A DNA stretch of 64,000 nucleotides from Hydrogenophaga intermedia. Lineage in GTDB: Bacteria > Pseudomonadota > Gammaproteobacteria > Burkholderiales > Burkholderiaceae_C. Numbering within the stretch: the first letter of the stretch is position 1; the number at the start of each line of letters is the position of its first letter. Shown here piece by piece: positions 1 through 64,000 of this stretch. Under the pieces are notes generated by a model, which had not been told where the DNA came from, did not search any database, and worked only from the letters and a program-made list of their open reading frames with translations. Both the position numbers and the translations under genes were made by a program. The stretch spans positions 1 to 64,000 of the forward strand of contig NZ_CCAE010000020.1 of assembly GCF_000723405.1 (NCBI RefSeq), given 5' to 3'.

Positions 1-42
1 GGGCGGGGGGCAGGGGCATGTGGGCTTCAGCGTGCGGGCTCG

Positions 43-77
43 AAAAAACAAAAAGCCGCCGGGAGAACCGGGCGGCT
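43..77 (-). terminator. Rho-independent terminator of the peroxiredoxin gene
   Basis: On the minus strand a GC-rich hairpin with arms AGCCGCC and GGCGGCT plus two inner G-C pairs and a TTCT loop is followed by a T-rich run. It lies about 145 nt past the stop of the peroxiredoxin gene. Nothing else is recognisable in the first 220 bases. Confidence 0.8.
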
Positions 78-222
78 TGGCGTGCGTCGGACGAAAGTGG
101 AACAGCGGTGGACGGGGAAGATGCCCGAAGACATACAAACCACTATACACCTTCCACATGTCGCCGAAAGCTCGGCGTGACGGTGGGGCAGCGAGGTGTC
201 GCTGCGCCGCACCATCGGTGGA

Positions 223-699
223 TCAGGCGGCCTTCTTGAGTGTCTTGACCGCCTTGAGCACTTCTTCCACGTGGCCGGGCACCTTCAAGCCGCGCCATTC
301 CTGGCGCAATACGCCGTCGGGGCCGATCAGGAAGGTGCTGCGCTCGATGCCCTTGACCTTCTTGCCGTACATGATCTTGTTCTTGACCACGCCGAACATG
401 TGACACATCTTTTCCTCGGTGTCGGCGATGAGCTCGAAGGGCAGTTCGAGCTTGGCCTTGAAGTCGTCGTGCGACTTCATGTTGTCGCGCGAGACGCCGA
501 ACACCTGAGCGCCGGCCTTGACAAAGTCCTTGTACTTGTCGCGGAACTGCATGGCCTCGGTGGTGCAGCCGGGCGTGTTGTCCTTGGGGTAGAAATACAG
601 CACGAGCGTCTGCCCGAGGTGGCTCTGGTGGCTGACCTTGATGCCGCCGGTGGCCTGGGATTCGAACTCGGGGATGGGTTTGTTGACAACGACGGCCAT
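223..699 (-). CDS. bcp: Thioredoxin-dependent peroxiredoxin, Bcp/PrxQ type
   Basis: This 158-residue protein has the usual Bcp/PrxQ length. Family knowledge: the enzyme reduces hydrogen peroxide and organic hydroperoxides in the cytoplasm using thioredoxin. The peroxidatic cysteine is C45 in the motif YPKDNTPGCTTEA, preceded by the typical fold start (NKPIPEFESQATGG). The resolving cysteine found five residues later in E. coli Bcp is absent, because M50 stands there. The only other cysteine I see is C99 (EEKMCHMF), so it may be a 1-Cys form or use an atypical partner. It stands alone on the minus strand with its own terminator and a strong dyad upstream. Confidence 0.93.
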   Translation of the reverse strand: MAVVVNKPIPEFESQATGGIKVSHQSHLGQTLVLYFYPKDNTPGCTTEAMQFRDKYKDFVKAGAQVFGVSRDNMKSHDDFKAKLELPFELIADTEEKMCHMFGVVKNKIMYGKKVKGIERSTFLIGPDGVLRQEWRGLKVPGHVEEVLKAVKTLKKAA

Positions 700-742
700 G
701 CTGTGGAGACCCCTGACGTAAGTGGATGGTGTTGCGTTGGCT

Positions 743-795
743 GCCCGGCGGGCCAGACCGGCGCTCCGTATGCATACGGAAGGTCTGGCCGGGCA
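743..795. promoter_or_regulatory. Nested dyad-symmetric element upstream of the peroxiredoxin gene
   Basis: The perfect 14-bp palindrome CCGTATGCATACGG (766-779) sits inside outer arms GGCCAGACC (751-759) and GGTCTGGCC (782-790), extended by CCCGG/CCGGG. It lies between two minus-strand genes, so it could be a terminator-like hairpin for the upstream gene or an operator for the peroxiredoxin. There is no T run, which makes simple intrinsic termination less likely. Confidence 0.4.
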
Positions 796-828
796 ACAAC
801 CCGCTATTTTACCTCTTTGAGGCCCCGA

Positions 829-1230
829 TTACCCAGATATGGACGGGGATCCACCTTCTTGTAGGAGGGCTGCGGCTACGCGCCGCCCCTCGCCGGCCAG
901 GATGTTGTAGGTGCGGCAGGCGGCCGCGGTGTCCATGGTTTCGACGCCGATGCCGCGTTCGAGCAGGCTTCGCAGCAGGCGGGGCGCAACAAACCGCAGC
1001 CGCGAACCACTGCCGAAGAGGACCAGCTCGGGCTTGACGCCCGCCGGCTCGACAAGTTCCTCGAAGTGGGCCGGGGTCAGGTCCTCGAGGCGCTGGCAGT
1101 TCCAGGGCCGCAATTGCCCCGCCGCCGTCAGCACCACGCTGGTCACGTGCCGTTCGCCGTTGACGGCCACCCAGCCCTCGCCGATGGAGGTGATGGCGAG
1201 TTGATGGGGCGTGTCGGCGTGCAGTTTCAT
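829..1230 (-). CDS. Mth938-like domain protein (DUF498)
   Basis: This is a 133-residue protein of the Mth938/DUF498 family, whose biochemical role in bacteria is not settled; the mitochondrial relative NDUFAF3 is a complex I assembly factor. The family core is visible as LVLFGSGSRLRF, then GIGVETMDTAAACRTYN and a final VAAALL helix. I chose the ATG at 1230 (MKLHADTP) because the upstream in-frame extension is low-complexity and unlike the family. It is divergent from alaA across 115 bp. Confidence 0.85.
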   Translation of the reverse strand: MKLHADTPHQLAITSIGEGWVAVNGERHVTSVVLTAAGQLRPWNCQRLEDLTPAHFEELVEPAGVKPELVLFGSGSRLRFVAPRLLRSLLERGIGVETMDTAAACRTYNILAGEGRRVAAALLQEGGSPSISG

Positions 1231-1345
1231 GGGGCGTTCGCGCCCTGGTCGGGTCGGGGAACTGTGGTCAAATTGCCGGTTTGCTCGTGGCCGGCATGGC
1301 TTCCATCTTAGCCTTGCGCGCCGCGTTCCCGTCGTCGGAGGGACT

Positions 1346-2572
1346 TTGAAGACCATCCAGAAATCCGCCAAGCTCGCCAACGTCTGCTACGACATCCGCG
1401 GTCCCATCATGGACGCGGCGCGGCAGATGGAGGAAGAGGGCCACAAGATCATCAAGCTCAACATCGGCAACCTGGCGGTGTTCGGCTTCGATGCGCCCGA
1501 GGAAATCCAGCAGGACATGATCCGCAACCTGCCCAATTCGGCGGGTTATTCCGACAGCAAGGGCATCTTCGCGGCACGCAAGGCGGTGATGCACGAGACC
1601 CAGTTGCAGGGCATCAAGGGCGTCACGCTCGACGACATCTACCTCGGCAACGGCGCGAGCGAGCTCATCGTGATGGCCACCAATGCGCTGCTCGACGACG
1701 GCGACGAGCTGTTGCTGCCGGCCCCCGACTACCCGCTGTGGACGGCGGCGACCAGCCTGTCGGGCGGCACGCCGGTGCACTACATGTGCGAGGAATCCAG
1801 GGGCTGGATGCCCGACATCGACGACATCCGCCGCAAGATCACGCCGGCCACCAAGGGCATCGTGGTGATCAATCCGAACAATCCCACGGGTGCGCTCTAT
1901 TCGAAGGAGTTGCTGCAGCAGATCGTCGCCATCGCGCGCGAGCACGGCCTGGTGATCTTCGCCGACGAGGTTTACGACAAGGTGCTGTACGACGACGTGA
2001 AGCACGTGCCGATCGGCAGCCTGTCGGAGGACGTGCTCACGCTTACCTTCAACTCGCTGTCCAAGAGCTACCGCTCCTGCGGTTACCGCGCCGGCTGGCT
2101 GGTGGTGTCGGGCGACAAGAAGCCCGCCAAGGACTACATCGAGGGCCTGAACATGCTCTCGAACATGCGCCTGTGCGCCAACGTGCCGGGCCAGTGGGCG
2201 ATCCAGACCGCACTGGGCGGCTACCAGAGCATCAACGACCTGGTGCAGGAAGGCGGGCGCCTGCGCCGCCAGCGCGACCTGGCCTACGAACTCATCACGG
2301 CGATCCCGGGGGTGAGTTGCGTCAAGCCACAGGCGGCGCTCTACATGTTTCCCAAGCTCGATCCGGCGATGTACCCCGTGCAGGACGACCAGCAGATGTT
2401 CCTGGAGCTGCTGCAGGAAACGCGCGTGATGCTGGTGCAGGGCTCGGGCTTCAACTACCCCGACAACCAGCACTTCCGCATCGTCTTTCTGCCGCACGAG
2501 GACGACCTGCGCGAGGCCATCGGCCGCGTCGCGCGCTTCCTCGAACACTGGCGAAAACGCCACGGCAACTGA
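1346..2572 (+). CDS. alaA: Glutamate-pyruvate aminotransferase AlaA
   Basis: This fold-type I PLP aminotransferase interconverts pyruvate and alanine with glutamate. The protein (408 residues from the TTG start) follows E. coli AlaA closely, with SAKLANVCYDIRGP at the N terminus, LNIGNLAVFGFDAPEEI, VINPNNPTGALYSKELL and the PLP-lysine region FNSLSKSYRSCGYRAGW. The start is a TTG at 1346 preceded by GGAGGG; no in-frame ATG fits the family N terminus, and a longer frame reaches 1211 without homology. It is first in a run with hom and thrC, an arrangement I know from Burkholderiales. Confidence 0.93.
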   Translation: MKTIQKSAKLANVCYDIRGPIMDAARQMEEEGHKIIKLNIGNLAVFGFDAPEEIQQDMIRNLPNSAGYSDSKGIFAARKAVMHETQLQGIKGVTLDDIYLGNGASELIVMATNALLDDGDELLLPAPDYPLWTAATSLSGGTPVHYMCEESRGWMPDIDDIRRKITPATKGIVVINPNNPTGALYSKELLQQIVAIAREHGLVIFADEVYDKVLYDDVKHVPIGSLSEDVLTLTFNSLSKSYRSCGYRAGWLVVSGDKKPAKDYIEGLNMLSNMRLCANVPGQWAIQTALGGYQSINDLVQEGGRLRRQRDLAYELITAIPGVSCVKPQAALYMFPKLDPAMYPVQDDQQMFLELLQETRVMLVQGSGFNYPDNQHFRIVFLPHEDDLREAIGRVARFLEHWRKRHGN

Positions 2573-2593
2573 GTTTTCTTATCTGACCGACCG

Positions 2594-3916
2594 ATGAAAC
2601 CGATTCAAGTGGGCCTGCTGGGCATTGGCACCGTGGGCAGCGGCACCTTCAACGTGCTGCAACGCAACCAGGAAGAGATCCGCCGCCGCGCCGGCCGCGG
2701 CATCCAGATCACCATGGTGGCCGATCTCGACGTGGCGCGCGCCAGGGCCGTGGTAGGTGAGGGCGTTGCCGTCGTGAGCGACGCGCGCGAGGTGATCGCC
2801 AACCCCGACATCGACATCGTGATCGAGCTCATCGGCGGCTACGGCATCGCCAAGGCGCTGGTAATGGAGGCCATCTCGGCCGGCAAGCACGTGGTCACGG
2901 CCAACAAGGCCCTGCTGGCGGTGCACGGCACCGAAATCTTCGCCGCCGCCTCGGCGCGTGGCGTGATCGTGGCCTTCGAGGCCGCCGTGGCGGGGGGCAT
3001 CCCCATCATCAAGGCGCTGCGCGAAGGCCTGTCGGCCAACCACATCGAGTGGATCGCCGGCATCATCAACGGCACCACCAACTTCATCCTCTCCGAGATG
3101 CGCGACAAGGGGCTCGACTTCGAGGTCGTGCTCAAGGAAGCGCAGCGCCTGGGCTACGCCGAGGCCGACCCGACCTTCGATATCGAGGGTGTGGACGCCG
3201 CGCACAAGGCGACCATCATGAGTGCCATTGCGTTCGGCATCCCGGTGCAGTTCGACAAGGCACACGTCGAGGGCATCACGAAACTGTCGGCCACCGACAT
3301 CCGCTACGCCGAGCAACTGGGCTACCGCATCAAGCTGCTGGGTATTACCAAACGCGCACCCAAGGGAATCGAGTTGCGCGTGCATCCCAGTTTGGTGCCG
3401 GCCAAGCGCCTGCTCGCCAATGTAGAGGGCGCGATGAACGCGGTGGTGGTGCATGGCGACGCCGTCGGCACCACGCTGTACTACGGCAAGGGCGCTGGCA
3501 GCGAGCCCACGGCCAGCGCCGTCATCGCCGATCTGGTGGACGTGACGCGCCTGCACACCGCCGACCCGCACCACCGCGTGCCGCACCTGGCGTTCCAGCC
3601 CGACGCCATGAGCGACCTGCCGGTGTTGCCGATGAGCGAGGTGGTCACCAGCTACTACCTGCGCATGCGCGTGGCCGACGAGGCCGGCGTGCTGGCCAAG
3701 GTCACCGGCGTGCTTGCGCTCAACGGCATCAGCATCGACGCCGTGCTGCAGCGCGAGGCCGACGAGGTGGGTGGCGAGGGTGCCACCAGCACCGATCTGA
3801 TCATCCTCACGCACGACACGCGCGAAGGCACCATGGACAAGGTGCTGGCCGAGCTGCAAGCCCTGCCCACCGTGCTCTCGCCCATCGTGCGCATCCGCAA
3901 GGAAGAGCTCCGCTGA
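2594..3916 (+). CDS. hom: Homoserine dehydrogenase
   Basis: The enzyme reduces aspartate semialdehyde to homoserine with NAD(P)H, the branch step to threonine and methionine. It is 440 residues long and monofunctional, with no aspartokinase domain. The N-terminal dinucleotide-binding loop GLLGIGTVGSG comes first, then the catalytic region around EADPTFDIEGVDAAHK. A C-terminal ACT domain (about residues 355-430, YYLRMRVADEAGVLAKVTGV) is the usual site of threonine feedback. The stop overlaps the thrC start (TGATG), which indicates translational coupling. Confidence 0.97.
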   Translation: MKPIQVGLLGIGTVGSGTFNVLQRNQEEIRRRAGRGIQITMVADLDVARARAVVGEGVAVVSDAREVIANPDIDIVIELIGGYGIAKALVMEAISAGKHVVTANKALLAVHGTEIFAAASARGVIVAFEAAVAGGIPIIKALREGLSANHIEWIAGIINGTTNFILSEMRDKGLDFEVVLKEAQRLGYAEADPTFDIEGVDAAHKATIMSAIAFGIPVQFDKAHVEGITKLSATDIRYAEQLGYRIKLLGITKRAPKGIELRVHPSLVPAKRLLANVEGAMNAVVVHGDAVGTTLYYGKGAGSEPTASAVIADLVDVTRLHTADPHHRVPHLAFQPDAMSDLPVLPMSEVVTSYYLRMRVADEAGVLAKVTGVLALNGISIDAVLQREADEVGGEGATSTDLIILTHDTREGTMDKVLAELQALPTVLSPIVRIRKEELR

Positions 3917-5358
3917 TGCGCTACCTGTCCACGCGTGGCCACGCCGACCGCAAGCGCTTCTGCGAGATCCTGCTCGAAGGCCTGGCGCCCGACGGCGGCC
4001 TGTACCTGCCCGAGCGCTACCCGCAGGTGGACGCCGCCGCGCTGCAGCGCCTGCGCGCGGTGTTCAACGAAGGCAAGCCCGGCGGCTACGCGGCACTGGC
4101 CTTCGAGATCCTCTCGCTCTACATCGACGATATTCCCGCGGCCGATCTGCGCGCGATCTGCGAGCGCACCTACACCGAGGCCGTGTTCGCCAACCCGGCC
4201 ATCGTGCCGCTCAAGCAGCTTGACGACGGCTTCTACCTCGAAGCCCTGTCCAACGGACCCACGCTGGCCTTCAAGGACATGGCCATGCAGTTGCTGGGCC
4301 AGTTGTTCGAGTACGAACTCGGCCGTCGCGGTGAGGAACTCAACATCCTGGGCGCCACCAGCGGTGACACGGGCAGCGCGGCCGAACACGCCATGAAGGG
4401 CAAGCGCGGCGTGCGTGTGTTCATGCTCAGCCCACACGGACGCATGAGCCCCTTCCAACAGGCACAGATGTTCAGCCTGACGGACCCGAACATCCACAAC
4501 ATCGCCATCGAAGGCGTGTTCGACGACTGCCAGGACATCGTCAAGGCTGTCAGCAACGACCTCGACTTCAAGCGCCGCCACAAGATCGGCACGGTCAACT
4601 CCATCAACTGGGCGCGCCTGCTGGCCCAGGTGGTCTATTACTTTGCCGGCTACTTTCAGGCCACGGGCGGCGATGACCAGCGCGTGAGCTTTACCGTGCC
4701 CAGCGGCAATTTCGGCAACGTTTGCGCCGGCCACGTGGCGCGCCAGATGGGCCTGCCCATCCACCGCCTGGTGGTGGCCACGAACGAGAACGACGTGCTC
4801 GACGAGTTCTTCCGCACCGGCATGTACCGCGTGCGCGGCAGCGCCGACACGCACGAGACCTCCAGCCCGTCCATGGACATCTCCAAGGCGAGCAACTTCG
4901 AGCGCTTCGTCTTCGACCTCGTGGGCCGCAACCCGGCGCGCTGCAAGGCCTTGTTCGCCGACGCGCTCCCGCGCGAGGGCCGCTTCGACCTCAGCGGCGA
5001 CCCGGTTTTCGCCGAGGCCGCTGCGCACTACGGTTTCCTGAGCGGGCGCAGCACCCACGCCGACCGCCTGGCCACCATCCGCGACGTCGATCGCCGCTTC
5101 GCCGTGGTGATCGACACCCACACCGCCGATGGCGTGAAAGTGGCGCGTGAGCACATGGAGCCGGGCGTACCCATGGTGGTGCTGGAAACCGCGCTGCCAA
5201 TCAAATTCGCCGAGACCATCGTCGAGGCCCTGGGCCACGAGCCCGAGCGCCCGGCCGCCTACGCGGGCATCGAGTCCTTGCCCAAGCGCGTGACCGTGAT
5301 GCCGTCCGACGTGGAGCGCGTCAAGGCCTACATCGCCGAGCGCACCGCGGCTGCATGA
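3916..5358 (+). CDS. thrC: Threonine synthase
   Basis: This PLP enzyme converts O-phosphohomoserine to threonine. The 480-residue length and N terminus (MRYLSTRGHADRKRFCEILLEGLAPDGGLYLPE) fit the long bacterial/yeast-type class. The PLP lysine lies in SNGPTLAFKDMAMQ, and the phosphate-binding and ATSGDTGSAA motifs follow. The ATG at 3916 was chosen because it overlaps the hom stop by one base; the open frame extends much further upstream only as an overlap with hom. The start of mobB overlaps its last codons. Confidence 0.97.
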   Translation: MRYLSTRGHADRKRFCEILLEGLAPDGGLYLPERYPQVDAAALQRLRAVFNEGKPGGYAALAFEILSLYIDDIPAADLRAICERTYTEAVFANPAIVPLKQLDDGFYLEALSNGPTLAFKDMAMQLLGQLFEYELGRRGEELNILGATSGDTGSAAEHAMKGKRGVRVFMLSPHGRMSPFQQAQMFSLTDPNIHNIAIEGVFDDCQDIVKAVSNDLDFKRRHKIGTVNSINWARLLAQVVYYFAGYFQATGGDDQRVSFTVPSGNFGNVCAGHVARQMGLPIHRLVVATNENDVLDEFFRTGMYRVRGSADTHETSSPSMDISKASNFERFVFDLVGRNPARCKALFADALPREGRFDLSGDPVFAEAAAHYGFLSGRSTHADRLATIRDVDRRFAVVIDTHTADGVKVAREHMEPGVPMVVLETALPIKFAETIVEALGHEPERPAAYAGIESLPKRVTVMPSDVERVKAYIAERTAAA

Positions 5359-5888
5359 ACGTCGTCGGCTTCGCGGGCTTCTCCGGTTCGGGCAAGACCA
5401 CGCTGGTCGAGCAACTCATCCCGGCCCTGCGATTGCGTGGCCTGCGCGTGTCGGTCATCAAGCACGCGCACCACAGCTTCGACATCGACCATCCCGGCAA
5501 GGACACCTGGCGCCACCGCGAGGCGGGCGCGGTCGAAATCGTGGCCGCCTCGCCGCGCCGCATGGTGGTCATGCGCGAGTTCGAGACCGAGGCCACGCAC
5601 GACGTGCACGCGCTCATCGCGCGGCTCAGCGCCGAGGTGGACTGGGTGCTGGTCGAGGGCTTCAAGGCCAGCAGCCTGCCCAAGGTCGAGGTCTGGCGCG
5701 AGGCCAGCGGCCAGCCGGTGATTTACCCTTCGCAAGCGCAGGTGCTGGCCATCGCCACCGACAGCCCCGGCGCCTTGCCCGAGCCACCCGCACGGCCCGT
5801 GCTGGATTTGAACGCCCCCGATGACGTGGCCGCGTGGCTGGTCGACAATGCCAGCCGGTTCCACTACAGCCCACCCGACAAGCCATGA
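5355..5888 (+). CDS. mobB: Molybdopterin-guanine dinucleotide biosynthesis adaptor MobB
   Basis: MobB is a small GTP-binding protein (177 residues) that assists conversion of Mo-molybdopterin to the guanine dinucleotide form. The P-loop GFSGSGKTTLVEQL is at residues 6-19. HAHHSFDIDHPGKDTWRHREAGA and VEGFK are family signatures. ATGA overlaps occur at both ends, with thrC upstream and moeA downstream, so Moco genes are translationally chained to the threonine genes. Confidence 0.93.
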   Translation: MNVVGFAGFSGSGKTTLVEQLIPALRLRGLRVSVIKHAHHSFDIDHPGKDTWRHREAGAVEIVAASPRRMVVMREFETEATHDVHALIARLSAEVDWVLVEGFKASSLPKVEVWREASGQPVIYPSQAQVLAIATDSPGALPEPPARPVLDLNAPDDVAAWLVDNASRFHYSPPDKP

Positions 5889-7168
5889 ACGCCCCGGCCC
5901 GCGCGCCCCTGATGGCCCTGGACGACGCCCTGGCCGCCTTGCTCGGCCGCGCCGCGCCCCTGAACGAAACCGAATCGGTGCCCACCTTCGACGCCGTGGG
6001 CCGCGTGCTCGCGCAAGACCTGGTGAGCGCCCTGCAGGTGCCACCCCAGGACAACTCCTCCATGGACGGCTACGCGGTGCGCCGCGCCGACGTGACGGAA
6101 AAGGGCGTGGTGCTGCCCATCAGCCAGCGCATACCCGCTGGCCACGCGGGCGAACCGCTGCAGCCCGGCACCTGCGCGCGCATCTTCACCGGCGCGCCCA
6201 TGCCCGAGGGCGCCGACGCCGTGGTGATGCAGGAGGACACGCGCGAGGTTGGTGGTGACCTGCACGCCGTGCACATCGATGCGATTCCCGAACCCGGCCA
6301 GTGGGTGCGCCGCAGCGGCGAAGACGTGACGCGTGGTGCCACCGTGCTCGCGCGCGGCCAGCGCCTGGACGAGGGCGCGCTGGGCCTGGCGGCCAGCCTG
6401 GGCCTGGCGCATCTCACGGTGCTGCGCCGCCCGCGCGTGGCCCTGTTTTCCACCGGCGACGAACTCGTGATGCCCGGTGAGGTGCCGCCCGAGGCCATGA
6501 AGCCCGGCGCCATCTACAACTCCAACCGCTTCTTCCTGCGCGCGCTGCTGCAGCGCTTCGGCTGCGAGGTGAGCGATCTCGGCATCGTCCCCGACAAGCG
6601 CGAGGCCACGTTGGCCGCATTGAAGACGGCGGCCGACCACCACGACCTGATCCTCACCAGCGGCGGGGTGTCGGTGGGTGAAGAGGACCACATCAAGCCC
6701 TCGGTGCAGCAACTCGGCGGGCTCGACCTCTGGCAGATCGCCATGAAACCGGGCAAGCCCTTCGCCTATGGCCACGTGCGGCGCGACGCCGGTGCGGGTG
6801 CCGACGCGACGAAGTCTTGCCACTTCATCGGCCTGCCGGGCAACCCCGTGTCCAGCTACGTCACCTTCCTGCTGCTGGTGCGACCCTTCCTGCTCAAGCT
6901 GCAGGGCGTGACCGACGCCGCGGCCCTGCGCCTGCCGCCCGCCACGCCGCTGCGCGCCGACTTCAGCCTGCCGCGCGCCGACAAGCGCCGCGAGTTCCTT
7001 CGCGCGCGCCGCCATGGCGACGGTGGCGTCAAGCTCTTTCCCAACCAGAGCTCGGGCGTGCTCACGTCGGTGGTCTGGGCCGATGGCCTCGTCGACAACC
7101 CCTCCGGCACCACCATTGCGCCCGGCGACACCGTGCGCTTCATCGCCCTGTCGGACCTGCTCGCATGA
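5885..7168 (+). CDS. moeA: Molybdopterin molybdenumtransferase MoeA
   Basis: MoeA inserts molybdate into adenylylated molybdopterin. The protein is 427 residues from the ATG at 5885; an in-frame start 51 nt upstream lies inside mobB and is less likely. Signatures seen are QDNSSMDGYAVR near residue 60, the MoCF-fold motif TSGGVSVGEEDHIK and GLPGNPVSSYVTFLLLVRPF. The C-terminal beta-barrel domain follows. It overlaps mobB and moaD by ATGA. Confidence 0.95.
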   Translation: MNAPARAPLMALDDALAALLGRAAPLNETESVPTFDAVGRVLAQDLVSALQVPPQDNSSMDGYAVRRADVTEKGVVLPISQRIPAGHAGEPLQPGTCARIFTGAPMPEGADAVVMQEDTREVGGDLHAVHIDAIPEPGQWVRRSGEDVTRGATVLARGQRLDEGALGLAASLGLAHLTVLRRPRVALFSTGDELVMPGEVPPEAMKPGAIYNSNRFFLRALLQRFGCEVSDLGIVPDKREATLAALKTAADHHDLILTSGGVSVGEEDHIKPSVQQLGGLDLWQIAMKPGKPFAYGHVRRDAGAGADATKSCHFIGLPGNPVSSYVTFLLLVRPFLLKLQGVTDAAALRLPPATPLRADFSLPRADKRREFLRARRHGDGGVKLFPNQSSGVLTSVVWADGLVDNPSGTTIAPGDTVRFIALSDLLA

Positions 7169-7419
7169 ACACCATCCAGCTGCGCTACTTCGCCTCCATC
7201 CGCGAGGCCATCGGCACCGGCACCGAGCGCCTGAGCACGGCGGCGCCGACGCTGGCGGCGCTGCGCGATGAACTCATCGCGCGCGGTGGCGCGCACGCGG
7301 AGGCGCTGGCGCGCGGCAAGGCCGTGCGCGTCTCGCTCAACCAGGCCATGGCCGACGAATCCGCCGCGCTCGCCGACGGCGCCGAGGTGGCTTTCTTCCC
7401 GCCCGTCACCGGGGGATGA
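7165..7419 (+). CDS. moaD: Molybdopterin synthase small subunit MoaD
   Basis: This is an 84-residue ubiquitin-fold sulfur carrier. The C terminus is FFPPVTGG, the double glycine that is adenylated and thiocarboxylated before sulfur transfer to precursor Z with MoaE. Start MNTIQLRYFASIREAIG overlaps the moeA stop, and its own stop overlaps the moaE start. Confidence 0.95.
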   Translation: MNTIQLRYFASIREAIGTGTERLSTAAPTLAALRDELIARGGAHAEALARGKAVRVSLNQAMADESAALADGAEVAFFPPVTGG

Positions 7420-7895
7420 ACGTGGCCAGCCGCGTCTCCATCCAGACCGCCGACTTCGACTTGAGCACCGAGGTCGCCCGCCTGCGCGAGCAGGACAAGG
7501 GCGTGGGCGCCGTGTGCAGCTTCATCGGCACGGTGCGCGACCGCAACGACGGCCAATCCGTCAGTGCGATGGAGCTGGAGCACTACCCGGGCATGACCGA
7601 AAAGGCCGTCGAGGCCATGATCGACGAGGCCTTCCGCCGCTTCCAGATCCTGGGCGCGCGGGTCATCCACCGCGTGGGGCCGCTGCAGCCGCTCGACCAG
7701 ATCGTGCTGGTGGTCGTCAGCTCGGCGCACCGGGGCCAGAGCTTCCAGGCCTGCGAGTTTTTGATGGACTACCTCAAGACCCAGGCGCCGTTCTGGAAGA
7801 AGGAAGAGACGCCGGAGGGCGCGCGTTGGGTCGACGCCCGCGTGAGCGACGATGCGGCCCTGGCCCGCTGGGGCATCCAGGCGGGCAACGCCTGA
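7416..7895 (+). CDS. moaE: Molybdopterin synthase catalytic subunit MoaE
   Basis: This 159-residue partner of MoaD forms the dithiolene of molybdopterin. Family motifs are visible: GAVCSFIGTVRDRN, LEHYPGMTEKAVE, the helix RVIHRVGPLQPLDQIVLVVV and the active-site region FLMDYLKTQAPFWKKE with its conserved lysines. It directly follows moaD with an ATGA overlap. Confidence 0.95.
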   Translation: MNVASRVSIQTADFDLSTEVARLREQDKGVGAVCSFIGTVRDRNDGQSVSAMELEHYPGMTEKAVEAMIDEAFRRFQILGARVIHRVGPLQPLDQIVLVVVSSAHRGQSFQACEFLMDYLKTQAPFWKKEETPEGARWVDARVSDDAALARWGIQAGNA

Positions 7896-7905
7896 AGGGC
7901 TGGCC

Positions 7906-8658
7906 ATGGGCCCCGCCGCCGTTGAGGCCATCGAACGCAACACGGTCCAGGCCGTGGCACCGGAGCAAGTGGACGAGGGCCTGCCCGGCTGGTTGCTGCC
8001 CATGGACCGCGGCACCGTGGGGCGTGCGCAGTGCGCGGTGCCGCTGTCGCACGCGGCGCCCGATCCGGCCCTCATCGACACCATCGCCGAGCGCTACCGC
8101 GCGCGTGGCTTCGCGGTGGCCTGGCGCCTGCCCGACTTGCCCGAGTGGGGCGCCTTCGTCGAAACCCTTGGCGAGCGCGGTTTCACCCGCACCCAGCCCA
8201 CGCAAACCCACATCGCCGAGGCCGCCGAACTGTTGAGGCGCCTGCCGGACCCGCCGCAGGGCATCGAATTGCGTCTGGCAGACACGCCCGATGCGGCATG
8301 GCTGGCCATGTTCCTCGGTGAAGGCCTGGACCCGGTGGATGGCGCCAGCCGCTCACGCGCGCTCTCGCGCGCCGTCGGCACGCGCTTTGCCAGTCTGAAC
8401 GAAGCAGGTCACACCTTGGCCTGTGGCGCCGCGAGCTTCAGCCACGGCTGGCTGGGGGTACATGGCATGCGGACGGCTGCGCGCCAGCGCGGGCGCGGAT
8501 TGGCGGGCATGGTGTTGCGCGCCATGGCCGGCGAAGCACTGCGCCGGGGCATCCCGCGCGTGTTCCTGCAGGTCACGGCCGACAACGCGCCGGCGCTGGC
8601 GCTCTACCAGCGTGCGGGCTTCCAACTGGCCTGGTCGTACGCGTATTGGCGGCGCTGA
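7906..8658 (+). CDS. GNAT-family N-acetyltransferase
   Basis: The 250-residue protein has a C-terminal GNAT core. The acetyl-CoA loop is QRGRGLAGMVLRAMAGEA, followed by VFLQVTADNAPALALYQRAGFQLAW. The N-terminal half (QCAVPLSHAAPDPALIDTIAERYRARGF) resembles the paired-domain architecture of some GNAT proteins. The substrate cannot be read from sequence. It starts 10 nt after moaE and is probably co-transcribed. Confidence 0.8.
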   Translation: MGPAAVEAIERNTVQAVAPEQVDEGLPGWLLPMDRGTVGRAQCAVPLSHAAPDPALIDTIAERYRARGFAVAWRLPDLPEWGAFVETLGERGFTRTQPTQTHIAEAAELLRRLPDPPQGIELRLADTPDAAWLAMFLGEGLDPVDGASRSRALSRAVGTRFASLNEAGHTLACGAASFSHGWLGVHGMRTAARQRGRGLAGMVLRAMAGEALRRGIPRVFLQVTADNAPALALYQRAGFQLAWSYAYWRR

Positions 8659-8676
8659 CGCCGCTGGCCCTGCGGC

Positions 8677-8690
8677 TTGACGCGGATCAA
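8677..8690 (+). promoter_or_regulatory. FNR/Anr-type box upstream of clpB
   Basis: TTGACGCGGATCAA matches the FNR/Anr/Dnr consensus TTGA-N6-TCAA exactly. It lies 98 nt before the clpB start and 18 nt after the GNAT stop. A functional site would imply oxygen- or nitric-oxide-linked control. Confidence 0.55.
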
Positions 8691-8720
8691 GGTCGCGGCA
8701 TTGGCGCCGTTCAGGCCCGC

Positions 8721-8744
8721 CTTGAGCCTTGAAAATGGCCCCAT
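8721..8744 (+). promoter_or_regulatory. Sigma32-like heat-shock promoter of clpB
   Basis: CTTGAGC (8721-8727) and CCCCAT (8739-8744) are 11 nt apart, inside the window for the sigma32 consensus CTTGAAA-N11-16-CCCCATNT. A second CTTGAAA at 8728 is too close to the -10 to be used. clpB starts 44 nt downstream. Confidence 0.65.
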
Positions 8745-8788
8745 CGCCGCCATGTGCACCGCAATCCACTTTCCGGAGCGCCCCTCTC

Positions 8789-11395
<2,607 letters not shown>

Positions 11396-11413
11396 GCTCG
11401 GCCGGGGCGGCGC

Positions 11414-11653
11414 TCAGGCCGCTTCGTCGTCCGCCTCGGCCAGCACCGGCACCTGGGTGTTTTGCAGATAGCCCTGCGCGGCCAGCTCGTGTGCGAGGTC
11501 GCGCACGTCCTCGCCCAGCAGGCGCGAGAGTTCGCGCAGGCTGCGCCGGCCGTTGGCCATCAGCAGCAGGGTGTGCGCCCGGCGGTCCAGCCCGTCGGGG
11601 CGGGCCAGCGCCTCCCAGGCGCGCGGCGTCTTCGTGTACAGCTTGCCTTCCAT
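11414..11653 (-). CDS. Small hypothetical protein, winged-helix-like
   Basis: The reading frame supports a 79-residue protein starting MEGKLYTKTPRAWEAL. A central segment (RRAHTLLLMANGRRSLRELSRLLGED) looks like a winged-helix or regulator-associated helical fold, followed by LAAQGYLQ and an acidic tail. The frame stays open further upstream to 11860, but that part is not protein-like. It is convergent with clpB. The function is unknown to me. Confidence 0.6.
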   Translation of the reverse strand: MEGKLYTKTPRAWEALARPDGLDRRAHTLLLMANGRRSLRELSRLLGEDVRDLAHELAAQGYLQNTQVPVLAEADDEAA

Positions 11654-11839
11654 GTCCCGATGAGGATGCACCAGCGGCGTGACCTCGCGATGAAAGCACG
11701 CCTGGCCGTGAGACAAATTCAAGAATTGGGCCAGGGGTCGTTCCCGCCGTCCGGCACCCTGGGCTGACCGATCGGAGCCCCAGGGGCTACCCCTGTCAGG
11801 AAATCCGCCGATCACCACATCGATCACATCCGCGGCGGC

Positions 11840-11867
11840 TATAACCGTGACCTGCATCACGTGATGC
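11840..11867 (+). promoter_or_regulatory. Candidate promoter with palindromic operator before the DUF1631 gene
   Basis: A -10-like TATAAC (11840-11845) is followed eight nt later by the perfect 14-bp palindrome GCATCACGTGATGC (11854-11867), which would cover the start of transcription. The gene start is at 11912. No good -35 is visible. The rest of 11654-11911 shows nothing else clear. Confidence 0.35.
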
Positions 11868-11911
11868 TTTCGTCACATGATGGTCGCCGCTCTCCTGGCC
11901 CCTTTGCCCCC

Positions 11912-14335
11912 ATGACCGTTCCCTCTCCTTTGCTGGAGCAGTGCTTCGAGGAAGCCATCCGCCACGCGGCCCCCATGCTGGGTCGCTGCATCGACGTGGC
12001 CGTCTCGTCCCTGCAGAACGAGGAGAAGGAGATGCGCGAAGTGGCCGCCCGGGACCGCGCGGCGCGGTCCTGGTTCGCGCTGCTCAAACACCGCAACGCC
12101 TGGGGGCCCAGCTTCGCGCAGCGCCTGAAGGCCGCGTTGCGCACCGGGTACAACGAAGGCAATACCTCCAGCCTGGCGTTGCTGTCCAACACCGAACTGC
12201 TCGCCCTGGTGGACGACAACGCGGTGGCCGAGTCGATCGAATCCGCCAAGCTGCTGCAGAACCTGCTGCCCGAGGTGGAGCAGGCCCTGGCCGTGCTGGA
12301 CGCGCGCATGAGCTCGCTGATCGGCCTGGACACCGTGCACGCCGAGAAGAACCCGCTGCGCCCCTCGGTGTATGTGCGGGTGCTGCGCGAACTGCTGGCC
12401 GCCAGCGAGAACGACGCCGAAGTGCGCACCCTGTGGATGCGCCACCTGGCCCCGGTGCTGGGGCGCGAACTGCGCGGCCTGTACGAAAACCTGGCGCTGA
12501 TGCTGCAGCGGGCCAACGTGCAGGAGGCCAGCTACCGCGTGCGCCTGGTCGCCGACCCGCAAGCCTCGCGGCCCACGCCGCCCAAGCGCGACCTGCTCGA
12601 CTTCGAATTCACCCCGGGCGGCATGGCCACCGAAGGCCACGCGCCCGCGCCGGCGCAGCCCGCCTACGGCTTCATGCCGGCCATGGGCGACCTGGCCCGC
12701 GCCCACCCGACCATCGACCACGACGTGATGCAGCAGTTCCTGCAGCACGGTGGCGAGGAGTTCGAGCAGTCGCTGGACGAGCAGTACTACCGCCAGCTTG
12801 ACCGCGAGATGGCGGCGGTGAAGGCCGAGGCGGCGCTGCCCGTGCTCGACGACGTGGTGCTGGAGGAAGAGCGCACGCGCTTTCGCGACCTGCCGGTGGT
12901 GGACCGTCCAGCGCGCGGCGTCAGCATCGGCTCGCAGCTCAACCAGCAGGACTGGGGCGACTTCGCCAGCGCCGTGCGGCGCTCGCGCGAGCTGCTCGAC
13001 CTCAAGCGCCAGGCCCGCTCGGTGGGCCAGGCAGTGGGCCTGGACGTGGTGCGCAAGCTGGTCAACCAGGTTGCGCGCGACCCGCTGCTGCTGGCGCCGG
13101 TGCGCGAGGCCGTGGTGGCGCTGGAGCCCGCGCTGCTCAACCAGGCGCTCACGCAGCCGCGCTACTTCAACGAAGACGCCCACCCCGCGCGCCGCCTCGT
13201 CGAAAGCGTGGCGCAGCGCAGCTTCCGCTACAACGACGAATTCAGCGAGGAGTTCGAGTCCTTCTTCGGCCCGGTGCGCGACGCGTTCCGCCAGCTCAAC
13301 GAACGCGCCAGCAAGGAGCCCAAGGCCTTCGGCGAGATGCTGGAGAAGCTGCGCGGCCACTGGCGTTCGCAGGACGACCGCGAGCAGCAGCAGCAACAGG
13401 AGCGCCTGCATGCCCTGCGGCACGCCGAGGAGCGCCAGGCCCTGGCCGACCGCATCGCCTGGGACCTGAGCCAGCGCGCCGACGTGGAGAACGCGCCGGG
13501 CTTCATCCTTGATTTCGTCTACGGCAGTTGGGCGCTGGTGCTGGCGCAGGCCGAGATGGGCCTGCCCGACAGCCAGAACGACCTCAACGCCTACCGCAAG
13601 GCCGTCACCGACCTGCTCTGGAGCATCCGCAAGGAAGTGACCCTGCGCCGCCCGGCCGACCTGTTCCGCATCATTCCGGGCCTCATCAAGACCCTGCACC
13701 AGGGCCTGGACGCCCTGGGCAAGACCCGCGACGAAACCAAGCCATTCTTCGACGCGCTGATGCGCCTGCACGAGCCCGTGCTGGGCCTGCGCCGTGCCAA
13801 GGTGCGCAGCGACTCCGGCCATTCCGACCCGATCCCGCTTGAGCAGATCGTCGATCCGACCGTGTTCGACGAATTCGCGCCGGCCACGCCCGAGCAGCGC
13901 CTGCCCAAGGCCGCCGCGCAGCCCTGGCTGGGCCAGAAGGAGCTGGCCGAGGCCGGCTTCGAAGACACCCTGGCCTCCGACCTTGGCGGCCTGCACGGCG
14001 AGGTCGATTCCGACAGCATGCCGCTGGGCGGGGAGGGCGAGGCGCTCGACGCCGAGCAACTGCTGATGTCGCTGCGCGAAGGCACCTGGGTCGACCTCTA
14101 CTCGCACGGCGAATGGCTGCGCGCCCAGCTCATCTGGGCCAGCACGCGCGGCACGCTGTTCATGTTCACCAGCCGGGGCGGGCGCGCCCACTCCATGACC
14201 AAGCGCGTGTGTGTGCGGCTCATCCGCAACCGCTGGCTGCGCCCGGTCGAGGCCCGGCCGGTGGTGCAGACGGCGCTGGAATCGGTGTTGGCGTCGGGCG
14301 CGCCCCCGGTTCTCGAGCCGGTCAGCGTGCAGTAA
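11912..14335 (+). CDS. DUF1631 family protein
   Basis: This is an 807-residue soluble protein of the DUF1631 family, for which I know no firmly assigned general function. It is largely helical, with an EEERTRFRDLPVVDRPARG linker and a glutamine run near 13386 (REQQQQQERL). The C-terminal domain (about residues 710-795, REGTWVDLYSHGEWLRAQL, then TLFMFTSRGGRAHSMTKR) is beta-rich. No membrane segment or signal peptide is seen. ATG at 11912 fits the conserved N terminus. Confidence 0.8.
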   Translation: MTVPSPLLEQCFEEAIRHAAPMLGRCIDVAVSSLQNEEKEMREVAARDRAARSWFALLKHRNAWGPSFAQRLKAALRTGYNEGNTSSLALLSNTELLALVDDNAVAESIESAKLLQNLLPEVEQALAVLDARMSSLIGLDTVHAEKNPLRPSVYVRVLRELLAASENDAEVRTLWMRHLAPVLGRELRGLYENLALMLQRANVQEASYRVRLVADPQASRPTPPKRDLLDFEFTPGGMATEGHAPAPAQPAYGFMPAMGDLARAHPTIDHDVMQQFLQHGGEEFEQSLDEQYYRQLDREMAAVKAEAALPVLDDVVLEEERTRFRDLPVVDRPARGVSIGSQLNQQDWGDFASAVRRSRELLDLKRQARSVGQAVGLDVVRKLVNQVARDPLLLAPVREAVVALEPALLNQALTQPRYFNEDAHPARRLVESVAQRSFRYNDEFSEEFESFFGPVRDAFRQLNERASKEPKAFGEMLEKLRGHWRSQDDREQQQQQERLHALRHAEERQALADRIAWDLSQRADVENAPGFILDFVYGSWALVLAQAEMGLPDSQNDLNAYRKAVTDLLWSIRKEVTLRRPADLFRIIPGLIKTLHQGLDALGKTRDETKPFFDALMRLHEPVLGLRRAKVRSDSGHSDPIPLEQIVDPTVFDEFAPATPEQRLPKAAAQPWLGQKELAEAGFEDTLASDLGGLHGEVDSDSMPLGGEGEALDAEQLLMSLREGTWVDLYSHGEWLRAQLIWASTRGTLFMFTSRGGRAHSMTKRVCVRLIRNRWLRPVEARPVVQTALESVLASGAPPVLEPVSVQ

Positions 14336-14380
14336 CCGTCCGCGCACCCGCCTGGCGCGGGCTGGGTACCATCTCGGCCC

Positions 14381-15628
14381 ATGACTTCCGCTGCCGCCGC
14401 CCTGGGCACGCTGCCCCCTGCCAAGCCCGCCCCGCTCAAGCAAGACGCCGCCGTCATCGGCCTGGTTGGCCTGGCGCACGGCACGTCCCACTTCTCCCAC
14501 ATGCTGCTGGCGCCGCTGTTCCCGGTGTTCATCCGCGACTTCGGCCTGGGCTTCGCCGACGTGGGCCTGCTCATGACGGTGTTCTTCGTCATCTCGGGCA
14601 TTGGCCAGGCGGCCTCGGGCTTTCTCGTCGACCGCGTGGGCGCGCGCCCGGTGCTGTTCGCGGCCATCAGCTGCTTCCTGGCCGCTTCGCTGGTGGCCTC
14701 GCAGGCCACGGGTTACTGGGGCCTGATGGCAGTGGCCGTGCTCGCGGGCATCGGCAACGCGCCCTTCCACCCCTGCGACTTCACCATCCTCAACCAGCGC
14801 GTCTCGAACGAGCGCCTGGGCCACGCCTTCAGCGTGCATGGCGTCACCGGCAGCCTGGGCTGGGCGCTGGCGCCCGTGTTCCTGGTCGGCATCACCAGCC
14901 TGAGCGACTGGCGCACCGCCTATTACTCGGCGGCGCTGCTCTACCTGGGTGTGCTGGCGCTGCTCTGGTGGCAGCGCGACAAGCTGCTGACCCAGGTGGT
15001 GGTGCGCGCGCCCGCGGAGAGCGGCGCGCCCGCCGGCAAGGACCTGGACTTCCTCAAGCTGCCCGTGGTGTGGTGGTGCTTCGCCTTCTTCCTGCTGTCC
15101 ACCATGACCCTGGCCGTGGTGCAGAGCTTCGTGCCCTCCATCCTGCAGGCGGTCTATGGCACCTCGATGGAGGCCGCCACCCTCACCGTCAGCGCCTACA
15201 TGCTGTGCTCGGCCGTCGGCATGTTCGTGGGCGGCTTCGTCGCGGTCTACGGCCAGCGCCGCCAGATCAGCAGCGACACCGTGCTGGCCTGGGGCATGGG
15301 CCTGGGCGCGTTGCTGATGCTGCTCTGCGCCACCGGCTGGTTCGGCGAAGTCGGCACGATGGTGGTGCTGGCCATCACGGGCTTTGCACTCGGCGTGGCC
15401 GGGCCCAGCCGAGACCTGCTCATCAAGCGCGCCACCCCCAAGGGCGCCACCGGCCGCGTGTATGGCACGGTCTATTCGGGCCTGGACGTGGGCTTCGCGC
15501 TCTCGCCGCTGGTGTTCGGCGTGTTGATGGACCACGGCTGGTACGCGGCCACGCTGGCCGGAGGCGCCGTGGTGCTGGCCTTGTCGGCCTACGCCGCGCT
15601 GGGCGTGGGCAAACGGGTGGCGGCATGA
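14381..15628 (+). CDS. MFS transporter
   Basis: This 415-residue major facilitator has twelve predicted membrane segments. The N terminus (HGTSHFSHMLLAPLFPVF) resembles the fosmidomycin-resistance (Fsr) branch, and FLVDRVGARPVLF is the MFS loop 2-3 signature. The substrate is unknown. Its stop overlaps the start of the ThDP enzyme gene (ATGA), so the two are translationally coupled and the transporter may move a substrate or product of that enzyme. Confidence 0.88.
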   Translation: MTSAAAALGTLPPAKPAPLKQDAAVIGLVGLAHGTSHFSHMLLAPLFPVFIRDFGLGFADVGLLMTVFFVISGIGQAASGFLVDRVGARPVLFAAISCFLAASLVASQATGYWGLMAVAVLAGIGNAPFHPCDFTILNQRVSNERLGHAFSVHGVTGSLGWALAPVFLVGITSLSDWRTAYYSAALLYLGVLALLWWQRDKLLTQVVVRAPAESGAPAGKDLDFLKLPVVWWCFAFFLLSTMTLAVVQSFVPSILQAVYGTSMEAATLTVSAYMLCSAVGMFVGGFVAVYGQRRQISSDTVLAWGMGLGALLMLLCATGWFGEVGTMVVLAITGFALGVAGPSRDLLIKRATPKGATGRVYGTVYSGLDVGFALSPLVFGVLMDHGWYAATLAGGAVVLALSAYAALGVGKRVAA

Positions 15629-17322
15629 GTACCTTGGCCGGCCACCTCCTCGTCGAATGCCTGATCGAGCAGGGCGTCACCCACGCCTTCGGCGTGCCGG
15701 GCGAGAGCTTCCTCGCCGTGCTCGACGGCTTCCATGCGCACGCGGACCGCATCCGCTTCGTCACCAACCGGCAGGAGGGCGGTGCCGCCTTCATGGCCGA
15801 GGCCCAGGGCAAGCTCACTGGCCGCCCGGGTGTCTGCTTCGTCACGCGCGGGCCGGGCGCCACCAACGCCTCCATCGGCGTGCACACGGCCTTCCAGGAC
15901 AGCACGCCCATGGTGCTGTTCGTGGGCGACGTGGCCAGCGACGCCCGCGACCGCGAGGCCTTCCAGGAAGTCGACTTCGCCGCCTTCTTCGGTCCGTCCA
16001 CCAAAGGCATGGCCAAGCGCGTCGAGCGCATCGACGACGCCCGCCGCATCCCCGAGTACGTGGCGCGCGCCTTCGCCACCGCCATGAATGGCCGCCCCGG
16101 CCCGGTGGTGCTGGTGCTGCCCGAGGACATGCTCACGCACGAGGTGGACACCGCGCCCTTGCCGCGCGTGGAGCCCGTGCAGGCCTGGAGCGACCCGGGC
16201 GCGCTGCGCGAGCTGCGCACCCTGCTGCTGGCGGCCGAGCGGCCGCTCGTCATCGCCGGTGGCGGCGGCTGGACGCCGCAGAGCGCCGCCGCGCTGCAGC
16301 GCTTCGCTGAAGCCTGGCGTCTGCCCGTGGCCAACGCCTTCCGCTTCCAGGACTGCTTCGACAACCACCACCCGCAGTACGCGGGCGACGTCGGTCTGGG
16401 CATCAACCCCGCGCTGGCGCGCCGAGTGCGCGAAAGCGACCTGCTCATCGCCCTGGGCCCGCGCCTGGGCGAAAGCACCACGGGTGGCTACACGCTCATC
16501 GAAGCGCCCGTGCCCAAGCAGAAGCTGGTGCACGTTCACGCCAGCGCCGAGGAACTGCACCGCGTCTACCAGCCCACGCTCGCCATCCAGGCCAGCATGA
16601 ACGCCGCCGCGCGCAGCCTGGAGGTGCTGAGCCCGCCACCCAGCCTGCCCTGGGCCGACTGGACGGACGCCTGCCACGCCGACTACCTCGCCAACATCGA
16701 CCCGGCCAACGGGGGCGTGCAACTGCCCGGGCCCATCGACATGCCCGCCATCGTGCACACCCTGCAGCGCCTGCTGCCGGCCGACGCCGTGCTCACCAAT
16801 GGCGCGGGCAACTTCGCGAGCTGGCTGCACCGCTTCTACCGCTACCCCGGCCTGGTGCGCGGCCACAAGACGCAACTGGCGCCCACCAACGGCGCCATGG
16901 GCTACGGCGTACCGGCCGGCATCGCCGCGTCCATCCTCACCGGCCGCACCGCCTTCACCATCGCGGGCGACGGCGACTTCCTCATGAACGGGCAGGAGCT
17001 GGCCACCGCCGTGCAGCACGGCGCGCGCAGCATCGTGCTGCTGCTGGACAACGGCACCTACGGCACCATCCGCATGCACCAGGAGCGCGAATACCCCGCG
17101 CGGGTGAGCGGCTCCAACCTCAACAACCCCGACTTCGGGGCCCTGGCGCGCGCCTACGGCTACGCCAGCGAGCGCGTGGAATGCACGGCCGACTTCGAGC
17201 CCGCGCTGCAGCGCGCGCTGGCGCACCCGGGCGGCACGGTCATCGTGGTGCCGCTCTCGCCCGAGGTGATCACCACCCGGGGCACGCTCACGGCGATCCG
17301 CGAAGCCGCCCAGAAACGCTGA
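15625..17322 (+). CDS. Thiamine diphosphate-dependent enzyme, acetolactate synthase-like
   Basis: The 565-residue protein has the three-domain layout of acetolactate synthase-like enzymes. The activating glutamate is in NRQEGGAAFMAEAQG (about residue 50), with FVTRGPGATNA next. The C-terminal ThDP/Mg motif is GDGDFLMNGQELAT with LLLDNGTYGTI. No regulatory small subunit (ilvH) and no ilvC are adjacent, so a catabolic 2-keto-acid decarboxylase or ligase role is as likely as valine synthesis. ATG at 15625 overlaps the MFS stop. Confidence 0.85.
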   Translation: MSTLAGHLLVECLIEQGVTHAFGVPGESFLAVLDGFHAHADRIRFVTNRQEGGAAFMAEAQGKLTGRPGVCFVTRGPGATNASIGVHTAFQDSTPMVLFVGDVASDARDREAFQEVDFAAFFGPSTKGMAKRVERIDDARRIPEYVARAFATAMNGRPGPVVLVLPEDMLTHEVDTAPLPRVEPVQAWSDPGALRELRTLLLAAERPLVIAGGGGWTPQSAAALQRFAEAWRLPVANAFRFQDCFDNHHPQYAGDVGLGINPALARRVRESDLLIALGPRLGESTTGGYTLIEAPVPKQKLVHVHASAEELHRVYQPTLAIQASMNAAARSLEVLSPPPSLPWADWTDACHADYLANIDPANGGVQLPGPIDMPAIVHTLQRLLPADAVLTNGAGNFASWLHRFYRYPGLVRGHKTQLAPTNGAMGYGVPAGIAASILTGRTAFTIAGDGDFLMNGQELATAVQHGARSIVLLLDNGTYGTIRMHQEREYPARVSGSNLNNPDFGALARAYGYASERVECTADFEPALQRALAHPGGTVIVVPLSPEVITTRGTLTAIREAAQKR

Positions 17323-17323
17323 A

Positions 17324-17346
17324 CCACCCCCGGCCCCGGGGGGTGG
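17324..17346 (+). terminator. Possible terminator hairpin after the ThDP enzyme gene
   Basis: A strong C/G hairpin (CCACCCCCGG and its complement around CCC) begins two nt after the stop. No clear T run follows, so it may only stabilise the 3' end or act with Rho. Confidence 0.4.
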
Positions 17347-17436
17347 AATGTGAATACATCACAGGTTTAGACCCCAACACGGCACAGTATCCAACGCCTG
17401 TCAGTGAAAAACTTTCCGTCATACGGAGGTATTCAT

Positions 17437-18126
17437 ATGCGACAGGCAACTGACACGGTTTGGGGGAGCAACACGCAGTTTTCGACGGGCGAGGCCAGGG
17501 CCTTGAGCCAGGCCCACCTGCTGCGGGTGTTCGACGAGGTGGACTACGGCATGCTGCTGCTCGACCCGCAAGGGCGCATCCTGCACGCCAACCACCTGGC
17601 GCGCCACGAGCTGGCGCAGCGGCGCGTGCTGCGCGCCTGCAGCGGCAACCTCATGGGCAGCAGCGCCGAGCACAGCGAGCGCATCCAGCAGGCCCTGGAC
17701 GCCGCCAGCCGCGGGCAGCGACGCCTGCTGCTCATGCGCGAAGGCGAGCGCGACCTGTCCATGGCCTTCACCCCGCTGTCACACCCGCTGGAAGACGACA
17801 CGCCCACCGTGCTGGTGCTGCTGTCGCGCCAGAGCGCCAGCGACAACCTGGCCGTGCGCATGTTCGCCCGCGCCCTGAGCCTGAGCCCCACCGAGGAGGT
17901 GGTGATGCTGGCCCTGTGCCGCGGCCTGGACGTGCAAGAGATCGCCGCCGAGAACGGCGTGGCCATCTCCACCGTGCGCAGCCAGGTCAAGACCCTGCGC
18001 GAAAAGGCCGGCGCCAGCAGCGTGCGCCGCCTGCTGCAACGCGTGAACAGTCTGCCGCCCGTGGTGCCTGCCTTGCGCATCATCACGCCGGTCGCGCACA
18101 ATCCGGTGGCCTACTCCCACCCGTAG
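17437..18126 (+). CDS. LuxR-family transcriptional regulator with PAS-like N-terminal region
   Basis: This is a 229-residue regulator. An N-terminal PAS-like segment (VFDEVDYGMLLLDPQGRILHANHLARHEL) precedes a LuxR-type HTH (SLSPTEEVVMLALCRGLDVQEIAAENGVAISTVRSQVKTLREKAG, residues about 145-195). The DNA-binding helix is IAAENGVAISTVRSQVKTL. The start was fixed by an excellent GGAGGT six nt before the ATG at 17437. No autoinducer-binding or receiver domain is evident. It is followed ten nt later by the CRP-type regulator gene. Confidence 0.85.
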   Translation: MRQATDTVWGSNTQFSTGEARALSQAHLLRVFDEVDYGMLLLDPQGRILHANHLARHELAQRRVLRACSGNLMGSSAEHSERIQQALDAASRGQRRLLLMREGERDLSMAFTPLSHPLEDDTPTVLVLLSRQSASDNLAVRMFARALSLSPTEEVVMLALCRGLDVQEIAAENGVAISTVRSQVKTLREKAGASSVRRLLQRVNSLPPVVPALRIITPVAHNPVAYSHP

Positions 18127-18136
18127 CCACCACCGG

Positions 18137-18790
18137 ATGCCCTTAGCCAGCGCTTCGACTTTCCCCTCGCAGAACACGCAGCACATCGAAGCACTGGCCG
18201 CGCAAGGGATCCACCGCCGCTACCGCCGCGGTGCCTTGCTCATTCAGGAAGGCGAAACCGGCGACACCCTCTACATCGTGCTGCAAGGCCGCTTGCGCGC
18301 CTACGTGGCCGATGCCTCTGGCCGCGAACTCACCCTGGGTCTGTACGGCCCGCTCGAATACGTGGGCGAAATGTCGCTCGACGGCGGCCCGCGCTCGGCC
18401 AACGTGGAGGCGGCCGAGGCCAGCACCTGCTCCGTGGTCACGCGCGACCGGCTACTGGCCTACATCGCCGAGCACCCCGAATTCGCCTTCGAACTCATGG
18501 CGCGCCTGATCCGGCGCGCGCGCCTGGCCACCGAGAGCGCGCGCAGCGTGGCGCTGATCGATGTCTATGGCCGCCTGGTGAAGCTGCTCAACGGCTGGGC
18601 GCTGGAGCCGCAGGAAGAAGACGGCGCCCGCCCGCTGCGCGAGCGCTTGACGCACCAGCAGATGGCCCAGCACCTGGCGTGTTCACGCGAGATGGTGAGC
18701 CGGCTGTTGAAGGACCTGGAGAACGGCGGCTACATCGCCGTGCGGGAGCGGCGCATCTGGTTGCTGAAGAACCTGCCGGCGCGGTGGTGA
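18137..18790 (+). CDS. CRP/FNR-family transcriptional regulator with intact cyclic-nucleotide cassette
   Basis: The 217-residue protein has an N-terminal cyclic-nucleotide-binding beta-barrel and a C-terminal winged HTH (HQQMAQHLACSREMVSRLLK). The phosphate-binding cassette is readable as VGEMSLDGGPRSANV: the Gly-Glu pair and Arg-Ser pair correspond to CRP residues that hold cAMP, with serine after arginine as in cAMP binders. The N terminus lacks an FNR iron-sulfur cysteine set. A class III cyclase gene lies 3.1 kb away, making cAMP a plausible ligand. Confidence 0.87.
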   Translation: MPLASASTFPSQNTQHIEALAAQGIHRRYRRGALLIQEGETGDTLYIVLQGRLRAYVADASGRELTLGLYGPLEYVGEMSLDGGPRSANVEAAEASTCSVVTRDRLLAYIAEHPEFAFELMARLIRRARLATESARSVALIDVYGRLVKLLNGWALEPQEEDGARPLRERLTHQQMAQHLACSREMVSRLLKDLENGGYIAVRERRIWLLKNLPARW

Positions 18791-18811
18791 GCCGGCAAGT
18801 CTTCACAAACA

Positions 18812-20755
18812 TCAACCCAAGCTGTTGAGCAAACGCCGCGCCTCCTTCGGCGCCGACGAACTCGTGCCCGCCAGCCGCACCGTGCTGCCGCTCAGGCTGC
18901 CCGTGGCGCGCACGCCCCACAACGCGGGGTTGTCGTCGCAGGCCGCCAATGTCTCGGGCACCAGCTTCACGTCGGGCCGCTGTGCGCGCGCCGGGCCCGG
19001 GTCGGGCCGTTGCGGCGAATAGCGCGCGAAGCGCGAGAGGTTCTGCGGCCCGTTGTCGGCCACGCGCGTGCCACCCACGCTGACCGTGCGCTGCCCGGTG
19101 GACAGGCTGTTGAACACACCGCTGCGTCGGATGGGCGTGGGGTTGCCCGGTTGGTCCACCCAGCCGTTCAGGTTGCCCTGGGTGTCGTAGAACCGGTCCT
19201 CCAGATACGACTGCCGCCCGCCCGTGTGCAGGCCAAGGGCGATGTCGTCGCGTTCCACGTAGGCGTCGAACACCACTGCGCTGCGGCCCCGGTTGCGCAG
19301 CGTCACCGTCCACACGCCGCAAGGCGCGAGCGGGTGGTCGGCTTCGCGGCTGGCCGTGCATTCCAGCACCAGCAGTGCGCAGGTGCCGCGCTCGCCCAGG
19401 GCGCTGCGCGTGGGGTAGATCAGCGACCACAATGGCTGGCCCTGCGCGTCCGTCCACATGCCTGACTGGCCTTGTCTTAGCGTCACCGCCTGCTCCGGCC
19501 GATCCGGCGGCGCGACGCTCAGGCTCACGCCCTCGGCGCCGTCGGGCAGCCAGATCTCCAGGAAGCTCTGCGTGTGGTCGTCAGGCTGGATGCGCCAGTG
19601 CAATGGCAGCGATTCGCCCGGTGCGAGCGTGGCGTTGGCGTGCGTGCGGGATTGGTAGCCATTGCCACCGGGCAGGGTGATGCGCAGGCGCCCGCCGAGC
19701 TTGTCCACCAGCTCATCCATTGCCGCCTCCAGCAGCGAGCTGCCGTCGTGCGGCCCGGCCAGGGTGCCCCAGCTCACGTTGGCCACGATGTCGGCGTCGT
19801 CCGCGCAGCGCGAGACGATGTACATCAGGCCGTCGAGCACGCTCACGTTCATGGCACCGCCCGAGGTGTCGAGCACGTTGGCCCAGTCGAGCTGCACGGC
19901 CACGATGGCGCTGCGGCTCGCGGCGTCGTCCAGGCCCGGGTTGAGCAGCCCACCCGGCGCCGTGGCCAGGCCGGTGACGTGCGTGCCGTGGTTGACGGGG
20001 TGCGACAGATCCCAGAGCTGCACGTACTGGTACACCGCCTCTTCGTCAACCTGGCCCCGTCGCGTGAACTCGGCCCTCACGCGGTCGATGGCCTCGCGGT
20101 CCAGTTCATGGCCGTAGCCCATGTCGGCCGGGCGGGGGCCGGCGCGGCGCGGGTCCAGCGGTACGCGGCGGTTGTCGGGCGAGCCGGGCCAGCGGCCGCC
20201 ATAGAAGTTGTCCTGCCGCCAGAAGTGGCGCACGCGCGTGTGGCCGCGCGCATCGAGAAAGGCTGCATTGGCGATGGCCAGGCCGCCGTCGATGACACCC
20301 AGCACCGACCCGCGCACACGCTGGCGCGGCGGCTGCGGGCGGCAGTGTGGTGTGCAGAACTCCGTGAGGCCCAGTGGCAGTTGCTCGACCGGCAGGCCCA
20401 GCTCGAAACGCTTGATGAGATCGCGCAGCGCGGGCTGGTTGCGCCAGTGGCGGAAGAACTCGCGCGAGACGCGCGCGCTGCAGTGGCGCAGACCGGGCAC
20501 CAGCAGGTAGGCAAGCGGTATGCGCAGCCACTGGGTGGAGGTGGCGTCCACGAGCTGGCGCACGTCCACGCCCTCGCGCAGGCCGATGACGATGGGCATC
20601 CACTTGATGGGCACCGGCTCGCGGCCGGGTATGTGGTAGCCCAGGAAGCCGTCGGCCTCGGCCCAGGCCAGGTAGGGGTCCATGCCGTCGATGGCCCCGG
20701 GGGCGGACCAGTCGATGCCGGTGAATTCGCCCGTGGGCAGCGGGCGCCAGGTCAT
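18812..20755 (-). CDS. S8 family serine peptidase (subtilase), no signal peptide
   Basis: This 647-residue protein carries a complete subtilase triad: Asp in SVLGVIDGGLA (about residue 156), His in NHGTHVTGLA (about 256) and Ser in LAGTSSSAP (about 632). The oxyanion asparagine is in LPGGNGYQSR. A large insertion (about 380-560) with beta-sandwich character separates the Asn and Ser regions. The N terminus (MTWRPLPTGEFTGIDW) has no signal peptide, lipobox or membrane segment, so it probably acts in the cytoplasm unless exported by a non-Sec route. GGAGGT lies upstream of the ATG at 20755. It is last of three tightly spaced genes. Confidence 0.88.
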   Translation of the reverse strand: MTWRPLPTGEFTGIDWSAPGAIDGMDPYLAWAEADGFLGYHIPGREPVPIKWMPIVIGLREGVDVRQLVDATSTQWLRIPLAYLLVPGLRHCSARVSREFFRHWRNQPALRDLIKRFELGLPVEQLPLGLTEFCTPHCRPQPPRQRVRGSVLGVIDGGLAIANAAFLDARGHTRVRHFWRQDNFYGGRWPGSPDNRRVPLDPRRAGPRPADMGYGHELDREAIDRVRAEFTRRGQVDEEAVYQYVQLWDLSHPVNHGTHVTGLATAPGGLLNPGLDDAASRSAIVAVQLDWANVLDTSGGAMNVSVLDGLMYIVSRCADDADIVANVSWGTLAGPHDGSSLLEAAMDELVDKLGGRLRITLPGGNGYQSRTHANATLAPGESLPLHWRIQPDDHTQSFLEIWLPDGAEGVSLSVAPPDRPEQAVTLRQGQSGMWTDAQGQPLWSLIYPTRSALGERGTCALLVLECTASREADHPLAPCGVWTVTLRNRGRSAVVFDAYVERDDIALGLHTGGRQSYLEDRFYDTQGNLNGWVDQPGNPTPIRRSGVFNSLSTGQRTVSVGGTRVADNGPQNLSRFARYSPQRPDPGPARAQRPDVKLVPETLAACDDNPALWGVRATGSLSGSTVRLAGTSSSAPKEARRLLNSLG

Positions 20756-20786
20756 CGGATGACCTCCGCGCAACGCGCCGCGCCGC

Positions 20787-21890
20787 TCATGGCCATTCCT
20801 TCACGGCTTCTTCCCACAGCCAGTTCAGCAACGGTGCTTCGCCCACGGCGCGGGCGCGCGGGTCGCGGGTGTAGGGGTAGCCGCTGGCGTGGTCCATGGG
20901 GTCGTTCAGGCTGAAGTCCTTGGGGGCGCCATCGGGCTCGTGGAACAGCGAAGAGTTGAAGCCGCGCGCATGAACCTTGCCGCCCGTGGCGCGCGCCACG
21001 ATGAACTCGGCCAGTGCGGTGCCCAGCAGGCGGCCCGCGGCGCTGTCCACGGGGTAGTGCAAGCCGGCCACGGTGCGGTTGATGGCAATGCGCGCCGCCA
21101 GGCGCTGCAACTGCTCGCGGCTGGCCACGCCGTTGCCGGGGTGGCGCGCGGTGGTGGGCGAACCGGCGTCGAGCAGGGCCTGCAGCAAGGTGGCGGCCAG
21201 GAAGGCTTCGGTGGAGTGGCCGCTGGGCCAGGCGCCGTGCCCCGGGGTCGGGATCATGGGCTGGATCTGCGGCGAGAACTCCACCGGGCGCGTGGTGGAG
21301 AACATGAACTTGAAGCGCTGGGTGACGCTGGCGGCGAGGTTGAATGCCACCTCCAGCAGTTGCAGCGTCTTGCCGTGGCGGTGCGCGGTGAGGCCCACGA
21401 CCGAACTCCAGAAGGCGATGGGGTAGCCCATCTGCTCGGTGATTTCCAGCGAGCGGTCGGTGCGCAGGTCGGCGTAGGCGGCGACGAGCGAGAGCTGCTT
21501 CTTCAGCAGTGCTTCGTCGGGGCCCTTGAGCGTGACGAGGGTGTGCGGCGTGCCCTGGCGCGAGTACTGAAGCTCGGCGCGGTACTGGCGGGCGTTCGTG
21601 CCGAAGCTCAGGCCTTCCATGAGCTCGGAGCCGATGGCCTGTACGCGAGGGCCGTCGGCCCAGCGCTTGAGGTTGGTCGGGTCGTTGAAGGCGGGCCATT
21701 TGACTTTCAGCGTCGGGCCGTCGTAGGGCCCCACGATGGCTGCTCTGGAGAGGGTCAAGGCGTCGGCGGACGCGAGGTAGGGCACGGCGCCGGCGGGCGC
21801 GCCGTAGCCCCCGCTGTAACCGCCACTGTAGCCACCGCTATATCCGCCGCTGTATCCACCGCTATAGCCACCGCTGTATCCACCACTCAT
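20787..21890 (-). CDS. PAP2 / vanadium-haloperoxidase-fold phosphatase with N-terminal SGGY repeats
   Basis: The 367-residue protein holds all three PAP2/haloperoxidase motifs: K-x6-RP as KFMFSTTRP, PSGH as WPSGHSTEAF and the R-x5-H-x3-D form NRTVAGLHYPVD. Residues 2-29 are seven exact SGGY repeats, a low-complexity tyrosine/glycine tail. No signal peptide or clear set of membrane helices is seen, which favours a soluble vanadium-haloperoxidase-like member over membrane lipid phosphatases. A strong AAGGAGG precedes the ATG. It starts 33 nt after the cyclase gene and ends 31 nt before the subtilase. Confidence 0.85.
   Translation of the reverse strand: MSGGYSGGYSGGYSGGYSGGYSGGYSGGYGAPAGAVPYLASADALTLSRAAIVGPYDGPTLKVKWPAFNDPTNLKRWADGPRVQAIGSELMEGLSFGTNARQYRAELQYSRQGTPHTLVTLKGPDEALLKKQLSLVAAYADLRTDRSLEITEQMGYPIAFWSSVVGLTAHRHGKTLQLLEVAFNLAASVTQRFKFMFSTTRPVEFSPQIQPMIPTPGHGAWPSGHSTEAFLAATLLQALLDAGSPTTARHPGNGVASREQLQRLAARIAINRTVAGLHYPVDSAAGRLLGTALAEFIVARATGGKVHARGFNSSLFHEPDGAPKDFSLNDPMDHASGYPYTRDPRARAVGEAPLLNWLWEEAVKEWP
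21804..21887 (-). repeat. Seven tandem 12-nt repeats encoding SGGY
   Basis: Twelve-nucleotide units, differing only at synonymous positions, encode seven SGGY units at the N terminus of the PAP2-fold protein. The array is a natural site for slippage and copy-number change in steps of four residues. Confidence 0.93.
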
Positions 21891-21923
21891 GCTGTCCTCC
21901 TTGAAATTTGCGATTGATGTGAA

Positions 21924-23750
21924 CTAGTGAATGGGCAGGCCCAAGGCCTTGAGCACTCTTGCGCCATGCTGGCGCAGACGACTCTCCCGACCTGACGCCA
22001 GATACCGATCCAGCGTCAAGTCGGGTTGAAGTTTGAGAATCGTGTCGAGCGTCTTGCGAGCACCCTCGACATCGCCGGTTTCGTACTGAGCGATGACATA
22101 CGCGCGAAGCGTCGGTAGGTGATAGCAGTTCTTCTGCAGGGACGCTCGGCATTGTTCTGCCGCCTGAGCGTGTTGGCCCATCGAGAGGTAGCAATTCGCC
22201 AGCATCATCTCGAAGTAGTACTTCTGCGGATCGAGCGGAGAGAGGTGCAGCGCCGTCTCCGCTTCCACCACCGACTCCTGAGCGGTGCCCCACATGGTTG
22301 ACCAGACGCTGCGGTACAGCCACGCCATCGGGTCGTTGGGATTGTTGAGCGTCGACTCGAACAACAATTGCCGCGCCGCCTCTACATCGGCGCCCAGATG
22401 GCACAGCGCATGCCCCTTGATCGCCATCGCGAGCGAGCTGTGCGGCTCCAGATCCAGCGCGCGGTCGGCCACCGCAATCGCGGCGCGGAAGGTCTGCGCC
22501 GGCTCGGGCGCCAGACCCTGCACCACCTGCATGATGTGCCACTTCGCCAACCACGCCCACGGCGTGGCCACGCGCTTGTGCCGCTCCACCACCGCCTCCA
22601 GCAGTTGCTGGCTGCGCTGCAGGTCGCGCGGCGTGGAGCGGTGCATCAGGGTGATGCCGCCCAGCATCAGCGCGTTGCTGTCGAGCTGCGGCACCGGCAG
22701 CACCAGCGTGCGCTGCACCATGTGCTGAAGCAGCGCCTCGGCGCAGGCCTCGCTCAACTGGTGGATCAACTGGCTGTCGCTCTGCAGCAGGTCCATCACG
22801 TCGCCCGCCAGGCGCTCGGCCCACACCACCTCGCCGCGGCGGGTGTCGCAGAGTTCGGCGTTGATCACGACCTTGTCGCCGTAGCTCACGTAGCTCCCGC
22901 TGAGCGTGTACGCCGCCTCCAGCCGCTGCCCCACCTCGGCCGCCGTGGCCTGCCGGCCGCGGAAGGCGCTGGTGGACAGGCGCGAGATCACGCGCAGATC
23001 GGGGCTGCGCGAGAGCTGGGTGATCACGCCGTCGGCCAGCAGCTCGCCGATGACGTACTGCTCCTGCGAGTGGCTGCGCGTCTCGAAGGGCACCACGGCG
23101 ATGCTGGGGCGGAAGTCGCTGGTGGCGGCCTCGGGCGCGGGCATGCGCGGCACCGCGCCCTGCGCCGACACGGGCGTCACCGTCCAGGTGCGCACCGGCT
23201 CGGGCCAGTGCTTCAGGTAGCTCTCGCCACGGTCCTGCACCTCGGCGTCGATGCCGACGACGATGGCGTCGTACACGCTGGCGGTGACCACGGTCTCGCC
23301 GGGCGTGGCCAGATCGGCCACGCGCGCCGCCAGGTTCACGCCCTGGCCGTAGATGTCGTGGTCGTCGACGTAGAGCTGGGTGGCGTTGAGGCCGGCGCGC
23401 AGGTGCAGTTGCTGCGCGGCCGGCAGGTTCTGGTTGGCCGCGTCGAAGTGGCGGTGCAGGGCCATGGCGGCGCGCACGGCCTGGGCCGGGTGCTCGAATT
23501 CGGCGAGCAGGCCGTCACCCAGGCTCTTGACCAGGCGCCCGCCGTGCAGGGGGAAGACCTCGGTGGTGGCGTGGTGCACGAAGCCGCGCCACAGGCGCAC
23601 CACCTGTTCTTCGTTGTGCGCCATCAGGCGCACGGACTCGACGAGATCGATCACGAGCACGGTCTTGTGCTGCACCGGCGGCAACTCCACGGCCTGGCCC
23701 TTGGGGGGTGATGCAGGCTCGGAAGAGAAGGGTGCGGGAGAGGGGACCAT
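21924..23750 (-). CDS. Class III adenylate/guanylate cyclase with TolB-like and TPR regions
   Basis: The protein is 608 residues from the ATG at 23750. An N-terminal cyclase homology domain (about 25-185) keeps the catalytic set: a metal Asp in VLVIDLVES, Lys and the second Asp in LVKSLGDGLLAEF, and the Asn/Arg pair in YGQGVNLAARVADLATPGE. A TolB-like segment (SIAVVPFETRSHSQEQYVIGELLADGV) and TPR-type repeats to the C terminus follow. No membrane segments are seen. This architecture is common among stand-alone cyclases of alpha- and betaproteobacteria. It is first in an operon with the PAP2-fold and subtilase genes. Confidence 0.9.
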   Translation of the reverse strand: MVPSPAPFSSEPASPPKGQAVELPPVQHKTVLVIDLVESVRLMAHNEEQVVRLWRGFVHHATTEVFPLHGGRLVKSLGDGLLAEFEHPAQAVRAAMALHRHFDAANQNLPAAQQLHLRAGLNATQLYVDDHDIYGQGVNLAARVADLATPGETVVTASVYDAIVVGIDAEVQDRGESYLKHWPEPVRTWTVTPVSAQGAVPRMPAPEAATSDFRPSIAVVPFETRSHSQEQYVIGELLADGVITQLSRSPDLRVISRLSTSAFRGRQATAAEVGQRLEAAYTLSGSYVSYGDKVVINAELCDTRRGEVVWAERLAGDVMDLLQSDSQLIHQLSEACAEALLQHMVQRTLVLPVPQLDSNALMLGGITLMHRSTPRDLQRSQQLLEAVVERHKRVATPWAWLAKWHIMQVVQGLAPEPAQTFRAAIAVADRALDLEPHSSLAMAIKGHALCHLGADVEAARQLLFESTLNNPNDPMAWLYRSVWSTMWGTAQESVVEAETALHLSPLDPQKYYFEMMLANCYLSMGQHAQAAEQCRASLQKNCYHLPTLRAYVIAQYETGDVEGARKTLDTILKLQPDLTLDRYLASGRESRLRQHGARVLKALGLPIH

Positions 23751-23832
23751 GCGGGCAAATGTGACCAAACGATTCAGTTTCGCACAATCGATATCGCGCG
23801 ACGGGGCCAATGGCCGATGAAAGTGCAGAAAC

Positions 23833-23861
23833 GACAAAGCCGACGGGACGTCGGCTTTGTC
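23833..23861 (-). terminator. Perfect 13-bp hairpin after the SWIB/H1-like gene
   Basis: GACAAAGCCGACG and its perfect complement flank a three-base loop, 34 nt past the SWIB gene stop on the minus strand. The downstream T run is short (GTTTCTG). It probably separates the SWIB gene from the cyclase operon. Confidence 0.7.
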
Positions 23862-23894
23862 GGGTTCACCGCCGTTTGAAGGGCGGCTGGGGGA

Positions 23895-24377
23895 TCACTT
23901 GAGGTGATCGTTGACCAGCTTGGTCATCTCGAACATGGAGGCCTGGGCCTTCTTGAAGATTTCCTTCAGCTTGGCGTCGGCGTTGATCATGCGCTTGTTG
24001 ACCGAGTCCTGCAGCTTGTTCTTCTTGATGTAGTCCCACACCTTCTTGGTCACCTCGGTGCGCGGCAGCGGGTTGCTGCCGACGATGGCGGCCAGGGCGG
24101 CGCTGGGGGTCAGGGCCTTCATGAAGGCGGCGTTGGGGGTGCGCTTCTTGGCGGGGGCCTTCTTCGCGGCGGCTTTCTTGGCCGGAGCGGCTTTCTTCGC
24201 AGGCGCCTTCTTGGCCGGGGCGGCTTTCTTCGCCGGGGCCTTCTTGGCCGGAGCGGCCTTCTTCGCCGGAGCGGCCTTCTTGGCCGGAGCGGCCTTCTTC
24301 GCCGGGGCGGCTTTCTTGGCCGGGGCGGCCTTCTTCGCCGGAGCCTTCTTCGCGGCGGCTTTCTTCGCAGTTGCCAT
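23895..24377 (-). CDS. SWIB/MDM2-domain protein with histone-H1-like lysine/alanine-rich tail
   Basis: In this 160-residue protein the first 80 or so residues are tandem PAKKA-type repeats like those of bacterial histone H1-like and AlgP proteins. The rest is a SWIB domain (about 82-160: FMKALTPSAALAAIVGSNPL, TEVTKKVWDYIKKNKLQD, RMINADAKLKEIF). The basic tail should bind DNA; the SWIB fold suggests a protein- or DNA-contact module in the nucleoid. GAAGGA precedes the ATG. The upstream 24378-24651 holds the divergent promoters and nothing else clear. Confidence 0.9.
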   Translation of the reverse strand: MATAKKAAAKKAPAKKAAPAKKAAPAKKAAPAKKAAPAKKAAPAKKAPAKKAAPAKKAPAKKAAPAKKAAAKKAPAKKRTPNAAFMKALTPSAALAAIVGSNPLPRTEVTKKVWDYIKKNKLQDSVNKRMINADAKLKEIFKKAQASMFEMTKLVNDHLK

Positions 24378-24651
24378 GGTTGATGTCCTTCTAGAAGTTG
24401 ATGTATCGCTTGTGGAGAACGCGCTCTCTCACAAGCGTCATGATGCTAATTGAGTTGCACGCGGCTTCCAATAAGGAACACGCGGTTTTGCGAGGGAAGA
24501 CAAGGGGGAAACGGCGCTTTTTGGCGCGGAAAACAACACTCCTCGGGGGTGTGTGCTCGAGAGAGTGCCCCAGAGGGCGCACGCAGGCGCGTTCGGTCGG
24601 TGTTTGTCTCGACAATGCGCGCGTGCCGAAACCACCCTTGCGGAGCCTGCG

Positions 24652-25149
24652 ATGACCTCTACTTCTCCCGCCACTTGCGACCTTTGCGACGCGCACAAGG
24701 CCGACGACAGCGGCGCTTTCCGTGTGTTGCCACCGGTGTGGCGGCACTTCGGCGCCCACCGCAGTTTCCATGGGCCGGTGAGCACGGTGAAGTGCTTCGA
24801 GGACAACACTGCGGTGAAGGCGGCGGTGGAGAGCGCGGGCGAGGGCCGGGTGCTGGTGGTGGACGGCGGTGGCTCCTTGCGACGAGCACTGCTGGGCGGC
24901 AACCTGGGCGCGGCGGCAGCGCGCAACGGCTGGGCGGGGGTGGTGATCGACGGTTGCGTGCGCGACGTGGCCGAGCTGGCCGCGTGCGAGGTGGGCATCT
25001 GCGCGCTGGCGCCGGTGCCATTGCCGACCGAGCGGCGGGGTGAGGGGCAGCGCGATGTGGCGGTGCGTGTGCAGGGCGTGTGGGTGCGGCCGGGGGACTG
25101 GCTTTATGCGGACGAGGACGGGATCGTGGTGAGCGCTGTTCGGCTTTGA
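24652..25149 (+). CDS. RraA-family protein (ribonuclease E inhibitor-like / HMG aldolase-like)
   Basis: This is a 165-residue member of the RraA fold. Signatures are STVKCFEDNTAVKAAVE, VLVVDGGGSLRRALLGGNLG and GVVIDGCVRDVAEL, with the GD-x20-R-D metal and substrate pattern of 4-hydroxy-4-methyl-2-oxoglutarate/oxaloacetate aldolases. It could therefore be a regulator of RNase E or a class II aldolase; sequence alone does not decide. The start at 24652 has CGGAG upstream and matches the family N terminus. Confidence 0.82.
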   Translation: MTSTSPATCDLCDAHKADDSGAFRVLPPVWRHFGAHRSFHGPVSTVKCFEDNTAVKAAVESAGEGRVLVVDGGGSLRRALLGGNLGAAAARNGWAGVVIDGCVRDVAELAACEVGICALAPVPLPTERRGEGQRDVAVRVQGVWVRPGDWLYADEDGIVVSAVRL

Positions 25150-25208
25150 GTTGTTCGGCTGGTGGTTGGGGCGGTTGCCTGCCTGCACCTCGCGGTCGCT
25201 CGGGGCCG

Positions 25209-25290
25209 CTGGGTGCCCTGCTCCGCGACTGTCCCCCGGACCGGGCTGCGCCCAGTCCTCCTCCTTTATGTCGCTACGCAGGGCACCCAG
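25209..25290 (+). repeat. MITE-like unit 1 with 12-bp terminal inverted repeats
   Basis: The unit is bounded by CTGGGTGCCCTG (25209-25220) and its exact complement (25279-25290). Its interior begins CTCCGCGACTGTCCCCCGGA and ends CCTCCTCCTTTATGTCGC, both shared in inverted orientation with unit 2. No coding sequence is convincing in 25150-25529. Confidence 0.75.
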
Positions 25291-25348
25291 CGTCCCCGAG
25301 CAACAGGCACCTGGGCGCGCCAACAGACCGAGTGCCCACGAGGTCGTC

Positions 25349-25447
25349 GGTGCTCGGGTGTCCGGCGTAGCGACATAAAGGAGGAGGAACGGAGCGCGCC
25401 AGCGCTTCGTTCCGGGGGACAGTCGCGGAGCCGGACGCCCGAGCACC
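25349..25447 (-). repeat. MITE-like unit 2, inverted relative to unit 1
   Basis: The unit is bounded by GGTGCTCGGGTGTCCGG (25349-25365) and near-complementary CCGGACGCCCGAGCACC (25431-25447). The interior is the reverse complement of unit 1 at both ends, with a different middle. Together the two units can form a long cruciform between the convergent RraA-like and TauE genes. Confidence 0.75.
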
Positions 25448-25529
25448 GATGACCGGAGCAACCGGAGCAAGCAAACGACCACCCCATGACCCGCCGAGAG
25501 AAAAAGCCTCGACGGCCGAAGCCGCAAGC

Positions 25530-26345
25530 TCAGCCCGCGAGCCCCTTCCAGAGCATGTACGCCGCCAGCAGATAGAGGATCCCCGCGAACACCCGCTTGA
25601 GCGAGGCGATGGGCAGCGCGTGCGCCGCCCGAACGCCGAGAGGTGCCATCAACACGCTCGCGCAGGCAATGACCACCAGCGCCGGCACGTAGATGTAGCC
25701 CACCGAACTGGGCGGCAGGTTCTCCACGCCCTGGCCCGACACCACGTAGCCCGCCGCGTTGGCCAGCGCGATCGGGAAACCCAGTGCCGCGCTCGTGGCC
25801 ACCGCGTTGTGGATCGGCACGTTGCACCAGGTCATGAACGGCACCGACACGAAGCCGCCGCCCGCGCCCACCAGGCCCGAGAGGAAGCCGATGGCCCCGC
25901 CCGCGCCGAGCTGGCCCGCCGTGCCCGGCATGGTGCGCGTGGGTTTCGGCTTCTTGTCCAGCAGCATCTGCGTGGCAGAAAAGCCCACGAACAGCGCGAA
26001 GAACAGCGCCAGCCACGAGCCCTTGAGCAAGGCGAACACGCCCATGCTGGCCACGATGGCGCCCAGCACGATGCCGGGTGCCAGGCGCTTGACGATGTCC
26101 CAGCGCACCGCGCCGCGCTTGTGGTGCGCGCGCACACTGGAAATGCTGGTGAAGATGATCGTCGCCATGGACGTGGCGATGGCCATCTTGACGGCCAGGT
26201 CGGGCGCGACGCCGCGGCCGTTGAGGATGAGGGTAATGAACGGGACCATCAGCATTCCGCCGCCGATGCCGAGAAGGCCCGCGAGGAATCCGGTCCCCAC
26301 GCCGAGCAGTGCGAGCTCGGCGATCAACAGGGGTTCAAGTGGCAT
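25530..26345 (-). CDS. TauE/SafE-family sulfite/anion exporter
   Basis: This 271-residue protein has about eight membrane segments. The duplicated family signature is visible as GVGTGFLAGLLGIGGGMLMVP near the N terminus and AIGFLSGLVGAGGGFVSVPF in the second half. Known members carry sulfite, sulfonates or other organic anions; the substrate here is unknown. The ATG at 26345 lies only about nine nt past the 3' end of the 6S RNA, and I see no Shine-Dalgarno sequence, so it may be expressed by read-through from ssrS. Confidence 0.88.
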   Translation of the reverse strand: MPLEPLLIAELALLGVGTGFLAGLLGIGGGMLMVPFITLILNGRGVAPDLAVKMAIATSMATIIFTSISSVRAHHKRGAVRWDIVKRLAPGIVLGAIVASMGVFALLKGSWLALFFALFVGFSATQMLLDKKPKPTRTMPGTAGQLGAGGAIGFLSGLVGAGGGFVSVPFMTWCNVPIHNAVATSAALGFPIALANAAGYVVSGQGVENLPPSSVGYIYVPALVVIACASVLMAPLGVRAAHALPIASLKRVFAGILYLLAAYMLWKGLAG

Positions 26346-26353
26346 GAAAAGGT

Positions 26354-26524
26354 GTCTGCAAGTGAGTGCCGGGCCGTTAGCCTGAACCGGGGTTCAGGTG
26401 GGCAAGGGCAGCGCGGCTTCGGGTTCGTCTGACGCGAGACGCTCGCACCAGCCGCGCAATGTACCAAGCCCGGGCTCAATGAGCATTGGTTCAAGGACAT
26501 TAGAACCCGGCACACACTGCAGAC
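26354..26524 (-). ncRNA. ssrS: 6S RNA
   Basis: On the minus strand between zapA and the TauE gene, about 171 nt show the 6S RNA architecture. A terminal stem pairs GTCTGCA at the 5' end with TGCAGAC at the 3' end, continued by GTGCCGGG with CCCGGCAC. The segment GCGGCTGGTGCGAGC matches the conserved E. coli GCGGTTGGTGAGC region. The 3' part CACCTGAACCCCGGTTCAGG followed by ACGGCC mirrors the conserved closing hairpin. 6S RNA mimics an open promoter and sequesters the sigma70 holoenzyme in stationary phase. Location next to zapA is the usual one. Confidence 0.88.
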
Positions 26525-26531
26525 GGATGCA

Positions 26532-26537
26532 ATTTTA
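26532..26537 (-). promoter_or_regulatory. -10 element of the 6S RNA promoter
   Basis: TAAAAT on the minus strand lies seven nt before the inferred 5' end of the 6S RNA (about 26524). No convincing -35 hexamer is visible 16-18 nt upstream. Confidence 0.6.
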
Positions 26538-26618
26538 GGAGCAGTGCGAAACCCCTGCGGACCATCGGTCGGTGCGTGTGCGCGTGCTGATGGGCGGCGC
26601 GCGGTCACGCGGATTTCA

Positions 26619-27029
26619 TCAGAGCAGACGACCGTCTTTGTCCAACGTCTGATCGAGCCGGCGCATGAGGTCTTCGACGCGCGAGAGCGTCTGCGGATCG
26701 ATCGGGTCCTGCTCGAAACTGCCACCGGCTTCTGCGAAGGCACTGCCTTCGGCCTGCGCGAAGGAAGAGGCCTGGAACTGTTGGGCCTCGGCCTCGCGCT
26801 CGGCTTCCTTGCGCTCCAGTTGCGATAGCTCGAACGCCAGGTTCAACGAGGCCAGCACGGCGATGCGGTCGCGCGCCTTGACCTTGCCCGCGTCGCGGAT
26901 GCGGCACATGGCGGTGTCCACGCGCTCCACGGCGTCGAGCAGCGCGGCTTCGCCGCCGTCGGGGCAGGACAGCAGATAGCTCTGTCCCATGATCTGCACT
27001 TCGATCTGCTTGTAGCCGGGCCGGTTCAT
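26619..27029 (-). CDS. zapA: Cell division protein ZapA
   Basis: ZapA is a small FtsZ-ring bundling protein. The 136-residue protein starts KQIEVQIMGQSYLLSCPDGGEAALLDAV, the ZapA beta-strand and helix signature. A coiled-coil stretch (LASLNLAFELSQLERKEAERE) and an extended C-terminal tail follow; E. coli ZapA is shorter at about 109 residues. It overlaps the upstream ZapB-like gene by four nt and precedes ssrS. Confidence 0.92.
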   Translation of the reverse strand: MNRPGYKQIEVQIMGQSYLLSCPDGGEAALLDAVERVDTAMCRIRDAGKVKARDRIAVLASLNLAFELSQLERKEAEREAEAQQFQASSFAQAEGSAFAEAGGSFEQDPIDPQTLSRVEDLMRRLDQTLDKDGRLL

Positions 27030-27253
27030 GTGCGCTCCTTGCGTTCGTCGGCGCTGGCGCCGGGCAGCCGTTCCAGCAGCGCGTCGATGCGCGCGCGCGC
27101 CGCCATGAGGCGCGACTTGAGTGAGTCGCGCTCGGCCTGCAGCGCGTGCACCTGCTCGACGAGCAGGGCATTGGTGCGCTGAAGCTCCTCGTGGCGCAGC
27201 AGCAGCCGCTCCACCTTGTCGGTGATCTGGTCGATGGGCGTGGGCGCGGCCAT
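27026..27253 (-). CDS. ZapB-like coiled-coil protein
   Basis: This 75-residue, almost entirely coiled-coil protein (IDQITDKVERLLLRHEELQ, LLVEQVHALQAERDSLKSRL) is of the short type found immediately upstream of zapA in betaproteobacteria. Start MAAPTPID at 27253 was chosen; a longer frame to 27298 adds an unlikely segment. By analogy with ZapB it may bridge ZapA to other ring components, but sequence identity to E. coli ZapB is low. Confidence 0.75.
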   Translation of the reverse strand: MAAPTPIDQITDKVERLLLRHEELQRTNALLVEQVHALQAERDSLKSRLMAARARIDALLERLPGASADERKERT

Positions 27254-27309
27254 GGTCTTTGCGTGGCGAAGGGCGTGGGGCATTGTAGGCGTCACCAAAG
27301 GCTTTGCTT

Positions 27310-27560
27310 AGAATCGCCGGCGTTGGTGCTCGCGGCGTGGTTCACACGCCGCGGTTAAACGGGAAGCAGGAGGGCGCGCTGCCAGCGGCGGCGAACCTAA
27401 CCTGCGCTGCCCCCGCAACGGTAAGCAGACGAGATGGCCGGCGGCTCCAAGCCGCCGGATGCTCTGCCCCCCTCACACCGCCACTGGCCGGTGCCTCGTG
27501 CACCGGCTGGGAAGGCGAGGGGGGTTGGTCTGTCAGCCCGGATACCGGCCAGCACGGTGG
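27310..27560 (+). promoter_or_regulatory. Cobalamin (B12) riboswitch
   Basis: The leader before btuB carries the B12-box set in order: GGGAAGCAGG (27361), CTGCCCCCGCAACGGTAAGC (27407-27426), CACTGG (27482), TGGGAAGGCG (27509) and AGCCCGGATACCGGCC (27535-27550). Adenosylcobalamin binding should reduce expression of btuB and the long gene run behind it. The whole 27254-27642 gap is this leader. Confidence 0.95.
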
Positions 27561-27587
27561 TGGTGCGTCGCAAGGCGCGCCACCGTG
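27553..27587 (+). promoter_or_regulatory. Hairpin just after the riboswitch core
   Basis: CACGGTGG (27553-27560) pairs with CCACCGTG (27580-27587). There is no T run, so control is more likely translational or Rho-dependent than by intrinsic termination. Confidence 0.45.
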
Positions 27588-27642
27588 ACGCCCATGCACC
27601 GTCGGGGAAGGCGGTGAGGGCAGCCCTTCTGTTTCCACAACC

Positions 27643-29460
27643 ATGAAATCCCGTGTTCCGTCCTGGCGCCTGGCCGCCCTGACGCTGTCCCTGTCCGCCG
27701 CTTTTCCGGCGTTCTCTCAGGGCACCGCCCCCAGCCTTTCCGAAACCGTCGTCACCGCCAACCGCACGCCCACCCGCGTGGACAGCCTGGTGAGCGACGT
27801 CACCGTCATCGAGCGCGCCGACATCGAGAAGATGGCCGGCCAGACCCTGACCGAGGTGCTGGTGCGCGCCGCCGGCGTGCAGATGGCCACCAACGGCGGT
27901 CGCGGCAAGAGCGGCAACATCTTCATCCGCGGCGCCGAGTCGCGCCACACCATCCTGCTGATCGATGGCGTGCGCTACGGCTCGGCCACGGCCGGCACGC
28001 CGGTGTGGACGGGCCTGCCGCTGGACGCGATCGAGCGCATCGAAGTACTCAAGGGCCCGGGCTCCTCGCTCTACGGCAGCGACGGCGTCGGCGGCGTGGT
28101 GCAGATCTTCACGCGCAAGGGTCGCGAGGGCTTCCACCCCAGCGCCTTCGTCACCCTCGGCAGCGACAGCTTCTCGCAGGTGGGCGCGGGCCTGAGCGGC
28201 GGCAGCGGCGGCGTGACGTACTCGATCGACGTCTCCACCCTCAACGATGGCGGCTTCTCGGCCACCAACCCCACGGTGCAGTTCGGCAACCACAACCCCG
28301 ACCGCGACCCGTTCCGCCAGCGCTCGCTCAACAGCTCGGTCGGCATCGAACTCACGCGCGACTGGAAGCTCGACGCCGGCGCGCTGTATTCCGAAGGCAC
28401 CAGTCACTACGACGATGGCCCGGGCCGCGACACGCGCGACGACTTCCGCTCGCAGGTGCTGCGCGCGGGCGTGAGCGGCAAGGTGCTGCCTGGCTGGAAG
28501 ACGCAGGTCCAGGTGTCGCAGAGCGAGGACTACGCCAAGTCCATCGTCGCGTCCTTCCTGCCCAGCCACTTCGGCACCACGCAGAACCAGGTGCTCTGGC
28601 AGAACGACATCGACACGCCGATCGGCGTGGTGCTGGCCGGCGTGGAGCGTCTGGAGCAGAAGGTGGACAGCGCCACGGTGTACGACGTGACCGAGCGCAG
28701 CATCAACTCCGCCTTCCTGGGTCTCAACGGCGAGGCCGGTTCGCACAGCTGGCAGTTCAATGTGCGCAACGACCGCAACTCGCAGTTCGGCGACAGCACC
28801 ACCGGCTTCGTGGGCTACGGCTACCGCCTCACGCCCTCGTTGCGCGCGCACGTGTCGCACGGCACCAGCTTCGTGGCGCCCTCGTTCAATCAGCTTTACT
28901 ACCCCGGCTTCGGCACGTCCACGCTGCGGCCCGAGGAAGGCCGCAACACCGACCTGGGGCTGAGCTGGACGCAGGGCGGCCACACGGTCAAGGCGGTGTA
29001 TTTCGACAACAAGATCCGTGGCTTCATCCCCTCGGGCCCGCTGCCGGCCAACGTGCCGCGCGCGCGCATCAACGGCTGGACCCTGGGTTACGACGGCAGC
29101 GTTGGCGCCTGGGCGCTGCGCGCCTCGCTGGAGAGCATCGATCCCCGCAACGAGGTGACAGGCCGGCTGCTGCCGCGCCGCAGCGAGACGCAAGCGACGC
29201 TGGGCGCGGACTATGGCGTGGGCGCCTGGAAGTTCGGCGGCACCCTGCTGCACGTGGGCGACCGCTTCGACGACGCCAACAACACCTTCAAGCTGGACGC
29301 CTACACCACGCTGGACCTGCACGCCGACTACGCGGTGTCGAAGAACTGGACCGTGCAGACCCAGTTGCGCAACATCACCGACGAGGACTACCAGACCGTG
29401 CGCGGCTACAACCAGCCGGGCCGGGGCGTCTTCGTGACCCTGCGCTGGGCACCGAAGTAA
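27643..29460 (+). CDS. btuB: TonB-dependent vitamin B12 receptor BtuB
   Basis: This outer-membrane barrel takes up cobalamins. It is 605 residues with a signal peptide (AALTLSLSAAFPAFSQ), a TonB box (ETVVTANRTP) and a plug domain (about 35-150) with IRGAESRHTILLIDGVRYGS and IEVLKGPGSSLYGSDGVGGV. A 22-strand-type barrel ends in TLRWAPK. It lies directly behind the cobalamin riboswitch and heads the B12 run. No clear Shine-Dalgarno sequence is visible, which would fit translational control by the leader. Confidence 0.95.
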   Translation: MKSRVPSWRLAALTLSLSAAFPAFSQGTAPSLSETVVTANRTPTRVDSLVSDVTVIERADIEKMAGQTLTEVLVRAAGVQMATNGGRGKSGNIFIRGAESRHTILLIDGVRYGSATAGTPVWTGLPLDAIERIEVLKGPGSSLYGSDGVGGVVQIFTRKGREGFHPSAFVTLGSDSFSQVGAGLSGGSGGVTYSIDVSTLNDGGFSATNPTVQFGNHNPDRDPFRQRSLNSSVGIELTRDWKLDAGALYSEGTSHYDDGPGRDTRDDFRSQVLRAGVSGKVLPGWKTQVQVSQSEDYAKSIVASFLPSHFGTTQNQVLWQNDIDTPIGVVLAGVERLEQKVDSATVYDVTERSINSAFLGLNGEAGSHSWQFNVRNDRNSQFGDSTTGFVGYGYRLTPSLRAHVSHGTSFVAPSFNQLYYPGFGTSTLRPEEGRNTDLGLSWTQGGHTVKAVYFDNKIRGFIPSGPLPANVPRARINGWTLGYDGSVGAWALRASLESIDPRNEVTGRLLPRRSETQATLGADYGVGAWKFGGTLLHVGDRFDDANNTFKLDAYTTLDLHADYAVSKNWTVQTQLRNITDEDYQTVRGYNQPGRGVFVTLRWAPK

Positions 29461-29469
29461 ATTCGCCCG

Positions 29470-30291
29470 ATGGCCCATGACTTCTCCCGCGCGCCCACCG
29501 GCCCGCAGCGCATCGTCTGCCTCACCGAGGAGACCACCGAGTGGCTCTACCTGCTGGGGCAGGAGGCGCGCATCGTGGGCATCTCGGGCTACACGGTGCG
29601 CCCGCGCCGCGCGCGCGAGGAGAAGCCGAAGGTCAGCGCCTTCCTGAGCGCGAAGATCGACAAGATCCTCGCGCTGGAGCCGGACTGCGTGTTCGGCTTC
29701 TCCGACCTGCAGGCCGACATCGCGTCGGCGCTGATCCGCGCGGGCGTGCAGGTCACCGTCTTCAACCAGCGCAGCGTGGCGCAGATCCTCGACATGCTGT
29801 ACCAGGTGGCGGCCATGGTGGGCCAGGCGGAGCAAGGCCAGGCCTGGATCTCGCGCACGCAGGCCCGTCTGCGCGAGATCGCCGAAGCGGGCCGCGCGCT
29901 GCCGCGCCGCCCGGGGATGTACTTCGAGGAATGGGACGATCCCTGCATCAGCGGCATCCGCTGGGTGTCGGAGCTGATGGGCATCGCGGGCGGGGACGAT
30001 TGTTTTCCCGAACTGGCCGCCATGCCGCTGGGCAAGGACCGCATCATCGGCGAGCCCCAACGCATCGTCGAGCGCGCGCCCGACATCGTGGTCGGCTCCT
30101 GGTGCGGCAAGAAGTTCCGGCCCGAACGCGTGGCCGCGCGGCCCGGCTGGCAGGACGTGCCGGCCGTGCGCGACGGCGAAATGCACGAGATCAAGTCGGC
30201 CGACATCCTGCAGCCCGGCCCGGCCGCGCTCACCGACGGCGTGGAGCAACTGCACCGCATCGTGCTGGACTGGAGCGCCCGCCATGGCTGA
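29470..30291 (+). CDS. BtuF-like cobalamin-binding protein lacking a signal peptide
   Basis: The 273-residue protein has a class III solute-binding fold: RIVCLTEETTEWLYLLGQEARIVGISGYTV at the N terminus, VFGFSDLQADIASALIRAGV, and the C-terminal lobe with PDIVVGSWCGKKF and VPAVRDGEMHEIKSADILQPGP. It has no signal peptide or lipobox; with btuB ending nine nt upstream there is no room for one. It is therefore predicted to be cytoplasmic, unlike the normal BtuF encoded two genes later. Its role could be cobamide binding or trafficking in the cytoplasm. Confidence 0.75.
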   Translation: MAHDFSRAPTGPQRIVCLTEETTEWLYLLGQEARIVGISGYTVRPRRAREEKPKVSAFLSAKIDKILALEPDCVFGFSDLQADIASALIRAGVQVTVFNQRSVAQILDMLYQVAAMVGQAEQGQAWISRTQARLREIAEAGRALPRRPGMYFEEWDDPCISGIRWVSELMGIAGGDDCFPELAAMPLGKDRIIGEPQRIVERAPDIVVGSWCGKKFRPERVAARPGWQDVPAVRDGEMHEIKSADILQPGPAALTDGVEQLHRIVLDWSARHG

Positions 30292-30868
30292 GGCACGCGG
30301 CACGCCCGAGACCATCGCACGCAGCGAGTTCATCCTCGGCGGCCAGCGCAGCGGCAAGTCGCGCCGCGCGGAATCGCTCGCGCGCCAGTGGCTGGACGCC
30401 GAGGCCACGCACCGCGCCGTGCTGGTCGCCACCGCCCAGCCCTGGGACGAGGAAATGCGCGCGCGCATCGCCAGACACCAGAGCGACCGCGCCGAGCGCG
30501 TCCCCGGCATGGCCACCGTGGAGGCCCCGCTGGCCCTGGCCGAAACGCTGGGGGACCTCACGGCGCCCGACACCCTGGTGGTGGTGGACTGCCTCACGCT
30601 CTGGCTCACCAACCTGCTGATGCCCGCGCAGGGCGAGCCTGCCGACCCGCAGGCGCCCACGCAGGCCCTGCTGCACGCCATCGACACCGCACGCGGCCCG
30701 GTGGTGCTGGTGGGCAACGAAATCGGGCTGGGCGTGATCCCCATGGGCCGCGAGACGCGCGCCTTCGTGGACGCGCTCGGCGGTTTGAACCAGGCCGTGG
30801 CGCGCGCGTGCGAGCGCGTCACCTTCATGGCGGCTGGCCTGCCGCTCAGTTTGAAAGCGCCTCGATGA
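30284..30868 (+). CDS. cobU: Adenosylcobinamide kinase / adenosylcobinamide-phosphate guanylyltransferase
   Basis: This bifunctional enzyme phosphorylates adenosylcobinamide and transfers GMP to give AdoCbi-GDP (CobU, called CobP in the aerobic nomenclature). It is 194 residues with P-loop FILGGQRSGKSRRAESLA, then LVVVDCLTLWLTNLL and the C-terminal signature VGNEIGLGVIPMGRETRAF. It overlaps the preceding gene by eight nt and the btuF start by four. Confidence 0.95.
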   Translation: MAEARGTPETIARSEFILGGQRSGKSRRAESLARQWLDAEATHRAVLVATAQPWDEEMRARIARHQSDRAERVPGMATVEAPLALAETLGDLTAPDTLVVVDCLTLWLTNLLMPAQGEPADPQAPTQALLHAIDTARGPVVLVGNEIGLGVIPMGRETRAFVDALGGLNQAVARACERVTFMAAGLPLSLKAPR

Positions 30869-31737
30869 CCCGACTCCTGTTCTCCCTGGCGCTGGGCCTG
30901 TGGCTCGCGTGCTCGGGCGCGGCGCAAGCCACCGAGATCCGCGTCACCGACGACCGCGGCATCAGCGTGACCCTGCCGCGCTCGCCGCAGCGCATCGTCT
31001 CGCTGCTGCCCTCGCTCACCGAGACCGTGTGCGAGCTGGGCCAGTGCCACCGCCTGGTCGGCGTGGACCGCTACTCCAACCACCCCGCCTCCGTGCGCGC
31101 GCTGCCGCAGACCGGCGGCGGCGTCGATCCGAACATCGAGGCCATCGTCGCGCTTCGGCCCGACGTGGTGCTCGCCGCCACGTCCTCGCGCGGCGTGCCG
31201 CGGCTCGAGTCATTCGGCTTGAAGGTGCTGGCGCTGGAGCCGCGCACCACGCGCGATGCGCAGCGCGTGATGGGCGTGCTGGGCCAGGTGCTGGAAGTGC
31301 CCGACGCCGATCGCATCTGGCGCGCCATCGATGCGGGCGTGTCGGCCGCCGCGCAGTCGCTGCCGGCCACCGCGCGTTCGCTGCGCGTGTACTACGAGGT
31401 CAGCAACGGCGGCTACGCGGCGGGCCCACAGTCGTTCATCGGCGAACTCATGGACCGCCTGGGTGTGCAGAACATCATCACGCCCGAGCTCGGCCCCTTT
31501 CCGCGCATCAACCCCGAGTACGTGGTGCGCGCCAACCCGGACCTGATCATGATCGGCAAGCGCAACGTCGCCGGCCTGGAGCAGCGCCCGGGCTGGCGGG
31601 GCATGCGCGCCCTGCGCGAAGACCGCGTGTGCGTGTTCACGGCCGACGAGTCCGACGTGCTGGTGCGCCCCGGCCCGCGCATGGCCGAAGCGGCGCGGCT
31701 GATGGCGAAGTGCATCACCGACAAAGGATTGAAGTGA
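30865..31737 (+). CDS. btuF: Periplasmic cobalamin-binding protein BtuF
   Basis: This is the substrate-binding component of the B12 ABC importer, 290 residues. A cleavable signal (LLFSLALGLWLACSGAAQA) precedes RIVSLLPSLTETVCELGQCHRLVGVDRYS, the BtuF/FecB-type first lobe. The second lobe includes VYYEVSNGGYAAGPQSFIGE. The ATG at 30865 overlaps the cobU stop; the longer in-frame extension lies inside cobU. The GTG of btuC overlaps its end. Confidence 0.92.
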   Translation: MTRLLFSLALGLWLACSGAAQATEIRVTDDRGISVTLPRSPQRIVSLLPSLTETVCELGQCHRLVGVDRYSNHPASVRALPQTGGGVDPNIEAIVALRPDVVLAATSSRGVPRLESFGLKVLALEPRTTRDAQRVMGVLGQVLEVPDADRIWRAIDAGVSAAAQSLPATARSLRVYYEVSNGGYAAGPQSFIGELMDRLGVQNIITPELGPFPRINPEYVVRANPDLIMIGKRNVAGLEQRPGWRGMRALREDRVCVFTADESDVLVRPGPRMAEAARLMAKCITDKGLK

Positions 31738-32738
31738 ACGGCCGCGCGCACAGCCTGTGGCTCGGCGTGGGATTGCTGCTGGCCGCACTGCTCGTGCTGC
31801 TGCTGGGTGCGGGCGTCGGCAGCACCGGTTTCGACAGCGTGCTCAACGCGCACCGCGACCCCGTGGCCTGGCAGATCCTGTGGGACATCCGCCTGCCGCG
31901 CACCCTGGGCGCCTGGCTGGCCGGCGCGCTGCTGGGCCTGGCGGGCGCGGTGGCGCAGGGCCTGTTCCGCAACCCGCTGGCCGATCCGTACCTGTTGGGC
32001 AGCGCCTCGGGCGCGGCGCTGGGCGTGGCCGGCGCGCTGATGCTGTTCGGCGCGTCCACCATGGCCACGCAATGGGTGGTTCGCCTGGGCCTCACGGGCG
32101 CGGCCTTCCTGGGGGCGGTGCTGGGTGTGGTGCTCACGCTGACGCTGGCCAAGGGCGTGCAGCAGACATTGCGGCTGTTGCTGGCCGGTGTCATCGTGGG
32201 CGTGGTGCTGGGCGCCGCGCGCGACCTCATCACCATCGCCGAGCCCGACACCCTGCAAGCCATGCAGGGCTTCATGCTGGGCAGCACCGGCTTCGTGGGC
32301 TGGGCCGCCTGCGGCGTGATGGCGGCCATGCTGCTGATCGCCGTGCTGGTGGCCGCGGCGCTGGGCCGCGTGCTGGACGGCCTGGCCCTGGGCGAAGCCA
32401 CCGCGCGCAGCCTGGGCCTGCCGCTGGGCGCCGTGCGCGCGGTGCTGGTGGGCGTGCTGGCCCTGGCCACCGGCGCGGCCGTGGCGCAGACCGGCCTGAT
32501 CGCCTTCGTGGGCCTGGCCTCGCCGCACCTGGTGCGCTCCATCGTCAAGACGACGCACGGGCGCCTGGTGGTGCTGGCGGCCTTCATGGGCGGGCTGCTG
32601 CTGATGGCGGCCGACGTGCTCGCGCGCTGGGTCATCGCGCCGCAGGAACTGCCCGTGGGCGTGCTCACGGCCGTGCTGGGCGGCAGCTACCTGCTGTGGC
32701 TGATGCACCGGCGCGGCGCATCGGGGGGCTTCAAGTGA
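31734..32738 (+). CDS. btuC: Cobalamin ABC transporter permease BtuC
   Basis: This FecCD-type permease of 334 residues has about ten membrane helices. LPRTLGAWLAGALLGLAGAV and FRNPLADPYLLGSASGAALG are the family core, and GLIAFVGLASPHLVRSI is the coupling region for the ATPase. The start is a GTG at 31734 overlapping the btuF stop by four nt, chosen because the family N terminus follows it directly. Confidence 0.93.
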   Translation: MNGRAHSLWLGVGLLLAALLVLLLGAGVGSTGFDSVLNAHRDPVAWQILWDIRLPRTLGAWLAGALLGLAGAVAQGLFRNPLADPYLLGSASGAALGVAGALMLFGASTMATQWVVRLGLTGAAFLGAVLGVVLTLTLAKGVQQTLRLLLAGVIVGVVLGAARDLITIAEPDTLQAMQGFMLGSTGFVGWAACGVMAAMLLIAVLVAAALGRVLDGLALGEATARSLGLPLGAVRAVLVGVLALATGAAVAQTGLIAFVGLASPHLVRSIVKTTHGRLVVLAAFMGGLLLMAADVLARWVIAPQELPVGVLTAVLGGSYLLWLMHRRGASGGFK

Positions 32739-33496
32739 TCCAGGCACTGCAAGCCAAAGGCATCGGTGTTTCGCTCGGCGGCGTCGAGGTGCTGCACGCC
32801 GTCGACCTGAACCTGCCCGCCGGCCGCTGGACGAGCGTGGTCGGCCCCAACGGCGCGGGCAAGTCCACCCTGCTCAAGGCCCTGGCCGGCCTGCTGCCGC
32901 ACAGCGGCCAGGCCGAGCTGCTGGGCCGCCCCTTCAGCGCCTGGCGCGGCCGCGAACGCGCGCGCGCCCTGGCCTGGCTGGGGCAGGGCGAAACCGGCGC
33001 CGAAGACCTGAGCGTGTGGGACGTGGCCATGCTCGGCCGCCTGCCGCACCAGCCCTGGCTGGCGCCGCCGTCCGACGCCGACCGCGCCGCCGTGGAGCAG
33101 GCCCTGCGCGCCACCCAGGCCTGGGACTGGCGCGAGCGCGCGCTTGGCGCGCTCTCCGGCGGCGAGCGCCAGCGCGTGCTGTTGGCGCGCCTGCTGGCCG
33201 TCAACGCCGACGTGTTGCTGATGGACGAGCCGCTGGCCAACCTGGACCCGCCGCACCAGGCCGACTGGCTGCAACTGGTGCGCGACCTGGTGGCGCAGGG
33301 CAAGACCGTGGTGAGCGTGCTGCACGAGATCGGCGTGGCCCTGCACGCCGACCAGATGGTGATCGTGGCCGGCGGCCGCGTGCGCCACCAGGGCGCCTGC
33401 GACGACAGCGCCACCCACCGTGCGCTCGAAGCGGTGTTCGACCACCGCATCGCCATCCACCCCCTGGGCGAGCAGTGGGTCGCGCTGCCTCGCTGA
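32735..33496 (+). CDS. btuD: Cobalamin ABC transporter ATPase BtuD
   Basis: The ATP-binding subunit is 253 residues. Walker A is [14 protein letters not shown] (about residues 36-49), the ABC signature is [15 protein letters not shown], and Walker B is [16 protein letters not shown] followed by the switch histidine in VVSVLHEIG. The start GTG at 32735 overlaps the btuC stop. It completes the BtuBFCD uptake set with btuB, btuF and btuC. Confidence 0.94.
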
Positions 33497-33524
33497 TACT
33501 TCTTTCCTCCGGACGGAGCCCCGC

Positions 33525-34106
33525 ATGCAGATCGAAACCCCACCCAGCGCCAAACCCTACGACAAGCCCGAGGGCGAACGCCGCGGCCTGGTCATCGTGA
33601 ACACTGGCGACGGCAAAGGCAAAAGCACGGCCGCCTTCGGCCTGGCGCTGCGCGCCTTCGGCCGCACGCACGTGCATGGCAAGGGCGTGCGCATCTTCCA
33701 GTTCATGAAGGTGCCCACCGCGCGCTTCGGCGAGCACCGCATGTTCGAGCAGCTCGGTCTGCCCATCGAGGGGCTGGGTGACGGCTTCAGCTGGAAGAGC
33801 CAGGACCTGGAGCATTCCGCCCAGCTTGCGCGCGACGGCTGGCTGCGTGCGCGCGAGGCCATCCTCGGCGGCGAGAACTTCATGGTGGTGCTCGACGAAC
33901 TCACCTACCCGCTGATCTATGGCTGGCTGCCGCTGGAGTGGGTGGTGGAGACGCTCAAGGCCCGCCCCGCCCATGTGCACGTGGTCATCACGGGCCGGCG
34001 CTGCCCGCCCGAACTCATCGAACTGGCCGACACCGTGACCGAGATGACCAAGGTCAAGCACGCGTTCAACGCCGGTGTGCCGGCGCAGCGCGGCATCGAG
34101 GACTGA
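33525..34106 (+). CDS. cobO: Cob(I)yrinic acid a,c-diamide adenosyltransferase CobO/BtuR
   Basis: The enzyme attaches the 5'-deoxyadenosyl group to reduced corrinoids. It is 193 residues with the ATP-binding loop [20 protein letters not shown], then [17 protein letters not shown] and [15 protein letters not shown], all typical of the CobA/CobO/BtuR class. CGGAG precedes the ATG. The stop overlaps the next start (TGATG). Confidence 0.95.
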
Positions 34107-35068
34107 TGCTCGGCTCGGCGCTGTCGCTGCTCGTGGCGCTGGCCGTGGACCGCGTCGTTGGTGAACCGCGCGCGCCCTGGCACCCGGTGGTGTGGATGGG
34201 CCGCGCGCTCGGCGCCATGGGCCATCGCATCGCGCCCGTGCGGCAACAGGCCGAGCCGCGTTTCGACGGCGTGCGCTGGACCCTGGGCGTGCTGGGCTGG
34301 GGCGCGGGCGCGCTCGTGGTCGTCGCCGTGGCCTGGGCGGCGCAGACTGCGCTGTCGACGCTGAACCCCTGGTGGGCGGCGCTGCTCACGGGGCTGCTGC
34401 TCAAGCCGCTGATGTCCTGGCGCCTGCTGCGCGAGGAGGTGCTCGCCGTCGAGTCCGCGCTGTCGCAGTCGTTGGAGCAGGGCCGCGAGCGCCTGTCGTG
34501 GCTGGTGAGCCGCGACACGCGCGCGCTCGACGCGTCGGCCGTGCGCGAAAGCGCCATCGAATCCCTGGCCGAGAACCTGAACGACTCGGTGGTGGCGCCG
34601 CTGCTCTGGTTTCTGGTGGCCGGTTTGCCAGGCGCGGCGCTCTACCGCTGGGCCAACACGGCCGACGCGATGTGGGGCTACGACGGCCTGCGCCGCGACG
34701 CGGACGGTACGGCGCGCGACTGGACCTGGGCCGGCCAGTGGGCCGCGCGCGTGGACGACGTGCTGTCCTGGGTGCCCGCGCGCCTCACGGCGGCCTTGCT
34801 GCTGTTCGCGGGCGGTTGCCTCGCCTTGCGCAGCCTGTGGCGCGAGGCGCGCCGCACGCCGTCGCCCAACTCGGGCTGGCCCATGGCCGCGCTCGCGCTC
34901 GCGCTGAACCTACGGCTGAGCAAGCCGGGCGTGTACACGCTCAACGCCGAGGGCCGCGCGCCGGAGCCGGCCGACACGACGGCGGCCATCGTGCTCGCGG
35001 GGCGCGCGCTGACGGTCGGCCTGGTGCTGCTCGGGGCCATGGCGCTGTTCACCTGGGCCATGGCATGA
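34106..35068 (+). CDS. cbiB: Adenosylcobinamide-phosphate synthase CbiB/CobD
   Basis: This integral membrane enzyme joins aminopropanol (or its phosphate) to cobyric acid. It is 320 residues with DRVVGEPRAPWHPVVWMGR at the N terminus, SRDTRALDASAVRESAIESLAEN, WFLVAGLPGAALYRWANTAD and several membrane segments, all CbiB hallmarks. It overlaps cobO by one nt and the following gene by four. Confidence 0.93.
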   Translation: MLGSALSLLVALAVDRVVGEPRAPWHPVVWMGRALGAMGHRIAPVRQQAEPRFDGVRWTLGVLGWGAGALVVVAVAWAAQTALSTLNPWWAALLTGLLLKPLMSWRLLREEVLAVESALSQSLEQGRERLSWLVSRDTRALDASAVRESAIESLAENLNDSVVAPLLWFLVAGLPGAALYRWANTADAMWGYDGLRRDADGTARDWTWAGQWAARVDDVLSWVPARLTAALLLFAGGCLALRSLWREARRTPSPNSGWPMAALALALNLRLSKPGVYTLNAEGRAPEPADTTAAIVLAGRALTVGLVLLGAMALFTWAMA

Positions 35069-36087
35069 ACACCATGGCCCAGCACGGCGGCACCGACGCC
35101 CTCGGCGCGCCCGCGAACGATTTCTCCACCAACGCCAACGCCCTCGGTCCCTGTCCGTCGACGCTGCTGGCCATCGCGCAGGCCGACGCCTCGCGCTACC
35201 CCGACCCCACGGGCACGCGCCTGAAAGCCGCGCTGGGCGCGTTCCATGGCGTGGCGCCCGATCGTGTGCTGCTGCTGGCCAGCGCGAGCGAGGGCATCCA
35301 GCGCTTCTCGGCCTGGGCCGCGCGATCGCCCGGTTCGCTCGGTGCCACGGCGTGGTTGCCGCCGCACCATTACGGCGACCTCGCGCGCGCGGCCGACGCC
35401 TGGGGCCTGGTCCGCACGAACGAGCCCGGCAGGGCGCGGCTGCTGTGGTCCTGCGAGCCCTCGGCGCCGCTGGGCCAGGCAGAGGCAGGCCTTGCCGATC
35501 GCGTGAACGCGCTGCGTCCCGATCAGGCCCTGGTGCTCGACCAGGCCTACGCGCCGCTGCGCCTGCAGGGCGAACCCACGCTGAGCGGAACGACGCTGGA
35601 CCGCGTGTGGCGCCTGGTCTCGCCCAACAAGGCCTTGGGCCTCACGGGTGTGCGCGGTGCCTACGCCATCGCGCCGCTGGCCGCGCGCGAAGCCATGGCT
35701 GGCCTGGAGGCCCTGGCGCCCTCATGGCCGCTGGGTGCGCACGCCGAGGCCATGCTGATGGCCTGGACGCAGCCCGCGACGCAGCAATGGCTGCAGGACA
35801 GCCTGACCACCTTGCTCGAATGGAAAGCGCAGCAGACCGCCTTGTGCGAATCCCTGGGGTGGACGGTGCTGCCCAGCGAGGCCAACCATTTCGTCGCCCG
35901 CCTGCCCGATCCGCATGACGTCGAGCGCCTGAACACACTGCGCCGAGAACACGGCGTGAAGCTGCGCGACTGTGCCTCCTTCGGCCTGCCGGGCCACGTG
36001 CGTCTGGGCGTGCGTTCACCCGCCGATCAAGAAGCCCTGCGCGCGGCCTGGCCCCGCACCGGCGGCGGCGACAATGCCGCGCGGTGA
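35065..36087 (+). CDS. PLP-dependent threonine-phosphate decarboxylase-like protein (CobC/CobD type)
   Basis: This fold-type I PLP enzyme of 340 residues belongs to the class that makes (R)-1-aminopropan-2-yl phosphate for the nucleotide loop. Seen are a short N-terminal SGG-like region (DFSTNANALGPCPSTL), RYPDPTGTRLKAALG and the PLP lysine segment LVSPNKALGLTGVRGAYA. The C-terminal LRDCASFGLPGHVRLGVR matches. It is shorter and more divergent than the Salmonella CobD, so the name rests on context as well as motifs. Confidence 0.85.
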   Translation: MNTMAQHGGTDALGAPANDFSTNANALGPCPSTLLAIAQADASRYPDPTGTRLKAALGAFHGVAPDRVLLLASASEGIQRFSAWAARSPGSLGATAWLPPHHYGDLARAADAWGLVRTNEPGRARLLWSCEPSAPLGQAEAGLADRVNALRPDQALVLDQAYAPLRLQGEPTLSGTTLDRVWRLVSPNKALGLTGVRGAYAIAPLAAREAMAGLEALAPSWPLGAHAEAMLMAWTQPATQQWLQDSLTTLLEWKAQQTALCESLGWTVLPSEANHFVARLPDPHDVERLNTLRREHGVKLRDCASFGLPGHVRLGVRSPADQEALRAAWPRTGGGDNAAR

Positions 36088-36126
36088 TGGCCCCACGCCA
36101 TCGACCCACGAGAGACAAGGACACCC

Positions 36127-37140
36127 ATGCAAGACACCGCCGAACAGACCATCCACCTCATCCCGCGCGCGCCCACTGCGCCCACCGTCCCCGCCACGGC
36201 CGAGCGCTGGAGCGTCGACGCCATCGAGGCCCTGTTCGATCTGCCTTTCGCCGACCTGATGCATCGCGCCCAGACCGTGCACCGCGAGCACCACGTCGCA
36301 AACGAGGTGGAGCTGGCCACGCTGCTGTCGGTGAAGACCGGCGGCTGCCCCGAGGACTGCGCCTACTGCCCGCAGTCCGTGCACTTCGACACCGGCGTGC
36401 AGGCTGGCAAGCTGATGGCCGTGGACGCCGTGCGCGAGGCCGCGCAGCGCGCCAAGGCGGCCGGCGCCACGCGCTTCTGCATGGGCGCGGCCTGGCGCGC
36501 GCCCAAGGACCGCGACGTCGAGGCCGTGGCCGAACTGGTGCGCGCTGTCAAGGCCGAAGGCCTGGAGGCCTGCGCCACCCTGGGCATGCTGGCCGAGGGC
36601 CACGCCGAGCAACTGCGCGACGCCGGGCTCGACTACTACAACCACAACCTCGACAGCGACCCCGGCTTCTACGGCGACATCATCTCCACGCGCGACTACC
36701 AGGACCGCCTGGACACCCTGGCGCGTGTGCGCGGCGCGGGTGTGAAGGTCTGCTGCGGCGGCATCGTCGGCCTGGGCGAATCGCGGCGCCAGCGCGCGGG
36801 CCTGGTGGCCCAGCTCGCCAACCTCGAGCCTAGCTACCCCGAGTCCGTGCCCATCAACCACCTCGTCAAGGTGGCCGGCACGCCGCTGGCCGATGAGCCC
36901 GACCTCGACCCCTTCGAATTCGTGCGCACCATCGCGGTCGCGCGCATCACCATGCCGCGCGCCAAGGTGCGCCTGTCGGCCGGGCGCCAGCAGATGGGCG
37001 AGGCCGTGCAGGCCCTGTGCTTCCTGGCGGGCGCCAACAGCATCTTCTACGGCGACAAGCTGCTCACCACCGGCAACCCCGACGTGGCGGCCGACCAGGC
37101 GTTGCTGGACAAGCTGGGCCTGACAACACGAAGGGGCTGA
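36127..37140 (+). CDS. bioB: Biotin synthase BioB
   Basis: This radical-SAM enzyme inserts sulfur into dethiobiotin. The 337-residue protein has the [4Fe-4S] motif [13 protein letters not shown] (C74, C78, C81). [20 protein letters not shown] and [18 protein letters not shown] are BioB signatures, and the [2Fe-2S]-binding arginine and cysteine regions are present. No other biotin gene is near; it sits between cobalamin genes with a 39-nt gap upstream and six nt before cobQ. Confidence 0.96.
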
Positions 37141-37145
37141 AGCGC

Positions 37146-38594
37146 ATGGCCGCCGTCTGCGTGATGGTGCTCGGCACGAGCAGTGGCGCCGGCAAGAGCT
37201 GGCTGGCCACCGCCCTGTGCCGCCACTACGCGCGGCAAGGGCTCAAGGTCGCGCCGTTCAAGGCGCAGAACATGAGCAACAACGCAAGGGTGGTGCAGGG
37301 CGGCGAGATCGGCAGTGCCCAGTACTTCCAGGCGCTCGCCGCGCGCGCCGAGCCCGAGGTGCGCATGAACCCCGTGCTGCTCAAGCCCGAGGCCGACACG
37401 CACAGCCAGTACGTGCTGATGGGCCGCGTGGACGCCGAGCTCACCGCCTTGCCCTGGCGCGAGCGCGGCGAACGCGCCTGGCCCACGGTGCGGCGCGCGC
37501 TGCACGAACTCATCGCCGAGCATGAGGTGGTGGTGATCGAAGGCGCAGGCTCGCCGGCCGAGATCAACCTCATGCCGAACGACATCGTCAACCTGCGCGT
37601 GGCGCGCGAGGCGGGCGCGCGCTGCCTGCTGGTCACCGACGTCGACCGTGGCGGCGCCTTCGCCCACCTGTACGGCACCTGGTCGCTGCTGGCCGAGGCC
37701 GACCGCGCGCTCATCCGTGGCTTCGTGCTCAACAAGTTCCGGGGCGACGCCGCGCTGCTGCAGCCGGGCCCGCAACAGTTGCAGGACCTCACCGGCGTGC
37801 CCATGCTGGGCGTGATCCCCATGCAGTGGCGCCACGGCCTGCCAGAGGAGGATGGAGTTTTCGACGACCGCAGCCACGCCGCCGGCCCGGTGCACACCAC
37901 CATCGCCGTCGTCGCCTGGCCGCGCATCAGCAACCTCGACGAATTCCAGCCGCTGAAGAACCTGCCCGGCGTGCGCCTGAAATGGGTGCGCTCGCCAGCG
38001 GACGGCGCGGGGGCTGACGTGGTCGTGCTGCCCGGCAGCAAGGCCACGGCCGCCGACCTGGACTGGCTGCGCGAGCAGGGCCTGGACCGCTGGGTGGCCG
38101 AGCACGCCGCGCGCGGCGGCCGCGTGCTGGGCGTGTGCGGCGGCCTGCAGGTGCTGGGCGAGGCGCTCATCGACACCGAGGGCATCGACGGCAATGCGCC
38201 CGGCCTGGGCCTGCTGCCCCTGGTCACCACCTTCGCGCGCGACAAGACCGTGCGCCGCACCGAGGCCGCGTTCACCACGATGCGCGGCCCCTGGGCCGCC
38301 TTGTCGGGCGTGGCCGTCAGCGGCTACGAAATCCACCACGGCCAGACCGCGCCGCACCCCGCCATGGTGGCGGCCGGCGCCTTGGCGCACGAGGTGATCC
38401 CCGGCCTGGCCTGGCAAAACGCCGACGGCAACGTGCTGGGCCTGTACCTGCACGGCCTGTTCGAGGACGATCGCGTGCTGCGGGCCCTGTTCGGCGCCGC
38501 CGCGCCCACGTTGGAGACGGTGTTCGACCGCCTGGCCGACACGCTGCGCGAGCACTTCATTCCCGGCGCGCTGGACGCGCTCATCGCACCATGA
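37146..38594 (+). CDS. cobQ: Cobyric acid synthase CobQ
   Basis: CobQ amidates four side chains of adenosylcobyrinic a,c-diamide using glutamine and ATP. The protein is 482 residues. The N-terminal dethiobiotin-synthetase-like domain has GTSSGAGKSWLATALCRHYA and APFKAQNMSNNARVV. The C-terminal glutamine amidotransferase-like domain has the nucleophile in RVLGVCGGLQVLGE and the histidine in LGLYLHGLFED. ATG at 37146 was chosen over a frame opening at 37017 inside bioB. Confidence 0.95.
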   Translation: MAAVCVMVLGTSSGAGKSWLATALCRHYARQGLKVAPFKAQNMSNNARVVQGGEIGSAQYFQALAARAEPEVRMNPVLLKPEADTHSQYVLMGRVDAELTALPWRERGERAWPTVRRALHELIAEHEVVVIEGAGSPAEINLMPNDIVNLRVAREAGARCLLVTDVDRGGAFAHLYGTWSLLAEADRALIRGFVLNKFRGDAALLQPGPQQLQDLTGVPMLGVIPMQWRHGLPEEDGVFDDRSHAAGPVHTTIAVVAWPRISNLDEFQPLKNLPGVRLKWVRSPADGAGADVVVLPGSKATAADLDWLREQGLDRWVAEHAARGGRVLGVCGGLQVLGEALIDTEGIDGNAPGLGLLPLVTTFARDKTVRRTEAAFTTMRGPWAALSGVAVSGYEIHHGQTAPHPAMVAAGALAHEVIPGLAWQNADGNVLGLYLHGLFEDDRVLRALFGAAAPTLETVFDRLADTLREHFIPGALDALIAP

Positions 38595-39694
38595 ACCTGC
38601 CGAACCTCCCGAACCTCCCTGAAGTCCCCGACCTGCACGACGAGCCCCTGGCCGCGGCGCTGCAGGCCGCCATGGACAGCAAGACCAAGCCCCTGGGCTC
38701 GCTCGGGCGCCTCGAAGCGCTCGCGCAGCGCCTGGGCGCCATCCAGGGCACGGCCACGCCGCGCCTGCACCAGCCGCAGATGCTGGTCTGCGCGGCCGAC
38801 CACGGCCTGGCGGCGCGCGGCGTCTCGGCCTACCCGAGCGACGTGACCTGGCAGATGGTGGAGAACTTCCTGGCCGGCGGCGCGGCGGTGAGCGTGCTGG
38901 CGCGCCAGCACGGCCTGGCGCTCACCGTGGTGGACTGCGGCGTGCGCCACGACTTCGCGCCGCGCGCGGGCCTGCTGGTGCGCAAGGTGGCGCCGGGCAC
39001 GGCCGACGCGCTCGAGGGCCCGGCCATGAGCGAGGTGCAGCGCGACCAGGCCATCGCGAATGGCGTGGCCACCGTGCGTGGCCTGCCGGGCAACGCGCTG
39101 CTGCTCGGCGAGATGGGCATCGGCAACACCTCGGCCGCTTCGCTGCTGCTGGCGCGCCTGGGCGGCTTCGAGGTGGGCGACGTGACCGGCGCCGGCACCG
39201 GCCTGGACGCCGACGCCGTGGTGCGCAAGATCGGCGTGCTGCGCGACGTGCTGGCCCGCCACGCCGACGCGCGCGACCCACTGGCCGCGCTGGCCGCGTT
39301 CGGCGGCTTCGAGATCGCCACGCTGGTGGGCGCGGTGCTGCAGGCCGCGGCCGAGCGGCGCGTGGTCGTGGTGGACGGCTTCATCGCCAGCGCCGCCGTG
39401 CTGGTGGCCAGCAAGCTGCGCCCGCACGTGCTGCAGCGCTGTGTGTTCGCCCACCGCTCGGGCGAGCGCGGCCACGCGCTCATGCTCGCCCACCTGCGCG
39501 CCGAGCCGCTGCTCGACCTGGGTCTGCGCCTGGGCGAGGGCTCGGGCGCGGCCCTGGCCTGGCCGCTGCTGCAAAGCGCCTGCGCGCTGCTGGGCGAGAT
39601 GGCCAGCTTCGCCAGCGCGGGCGTGTCCACCGCCAGCGCCGGGTTGGCCGAAGCGGCCCCAGAGGCCGATGCGGCCGACAAGCCGGCGCGATGA
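38591..39694 (+). CDS. cobT: Nicotinate-nucleotide-dimethylbenzimidazole phosphoribosyltransferase CobT
   Basis: CobT activates the lower-ligand base as alpha-ribazole phosphate. It is 367 residues with TKPLGSLGRLEALA near residue 35, VCAADHGLAARGVSAYPSDVT, LLGEMGIGNTSAASLLLARL and the catalytic glutamate in LRLGEGSGAALAWPLL. The N terminus has a short PNLPNLPE repeat. ATGA overlaps link it to cobQ and cobS. Confidence 0.95.
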   Translation: MNLPNLPNLPEVPDLHDEPLAAALQAAMDSKTKPLGSLGRLEALAQRLGAIQGTATPRLHQPQMLVCAADHGLAARGVSAYPSDVTWQMVENFLAGGAAVSVLARQHGLALTVVDCGVRHDFAPRAGLLVRKVAPGTADALEGPAMSEVQRDQAIANGVATVRGLPGNALLLGEMGIGNTSAASLLLARLGGFEVGDVTGAGTGLDADAVVRKIGVLRDVLARHADARDPLAALAAFGGFEIATLVGAVLQAAAERRVVVVDGFIASAAVLVASKLRPHVLQRCVFAHRSGERGHALMLAHLRAEPLLDLGLRLGEGSGAALAWPLLQSACALLGEMASFASAGVSTASAGLAEAAPEADAADKPAR

Positions 39695-40500
39695 GCCGCT
39701 TCATTCGTCATTACCTGCTCGCGCTGCAGTTCTTCACGCGCGTGCCGGTGACGGGCCGGCTGGCCGCCTGGGTGGGCTACAGCCCGGCCATGCTGCGCGC
39801 CAGCGCGGCGCATTTTCCCGGCGTGGGCTGGCTGGTGGGTCTGTGGGTGGCGGCGGTCTTCACCGCGTTGCTGTGGGTCTTGCCCGGCGTGGGCGCCGCT
39901 CCCTGGGTGGCCGCGCTGGGCGCCACCGTGGCCGGCGTGCTCATGACCGGCGCCTTCCACGAAGACGGTCTGGCCGACCTCGCCGACGGCCTGGGCGGCA
40001 GCGCCGACCGCGCGCGGGCGCTGGAGATCATGAAGGATTCGCGCATCGGCAGCTTCGGCGCCATCGCGCTCGTGCTTGCGCTTTTGTGCAAGGTGGCGTT
40101 GCTCGCGCTGCTGGCGCAGATCGACCCGCTGCACGCGGTGGCGGCGCTGTTCCTGGCGCAGGTGGTCTCGCGCGCCGCGCCGCTGCCGCTCATCTTCACC
40201 TTGTCGCACGTGGGCGACGCGGCCGGCTCGAAAAGCAAGCCACTGGCCGACGCGCTGTCGCCCGCGGCGCTGCTGGCGGGGCTGCTGTGGATGGCGTTGG
40301 CGCTGCTGCTGGTGGTGGCGCTGATGCCCGGCATGGCCTGGTGGGCCGGCGTGCTGGGCGCCGCGCTGGGCACCGCCTGGGTGGGGCGCCTGCTGTGGCG
40401 CCGCCTGCAGGGCTTCACCGGCGACGGCCTGGGCGCCACGCAGCAGGTGGCCGAAGTGCTGTTCTACCTGGGCGTCGCCATCGCCTTGCCGTTCGAATGA
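39691..40500 (+). CDS. cobS: Adenosylcobinamide-GDP ribazoletransferase CobS
   Basis: This membrane enzyme joins AdoCbi-GDP with alpha-ribazole (phosphate), the last assembly step. It is 269 residues with LLALQFFTRVPV at the N terminus, then the catalytic motif GAFHEDGLADLADGLGG and MKDSRIGSFGAIALVLALL. At least six hydrophobic segments follow. Confidence 0.95.
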   Translation: MSRFIRHYLLALQFFTRVPVTGRLAAWVGYSPAMLRASAAHFPGVGWLVGLWVAAVFTALLWVLPGVGAAPWVAALGATVAGVLMTGAFHEDGLADLADGLGGSADRARALEIMKDSRIGSFGAIALVLALLCKVALLALLAQIDPLHAVAALFLAQVVSRAAPLPLIFTLSHVGDAAGSKSKPLADALSPAALLAGLLWMALALLLVVALMPGMAWWAGVLGAALGTAWVGRLLWRRLQGFTGDGLGATQQVAEVLFYLGVAIALPFE

Positions 40501-40519
40501 GTTGTTGGATGACGCGCCG

Positions 40520-41074
40520 ATGAAGCTCTGGTTGATCCGCCACGCCGCCGTCGCCCTGCCACCGGGGCTGTGCTACGGCATCACCGACGCGCCCGCGCGC
40601 GCCGACGCCACGCTGGCCGCCGCCGAGGCCGTTACCGCCACATTGCCGCGCCACGTGCCGCTGTGGGTGTCGGGCCTGGCGCGCGCGCAGCAACTGGCCG
40701 CCGCGCTGCAGCGCCGGCGGCCCGACCTGGGTGCCGCGCGCGTGGAGCCGCGCCTGAACGAGATGGACTTCGGCCGCTGGGAGATGCAGGCCTGGGACGC
40801 CATTCCGCGCGCGGCCTTCGACGCCTGGATGGCCGACTTCGCGCACCACCGCTTCGGCGGCGAGGAGTGCACGCAGCGGGTCATCGAGCGTGTGGCCGCC
40901 GTGGTGATGGAACTGCACACGGCCGGCATCCGCGAGGCGGCCTGGGTCACGCACGCGGGGGTCATTCGCGGTGCGCACTACCTCCGGGCGCATGGGCCGC
41001 GTGTCATCGCGGGCGTGCACGAGTGGCCAGAGCACGTCATCGAGCCGGGTGCCTGTGTCGAGTTGGTGTTTTGA
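40520..41074 (+). CDS. cobC: Histidine phosphatase, probable alpha-ribazole phosphatase
   Basis: This 184-residue phosphoglycerate-mutase-fold phosphatase has active-site RHA in KLWLIRHAAVA (RHG in most relatives), LNEMDFGRWEMQAWDAI and the second histidine in AAWVTHAGVIRG. The position at the end of the B12 run supports dephosphorylation of alpha-ribazole phosphate or adenosylcobalamin phosphate. I chose ATG 40520 rather than the TTG at 40502 because the family begins at the MKLWLIRHA strand. Confidence 0.85.
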   Translation: MKLWLIRHAAVALPPGLCYGITDAPARADATLAAAEAVTATLPRHVPLWVSGLARAQQLAAALQRRRPDLGAARVEPRLNEMDFGRWEMQAWDAIPRAAFDAWMADFAHHRFGGEECTQRVIERVAAVVMELHTAGIREAAWVTHAGVIRGAHYLRAHGPRVIAGVHEWPEHVIEPGACVELVF

Positions 41075-41146
41075 CGTCGGTCGGGGCTGAGGGGCGTGCG
41101 TTGCGTTTCTCGCCTCTTCCTCGCGAGGGCCGCTGGTGCGTGTGCC

Positions 41147-41532
41147 CGTTCTCCGGCCCACGCTCGCGCAGAAGCGCCCGAGCGCTCGGGCAGGGTTGGC
41201 GTCACCGCCGTGGTTGGCGCGCCCCCTCTGTGGCAAGCGCGAATGGGGCCTGCGCCCGGACACCCACACCATCGACCCCAGTGGCGGATGGGCTGGCCAA
41301 AGAAGACCGGACTTCCCGTCACTCGGCACTCGGCGAATAAATGGAATCTGACCCCAATTAAAGGGGGCCCGGATTTCTGGTGGAGCGCTCGGGCGTCACT
41401 CTCGACGGATGGTTGGGTTCGCGGGCGCAGGCCCCATTCGCGCTTGCCACAGAGGGGGCGTGCCAACAGCGGTGGTGACGCAGGCCCTGTGGAGCGCTCG
41501 GGCGCCTCTGCGCGAGCGTGGGCCGGAGAACG
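41147..41532. repeat. Large imperfect inverted repeat element, about 112-bp arms
   Basis: The left arm (41147-41258) and right arm (41422-41532) are reverse complements with high identity by eye, for example CCCCCTCTGTGGCAAGCGCG and CGCGCTTGCCACAGAGGGGG. The 160-nt centre contains TGGAATCTGACCCCAATTA, a stretch I associate with the flanks of transposase or RAYT genes. No gene is convincing in 41075-41638; open frames there are by-products of the repeat. Confidence 0.8.
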
Positions 41533-41638
41533 CGGACCACGCCAGCCGTCAGCGCGAGGTCTCAACGAGAAGTCAGCGCGAGGACATGGAGCGAACCGGC
41601 CAACTCAGGCAGACAACAAGAACCGTTAAGGTAAGCAC

Positions 41639-42661
41639 ATGCTCCGTCGAAGCCTTCTTCTCCTGATCCTGGCCGCCAGCCAGTCCCTCGCCGTCGCGCA
41701 GACGTCCCTGCGCGTGCTCACCCACGACTCCTTCGAACTCCCCGCGCCGCTGCTCGCGCAATTCGAGCGCGAGGCCGGCGTGAAGCTGCAGCTCATCAAG
41801 GGCGGCGACGCGGGCGAGATGCTCAACCGCCTCATCCTCACGCGCGCCCGGCCCATCGCCGACCTCGTCTTCGGCATCGACAACGCGCTGCTGCCGCGCG
41901 CTCGGCAGGCCGGCGTGATCGAGGCTTATGGCGGCCCGGCGGCGCAGCGCGCCAGTGCCGCCGCGTTGGGTGACGGCGTGGTGCCGGTGGACCACGGCTA
42001 CGTCGCGCTCAACATCGACAAGGCCTGGTTCGCGCAGAAGGGCTTGGCACTGCCGCGCTCGCTCGACGATCTGGCGCAACCCGCCTACAAAGACCTGCTG
42101 GTGGTGCCGCACCCGGCCACCTCCAGCCCTGGCCAGGCCTTTCTTCAGGCCACCATCGCCGGCCTGGGCGAAGAGGGCGCCTTCGACTGGTGGGCGCGCC
42201 TGCGGCGCAACGGCCTCAAAGTGGTCAAGGGCTGGAGCGAGGCCTACTACACCGAGTTCACCCGCAACGGCGGCGCGCGGCCCATCGTGGTGAGCTACGC
42301 CACCAGCCCGGCGGCCGAGGTCTTCTTCAGCAAGACACCACTCGCCGAATCGCCCACGGCCAGCCTGTTCCTGCCGGGTGGCGTGTTCCGCCAGGTCGAG
42401 GGCGTGGCCCTGGTCAAGGGTGGTAACCCCGCCGCGCGCGACGCTGCCGGTCGCTTCATCGAATTCCTGCGCTCCGCGCCGGTGCAACAGGCGCTGCAGA
42501 CCAGCATGTGGATGTACCCCGCCGAGCCCGGCGCGGCGCGCGCCGAGGTGCTGAAACAGCACGCGCCCGAGCCCACGCGCTTCGACAACCCGCCGGCCGA
42601 TCGCGCGAGCGAGCAACTGCGCGCCTGGCAGGACCGCTGGGTTCGAACGGTTCTGCGCTGA
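41639..42661 (+). CDS. thiB: Thiamine ABC transporter substrate-binding protein
   Basis: The 340-residue periplasmic protein has a cleavable signal (RSLLLLILAASQSLAVAQ). TSLRVLTHDSFELPAPLL opens the mature protein as in ThiB/TbpA. Further family segments are DNALLPRARQAGVIEAY, PVDHGYVALNIDKAWF, HPATSSPGQAFLQATIAGLG and WSEAYYTEFTRNGGARPIVV. It binds thiamine and its phosphates. AAGG lies ahead of the ATG. I find no TPP riboswitch in the leader. Confidence 0.92.
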   Translation: MLRRSLLLLILAASQSLAVAQTSLRVLTHDSFELPAPLLAQFEREAGVKLQLIKGGDAGEMLNRLILTRARPIADLVFGIDNALLPRARQAGVIEAYGGPAAQRASAAALGDGVVPVDHGYVALNIDKAWFAQKGLALPRSLDDLAQPAYKDLLVVPHPATSSPGQAFLQATIAGLGEEGAFDWWARLRRNGLKVVKGWSEAYYTEFTRNGGARPIVVSYATSPAAEVFFSKTPLAESPTASLFLPGGVFRQVEGVALVKGGNPAARDAAGRFIEFLRSAPVQQALQTSMWMYPAEPGAARAEVLKQHAPEPTRFDNPPADRASEQLRAWQDRWVRTVLR

Positions 42662-42668
42662 CACCTTC

Positions 42669-44231
42669 ATGCGCTTCGCGCTCGCCCTGATCCCGCTGCT
42701 GTTCCTGGCGCTCGTCGCCGTGGCGCCCGTGGCGCGCCTGCTGGCCGAGGGCTGGGGCACGGGCGAACTCGGCTTCTGGGCCTTGTGGGCCGACGACTAC
42801 TTGCGCGGCCGCGTGCTGTGGTCGCTGGCGCAGGCGGGCATCACCTCGGTGGCGGCGTTGCTCGTCGGCGTGCCGCTGGCCTGGGTGCTCGCACGCATTG
42901 AGTTCACCGGCCGCGCCCTGGTGCTGCGCGCGCTGATGCTGCCCTTCGTGGTGCCCACGCTGGTGGCGGCCATGGGCGTGCTGGCGCTGGCCGGGCCGCG
43001 TGGCGTGCTGGGCGTCGACGGCTCTGGCACGCCCTGGCTTCTGCTGTACGGCAACCTGTTCTTCAACCTGTGCCTGGTGGTGCGCGCGGGTGTGGAGGCC
43101 TTCGAGCACGTGAGCGGCACGCGCGTGGCCGCCGCGCGCACGCTGGGCGCCTCGCCCTGGCGCGTGTTCCGGCGCGTCGAATGGCCCGAGGCGCGGCCCT
43201 GGCTCGCTTCAGCCGCTTGCCTGGTGTTCCTGTACTGCCTCTCGGGTTTCGGGCTGGCGCTGGTGCTGGGCGGGCAGCGCTGGGCCACGGCCGAGGTGGA
43301 GATCTACACCCTGGTGGCGCACGAACTGGCGCTGGGCCAGGCCGGTGTGCTGGCGGTGTGGATGCTGCTGCTCAACGGCGCGGTGGCGCTGATCTACGCC
43401 TTCATCGAACAGCGCCTGGCCGCGCCCGCGCGTGCGGTGCCCATCCCGCTCCGCGCGGTGGCTTCACGCGGCGATCGCCTGGCCGTGGCGGCGCTGCATG
43501 CCACGCTGTTCGCGCTGGCCGGGGCGCCGCTGCTGGCCTTGCTGTTGCGCACCGCGCCCGCGCTGCTCGACGGCGCGGCCTGGGCCGTGCTGCGCGATCC
43601 TGCCACGCTGCAGGCCCTGTTCAACACGCTGCGCTTCAGCGCCATGGCGCTCGCGCTGGCCCTGGTGCTGGGCGTGGCGCACGCGCTGTCGGCGCAGGGC
43701 TTGCGGCGCCTGGGCCTGGCCTGGCGCGCGGCGGCCTTCCTGCCCTTCGTGGTGTCGCCCGTCACGGTGGCCTTCGGGCTCTTGCTGCTCTACCCGGCAT
43801 TCACCGCCAGCCTGCCGCTGTTGGTGGCCGCCTACGCGCTCATCGCCTACCCCTTCATCGCGCGCGCCCTGGCCGCCGCGCTGGATGCGCTGCCGCCGTC
43901 GCTGGCGCAGGCGGCGGCCACGCTGGGCGCCTCGCCCGCGCGTGTGGCCTGGCGCGTCACCCTGCCGCTGGTGGCACCCGCGTTGCGGCGCGGCACCGCC
44001 TTTGCCGCCGCCACCATGCTCGGCGAATTCGCGGTCTCGCTCTTTTTGTCGAGGCCCGAATGGCTCACGCTCACCACCCTGATCCACCAACGCCTGGGCC
44101 GCCCGGGCGAGACCAACCTGCAGGCCGCGCTGGTGCTGGCGCTGCTGCTGCTGGCGCTCGCCCTTGCGGCCTTCGTGCTCATTGAAGGCGGCACGCGCCG
44201 CCAGGCACCACCCCATGCTCGAACTGCGTGA
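42669..44231 (+). CDS. thiP: Thiamine ABC transporter permease
   Basis: The 520-residue permease is a fused double unit with about twelve membrane helices. Two EAA coupling loops are visible, one as AAARTLGASPWRVFRRVEWPE and one as QAAATLGASPARVAWRVTLP. This is the ThiP layout. It begins seven nt after thiB and overlaps thiQ by 17 nt. Confidence 0.92.
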   Translation: MRFALALIPLLFLALVAVAPVARLLAEGWGTGELGFWALWADDYLRGRVLWSLAQAGITSVAALLVGVPLAWVLARIEFTGRALVLRALMLPFVVPTLVAAMGVLALAGPRGVLGVDGSGTPWLLLYGNLFFNLCLVVRAGVEAFEHVSGTRVAAARTLGASPWRVFRRVEWPEARPWLASAACLVFLYCLSGFGLALVLGGQRWATAEVEIYTLVAHELALGQAGVLAVWMLLLNGAVALIYAFIEQRLAAPARAVPIPLRAVASRGDRLAVAALHATLFALAGAPLLALLLRTAPALLDGAAWAVLRDPATLQALFNTLRFSAMALALALVLGVAHALSAQGLRRLGLAWRAAAFLPFVVSPVTVAFGLLLLYPAFTASLPLLVAAYALIAYPFIARALAAALDALPPSLAQAAATLGASPARVAWRVTLPLVAPALRRGTAFAAATMLGEFAVSLFLSRPEWLTLTTLIHQRLGRPGETNLQAALVLALLLLALALAAFVLIEGGTRRQAPPHARTA

Positions 44232-44859
44232 CATCCACCTGCGCTGGGACCGGCGCCCGCTGCTCGACGGCGTGAACCTGCGCGTGGACGCGGGCCACAC
44301 CGTGGCGTTGCTCGGGCCCTCGGGCAGTGGCAAGAGCACGCTGCTCAAGATCGTGGCCGGCATCGAGACGCCCGAGCGTGGCAGCGTGTGGTTCGACGGC
44401 GAGGACATCACGCGCACGCCGCCGCACCGGCGCGGCTTCGCGCTCATGTTCCAGGACTTCGCGCTGTTCCCGCACCTGGACGTGCGCGACAACGTGGCCT
44501 TCGGGCTCGTCGAACAGCGCGTGCCCCGGCGCGAGGCGCGCGAGCGCGCGCAGGCCCTGCTCACGCGCTTCGGCCTGGGTGCGCACGCCCAGGCGCGGGT
44601 GTGGACACTCTCGGGCGGCGAGCAGCAGCGTGTGGCGCTGGCGCGCGCGCTCATCACGCAGCCGCGCGCGCTGCTGCTCGACGAACCCTTTTCCGCGCTG
44701 GACGCCGCGCTGCGCGAGCAACTGCGCGCCGAGTTTCGCGATCGCATCGCGGAGGCCGGCATGGCCGCCATCCTCGTCACGCACGACGAGGCCGAGGCGC
44801 GCGCGATGGCGCAGCAGGGCTGGGGACTGCACGAGGGCAAGCTGCGCTCGCTGTGGTGA
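44215..44859 (+). CDS. thiQ: Thiamine ABC transporter ATPase
   Basis: The 214-residue ATPase has Walker A GPSGSGKSTLLKIVAG (about 33-48), signature LSGGEQQRVALARAL and Walker B ALLLDEPFSALDAALREQ, followed by VTHDEAEARA. The length fits ThiQ, shorter than most importers of sugars. Start MLELRDIHLRWD was chosen because it aligns with the family beginning. Confidence 0.92.
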   Translation: MLELRDIHLRWDRRPLLDGVNLRVDAGHTVALLGPSGSGKSTLLKIVAGIETPERGSVWFDGEDITRTPPHRRGFALMFQDFALFPHLDVRDNVAFGLVEQRVPRREARERAQALLTRFGLGAHAQARVWTLSGGEQQRVALARALITQPRALLLDEPFSALDAALREQLRAEFRDRIAEAGMAAILVTHDEAEARAMAQQGWGLHEGKLRSLW

Positions 44860-44906
44860 GCTAAGCTGTGCCCGCACCCGATCGGGGTGGTCACCGGAGC
44901 ACGCGC

Positions 44907-45251
44907 ATGGGCTGGTTTTCCAAGGCACCCACGGGGTTCTTCCTCAGCACCACCACGCCCCCGGGCGTGGAACGCGGCCAGATGCTGGGCGTGGTGCACG
45001 GCGAGGCCATCATCGGCGCCAACATCTTCCGCGACATGTTCTCCTCCATCCGCGACGTGGTGGGCGGCCGAGCGGGCGGCTACGAGCGTGCCCTCTCGGG
45101 CGCGCGCGACGCGGCCGTCGAAGACCTCATCGAGTCCGCGAAGGAACTGGGCGCCAACGGCGTCATCGGCATCGACTTCGACTACGAGGTGCTCGGCGAG
45201 GCCAACGGCATGATGATGGTGGCGGTGAGCGGGACGGCGGTGAAGCTGTGA
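44907..45251 (+). CDS. YbjQ/UPF0145-family protein
   Basis: The 114-residue YbjQ-type protein forms pentameric rings in known structures but has no settled function. Family pattern is seen as GVVHGEAIIGANIFRDMFSSIRDVVGGRAGGYE, then ARDAAVEDLIESAKELGANGVIGIDFDYE and VAVSGTAVKL. CGGAG lies upstream of the ATG. It is a single gene between thiQ and the toxin-antitoxin module. Confidence 0.88.
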   Translation: MGWFSKAPTGFFLSTTTPPGVERGQMLGVVHGEAIIGANIFRDMFSSIRDVVGGRAGGYERALSGARDAAVEDLIESAKELGANGVIGIDFDYEVLGEANGMMMVAVSGTAVKL

Positions 45252-45266
45252 CTGTGTGCGTTATAT

Positions 45267-45284
45267 TGCACTGAATTTTGTGCA
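45267..45284 (+). promoter_or_regulatory. Candidate autoregulatory operator of the toxin-antitoxin module
   Basis: TGCAC-N8-GTGCA is centred 35 nt before the antitoxin start and overlaps a TATATT -10-like element (45262-45267). Phd/YefM antitoxins repress their own promoters through such palindromes. The region is AT-richer than its surroundings. Confidence 0.5.
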
Positions 45285-45310
45285 GATTTCAGTACTTCCA
45301 GGAGCATTTC

Positions 45311-45610
45311 ATGCCGCTACATGTCAGTGACATCCTGCCGTTCTCGGAAGCCCGAAGCCAGTTGTCCCGCCTGGTGGACGAGGTGCAGCAGGGCGCCGAG
45401 AAAATCATCACCAAGAACGGTGAACCGGCCGTGGCGTTGATCGACGCGCGCCGGCTCGACCACTACCACCGGCTGGAGCGGGCCCGCATCCACCTGCTGT
45501 TGCTGGAAGATGTGGTCAAGGGCCTGGACGACGTGGATGCCGGACGCACCCTGCCCGCTGATGAGGCCATGAAGATGCTGCGCCAGCGCCGTCGCGGGTC
45601 CAAGGCCTGA
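45311..45610 (+). CDS. Phd/YefM-family antitoxin
   Basis: The 99-residue protein has N-terminal Phd/YefM DNA-binding fold (ILPFSEARSQLSRLVDEVQQGAEKIITKNGEPAVALIDARRLD) and a C-terminal charged toxin-binding tail. AGGAGC precedes the ATG at 45311. The stop overlaps the toxin start (TGATG), the usual coupling that keeps the antitoxin in excess. Confidence 0.9.
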   Translation: MPLHVSDILPFSEARSQLSRLVDEVQQGAEKIITKNGEPAVALIDARRLDHYHRLERARIHLLLLEDVVKGLDDVDAGRTLPADEAMKMLRQRRRGSKA

Positions 45611-45981
45611 TGCGCATCCGCTTCACCGCCAACGTCCTGGCCAATCTGGACGCCATCGACGCTTTTCTGATCGAGAACGGAAACCCTTACGGCCATGACG
45701 GCTTGCTGGCGGAACTGGAGGACGTCGTGCTGCCCAACCTTCAACGGTTTCCGCGCATGGGCCGCTTGTTTATCGAGCGCGTGCCCGACAGCGTCGAAGC
45801 GCAGCGTCTGCATGAGGCCATCACGCGGCGCCTGTCGCCGGGTGACCAGATCCGCGAGTACGTGATGGACGACCACCTGTTGCTCTATCGCGTGAACGAC
45901 CAGGGCGTCGACCTGCTGGCCATTCGCCACCACAAGCAACTGGCGTTCGACATGCAGGACTTCCTGCACACGCCTCGCTGA
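45610..45981 (+). CDS. RelE/ParE-family toxin
   Basis: The 123-residue protein has the RelE/ParE superfamily pattern: RIRFTANVLANLDAIDAFLIENG, VLPNLQRFPRMGRLFIERVP and the C-terminal strand DHLLLYRVNDQGVDLLAIRHHKQL. Known members cut mRNA on the ribosome (RelE) or poison gyrase (ParE); which applies here is not decided by sequence. It pairs with the preceding antitoxin. Confidence 0.88.
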   Translation: MRIRFTANVLANLDAIDAFLIENGNPYGHDGLLAELEDVVLPNLQRFPRMGRLFIERVPDSVEAQRLHEAITRRLSPGDQIREYVMDDHLLLYRVNDQGVDLLAIRHHKQLAFDMQDFLHTPR

Positions 45982-45993
45982 GGACGCGGAAGC

Positions 45994-46242
45994 GATCCGC
46001 CGCCGGGCCGTCCCAAGGCGGATCAGCCCCCTCGGGGGGCAGCGACCCGCGCAGCGGCGGAGCGTGGGGGCACGATCGATCCGCCGCCGGGCCGTCCCAA
46101 GGCGGATCAGCCCCCTCGGGGGGGGCAGCGACCCGCGCAGCGGCGGAGCGTGGGGGCACGACCGATCCGCCGCCGGGCCGCCCCAAGGCGGATCAGCCCC
46201 CTCGGGGGGCAGCGACCCGCGCAGCGGCGGAGCGTGGGGGCA
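45994..46242. repeat. Three tandem copies of an approximately 80-bp intergenic repeat
   Basis: Copies start at 45994, 46078 and 46164 (period 84-86 bp) and differ at only a few positions. Each holds GATCCGCC with complementary GGCGGATC and a CCCCCTCGGGGGG snapback, then GCAGCGACCCGCGCAGCGGC. The array fills the gap between the convergent toxin and GST genes, and each copy can fold as a hairpin, possibly ending transcription from both sides. Confidence 0.9.
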
Positions 46243-46247
46243 TCGCT

Positions 46248-46850
46248 TCAAGCCTCGATCTGCATCGCCGGCCGCGCCTGCACCCGCGCCAGCCAGGCCT
46301 GCACGTTCGGGTGCTTGTCGATCGGCGCGCCGATGTACGCGCTGTAGCCGATCACCGAACCCACCGACAGATCCACCAGCGAGTACGCCTCGCCCAGCAT
46401 CCAGGGCTGGCGGGCCAGGCGCGCGTCGATCAGGGCCAGCAACTGGTCCATGGCCTGGTGGCCGGCTTGGCCGTGGGCGTCGTCGGGTGTTCCCATGTCG
46501 CGCGCGGCCTGCAGGCGGATGAGCTGCGCGCCGTAGGTGACGTAGGCCCAGGTGCACCACGAGAACGCCTGCAACTGCGCCGGCGTGCCCGCGGCCGGCC
46601 ACAGGCCGCGCTCCACGCCGTAGCGCTCGCCCAGCCACAGCTCCATGGCCAGGGCCTCGAACATCGGTGCGCCGTCCACCGTCATCGTGGGCACCTTGCC
46701 GTTGGGGTTGAGCGCCAGGAATTCGGGACGGCGCTGTTCGCCGGTGGTGATGTCGACCTTCACGCGCTCGTGCGGCACGCCCAGTTCGGCGAGGGCGCAG
46801 GCGATGGGGGTGGCGCTGGACATGGGGTGCCAGTAGAGGACGAGGGACAT
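46248..46850 (-). CDS. Glutathione S-transferase
   Basis: This is a 200-residue cytosolic GST. The thioredoxin-like N domain has LVLYWHPMSSATPIACALAELG and the GSH-binding cis-proline segment NPNGKVPTMTVDG, followed by EALAME. The helical C domain ends in WLARVQARPAM. It likely conjugates or reduces a small electrophile; the substrate is unknown. AGGAG lies seven nt before the ATG. It is divergent from the WYL regulator gene, which probably controls it. Confidence 0.9.
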   Translation of the reverse strand: MSLVLYWHPMSSATPIACALAELGVPHERVKVDITTGEQRRPEFLALNPNGKVPTMTVDGAPMFEALAMELWLGERYGVERGLWPAAGTPAQLQAFSWCTWAYVTYGAQLIRLQAARDMGTPDDAHGQAGHQAMDQLLALIDARLARQPWMLGEAYSLVDLSVGSVIGYSAYIGAPIDKHPNVQAWLARVQARPAMQIEA

Positions 46851-46967
46851 GGCGGGCTCCTGAAATGAAGGGGTTGAAACCGGGCCGGCAGGCGCCGGAT
46901 CCGTGGGACGGACTGTCTCAGCCATTGCGGACAGAATCCGCCCTCGATAAGAGCTAGAGTGCGTTCC

Positions 46968-47945
46968 ATGCTGAGTTCGTCTTCCCGATTGCTGCGGCTG
47001 CTCTCTCTGCTGCAGACGCGGCGCCACTGGAGCGGCGCCGAACTGGCCGAGCGGCTGGCGGTGAACCCGCGCACCTTGCGTCGCGATATTGATCGCCTGC
47101 GCGAACTGGGCTACCCCATCCACGCCAGCAGCGGCGTGGCCGGCGGCTACGCGTTTCGCGCCGGGCAGGCGCTGCCGCCGCTGCTGCTGGACGACGAGGA
47201 AGCGCAGGCCGTTGCCATCGCCCTGCAGACCGCCGCGGCCGGCACGGTGAGCGGGGTGGAGGAGGGCTCGCTGCGCGCGCTGGTGAAGCTGGAGCAGGTG
47301 ATGCCCGCGCGCCTGCGCCGGCGCCTGGAGGCGCTGCGGTCGACCATCCTGCCGCTGGAGAGCCTGCGGCCCACTGTGGACGCGGGCGCGCTCGCCAGCC
47401 TGGCGCTGGCCTGCCGAGACCAGTTGCGCGTTGCCTTCGCCTACCGCGACAGCCGGGGCCAGGACACGGCGCGCACGGTGGAGCCGCAAGGCCTGGTGCA
47501 CACCGGCAGCCGCTGGTACCTGGTGGCCTGGGACCCGGCGCGCGAGGACTGGCGCACCTTTCGCCTGGACCGCATCGAAGGCGCGCCGACGCCAGGCCCG
47601 CACTTCGCGCCGCGCGCGGGGCCCGAGGGCGGTGACCTGCGCGCCTACGTGTCGCGCTCGATCGGGGTGTCGGCCTACGTGGAGCAGGCGCGCGTGGTGC
47701 TGCACAAGCCCCTGGCCGAGATGGCGCGGCAGATTCCGCCCACGGCGGCGCGGCTGGAAGCGCTGGACGACGCGCGCTGCGTGATGCACAGCGGCGCGAA
47801 CCACCTGGAGTCGCTGGCCTACTGGCTGATGGCGCTGGACGTGGAGTTCGAGGTGCTGGAGCCGCCCACGCTCAAGGCCCTGCTGGAGAAGGCGAACGCG
47901 CGCGTGGCGCGGGCGCTGGCGCGGTCGGCGGGAGGGCCGGGCTGA
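46968..47945 (+). CDS. YafY-type HTH/WYL-domain transcriptional regulator
   Basis: The 325-residue regulator has an N-terminal HTH_11 (LLRLLSLLQTRRHWSGAELA, then NPRTLRRDIDRLRELGYPI), a linker, and a WYL domain (about 140-230) with VAFAYRDSRGQDTARTVEPQGLVHTGSRWYLVAWD. WYL regulators sense ligands or nucleic acids. It is transcribed away from the GST across 117 bp that hold a CTGTC-N12-GACAG dyad near 46911-46932. Confidence 0.9.
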   Translation: MLSSSSRLLRLLSLLQTRRHWSGAELAERLAVNPRTLRRDIDRLRELGYPIHASSGVAGGYAFRAGQALPPLLLDDEEAQAVAIALQTAAAGTVSGVEEGSLRALVKLEQVMPARLRRRLEALRSTILPLESLRPTVDAGALASLALACRDQLRVAFAYRDSRGQDTARTVEPQGLVHTGSRWYLVAWDPAREDWRTFRLDRIEGAPTPGPHFAPRAGPEGGDLRAYVSRSIGVSAYVEQARVVLHKPLAEMARQIPPTAARLEALDDARCVMHSGANHLESLAYWLMALDVEFEVLEPPTLKALLEKANARVARALARSAGGPG

Positions 47946-47948
47946 GCC

Positions 47949-49145
47949 TCACCCCCCACGCAGCGCCTTCAACAACTTCTGCCCCGCGCGCCCATTGGCC
48001 TCCCAGCCCAGCCGCGTCTGTTCGGCCCGCACGGCGGTGCGCGTCTTCTCGCCCAGCAGACCATCCACCTCGCCGATGTCGTGTCCGCGCGCGAGCAGCA
48101 GGGTCTGCAACTCGCGGCGCTCGGCGCGCGTGAGGCCCAGGTCGTCGGTGGGCCAGGGCGTCACGAAGGGGCCACCGCCGCGCAGGCGGTCAGCCAGGTG
48201 GGCGATGGCCAGGCCGTAGCTCTCGGCCGCGTTGTAGCTGTAGATGGCGTCGAAGTTGCGCGTGACGAGGAAAGCCGGGCCCTTGGCGCCCGCGGGCGTG
48301 AGCAGGCCCAGGCTCAACTCGGGCGGCACAGGCGTGCCGTCGATGCGTGTGACGCCGCGCGCGGCCCATTCGGTGCCGGGGCGCTTGGTGCGCCGGCCTT
48401 CGCCCAGCACGGACATGCCCTCGGGGAGCTTCACCTCGAAGCCCCAGGGCAGGTCGTTGCGCCAACCCGCGCGCTGCAGGAAGTTCGCGGTGGAGGCCAG
48501 CGCGTCGGGGATGCTGTCGATCAGGTCGGCGCGGCCATCGCCATCGAAGTCCACCGCCAGGCGCTCATAGGTGCTGGGCATGAACTGCGTGTGGCCGAAG
48601 GCGCCGGCCCAGGAGCCCTGCAAGCGCTCGGGCGGGAAGTGCCCGGCCTGCAGCAGGCGCAGCGCGGAATAGAACTCGGTGCGGAAGTAGGCCTGGCGCC
48701 GGCCGAAGCACGACAGCGTGGCCAGCGACTGCACGATGGGCGTCTTGCCGAAGCCCTGGCCGTAGTTGCTCTCCACGCCCCACACGGCCACCACGGTGGC
48801 CGGGTCCACGCCATAGCGCTGCTGCACGCGTTGCAACAACTCGGTGTTGGCCTGCAGGCGCTGCGCGCCTTCGTCCACGCGCTGCGGGTCCACCAGCACG
48901 GTGAGGTAGTCCCAGATCGGCGTCTTGAACTCGGGTTGCGCGTCCAGGTTGCCGATGACCGACATCATGGGTTGCAGCGTGTCGGTGTGGGCGCGGTAGG
49001 TGGTCTCGTTGACGCCGTTGGCCTGGGCCGTGGGGCGCAGGCCGTTCAGGCACTGGCGGAAATCGCTGTCGTTGGTTTGGGCGAAGGCGGGGGCCGCCAG
49101 GGTGGCCAGTGCGGCCGTGAAGCAGAGGGTGCTGAGTCGTTGCAT
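47949..49145 (-). CDS. Lytic murein transglycosylase, MltB family
   Basis: The 398-residue periplasmic enzyme cleaves glycan strands of peptidoglycan. A cleavable signal (LCFTAALATLAAPAFAQ) is followed by an MltB-type SLT domain with the catalytic glutamate in VVAVWGVESNYGQGFG, then GSWAGAFGHTQFMPSTY and FDGDGRADLIDSIPDALAS. A C-terminal peptidoglycan-binding domain (about 330-395, ERRELQTLLLARGHDIGEVD) completes it. No lipobox, so it is probably soluble. Confidence 0.93.
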   Translation of the reverse strand: MQRLSTLCFTAALATLAAPAFAQTNDSDFRQCLNGLRPTAQANGVNETTYRAHTDTLQPMMSVIGNLDAQPEFKTPIWDYLTVLVDPQRVDEGAQRLQANTELLQRVQQRYGVDPATVVAVWGVESNYGQGFGKTPIVQSLATLSCFGRRQAYFRTEFYSALRLLQAGHFPPERLQGSWAGAFGHTQFMPSTYERLAVDFDGDGRADLIDSIPDALASTANFLQRAGWRNDLPWGFEVKLPEGMSVLGEGRRTKRPGTEWAARGVTRIDGTPVPPELSLGLLTPAGAKGPAFLVTRNFDAIYSYNAAESYGLAIAHLADRLRGGGPFVTPWPTDDLGLTRAERRELQTLLLARGHDIGEVDGLLGEKTRTAVRAEQTRLGWEANGRAGQKLLKALRGG

Positions 49146-49191
49146 GGGGATGGGGTCACCCGGGGGCGGAAAAGTTCAGGTGGGCGTCGGA

Positions 49192-50556
49192 TCAGGCCGG
49201 CCAGGTGCTGCCGTGCTCGGGCACCAGCGCGGGCCAGCCCAGTTCATGTTCGACGCGCAGGCGCAGTGCGTCGGCGGCATCCATGTCGCCGTGCGTGACG
49301 AAGGTGCGCCGCGGCGCCTGCGGCAGGGAGCGCAGCCAGGCCATGAGTTGATCGGCGTCAGCGTGTGCGGAGCCGGCGGTGAGTTGCACCACCTCGGCAC
49401 GCACCGGCCATTGCTGGCCGAAGATGCGCAGGCTTTTGACGCCGCCGGCCAGCAGTGCGCCGCGCGTGCCCGGGGCCTGGTAGCCGGCGAGCACCACCAT
49501 GGCGCGGTGGTCGTGCAGGTGCTGCGTGAGGTGATGCAGCACGCGCCCGCCCGTGGCCATCCCGCTGGCGGCCAGGATCACCTTGGGTCCGTGACGTTGC
49601 GCGATGGCCTTGGACTGCTCCACGCTGGTCACCAGGTGCGCGGTGCGTTCCATCTCGCGGCATTGCGCGGCGTCCAGGCGGTGTTGGCCCACATGGCGCT
49701 CGTACAGCTCGGTGGTCGCCACGGCCATGGGGCTGTCAAGGTAAACCGGCAGGCCGTGCGGCAGATCGCCACGGGCCTTCAGGCGCGCAATGGCCAGCAG
49801 CACGGCCTGCGCGCGGCCCACCGCGAACACCGGCACCACGGCCGTGCCGCCGCGCGCGGCCGCGCGCGCGAGCGCCGGGCCCAGTTCGGCGAGCAGGTCT
49901 TCCGTCGGGTGCAGGCGGTTGCCGTAGGTGGACTCGCACACCACCACGTCAGCCGCGGGCGGCGGCTCGGGTGGCAGCATCAGTGCGTCGTCGGGCCGGC
50001 CCAGGTCGCCCGAGAACAGGAGGCGGCGCCCACCCACTTCCAGCAACACGCTGGCCGCGCCGAGGATGTGGCCCGCGCCGCTGAAGTGGGCTGTCCAGCC
50101 GGGCAGGGGCTGGAAAGCCTCGTGCGGGCGTGCCGTGTGCAGCAACTTCAGGCTGCGGCGTGCATCGTCTTCGGTGTACAGGGGCAGGGCCGGGTGGTGC
50201 TTGCTGAAGCCCTTGCGGTTGGCGTATTCGGCTTCTTCTTCCTGCAGGTGCCCGCTGTCGGGCAGCATCACGTGCAGCAAGTCGCGCGTGGCCGAGGTGC
50301 ACCAGGCCTTGCCCTTGAAGCCCTGCTTGGCCAGCAGCGGGAAATGGCCACTGTGGTCGATGTGCGCGTGCGTGAGCAGCACGGCGCCGATGTCGCCCGG
50401 CGGTACAGCCAGGGGTTCGCGGTTGCGCAAACGGTATTGCTTGTAGCCCTGGAAGAGACCGCAATCCACCAGCAAGCGCTGGCCGTTGTGCTCCACGAGG
50501 TACTTGGAGCCGGTGACGGTGCCCGCGCCGCCGAGAAAACGAATGCTCACGCCCAT
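49192..50556 (-). CDS. Metallo-beta-lactamase-fold RNA exonuclease/RNA-processing type protein
   Basis: The 454-residue protein of the beta-CASP group has zinc motifs HAHIDHSGH and FSGDLGRP, then the beta-CASP domain (VVPVFAVGRAQAVLLAI, VYLDSPMA) and the RNA-specific C-terminal motifs ASGMATGGRVLHHL and THGD. This is the YsdH/Ysh1-like family found widely in bacteria and usually assigned to RNA processing. I took MGVSIRFLGGAGTV at 50556 as start; an ATG nine nt upstream is possible. Confidence 0.88.
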   Translation of the reverse strand: MGVSIRFLGGAGTVTGSKYLVEHNGQRLLVDCGLFQGYKQYRLRNREPLAVPPGDIGAVLLTHAHIDHSGHFPLLAKQGFKGKAWCTSATRDLLHVMLPDSGHLQEEEAEYANRKGFSKHHPALPLYTEDDARRSLKLLHTARPHEAFQPLPGWTAHFSGAGHILGAASVLLEVGGRRLLFSGDLGRPDDALMLPPEPPPAADVVVCESTYGNRLHPTEDLLAELGPALARAAARGGTAVVPVFAVGRAQAVLLAIARLKARGDLPHGLPVYLDSPMAVATTELYERHVGQHRLDAAQCREMERTAHLVTSVEQSKAIAQRHGPKVILAASGMATGGRVLHHLTQHLHDHRAMVVLAGYQAPGTRGALLAGGVKSLRIFGQQWPVRAEVVQLTAGSAHADADQLMAWLRSLPQAPRRTFVTHGDMDAADALRLRVEHELGWPALVPEHGSTWPA

Positions 50557-50603
50557 GCGGGGCATCTTAGCCGCGCACTCGTGGGCGGCCGATTCACACC
50601 GCG

Positions 50604-51602
50604 TCAGGCCAGGGCGCTGTCCAGCCAGATCATGAAGATGAAGCCCGCCAGCAACGTTGCGCTGGCCGCGCCTTCGAAGCCGTTGCGGTGCGTCTCGGGA
50701 ATGATCTCGTGGCTCACCACGAAGATCATGGCGCCGGCGGCCAGCGCCAGGCCCAGCGGGTAGAACACCGGCACGCTGCCCAGCACCACCACGCCCAGCA
50801 AGGCGCCCAGCGGTTCGGCCAGGCCGGTGAGGGCGGCCACGCCCCAGGCCTTGCCCGCGCTCAGGCCCAGGGTGCGCAGGGCCATGGCCACGATCAGGCC
50901 TTCGGGCATGTTCTGCAGTCCGATGGCCAGGGCCACGGCGGCGCCGTCGTGCACGGCGTCGTCGCCGGCCGGGCCCGCGTAGGCCGCGCCCACGGCCAGG
51001 CCTTCGGGCACGTTGTGGATCATCAGGGCCAGCACCATCAGCCAGGCGCGCTGCGAGGCCGCGTCGCGCGGCAGCCAGGCGCTGGTGTGGGTGTTGGCGG
51101 CCGGCGGCAGCACGGCGTGTTCGTGGGGCAGGGCGCGGTCGATGGCGAGCATCATTCCCATGCCCAGGGCCAGGCCGGCACCGCTGAGCAGGGCGCTCCA
51201 GCCGCCATCGCCCACCAGGGCGCGGCTGGCGTCCAGCGAGGGCAGCAGCAAGGCGAAGACCGCCGCCGCCAGCATGACCCCGGCCGAGAAAGCCATGAAG
51301 GCCGATTCCTGCCGCTTGCCGATGCGCTGCACCACGAACACCGGCAGCGCGCCCACGGCGGTGGCCACGGCCGCCAGCAGCGAGGCCTGCACGCCCGCCA
51401 CCAGGGCGCTGCCACCCTCCACCGCCAACCACCAGGCGCGCGTGGGCGCCCAGAAGGTGGAGCCGGCCGCGATGCCGGCCATCACCAGCAGGCCAGCCGC
51501 CAGCGCCAGCAGCGCGTTGCGCAGGGCGTGGGCGGGCACGGGCAACTCGAGCTGCTGCAACTGGGCCCAGACGGGCTGGATCTGGCGGATGAGGGTGGAC
51601 AT
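50604..51602 (-). CDS. ZIP-family divalent metal transporter
   Basis: The 332-residue membrane protein has about eight helices. The metal-binding signatures of ZIP proteins are in HNVPEGLAVG and SHEIIPETHRNG, with a third EGLIVAMALRTLG. A histidine-bearing loop (PHEHAVLPP) is present. Probable role is zinc or related metal uptake. Start MSTLIRQIQP at 51602 was chosen; a frame reaching 51797 upstream is not membrane-protein-like. Confidence 0.9.
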   Translation of the reverse strand: MSTLIRQIQPVWAQLQQLELPVPAHALRNALLALAAGLLVMAGIAAGSTFWAPTRAWWLAVEGGSALVAGVQASLLAAVATAVGALPVFVVQRIGKRQESAFMAFSAGVMLAAAVFALLLPSLDASRALVGDGGWSALLSGAGLALGMGMMLAIDRALPHEHAVLPPAANTHTSAWLPRDAASQRAWLMVLALMIHNVPEGLAVGAAYAGPAGDDAVHDGAAVALAIGLQNMPEGLIVAMALRTLGLSAGKAWGVAALTGLAEPLGALLGVVVLGSVPVFYPLGLALAAGAMIFVVSHEIIPETHRNGFEGAASATLLAGFIFMIWLDSALA

Positions 51603-51723
51603 GGGATGGCTCGATGAAAATGAGCGGTTAGTTTGGCAAAAACTATCGAAGATGACCAATCGATGTTGACAATCGCGCACATAGGACTTCGCGACCCCCC
51701 CTCGACACAAGGAAGGACAAGTG

Positions 51724-52212
<489 letters not shown>

Positions 52213-52255
52213 GAAGGTGTGAAAACACCGCACCCCCCCTGTCGTTCCAACTCGA

Positions 52256-53011
52256 TCACCTCATGATCCTCTGCGCTGCCGCGCGGTCCGCCAGCGCGTG
52301 GGCGCGCGCCAGGCGGTCGCGCAGGGCGGGGTGCGTGGGCTCGGGCGGCAGGCCCATGCCCGGCAGTGCCGGCGCGTGCAGCTTGGCCAGCACGCGCGGC
52401 ATGGCCCGCGGGTCGCGGCCCGCAAGCCGCAACAGCGCGATGCCGCGCGCGTCGGCCAGCAATTCCTGTTCGTGCAGCAGCTCGATGGCGTCGTGCGCCA
52501 CGCTTGAATCGGGCCGCAGCGTGGCCAGGCGGGCGCGCACCTGGGCGATGCCGGTCTGCATAATGCCCACACGCAGTTGCATATCGCAGGCTTCGGCCAG
52601 GCCATCTCGCACTTCGACGTGGGCCAGTTCGTGCGCGATCACGGCTGCGAGCTCGTCCTCGTTGAGGCCGTGGCGCGGGTCCCACAGGGCGTTGGCGAGG
52701 ATGACCACGCCGTGATCGGCCGCGAAGGCGTTGAGCTCGCGGTCGTTCAGCACCAGCAACTTCACCGGCGGGCGTTCGCGCAGGCTCGGCGATGCGGCCA
52801 CGAGCTGGTCCAGGATCGTCTGCAAGCGTGGTGGCACGGGCAATGCCGGGCGGTCTCGCATCAGGGTCGCGATCTGTTCCTCGTCGAGTTCGCGCTGCTC
52901 GGCGGTGCGTTGCGCATCGTCGTGGCAGGCCGGCTGCGCCGCGGTCGGCCAGGCGATTCCCCATCCTGCCAGCAGCAGAACCGTTTCCATGAAACGACGT
53001 ATACGGTTCAT
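52256..53011 (-). CDS. M48-family metallopeptidase
   Basis: The 251-residue secreted protease has an N-terminal signal (METVLLLAGWGIAWPTAAQ), then the zinc motif in VIAHELAHVEVRDG with the downstream glutamate region LLHEQELLADARGIALLRLA. It resembles the catalytic domain of BepA/LoiP-type periplasmic M48 enzymes without the TPR part. The start could be 53011 or the in-frame ATG at 52990; a TATAAA -10-like box at 53016-53021 would place transcription start near the first ATG, favouring 52990. Confidence 0.88.
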   Translation of the reverse strand: MNRIRRFMETVLLLAGWGIAWPTAAQPACHDDAQRTAEQRELDEEQIATLMRDRPALPVPPRLQTILDQLVAASPSLRERPPVKLLVLNDRELNAFAADHGVVILANALWDPRHGLNEDELAAVIAHELAHVEVRDGLAEACDMQLRVGIMQTGIAQVRARLATLRPDSSVAHDAIELLHEQELLADARGIALLRLAGRDPRAMPRVLAKLHAPALPGMGLPPEPTHPALRDRLARAHALADRAAAQRIMR

Positions 53012-53071
53012 ACGATTTATACCGTTCGATAGCGCCGTTGTACGCCTGTTCGGGCGCCGTGAACAGGGGCA

Positions 53072-53105
53072 AAGAAAAAGCGACGCCTGGGCGTCGCTTT
53101 TTCTT
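53072..53105. terminator. Bidirectional intrinsic terminator between dnaJ and the M48 gene
   Basis: A perfect 15-bp stem (AAGAAAAAGCGACGC and its complement) encloses CTGG, giving A-rich and T-rich sides on either strand. It lies 15 nt past the dnaJ stop and ends the heat-shock operon on the minus strand. Confidence 0.88.
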
Positions 53106-53119
53106 GGGGTCGGGTGCAG

Positions 53120-54256
53120 TCAGCTGAAGAAATCCTTCGCCTTCTCGAACCACCCCTTGTCGTTCGGGCTGTGCTTGTGCCCGCCCTTCTTGAAGGACTC
53201 GTCGAGTTCCTTCAGCAGCTTGCGCTGGTGCTCGGTGAGCTTCACCGGCGTCTCCACCGCCACGTGGCAGTACAGGTCACCGGGGTAGCTGCTGCGCACG
53301 CCCTTGATGCCCTTGCCGCGCAGTCGGAAGGTCTTGCCGCTCTGCGTGCCTTCGGGCAGGTCTATGGTGGCCTTGCCTTGCAGCGTGGGCACGTCGATCT
53401 CGCCGCCCAGGGCGGCGATGGTCATGCTCACGGGCACCTGGCAGTGCAGGTCGTCGCCGTCGCGCTCGAAGATGTCGTGCTTGCGCAGGCGGATCTCGAT
53501 GTAGAGGTCACCCGCCGGGCCGCCGTTCTGGCCGGGCTCACCGTTGCCGGTGGAGCGGATGCGCTGGCCGTCGTCGATGCCGGCCGGGATCTTGATCTCC
53601 AGCGTCTTCTGGCGCTTGATCTTGCCCTGCCCGTGGCAGGTGGTGCAGGGCTCGGGGATGACCTTGCCGCGCCCCTGGCAGGTGGGGCAGGTCTGCTGCA
53701 CGCTGAAGAAGCCCTGGCGCATCTGCACCACGCCCTGGCCGTGGCAGGTGCCGCAAGTCTTGGCGCTGGTGCCGGGCTTGGCGCCGCTGCCGTGGCAGGT
53801 GTCGCAGTCGTCCCAGCTGGGGATGCGGATCTGCGTTTCCTTGCCGTTGGCGGCCTCTTCCAGGCTGATCTCCATGGCGTAGGACAGGTCCGCGCCGCGG
53901 TACACCTGCCGGCCGCCTGCGCCGCCGCGGCGCGCGCCACCGAAGATGTCGCCGAAGATGTCGCCGAAGGCGTCACCGAAACCGCCGAAGCCCTCGGCGC
54001 CGCCCGGGCCGCCGCGCATGTTGGGGTCGACGCCGGCGTGGCCGTACTGGTCGTAGGCGGCCTTCTTCTGCGCGTCCGAGAGCATCTCGTAGGCCTCCTT
54101 GGCCTCCTTGAATTTCTCTTCGGCGCCCTTGGCCGCATCGCCCTGGTTGCGGTCGGGGTGGTGCTTCATCGCGAGCTTGCGGTACGCCTTCTTGATCTCC
54201 TCGTCGGAGGCGTTCTTGGGCACGCCGAGCACTTCGTAATAGTCGCGTTTGGCCAT
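53120..54256 (-). CDS. dnaJ: Chaperone DnaJ
   Basis: This 378-residue Hsp40 co-chaperone stimulates DnaK ATPase and delivers substrates. J domain (1-70) with HPD in [10 protein letters not shown], a G/F-rich linker ([18 protein letters not shown]), the zinc-binding repeats [24 protein letters not shown] and CTTCHGQG, and C-terminal substrate domains are all present. It follows dnaK by 80 nt. Confidence 0.97.
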
Positions 54257-54336
54257 GGTCTCTGGGGCTTGTGTTTGAACACGAACGCCGCGTCAGCTTG
54301 CGCGGACGCGGCGGTGTGGCGGATGTCGCGGCGCGA

Positions 54337-56271
<1,935 letters not shown>

Positions 56272-56364
56272 GGGTTTCTCCGTCCGAATGTGGAAATGCT
56301 TGTGAAAGCGATGTGCGAAAGGTGTGGATAAGCGGTGGGCTTTTCAAGTCCGGATGTGGACAAG

Positions 56365-56937
56365 TTATTTGGGCGCCGCCACGGTGACCAGGGCCGGGCG
56401 CAGCACGCGATCGGCGATGAGGTAGCCCTTCTGGAGCACCGTGACCACGGTGTTGGGCTCCTGGTCGGCTGGCACCATGCTGATCGCCTGGTGCTGGTGG
56501 GGGTCGAACTTGCTGCCGGCGACGGGCGCGATCTGCACGACCTTGTGGCGCTCCAGCGCGCTCTTGAGCTGCTTGAGCGTGGCCTCGGTGCCTTCGCGCA
56601 ACTGCTCGCGCGTGGCCTCCTGGACGGCCAGGCCGGCTTCCAGGCTGTCGGCCACGGCCAGCAGGCTCTCGGCGAAGCTCTCCACCGCGAACTTGCGGGC
56701 CTTGCTGACTTCTTCCTCGGCGCGGCGGCGGGCGTTCTCGGCCTCGGCCTTGGCGCGCAGGTACTGGTCGGCCAGATCGGTGTTCTGCGCCTTCAGGGTG
56801 ACCAGTTCGGCCTGCAGGCCGGCCTGTGCCTCGGCCTCGCCGGCCGCCTGGGCGGCTTCGGCCTCTTCGGGGCTCACTGGCATCTGTGGCGCGGTGTTGT
56901 CCTGGGGCGGCGGGGCGTTGGGGGGCGTCTGGCTCAT
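56365..56937 (-). CDS. grpE: Nucleotide exchange factor GrpE
   Basis: The 190-residue GrpE releases ADP from DnaK. An acidic, disordered N terminus precedes a long helix ([40 protein letters not shown]) and the C-terminal beta wing with [15 protein letters not shown] and [18 protein letters not shown]. Start MSQTPPN at 56937 fits the family. First gene of the sigma32-driven operon. Confidence 0.96.
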
Positions 56938-57003
56938 CGTTGCGGTGGTTCTTGCGGTTCGTGAACAGGGGTGTCTGGGGGCGGTTTGCCCGACAAGTCG
57001 GGC

Positions 57004-57031
57004 ACATGGGGCCGGTTTGGCGGAATTCAAG
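57004..57031 (-). promoter_or_regulatory. Sigma32 heat-shock promoter of grpE-dnaK-dnaJ
   Basis: On the minus strand CTTGAAT (57031-57025) and CCCCATGT (57011-57004) are separated by 13 nt, close to the consensus CTTGAAA-N11-16-CCCCATNT. The grpE start is 67 nt downstream. A short palindrome GCCCGACAAGTCGGGC (56988-57003) follows directly and would lie at the transcript start. Confidence 0.85.
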
Positions 57032-57096
57032 GGGCGCCCGTGCGCCAGGGGTTCGCGGGGCAGAATCGGCGGTTTTTACCGCCAACGAACCTCAGC

Positions 57097-57948
57097 ATGA
57101 AACTGATCCGCCACGGCCTGCCCGGCGCCGAGTCTCCCGGTCTGATCGACGCCAGCGGCACGCCGCGCGACCTTTCGGGGGTAGTGGCCGACATCGCGCC
57201 GGCCACGCTGGGCCCGGATTCTATGGCCCGACTGGCCGCGCTCGACCCTTTGAAGCTGCCGCCCGTGCCCTCGGGCACCCGCCTGGGGCCCTGCGTGGGC
57301 GGGGTGGGCAACGTCATCGGCATCGGCCTGAACTACGCCGACCACGCCGCCGAGGCGGGCCTGAAGGTGCCGGGCGAGCCCATCGTCTTCAACAAGCACG
57401 CGGGCGCCCTCAGCGGGCCGAACGACGATGTCTGGCTGCCGCCGGGCGCGCTCAAGCTCGACTGGGAGGTCGAGTTGGGCGTGGTCATCGGCCAGCGGGC
57501 CTTTCACGTGGGCGAGGGGGAGGCCCTGTCGCACGTGGCCGGCTACTGCCTGCTCAATGACGTGTCCGAGCGGGCCTACCAGATCGAACATGAGGGCCAA
57601 TGGGTGAAGGGCAAGAGTTACCCCACGCATTGCCCCATCGGCCCCTGGCTGGTGACGCCCGACGAACTGGGCGACCCGCAGGACGTGGAACTGTGGCTGG
57701 AGGTGAATGGCACGCGCCGCCAGAACGGCAGCACGCGCACCATGGTGTTCGGCGTGGCCACGCTGGTGAGCTACCTGAGCCGCTTCATGGCCCTGCAGCC
57801 CGGCGACGTGATCGCCACCGGCACGCCCCCCGGCGTGGGCATGGGGCACAAGCCGCCGCTGTACCTGAAGGCGGGCGACGTGATGGTGCTGGGCGGGCGG
57901 GCGCTGGGCGAGCAGCGTCAGGTGGTGGTGAAAAGCCCGGCTTCTTAA
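57097..57948 (+). CDS. Fumarylacetoacetate hydrolase-family protein
   Basis: The 283-residue FAH-fold enzyme has VIGIGLNYADHAAEAG, the metal-ligand segment LDWEVELGVVIG and LLNDVSERAYQ, then PIGPWLVTPDELGDPQ and VIATGTPPGVGMGHKPP. Relatives act on acylpyruvates, ureidoglycolate or ring-cleavage products of aromatics. The start MKLIRHGLPG at 57097 matches the family. It is divergent from grpE and overlaps the next gene's 3' end by four nt, convergently. Confidence 0.88.
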   Translation: MKLIRHGLPGAESPGLIDASGTPRDLSGVVADIAPATLGPDSMARLAALDPLKLPPVPSGTRLGPCVGGVGNVIGIGLNYADHAAEAGLKVPGEPIVFNKHAGALSGPNDDVWLPPGALKLDWEVELGVVIGQRAFHVGEGEALSHVAGYCLLNDVSERAYQIEHEGQWVKGKSYPTHCPIGPWLVTPDELGDPQDVELWLEVNGTRRQNGSTRTMVFGVATLVSYLSRFMALQPGDVIATGTPPGVGMGHKPPLYLKAGDVMVLGGRALGEQRQVVVKSPAS

Positions 57949-58259
57949 GCCCGGGCGCGCGCCGACGGTTGGCGCTGGTGCCAGCGGCTGGCAAAGCCGC
58001 GCATTTCGCCCATGCGGCGCACCAGGTCGGCGCCTTGCGTCGTGAGGCGGTAGCCCGTGCCGTTGTGGTCGACGAGCCGCGCGGCGCGCAGTTCCTTGAT
58101 GCGGGTGTTGAGCGTATTGGGCGTGACGCCGCCCACGCTGTCCTGCAGCAGGCGAAAGGTCTGCGGGTGGCCATCGGCCAGGGCCCAGAGCACGCGCATG
58201 GCGTAGCGCGATTCCAGCAGTTCGAACAGCTGGTTCACGGCTTCCTGGTCCTTGCTCAT
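57945..58259 (-). CDS. HxlR-like winged-helix transcriptional regulator
   Basis: The 104-residue single-domain regulator has the HxlR-type winged helix: LFELLESRYAMRVLWALAD, RLLQDSVGGVTPNTLNTRIKELRAARLVDH and YRLTTQGADLVRRM. It lacks the conserved N-terminal cysteine of redox-sensing HxlR proteins. Start MSKDQEAV at 58259 was chosen. The target is unknown, possibly the convergent FAH gene. Confidence 0.82.
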   Translation of the reverse strand: MSKDQEAVNQLFELLESRYAMRVLWALADGHPQTFRLLQDSVGGVTPNTLNTRIKELRAARLVDHNGTGYRLTTQGADLVRRMGEMRGFASRWHQRQPSARARA

Positions 58260-58425
58260 GGGCGGTCTCCTGGCGGCCTGCACAAGGCGTGTCGCGCTGT
58301 GTCAACTCGTGTCAGCACTATAGGCAGCAACGCGCCCGCTACCAAGTTGCTAGCTGTGTGCGGCGCAGCATTGTGGCGCCGCGTTCACCCGGGTTTGCCC
58401 CGATGGGCGTGCGCGGCGCGGCGCT

Positions 58426-58980
58426 TCAGATGGCGTCGTCGCCCAGGCCCTGCGCGGGGCCGCGGCGGTACACCTTGCGCAGCAGGCCGATGAGGGTCCG
58501 CACCTCGTCGGGCGTGAGCGCGGAAGTGGCCTCGCCTTCGAGTTCGGTGGCCGTGGCCTGGGCCTGGCGGTGCAGCTTCTGGCCGGCGGCGGTGAGGTGC
58601 AGGCCCTGGGCCCGGCGGTCGCTGGGGTGGGGCTTGCGCACCACCAGCTCGCGCGCCTGCAGCGCCTTGACCATGCCCACCAGGTTGGGCGGCAGGATGT
58701 CCAGCGCCGCGCAGATCTGTCGCGAGGTGACGCCGGGGTTGTGGGCGATCACGCTGAGCACCGAGAAATCCACCGGCCGCAGGCCGTAGGGCGCCATGCG
58801 GCGCAGGAACACGGCGATGACCGTGAGCGCCGCGCGCCGCGCGTTGTAGCCCACCAGGGTTTCCAGGAAGCGGGTGTCGGGCAGGCCGTCGCCCGCGCTG
58901 GCGGCCTCGTCGGCGGGCGTGGCGCCCTTGCGCGCGCCCCGGGGGCGGCGCATGGCGTTGGCGATGGAGGTGTCGGTCAT
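58426..58980 (-). CDS. MarR-family transcriptional regulator
   Basis: The 184-residue MarR protein has the winged helix at about 95-150: FSVLSVIAHNPGVTSRQICAALDI, PPNLVGMVKALQARELVVRK and the wing HPSDRRAQGLHLTAAGQKL. It is last in the minus-strand hydroxycinnamate operon, 16 nt after the thioesterase gene. MarR proteins that sense hydroxycinnamoyl-CoA thioesters are known regulators of ferulate genes, so this is a natural candidate. Confidence 0.88.
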   Translation of the reverse strand: MTDTSIANAMRRPRGARKGATPADEAASAGDGLPDTRFLETLVGYNARRAALTVIAVFLRRMAPYGLRPVDFSVLSVIAHNPGVTSRQICAALDILPPNLVGMVKALQARELVVRKPHPSDRRAQGLHLTAAGQKLHRQAQATATELEGEATSALTPDEVRTLIGLLRKVYRRGPAQGLGDDAI

Positions 58981-58996
58981 CCAGCGTTGGGCGGGT

Positions 58997-59416
58997 TCAG
59001 CTGCACAGCGCCTTGATGTCCTCGGGCACGGGGATGGCGCGAATGCGCGAGGCGTCGGCCGGGTCGCGCTCGCAGAAGGCGCGCACCTCGGTGCCTTCGC
59101 ACAGCAGGGTGTCGCCACGCATCACGCGGTGCTGGTGCTTGAACACCTTGGCGCCCCATTCGATGACGCTGGTGTGCACCTGCAGGCGCTCGCCGTAGGT
59201 GGCGGGTTTCATGAACTTGGTGTGGATCTCCAGCAGCGGCGTGCCGATGATGCCGCGCGTCTTCACCAGCTCGCGCCAGGGCTGCACGCCGCATTTGACA
59301 AAGAAGTTCAGCGAGGACGCGTCCATCCATTTGCTGAAATTGGGGAAGAAGACGATGCCGGCGGGGTCGCAGTCGCCGAACATGACTTCCACTTCATAGA
59401 TCTGGGTTTGGCTCAT
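58997..59416 (-). CDS. Hotdog-fold acyl-CoA thioesterase, 4-hydroxybenzoyl-CoA type
   Basis: This is a 139-residue single-hotdog thioesterase. VMFGDCDPAGIVFFPNFSKW carries the catalytic aspartate and agrees well with the 4-hydroxybenzoyl-CoA thioesterase of Pseudomonas CBS3, as do FVKCGVQPWRELV, RGIIGTPLLEI and the C terminus RAIPVPEDIKALCS. In this operon it could release 4-hydroxybenzoate or vanillate from the CoA ester. Confidence 0.88.
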   Translation of the reverse strand: MSQTQIYEVEVMFGDCDPAGIVFFPNFSKWMDASSLNFFVKCGVQPWRELVKTRGIIGTPLLEIHTKFMKPATYGERLQVHTSVIEWGAKVFKHQHRVMRGDTLLCEGTEVRAFCERDPADASRIRAIPVPEDIKALCS

Positions 59417-59424
59417 CTAGGTAT

Positions 59425-61146
59425 TCACTGACAGGAAAAACTGGCGGCGCTGTCGGCGTCGCCGCCCTGGTAACGGGCCACGGAAGGATAGGCGCACAGC
59501 GGGCGGCTTCTTTGCGCGGACCAGCCCGCGGGGAGTTCATTGTTCACGCCACCCGCGTTGCCGGTGCCGCGGGCAGTGGCCTTCACCGCCTGCGGCGGCT
59601 CGCCGTGTTCCACCCAGCGCACCAGCGGCGTGAGCAGGTCGAACTGGTCGGTGGCGGGGCCTCCGCTGCAGTGGTTCATGCCCGGCACGGGAAAGTAGCG
59701 CGCGAAGTCGGCGGCGCGCCCGCCCTGGCTGGCGTTGACGCGCTCCACCCACTGGCGGGTGTCCTCGGCCGAGAAGATGGCGTCGCTCACGCCGTGGTAC
59801 AGCACCATCTTGGCGCCGCGCGCGCGCAGCGGCAGCAGGTTGTCGGGCCTGTCGTGCCCGGGCGGGCCCATCAGCGACAGGCCGGATTCGCGGTAGGTGT
59901 CGGTGGTGGCCGAGACGGCACCCAGCAGGGCGTCGATGTCGGCGCTGGCGAAGTTCACCGGCGCGGCGGGCGGCGCGGTGAACACCGTGCCCACCGAGAG
60001 CGGGTCGAGCGCGACCGAGTTGACGAACTTCCAGGTGGCCCAGTTGCTGCCGGCGATGCCGGCGTCCCACGGGAAGGCGCTGTAGATGGGCCGACCATTG
60101 GCGGTCTGGCCGCCGGCGTGTACCTGGGCCAGCGCGTCGATCTGCGGTGCCGTCAGGCATTGGCCATCTCGCGCCTGGCCGCCTTTGCAGGCGGGCAGGT
60201 CGCGCGCCGGCTGGAACGCGGCCTGGCAGGCCTGCGTGGCCTGCACCAGACCGTCGCTCAGGCCATCCAGCGCGTCGCAGCGCTGCAGCACGGCGCGGGC
60301 CACGGTCTGGCGTTCGGCGGCGGTCAGCGCGCTGCCCAGGTCGGGGATGCTGGCGTTCGGGTTGAGCGGGTGGCGAACCGTGGTGCCGGGCGTGGCGATG
60401 GCGGCCCACTTCTGCGCGCCCCACAACTGGGCCAGCGCCGCGTTGGGCAGGCGGTAGCCGGGCGCGCCGATGAGGTAGCCGTCGTATTGGTCGCCGAGGC
60501 GGCTGGCGGCCACCAGCGCGTGGCGCCCGCCGTTGGAGCAGCCGCCGATGTAGGAGCGGTCCGGCCCCTTGCCGTAGGCGCCCTGGATCAGCGCCTTGGC
60601 CATGGGCGTGAGCTTGGCCACGGCCTGGTAACCGTAGTCCAGGCGCGCCTGCGGCTCCAGCCCGAAGTACGGCGTTTGCGCGCCCGTGTGGCCGGCGTCG
60701 GAACTGATCACCGCGAAGCCTTGCACCAGCGCCCCGGTGAGCGGGCCGCCGCCCAGGGCGCCCTCGGCCGGGCGCACGGCGCCGTCGAGGCCGCCGTTGC
60801 CCTGGTAGTAGAAGCGCCCGTTCCAGGCCTGGGGCAGGCGCATCTCGAAGCCGATGGCGTAGTCGCGCCCGTCGCTGCCCTTGCGCTCGTGCATCCGGCC
60901 CTTGACCAGGCAGTGCGCTGCCACCGGCTGGCCGGCGAGCTTGAGCTCCCCCGCCGCCACCGGCGCGGCCGACTCGATGCGCGTGGCCGGGTGCTGGAAC
61001 TGCGCGGCCAGGGCCTCGCATTGCTTCAGCGTGGCGCCGGCAGCCGGTGACAGGCGTGCGGGCGGCGTGCCGGGTGTGATGGCGCAGGCGCCGAGCAGCA
61101 GTGCCGCGCCGAGCGCGGCGCCGCCATGGACGGTTCGGGTCTTCAT
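59425..61146 (-). CDS. Tannase/feruloyl esterase-family lipoprotein
   Basis: The 573-residue secreted esterase has a lipobox (GAALLLGAC) that predicts a lipid anchor. The tannase/feruloyl esterase signature is GGCSNGGRHALVAAS with the nucleophile serine and neighbouring cysteine, and the matching histidine lies in PGMNHCSGGPATDQFD. A calcium loop CDALDGLSDGLVQATQAC is present. It should release ferulate, p-coumarate or gallate from esters outside the cytoplasm, feeding the CoA ligase encoded downstream of the edge-spanning operon start. Confidence 0.92.
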   Translation of the reverse strand: MKTRTVHGGAALGAALLLGACAITPGTPPARLSPAAGATLKQCEALAAQFQHPATRIESAAPVAAGELKLAGQPVAAHCLVKGRMHERKGSDGRDYAIGFEMRLPQAWNGRFYYQGNGGLDGAVRPAEGALGGGPLTGALVQGFAVISSDAGHTGAQTPYFGLEPQARLDYGYQAVAKLTPMAKALIQGAYGKGPDRSYIGGCSNGGRHALVAASRLGDQYDGYLIGAPGYRLPNAALAQLWGAQKWAAIATPGTTVRHPLNPNASIPDLGSALTAAERQTVARAVLQRCDALDGLSDGLVQATQACQAAFQPARDLPACKGGQARDGQCLTAPQIDALAQVHAGGQTANGRPIYSAFPWDAGIAGSNWATWKFVNSVALDPLSVGTVFTAPPAAPVNFASADIDALLGAVSATTDTYRESGLSLMGPPGHDRPDNLLPLRARGAKMVLYHGVSDAIFSAEDTRQWVERVNASQGGRAADFARYFPVPGMNHCSGGPATDQFDLLTPLVRWVEHGEPPQAVKATARGTGNAGGVNNELPAGWSAQRSRPLCAYPSVARYQGGDADSAASFSCQ

Positions 61147-61198
61147 CGCTTGTCTCCTCGGGTGGCCGGTGGCTTCTTGTTTGTCGGGTGGCGCGTGT

Positions 61199-61963
61199 TC
61201 AGCGCGGCGCCATGCGCAGGGCGCCGTCCAGGCGGATCACCTCGCCATTGAGGTGCGTGTTGGTCACGATGTGCGCGGCCAGCGACGCGAACTCCTCGGG
61301 CTTGCCCAGGCGCGAGGGGAAGGGGATGCTCGCCGCCAACGAGGCCTGCACCGGCTCGGGCAACTGGCGCATCAACGGCGTGGAGAACAGCCCCGGCGCG
61401 ATGGTGCACACGCGGATGCCGTGTTGCGCCAGGTCGCGCGCCATGGGCAGCGTCATGCCCACCAGGCCGCCCTTGGACGCGCTGTAGGCCTGCTGGCCCA
61501 CCTGGCCGTCGAAGGCCGCCACGCTGGCGGTGAACAGCATCACGCCGCGCTCGCCGTCTTCCAGCGCGTCCAGCTTGGCGCAGGCGGCGGCGAACAGGCG
61601 GCTGGCGTTGTAGGTGCCGATGAGGTTGACGTTGATGACCTTGGCGAAATCCTCCAGCGGCGCGGCGCTGCCGTCCTTCTGCACCACGCGCTTGGCGGTG
61701 CCGATGCCGGCGATGTTCATGAGGATGCGCGCCGGGCCGTGCGCGGCGGCGGCGGCGTCCAGCGCGGCCTGCACGCTCTCGGTGTCGGTCACGTCGCACT
61801 TGCAGGCAACGCCGCCGATGTCCTTGGCCACGCGCTGCGCGCCCTCCAGGTTCACGTCCAGCACGGCGACCTTGGCGCCCAGGCGCGCGAGTTCGCGCGC
61901 GGTGGCCTCGCCCAGGCCCGAGCCGCCGCCGGTGACCAGTGCGGCCTGTCCTTCGATCTTCAT
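61199..61963 (-). CDS. Short-chain dehydrogenase, 3-hydroxyacyl-CoA dehydrogenase type
   Basis: The 254-residue SDR has ALVTGGGSGLGEATAREL as cofactor loop, NIAGIG for NNAG, serine in MLFTASVAAFDGQVG and YSASKGG as active site. The sequence style (KIEGQAALVTGGGSGLG, PFPSRLGKPEEFA, GEVIRLDGALRMAPR) matches the HSD17B10-like 3-hydroxyacyl-CoA dehydrogenases of beta-oxidation. Its start overlaps the stop of the CoA ligase gene. Confidence 0.88.
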   Translation of the reverse strand: MKIEGQAALVTGGGSGLGEATARELARLGAKVAVLDVNLEGAQRVAKDIGGVACKCDVTDTESVQAALDAAAAAHGPARILMNIAGIGTAKRVVQKDGSAAPLEDFAKVINVNLIGTYNASRLFAAACAKLDALEDGERGVMLFTASVAAFDGQVGQQAYSASKGGLVGMTLPMARDLAQHGIRVCTIAPGLFSTPLMRQLPEPVQASLAASIPFPSRLGKPEEFASLAAHIVTNTHLNGEVIRLDGALRMAPR

Positions 61964-63861
61964 GCGTGTCTCCTCTGTTCGGTGGGTTGGGGAAGCAGGG
62001 TGTTCGGCGCCGTGCCCGCGTGCAGCGCGGCGACGAGTTCGGCGCGGTGCTTGAGCACGGCGCGCTGGTTGATGGAGCCCTTGTCGGTGACCTCGCCCTT
62101 GTCGATGCTCGGCGGCTCGGCCAGCAGCAGCAGGCGCGCCACGCGGTTGGCGCTGCCGGTGGCCTGCGCGGCCAGGTCATTGAGCACCTGCTGGAAGTGC
62201 GACAGCACCTTCGGGTGCGACAGCACCTCGGCCAGCGGCGCGTCGCTGCCCAGGCCGGCCAGGCCGCGCACCGCGCCGGTGGTGAACAGCATCGCGCCCA
62301 CCTCCTTCTCGTTCAGACCGGTGATGACCGCGTCCTGCACGAAAGGCGCGCCGGCCGCGATGATCTTTGCGCGCAGCGGGCCCACGCTGACGAAGGTGCC
62401 GGTGGCGAGCTTGAAGTCCTCGGCGATGCGGCCGTCGAAGCGCAGACCCAGGTGGGGGTTCGCCGGGTCGATCCAGGCGACGGCGTCGCCGGTGCAGAAG
62501 AAACCTTCCTCGTCGAAGGCCTCGGCCGTGGCCTCGGGGCTGCGCCAGTAGCCGGGCGTGATGTTGGGGCCGCGGTAGCGCACCTCGGTCTTGTCGCCGC
62601 TGGGCACGAGCTTGAGCTCCAGCCCGGCCGCGGGCAGGCCCAGGTCACCGGACTTCACCTCGGGCCGCGTGATGTACAGGCCGAAGGGGCCGGATTCGGT
62701 CATGCCCAGGCCGGTGCCCATCACCACGCGCTCGCCGATCTCCTGCTCCTCCACCTCGTGCAGCGTGTCCCACACCGGCTGGGCCAGCGCGGCGCCGGCG
62801 TAGAAGAACATGCGCACGCGGCTCAGCAGGTTCTTGCGCAGCACCTCGTCGGTCTTCATCGCGTTGGCGATGGCCTCGAAGCCCGTGGGCACGTTGAAGT
62901 ACACGGTGGGCGCGATCTCGCGCAGGTTGCGCAGCGTCTCGCCGATGAGCGCAGGCGTGGGCTTGCCGTCGTCGATGTAGAGCGTGCCGCCGTGCACGAG
63001 CGCCAGACCGACGTTGTGGTTGCCGCCGAAAGTGTGGTTCCAGGGCAGCCAGTCCACCAGCACGGGGGGTGAGTCGGGGTCGGCCAGCACCGGCATGCTC
63101 TGCGCCATCTGCCGCTGGTTGGCGCACCACATGCGCTGCGTGTTGATGACGGCCTTGGGCAGCTTGGTGGAGCCCGAGGTGAACAGGAATTTGGTGATGG
63201 TGTCGGGGCCGGTGGCCTGCATGGCCGCGTCCACGGCGCCGTCGCCCTCGGATCTGGGCGCCGTGGCGCGCAGGCTGGCGAACGAGGTGGTGGCGCGGCT
63301 TGGCACGCTGCCGCTGGCCGTGGCGATCTCCACGCCCTCGGGGATGGCCGCGAGCAGAGCGCGCTCGTAGCGTGCCGCGTCGGACGCGAATACAAGACCT
63401 GGCGTGAGCGTGCTCACCATGTGGCGCAGCTTCTCGAAGTCCTGGCTCACCAGCGAATACGCGGGCGAGGCCGGCGACCACGGGATGCCCGCGTACAGGC
63501 AGCCCAGCGCGATCTGCGCGTGCTCGAGATCGTTCTCGCTGAGGATCAGCACGGGCCGCTCGGTGCTCAGACCACGGTCGAGCAGGGCCTGTCCGATGGA
63601 GCGCGCAGCGTCCAGTGCGTCGGCGTAGCTCAGGTGCACCCAGTCGCCGGTGCTGCCGTCGGCGCGCTTCGCGCGGCGGGCCATGAAGCTGCGCTCGGGC
63701 GCCTGCTTGGCCCAATGCACCAGGTAGTCCGTCATGCGGTGCGCGTACGGCTGCAGCGGCAACGTGGCGCTGAGGTAGGTGGTGCCGTCGGCGGCGTGAC
63801 GCACGCTGGCCTGCGTCACGCCGAAGTCGAGCGCGCGGTAGCGCGGGGCCGCTGCGCTCAT
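61960..63861 (-). CDS. fcs: Feruloyl-CoA synthase
   Basis: This is a 633-residue ANL-superfamily acid-CoA ligase. P-loop FLFTSGSTKLPKAVINTQRM, WLPWNHTFGGNHNVGL, the adenylate-binding GLGMTESGPFG and the C-terminal lysine in SIDKGEVTDKGSINQRAVL are seen. The long N terminus and WNHTFGG are typical of feruloyl/hydroxycinnamoyl-CoA synthases. It activates hydroxycinnamates with ATP and CoA. It overlaps both neighbours by four nt. Confidence 0.92.
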   Translation of the reverse strand: MSAAAPRYRALDFGVTQASVRHAADGTTYLSATLPLQPYAHRMTDYLVHWAKQAPERSFMARRAKRADGSTGDWVHLSYADALDAARSIGQALLDRGLSTERPVLILSENDLEHAQIALGCLYAGIPWSPASPAYSLVSQDFEKLRHMVSTLTPGLVFASDAARYERALLAAIPEGVEIATASGSVPSRATTSFASLRATAPRSEGDGAVDAAMQATGPDTITKFLFTSGSTKLPKAVINTQRMWCANQRQMAQSMPVLADPDSPPVLVDWLPWNHTFGGNHNVGLALVHGGTLYIDDGKPTPALIGETLRNLREIAPTVYFNVPTGFEAIANAMKTDEVLRKNLLSRVRMFFYAGAALAQPVWDTLHEVEEQEIGERVVMGTGLGMTESGPFGLYITRPEVKSGDLGLPAAGLELKLVPSGDKTEVRYRGPNITPGYWRSPEATAEAFDEEGFFCTGDAVAWIDPANPHLGLRFDGRIAEDFKLATGTFVSVGPLRAKIIAAGAPFVQDAVITGLNEKEVGAMLFTTGAVRGLAGLGSDAPLAEVLSHPKVLSHFQQVLNDLAAQATGSANRVARLLLLAEPPSIDKGEVTDKGSINQRAVLKHRAELVAALHAGTAPNTLLPQPTEQRRHA

Positions 63862-64000
63862 TGCTTCTTCACCTTCGGGCCGCGGCCTTCCAGAAACTCG
63901 CGCACGCGCGCCTTGGCCTCGGGCGCGTCCTGCACGATGGCGGAGATCAGTGCCTCGGTGAAGAAGCCGTGGTCGGCCGGCTGCTCGGCGATGCGCGGCA
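63858..64000 (-). CDS. Enoyl-CoA hydratase-like protein, C-terminal fragment (cut by window edge)
   Basis: Only the last 46 or so residues are in view (IAEQPADHGFFTEALISAIV, then QDAPEAKARVREFLEGRGPK and a VKKQ end). The tail resembles enoyl-CoA hydratase/isomerase-family proteins found beside feruloyl-CoA synthase. It could be a hydratase of the beta-oxidative route or a hydratase/lyase; the active site lies outside the window. The stop overlaps the fcs start. Confidence 0.7.
   Translation of the reverse strand, partial: PRIAEQPADHGFFTEALISAIVQDAPEAKARVREFLEGRGPKVKKQ

Follow-up and report, generated by a model that had tools for sequence, protein, structure and literature searches.

The window analysed here, a 64,000-nucleotide stretch of Hydrogenophaga intermedia DNA, carries a three-gene operon that is real and strongly conserved, and that appears to form a so far undescribed signalling system based on peptide recognition. 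Its genes encode a regulator with a C-terminal TPR domain, a PAP2-family protein headed by a tandem peptide array, and an S8 protease (Table 1). On balance, we lean towards a ligand–receptor signalling module in which the PAP2 array, whole or cut, would be the cognate ligand of the regulator TPR domain, a reading built on sequence comparison.

Table 1. Positions of the operon, its parts and its neighbours in the window.
Feature	Position	Strand	Remarks
Gene 1, regulator REG/CYC, 608 aa	21924..23750	-	predicted class III adenylyl-cyclase domain, FlgO/TolB-like region, C-terminal TPR domain
Cyclase domain, residues 26–190	23181..23675	-	Pfam and alignment; best PDB fold matches are cyclases
C-terminal TPR segment (TPRC), residues 441–608	21927..22430	-	strongest co-variation with repeat unit (all-pairs test); mosaic trough against L018
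Gene 2, PAP2-family protein with N-terminal peptide array, 367 aa	20787..21890	-
Peptide array SGGY x7, residues 2–29	21804..21887	-	seven different DNA units encode one peptide unit
Gene 3, S8 (subtilisin-type) protease, 647 aa	18812..20755	-	no visible signal peptide
TTGTGCGAAACTG	23775..23787	-	immediately upstream of gene 1
Hairpin, terminator-like	23834..23860	-	separates H1-like gene from gene 1; read directly from sequence
CRP-family regulator with cNMP-binding domain	18137..18790	+	convergent with operon
LuxR-type HTH regulator	17437..18126	+	upstream of CRP gene, same strand; PAS match below cutoff
TGTGA-N5-TCACA palindrome	17349..17363	+	upstream of LuxR-CRP pair; one other exact genome site

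The initial annotation had placed the three genes on the minus strand with gaps of 33 nt (gene 1 to gene 2) and 31 nt (gene 2 to gene 3), and these coordinates were confirmed, as were the ribosome sites ahead of gene 2 (AAGGAGG) and gene 3 (GGAGG). Its complete catalytic motifs likewise held for all three proteins, the residues being present and conserved in relatives, and direct inspection of the sequences revealed no visible signal peptide on any product. Because no transporter is encoded within the operon either, action between cells would be without an export route. The sequence TGTGMGAAACTG occurs in the window and in all eight aligned related Hydrogenophaga-type loci; no weight can be placed on how rare the 13-base motif ahead of gene 1 is, since both it and a reversed control pattern match once in the genome. 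A terminator-like hairpin separates the H1-like gene from gene 1, so transcription of the operon may start from a promoter of its own.

The first gene encodes a regulator, and the operon is not mainly an "effector" operon. The initial annotation had described a stand-alone cyclase, but the cyclase domain occupies only part of the protein (Table 1), the remainder being filled by the FlgO/TolB-like region and TPR. The latter gave Pfam matches, and the model contains a helical repeat region for which a PDB search returned consensus-TPR matches. The regulator scores 26.8 against the Guanylate_cyc gathering score of 21.9 and contains, all in one chain, the residues D35 and D79 (metal Asp), K75 and D132 (Lys/Asp) and N139 and R143 (transition state), roles that we presume, taking K75/D132 to be an ATP-type pair. 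Gene 1 of the window would probably encode an adenylyl cyclase making cAMP.

The PAP2 protein scores 42.6 against a Pfam cutoff of 27.2 and retains the motifs KX6RP, PSGH and RX5HX3D. Its best fold match is the acid phosphatase 7f17 (TM 0.66–0.67 by target length, 0.40 by query), and since class A acid phosphatases lead the fold search we do not call it a haloperoxidase. In the protease, the subtilase residues D156, H256, N365 and S632 occur in order and are invariant in the alignment. Its Pfam S8 score (21.3, E 1.9e-4) falls just below the cutoff of 21.8; the relatives L045, L125 and L127 pass the gathering score, and the protease profile matches CspB-type S8 structures. Peptidase_A4 takes the place of the subtilase in L122 and L123, and also in L157 by tblastn, so that the protease can be swapped, being either a subtilase or an A4/eqolisin enzyme.

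Genome searches spanned the window's own phylum, and the named loci examined belong to Proteobacteria; the PAP2 loci were non-redundant, and 6 of 130 rows were left out for short flanks. The cyclase–PAP2–subtilase order and strand are kept in 29 of the 34 genome-contig loci, contrary to the finding that the initial annotation had named as evidence against it, namely homologues mostly in unrelated contexts. Of the 115 regulator-bearing loci, 111 have a protease gene close to that for PAP2. A script found an array in 104 of the 111 loci with regulator and protease (L131, L133, L155 and L156 have both genes and no clear array) and in 0 of 13 loci lacking a protease (0/4 with regulator, 0/9 with neither), a count confounded by ancestry because the protease-less loci are also those with distant PAP2 proteins. 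Comparable N-terminal arrays head 50 of 66 called PAP2 genes versus 5 of the 1077 remaining ORFs (100 aa or longer) called in the same loci, and three of these five are the H1-like neighbour. Among 118 regulators, 91 have a cyclase output (called with a custom profile at 1e-5), 26 another and one is cut off; a pattern search found at least one motif missing in 21 of the 91 cyclase domains. The output domain can therefore be swapped among cyclase, OmpR-type and SARP-type domains. Carriage as phage cargo was discarded, there being no match in the phage collection.

The SGGY repeat had been recognised in the initial annotation, which missed its most informative feature, the change of unit between species. 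The 107 arrays comprise 68 different units of 2–10 aa, such as SGGF, GGA, NSF, TGN and ASLWPR, in about 4–18 copies. Two modules with different units may share one genome (GGF/NAE in G882, TAM/GNQ in G1099, SGGA/AGGS in G686, SHS/TSA in G488). In 106 arrays totalling 3034 residues, only 42 mismatches to the first unit were found, with pS 0.82, pN 0.0085 and pN/pS 0.010; synonymous codons are randomised and the peptide hardly varies, with 533 distinct DNA units observed versus 528 expected from local codon usage. The array is under protein-level selection, and slippage or a neutral repeat was rejected on this combination of randomised codons and near-constant peptide, although six arrays resemble recent DNA expansions (pS below 0.2). 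A collagen- or silk-like structure was rejected because the period varies from 2 to 10 and some units contain no Gly. A low-complexity repeat through which the PAP2 enzyme self-associates or condenses, with the protease dissolving the assembly and the unit drifting since only repetitiveness counts, would fit the Gly/Ala/Ser-rich composition (G 41%, A 12%, S 11%) and the pLDDT below 50 predicted for PAP2 residues 1–39. We consider it unlikely: the pN/pS ratio indicates that nearly every residue counts, beyond composition; units including ASLWPR, NSF, TQQ and NK share no physical motif; and stronger co-variation with the regulator than with the PAP2 core would be left unexplained.

That co-variation was measured as the excess identity shown by pairs that share a unit. 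Conditioned on protease identity, it was 0.175 for the C-terminal TPR, 0.117 for the N-terminal TPR, 0.065 for TolB, 0.043 for the cyclase (p 0.06), and 0.028, 0.073 and 0.031 for three sections of the PAP2 core, whose smaller effects still pass permutation (p 0.001); for the protease, given cyclase and PAP2, it was -0.014 to -0.022. The unit thus tracks the regulator, and its TPR part most strongly; co-variation with the PAP2 core is weaker, and with the protease there is none. In one-sided tests on independent sister pairs, picked by PAP2 identity and hence biased toward a conserved PAP2 core, TPRC exceeded PAP2 (p 0.021) and protease (p 0.019) at PAP2 identity of at least 0.5, and both (p 0.008 each) at a PAP2 identity of at least 0.4; pairs not examined beforehand gave p 0.12 and 0.03, respectively, for TPRC minus PAP2. 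Cyclase and TolB were also significant against PAP2 (p about 0.02, and 0.01 or less), and a coupling of TPRC as distinct from the cyclase domain was dropped, the two not differing significantly in the independent pairs (p 0.19 and 0.34). Given these tests and the weaker result in the unseen pairs, coupling of the unit to the whole regulator is better supported than coupling to the last TPRs alone. On trees, TPRC shows only slightly fewer unit changes than other segments (21 versus 23–26), and the top co-varying TPR positions are not enriched in helices taken as concave.

These values bear on a further alternative, that the array is a cleavage tag only, stripped by the protease to activate the PAP2 phosphatase, with units following a drifting protease specificity and the regulator signal reflecting linkage. 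The four regulator-bearing loci that have neither protease nor array agree with it. It is nevertheless very unlikely, as the unit is not positively coupled to protease identity, redundant copies should relax a selection that is in fact strict, and the coupling found for the regulator, on one side of the array, is strong (0.175), while that for the adjacent PAP2 part, on the other, is weak (0.028).

Nucleotide identity between the window and L018 falls to 57–77% in six bins from 22460 to 21860, versus 79–97% in the other bins, and dS between L017 and L018 is 2.27 in TPRC versus 0.29–0.35 in the remainder of the gene. Comparison of the window with H. borbori shows exchange of a TPR-plus-array cassette. 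Returning to the ligand–receptor module, we propose that the N-terminal array (SGGY x7 here), uncut or cleaved by the co-encoded protease, would occupy the TPR domain in the regulator, whose gene lies directly upstream of the PAP2 gene, and so switch that regulator's output domain. In the window, an adenylyl cyclase output would yield cAMP to be read by the adjacent CRP-type factor, while other species would use a DNA-binding domain attached to a TPR receptor of this type. The scheme gives the PAP2 domain itself no evident role. Differing units in species and in same-genome paralogues, together with joint movement of the array and its matching TPR segment, would give each module a private code. 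Physical binding, cleavage, cAMP production, the direction of the switch and action within or between cells are what we infer from these patterns. A more elaborate version is a proteobacterial peptide-pheromone (kin-recognition) system, in which a species-specific tandem peptide of 2–10 residues, released by the protease from its PAP2 carrier, is sensed inside the cell by a TPR receptor with cAMP synthesis or DNA binding as its output, and in which receptor and array are exchanged together as cassettes that set specificity, both chromosomal and plasmid-borne; this we put forward tentatively, as a possible but doubtful extension.

Possibly, the array could instead be a multi-copy precursor of a small modified, RiPP-like peptide, joined to the PAP2 enzyme until the protease frees it, with the TPR regulator controlling expression only. 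The identical tandem cores and the near-constant protease are compatible with this, as is a Trp-halogenase gene that separates the regulator and PAP2 genes in just three loci, L028, L033 and L034, all with a Trp-containing unit (GGWS). However, L033 and L034 are near-identical, leaving two independent cases; no halogenase lies in the fetched stretch of eight other Trp-unit loci (L031, L127, L130, L148, L153, L162, L164 and L166); and no exporter gene was noted in the operon, nor a modifying enzyme in most loci. We therefore give this precursor role little credence.

Turning to the surroundings, the three-gene extent given in the initial annotation stands as a conserved operon and stops short of the conserved, convergent LuxR-type and CRP-type genes (Table 1; the start of the former was picked by its ribosome site). 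Of 73 loci with a cyclase-type regulator, 37 have a CRP-type gene no more than 9 kb away, versus 0 of 23 others, and the neighbouring CRP-type protein is a plausible cAMP receptor. The initial annotation had read the locus as a nucleotide-signalled effector operon, with cytoplasmic phosphatase and protease activities as its outputs. The conserved operon, the cytoplasmic-looking proteins and the cyclase domain stand, and the complete catalytic motifs suit that view, but hydrolytic effectors driven by cAMP are highly improbable: cyclase is one of several outputs, 26 of 118 modules having a regulator with no recognisable cyclase domain, neither the PAP2 protein nor the protease has a cNMP-binding match in Pfam, and the CRP-type neighbour is the candidate receptor instead.

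The available text of open-licence PMC papers yielded no system with this gene set or make-up, in keeping with the initial annotation, and the accessible portions of eLife 52696, on conflict systems, mention no PAP2 or haloperoxidase. According to the portions available of two papers on RRNPPA systems of Bacillota (Rap, NprR, PlcR, AimR), these are cytoplasmic TPR receptors with a variable N-terminal output domain, in Bacillales with the peptide gene directly downstream and some propeptides holding several pheromones (PMC9765709, PMC11343458). The likeness, drawn by description rather than by sequence or fold comparison, lies in an operon regulator with a TPR domain and variable N-terminal output. 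In contrast to RRNPPA, our loci, from searches within the window's phylum, are proteobacterial; the next gene encodes an array-headed PAP2 protein lacking a visible signal peptide rather than a small exported propeptide; outputs are a class III cyclase or an OmpR- or SARP-type domain; and the protease lies inside the operon. The agr and ComQXPA systems have a hypervariable receptor-plus-signal segment with conserved flanks that is exchanged as a cassette. Our operon resembles them in such a segment but contains no membrane histidine kinase and no known exported modified peptide. Gene 2 shares KX6RP-PSGH-RX5HX3D with class A acid phosphatases and vanadium haloperoxidases of the PAP2 superfamily, and differs in being cytoplasmic-looking, array-headed and tied to fixed operon partners. 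The Pycsar defence system, which pairs a cyclic-pyrimidine cyclase with a TM or TIR effector, likewise has a class III cyclase, and gene 1 gives a weak PycC match in PADLOC (E 5e-8), whereas here the cyclase residues are presumably ATP-type, genes 2 and 3 have no PADLOC match and the candidate reader is CRP-type.

If the array is the receptor ligand, these loci would represent a modular code of peptide recognition among Gram-negative bacteria and supply 68 peptide units, together with their TPR partners, as a natural library. In that case they would also account for a group of proteins, in genomes of the Comamonadaceae type and on plasmids of Alphaproteobacteria, whose only annotation is adenylate/guanylate cyclase, PAP2 phosphatase or S8 peptidase.

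Re-examination of the window confirmed the initial annotation as to the three genes, the gaps between them, the ribosome sites and the motifs, with one correction: the first gene, previously read as a stand-alone cyclase, has a class III domain at residues 26–190 only, followed by a FlgO/TolB-like stretch and then TPRs. Its predicted structure combines a cyclase-like domain with a helical repeat region, and a PDB fold search matched it to class III cyclases and to consensus TPR proteins. The Lys/Asp pair of the cyclase is of the ATP type. The predicted PAP2 fold is acid-phosphatase-like by fold search, and no signal peptide is visible on the operon proteins. Downstream of the operon, beyond the stretch first annotated, are two genes convergent with it: one of the CRP family, which has a cNMP-binding domain (E 3.9e-21) and resembles solved CRP-family proteins, and an adjacent one of LuxR type. 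A perfect TGTGA-N5-TCACA precedes this pair; in aligned relatives its right half is conserved and its left half partly so, and CRP may be autoregulated. The element TGTGMGAAACTG stands just 5' of the regulator gene in the window and in 8/8 aligned Hydrogenophaga-type loci; searched in its own genome at ≤1 mismatch, it gave one match, as did a reversed control. A histone H1-like gene with AKKA-type repeats lies directly upstream of the operon on the same strand, and also upstream in all eight aligned Hydrogenophaga-type relatives.

Coordinates of features in the window and at homologous loci (L-numbers)
Feature	Locus	Position	Strand
TPR regulator	window	21924-23750	minus
PAP2 protein, SGGY x7	window	20787-21890	minus
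S8 protease	window	18812-20755	minus
Histone H1-like gene	window	23895-24377	minus
Six low-identity bins against L018	window	22460 to 21860	
Array changing unit midway	L111	6899-7966	
Tryptophan-halogenase gene	L028	8302-9765	
Tryptophan-halogenase gene	L033	1518-3020	
Tryptophan-halogenase gene	L034	8317-9819	
Further gene set	L022	13190-18756	

One genome_contigs scan with the PAP2 protein as query yielded 34 loci (among them Hydrogenophaga, Polaromonas, Rhodoferax, Ramlibacter, Curvibacter, Variovorax, Rubrivivax, Methylibium and Rhodobacteraceae). The grouping is conserved: 29/34 loci keep the cyclase–PAP2–subtilase order with all three genes on the same strand. Five loci depart from it, namely L026 (contig begins at PAP2), L050 (without protease), and L045, L047 and L048, with a regulator of another type on the opposite strand. 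A CRP homologue lies inside the fetched stretch at 20/34 loci. At E <= 1e-15, the PAP2 profile matched 66/399 sampled genomes of the family and 31/398 of the phylum. Eight weak PAP2 matches examined (L098, L101–L107) had no regulator, protease or array nearby, and several begin like secreted proteins. PAP2 matched 103 plasmid records, each at <60% identity, and nothing in the phage collection; all 14 plasmid matches examined had a regulator match, an S8 protease match and an array, counting that of L114, which lies behind a start misplaced by the script.

Gene content was compared at 124 of 130 non-redundant loci, leaving out six with short flanks (L002, L006, L026, L070, L135 and L173; the last two carry both regulator and array, with <600 nt downstream). 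Regulator and protease occur together at 111/124, and the script found an array at 104 of these 111. Three of the seven script-negative loci do have repeats, namely imperfect arrays (L034, L141) and a missed DAR array (L124); L131, L133, L155 and L156 have no clear array. Protease-less loci carry an array in 0/13 cases, a count confounded by ancestry because they also have distant PAP2 proteins; four retain the regulator (L050, L158, L159, L161) and nine have neither gene. Peptidase_A4 replaces the subtilase at L122 (E 1.4e-27) and L123 (E 3.3e-23), and L157 matches these by tblastn. The cyclase domain is present in 91/118 regulators, one being cut off; the 26 without it are OmpR-type, SARP-type or degenerate, as typed by eye and from plasmid annotation. 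Among loci whose flanks reach 4 kb or more, a CRP-type neighbour lies within 9 kb at 37/73 of the cyclase type versus 0/23 others. At L146–L150, regulators whose cyclase domain is unrecognisable (degenerate or lost) adjoin hexapeptide arrays (GGIGRN, ASLWPR and others). A further gene set at L022, and likewise at L025, L027, L028, L029 and L035, comprises a small uncharacterised protein, a methyltransferase and a ~1060-aa cyclase-AAA-TPR protein, in some loci with an M4 thermolysin-type protease; it lies mostly between operon and CRP gene, and in L030 on the operon's other side.

Nearly all close relatives of the PAP2 protein bear a short N-terminal repeat whose peptide varies: SGGY, SGGF, SGGV, SGGA, SGGI and SAGV in Hydrogenophaga-type genomes, NSF in Phaeobacter, and GGA, TGT, QGI, MTS, GGGR, ASLWPR, GGIGRT and others elsewhere. 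At the 130 loci 107 arrays were detected by script; with rotations counted as one, they comprise 68 distinct units, mostly three (69 arrays) or four (27) residues long and all free of Cys. DNA slippage as the source of most arrays was rejected: across 106 arrays adjacent units differ at 0.82 of synonymous and 0.0085 of non-synonymous sites, and 533 distinct DNA units were observed against 528 expected from random draws of local codon usage. Most arrays are thus old and kept at the protein level. NSF is constant in Phaeobacter and near relatives, at 5–7 copies. One array (L111) passes from NAH x3 to TAQ x4, possibly a transitional state. A tryptophan-halogenase gene separates regulator and PAP2 at three loci, only where the array contains Trp (GGWS); these represent two independent cases.

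Which protein co-varies with the unit was assessed from pairwise identities at 96 loci with all three genes, comparing same-unit with different-unit pairs given protease identity. Same-unit excess identity was 0.175 for the C-terminal and 0.117 for the N-terminal TPR segment, 0.065 for TolB, and 0.043 for the cyclase (p 0.06). Three PAP2-core segments gave 0.028, 0.073 and 0.031 (p 0.001), and no positive effect was seen for the protease at these loci. All-pairs comparisons are not independent, hence disjoint sister pairs were picked at PAP2 identity >= 0.4 (13 same-unit, 30 different-unit). Here the C-terminal TPR segment (TPRC, residues 441–608) exceeded PAP2 and protease (one-sided p 0.008 each), with no such excess over the cyclase domain (p 0.34). 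Excess over PAP2 was likewise seen for cyclase and TolB (p 0.018 and 0.0005). The limit at 441 was fixed after viewing 16 profiles. Pairs with profiles not viewed beforehand (6 same, 27 different) gave p values of 0.03, 0.03 and 0.40 for TPRC against PAP2, protease and cyclase, and 0.12, 0.12 and 0.48 at PAP2 identity >= 0.5 (4 same, 14 different). A window-wise scan with cyclase, PAP2 and protease as predictors is independent of this limit. On trees, unit changes numbered 21 for TPRC and 23–26 for other segments (minimum 17). Together, the all-pairs, sister-pair and tree results make the regulator a well-supported candidate partner of the array, and these sequence comparisons point to the last TPRs as the likely exact site of pairing.

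Against L018 (H. borbori, unit SGGF), identity to the window in 120-nt bins is 79–97% outside six bins and 57–77% inside them; these six span the C-terminal TPRs and the array. The PAP2 protein of L017 is 98% identical to that of the window, and between L017 and L018 dS is 2.27 in TPRC, 0.29–0.35 in other parts of the gene and 0.2–0.5 in the PAP2 core. Identity also drops in the TPR-array region in the remaining five profiled different-unit pairs, most weakly in L167/L024, and stays high there in same-unit pairs, some of which have raised TPRC dS (L019/L020, 1.27 versus about 0.6). Array and TPR segment can be acquired jointly as a cassette, a possible explanation for the simultaneous change of all units.

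We favour a mechanism in which the array would act as ligand of the TPR regulator, with cAMP and then CRP as the probable output in the window. This logic resembles that of RRNPPA receptors (PMC9765709; PMC11343458). The operon differs in exported propeptide and in phylum, and is therefore not classed with them. A peptide-type binding-protein gene follows the protease only in some Variovorax/Ramlibacter loci: at L041, L044, L046 and L049 it is of the oligopeptide type (SBP_bac_5, from Pfam runs on L041 and L046) and on the same strand, 2–27 nt from the protease gene or, at L049, about 420 nt.
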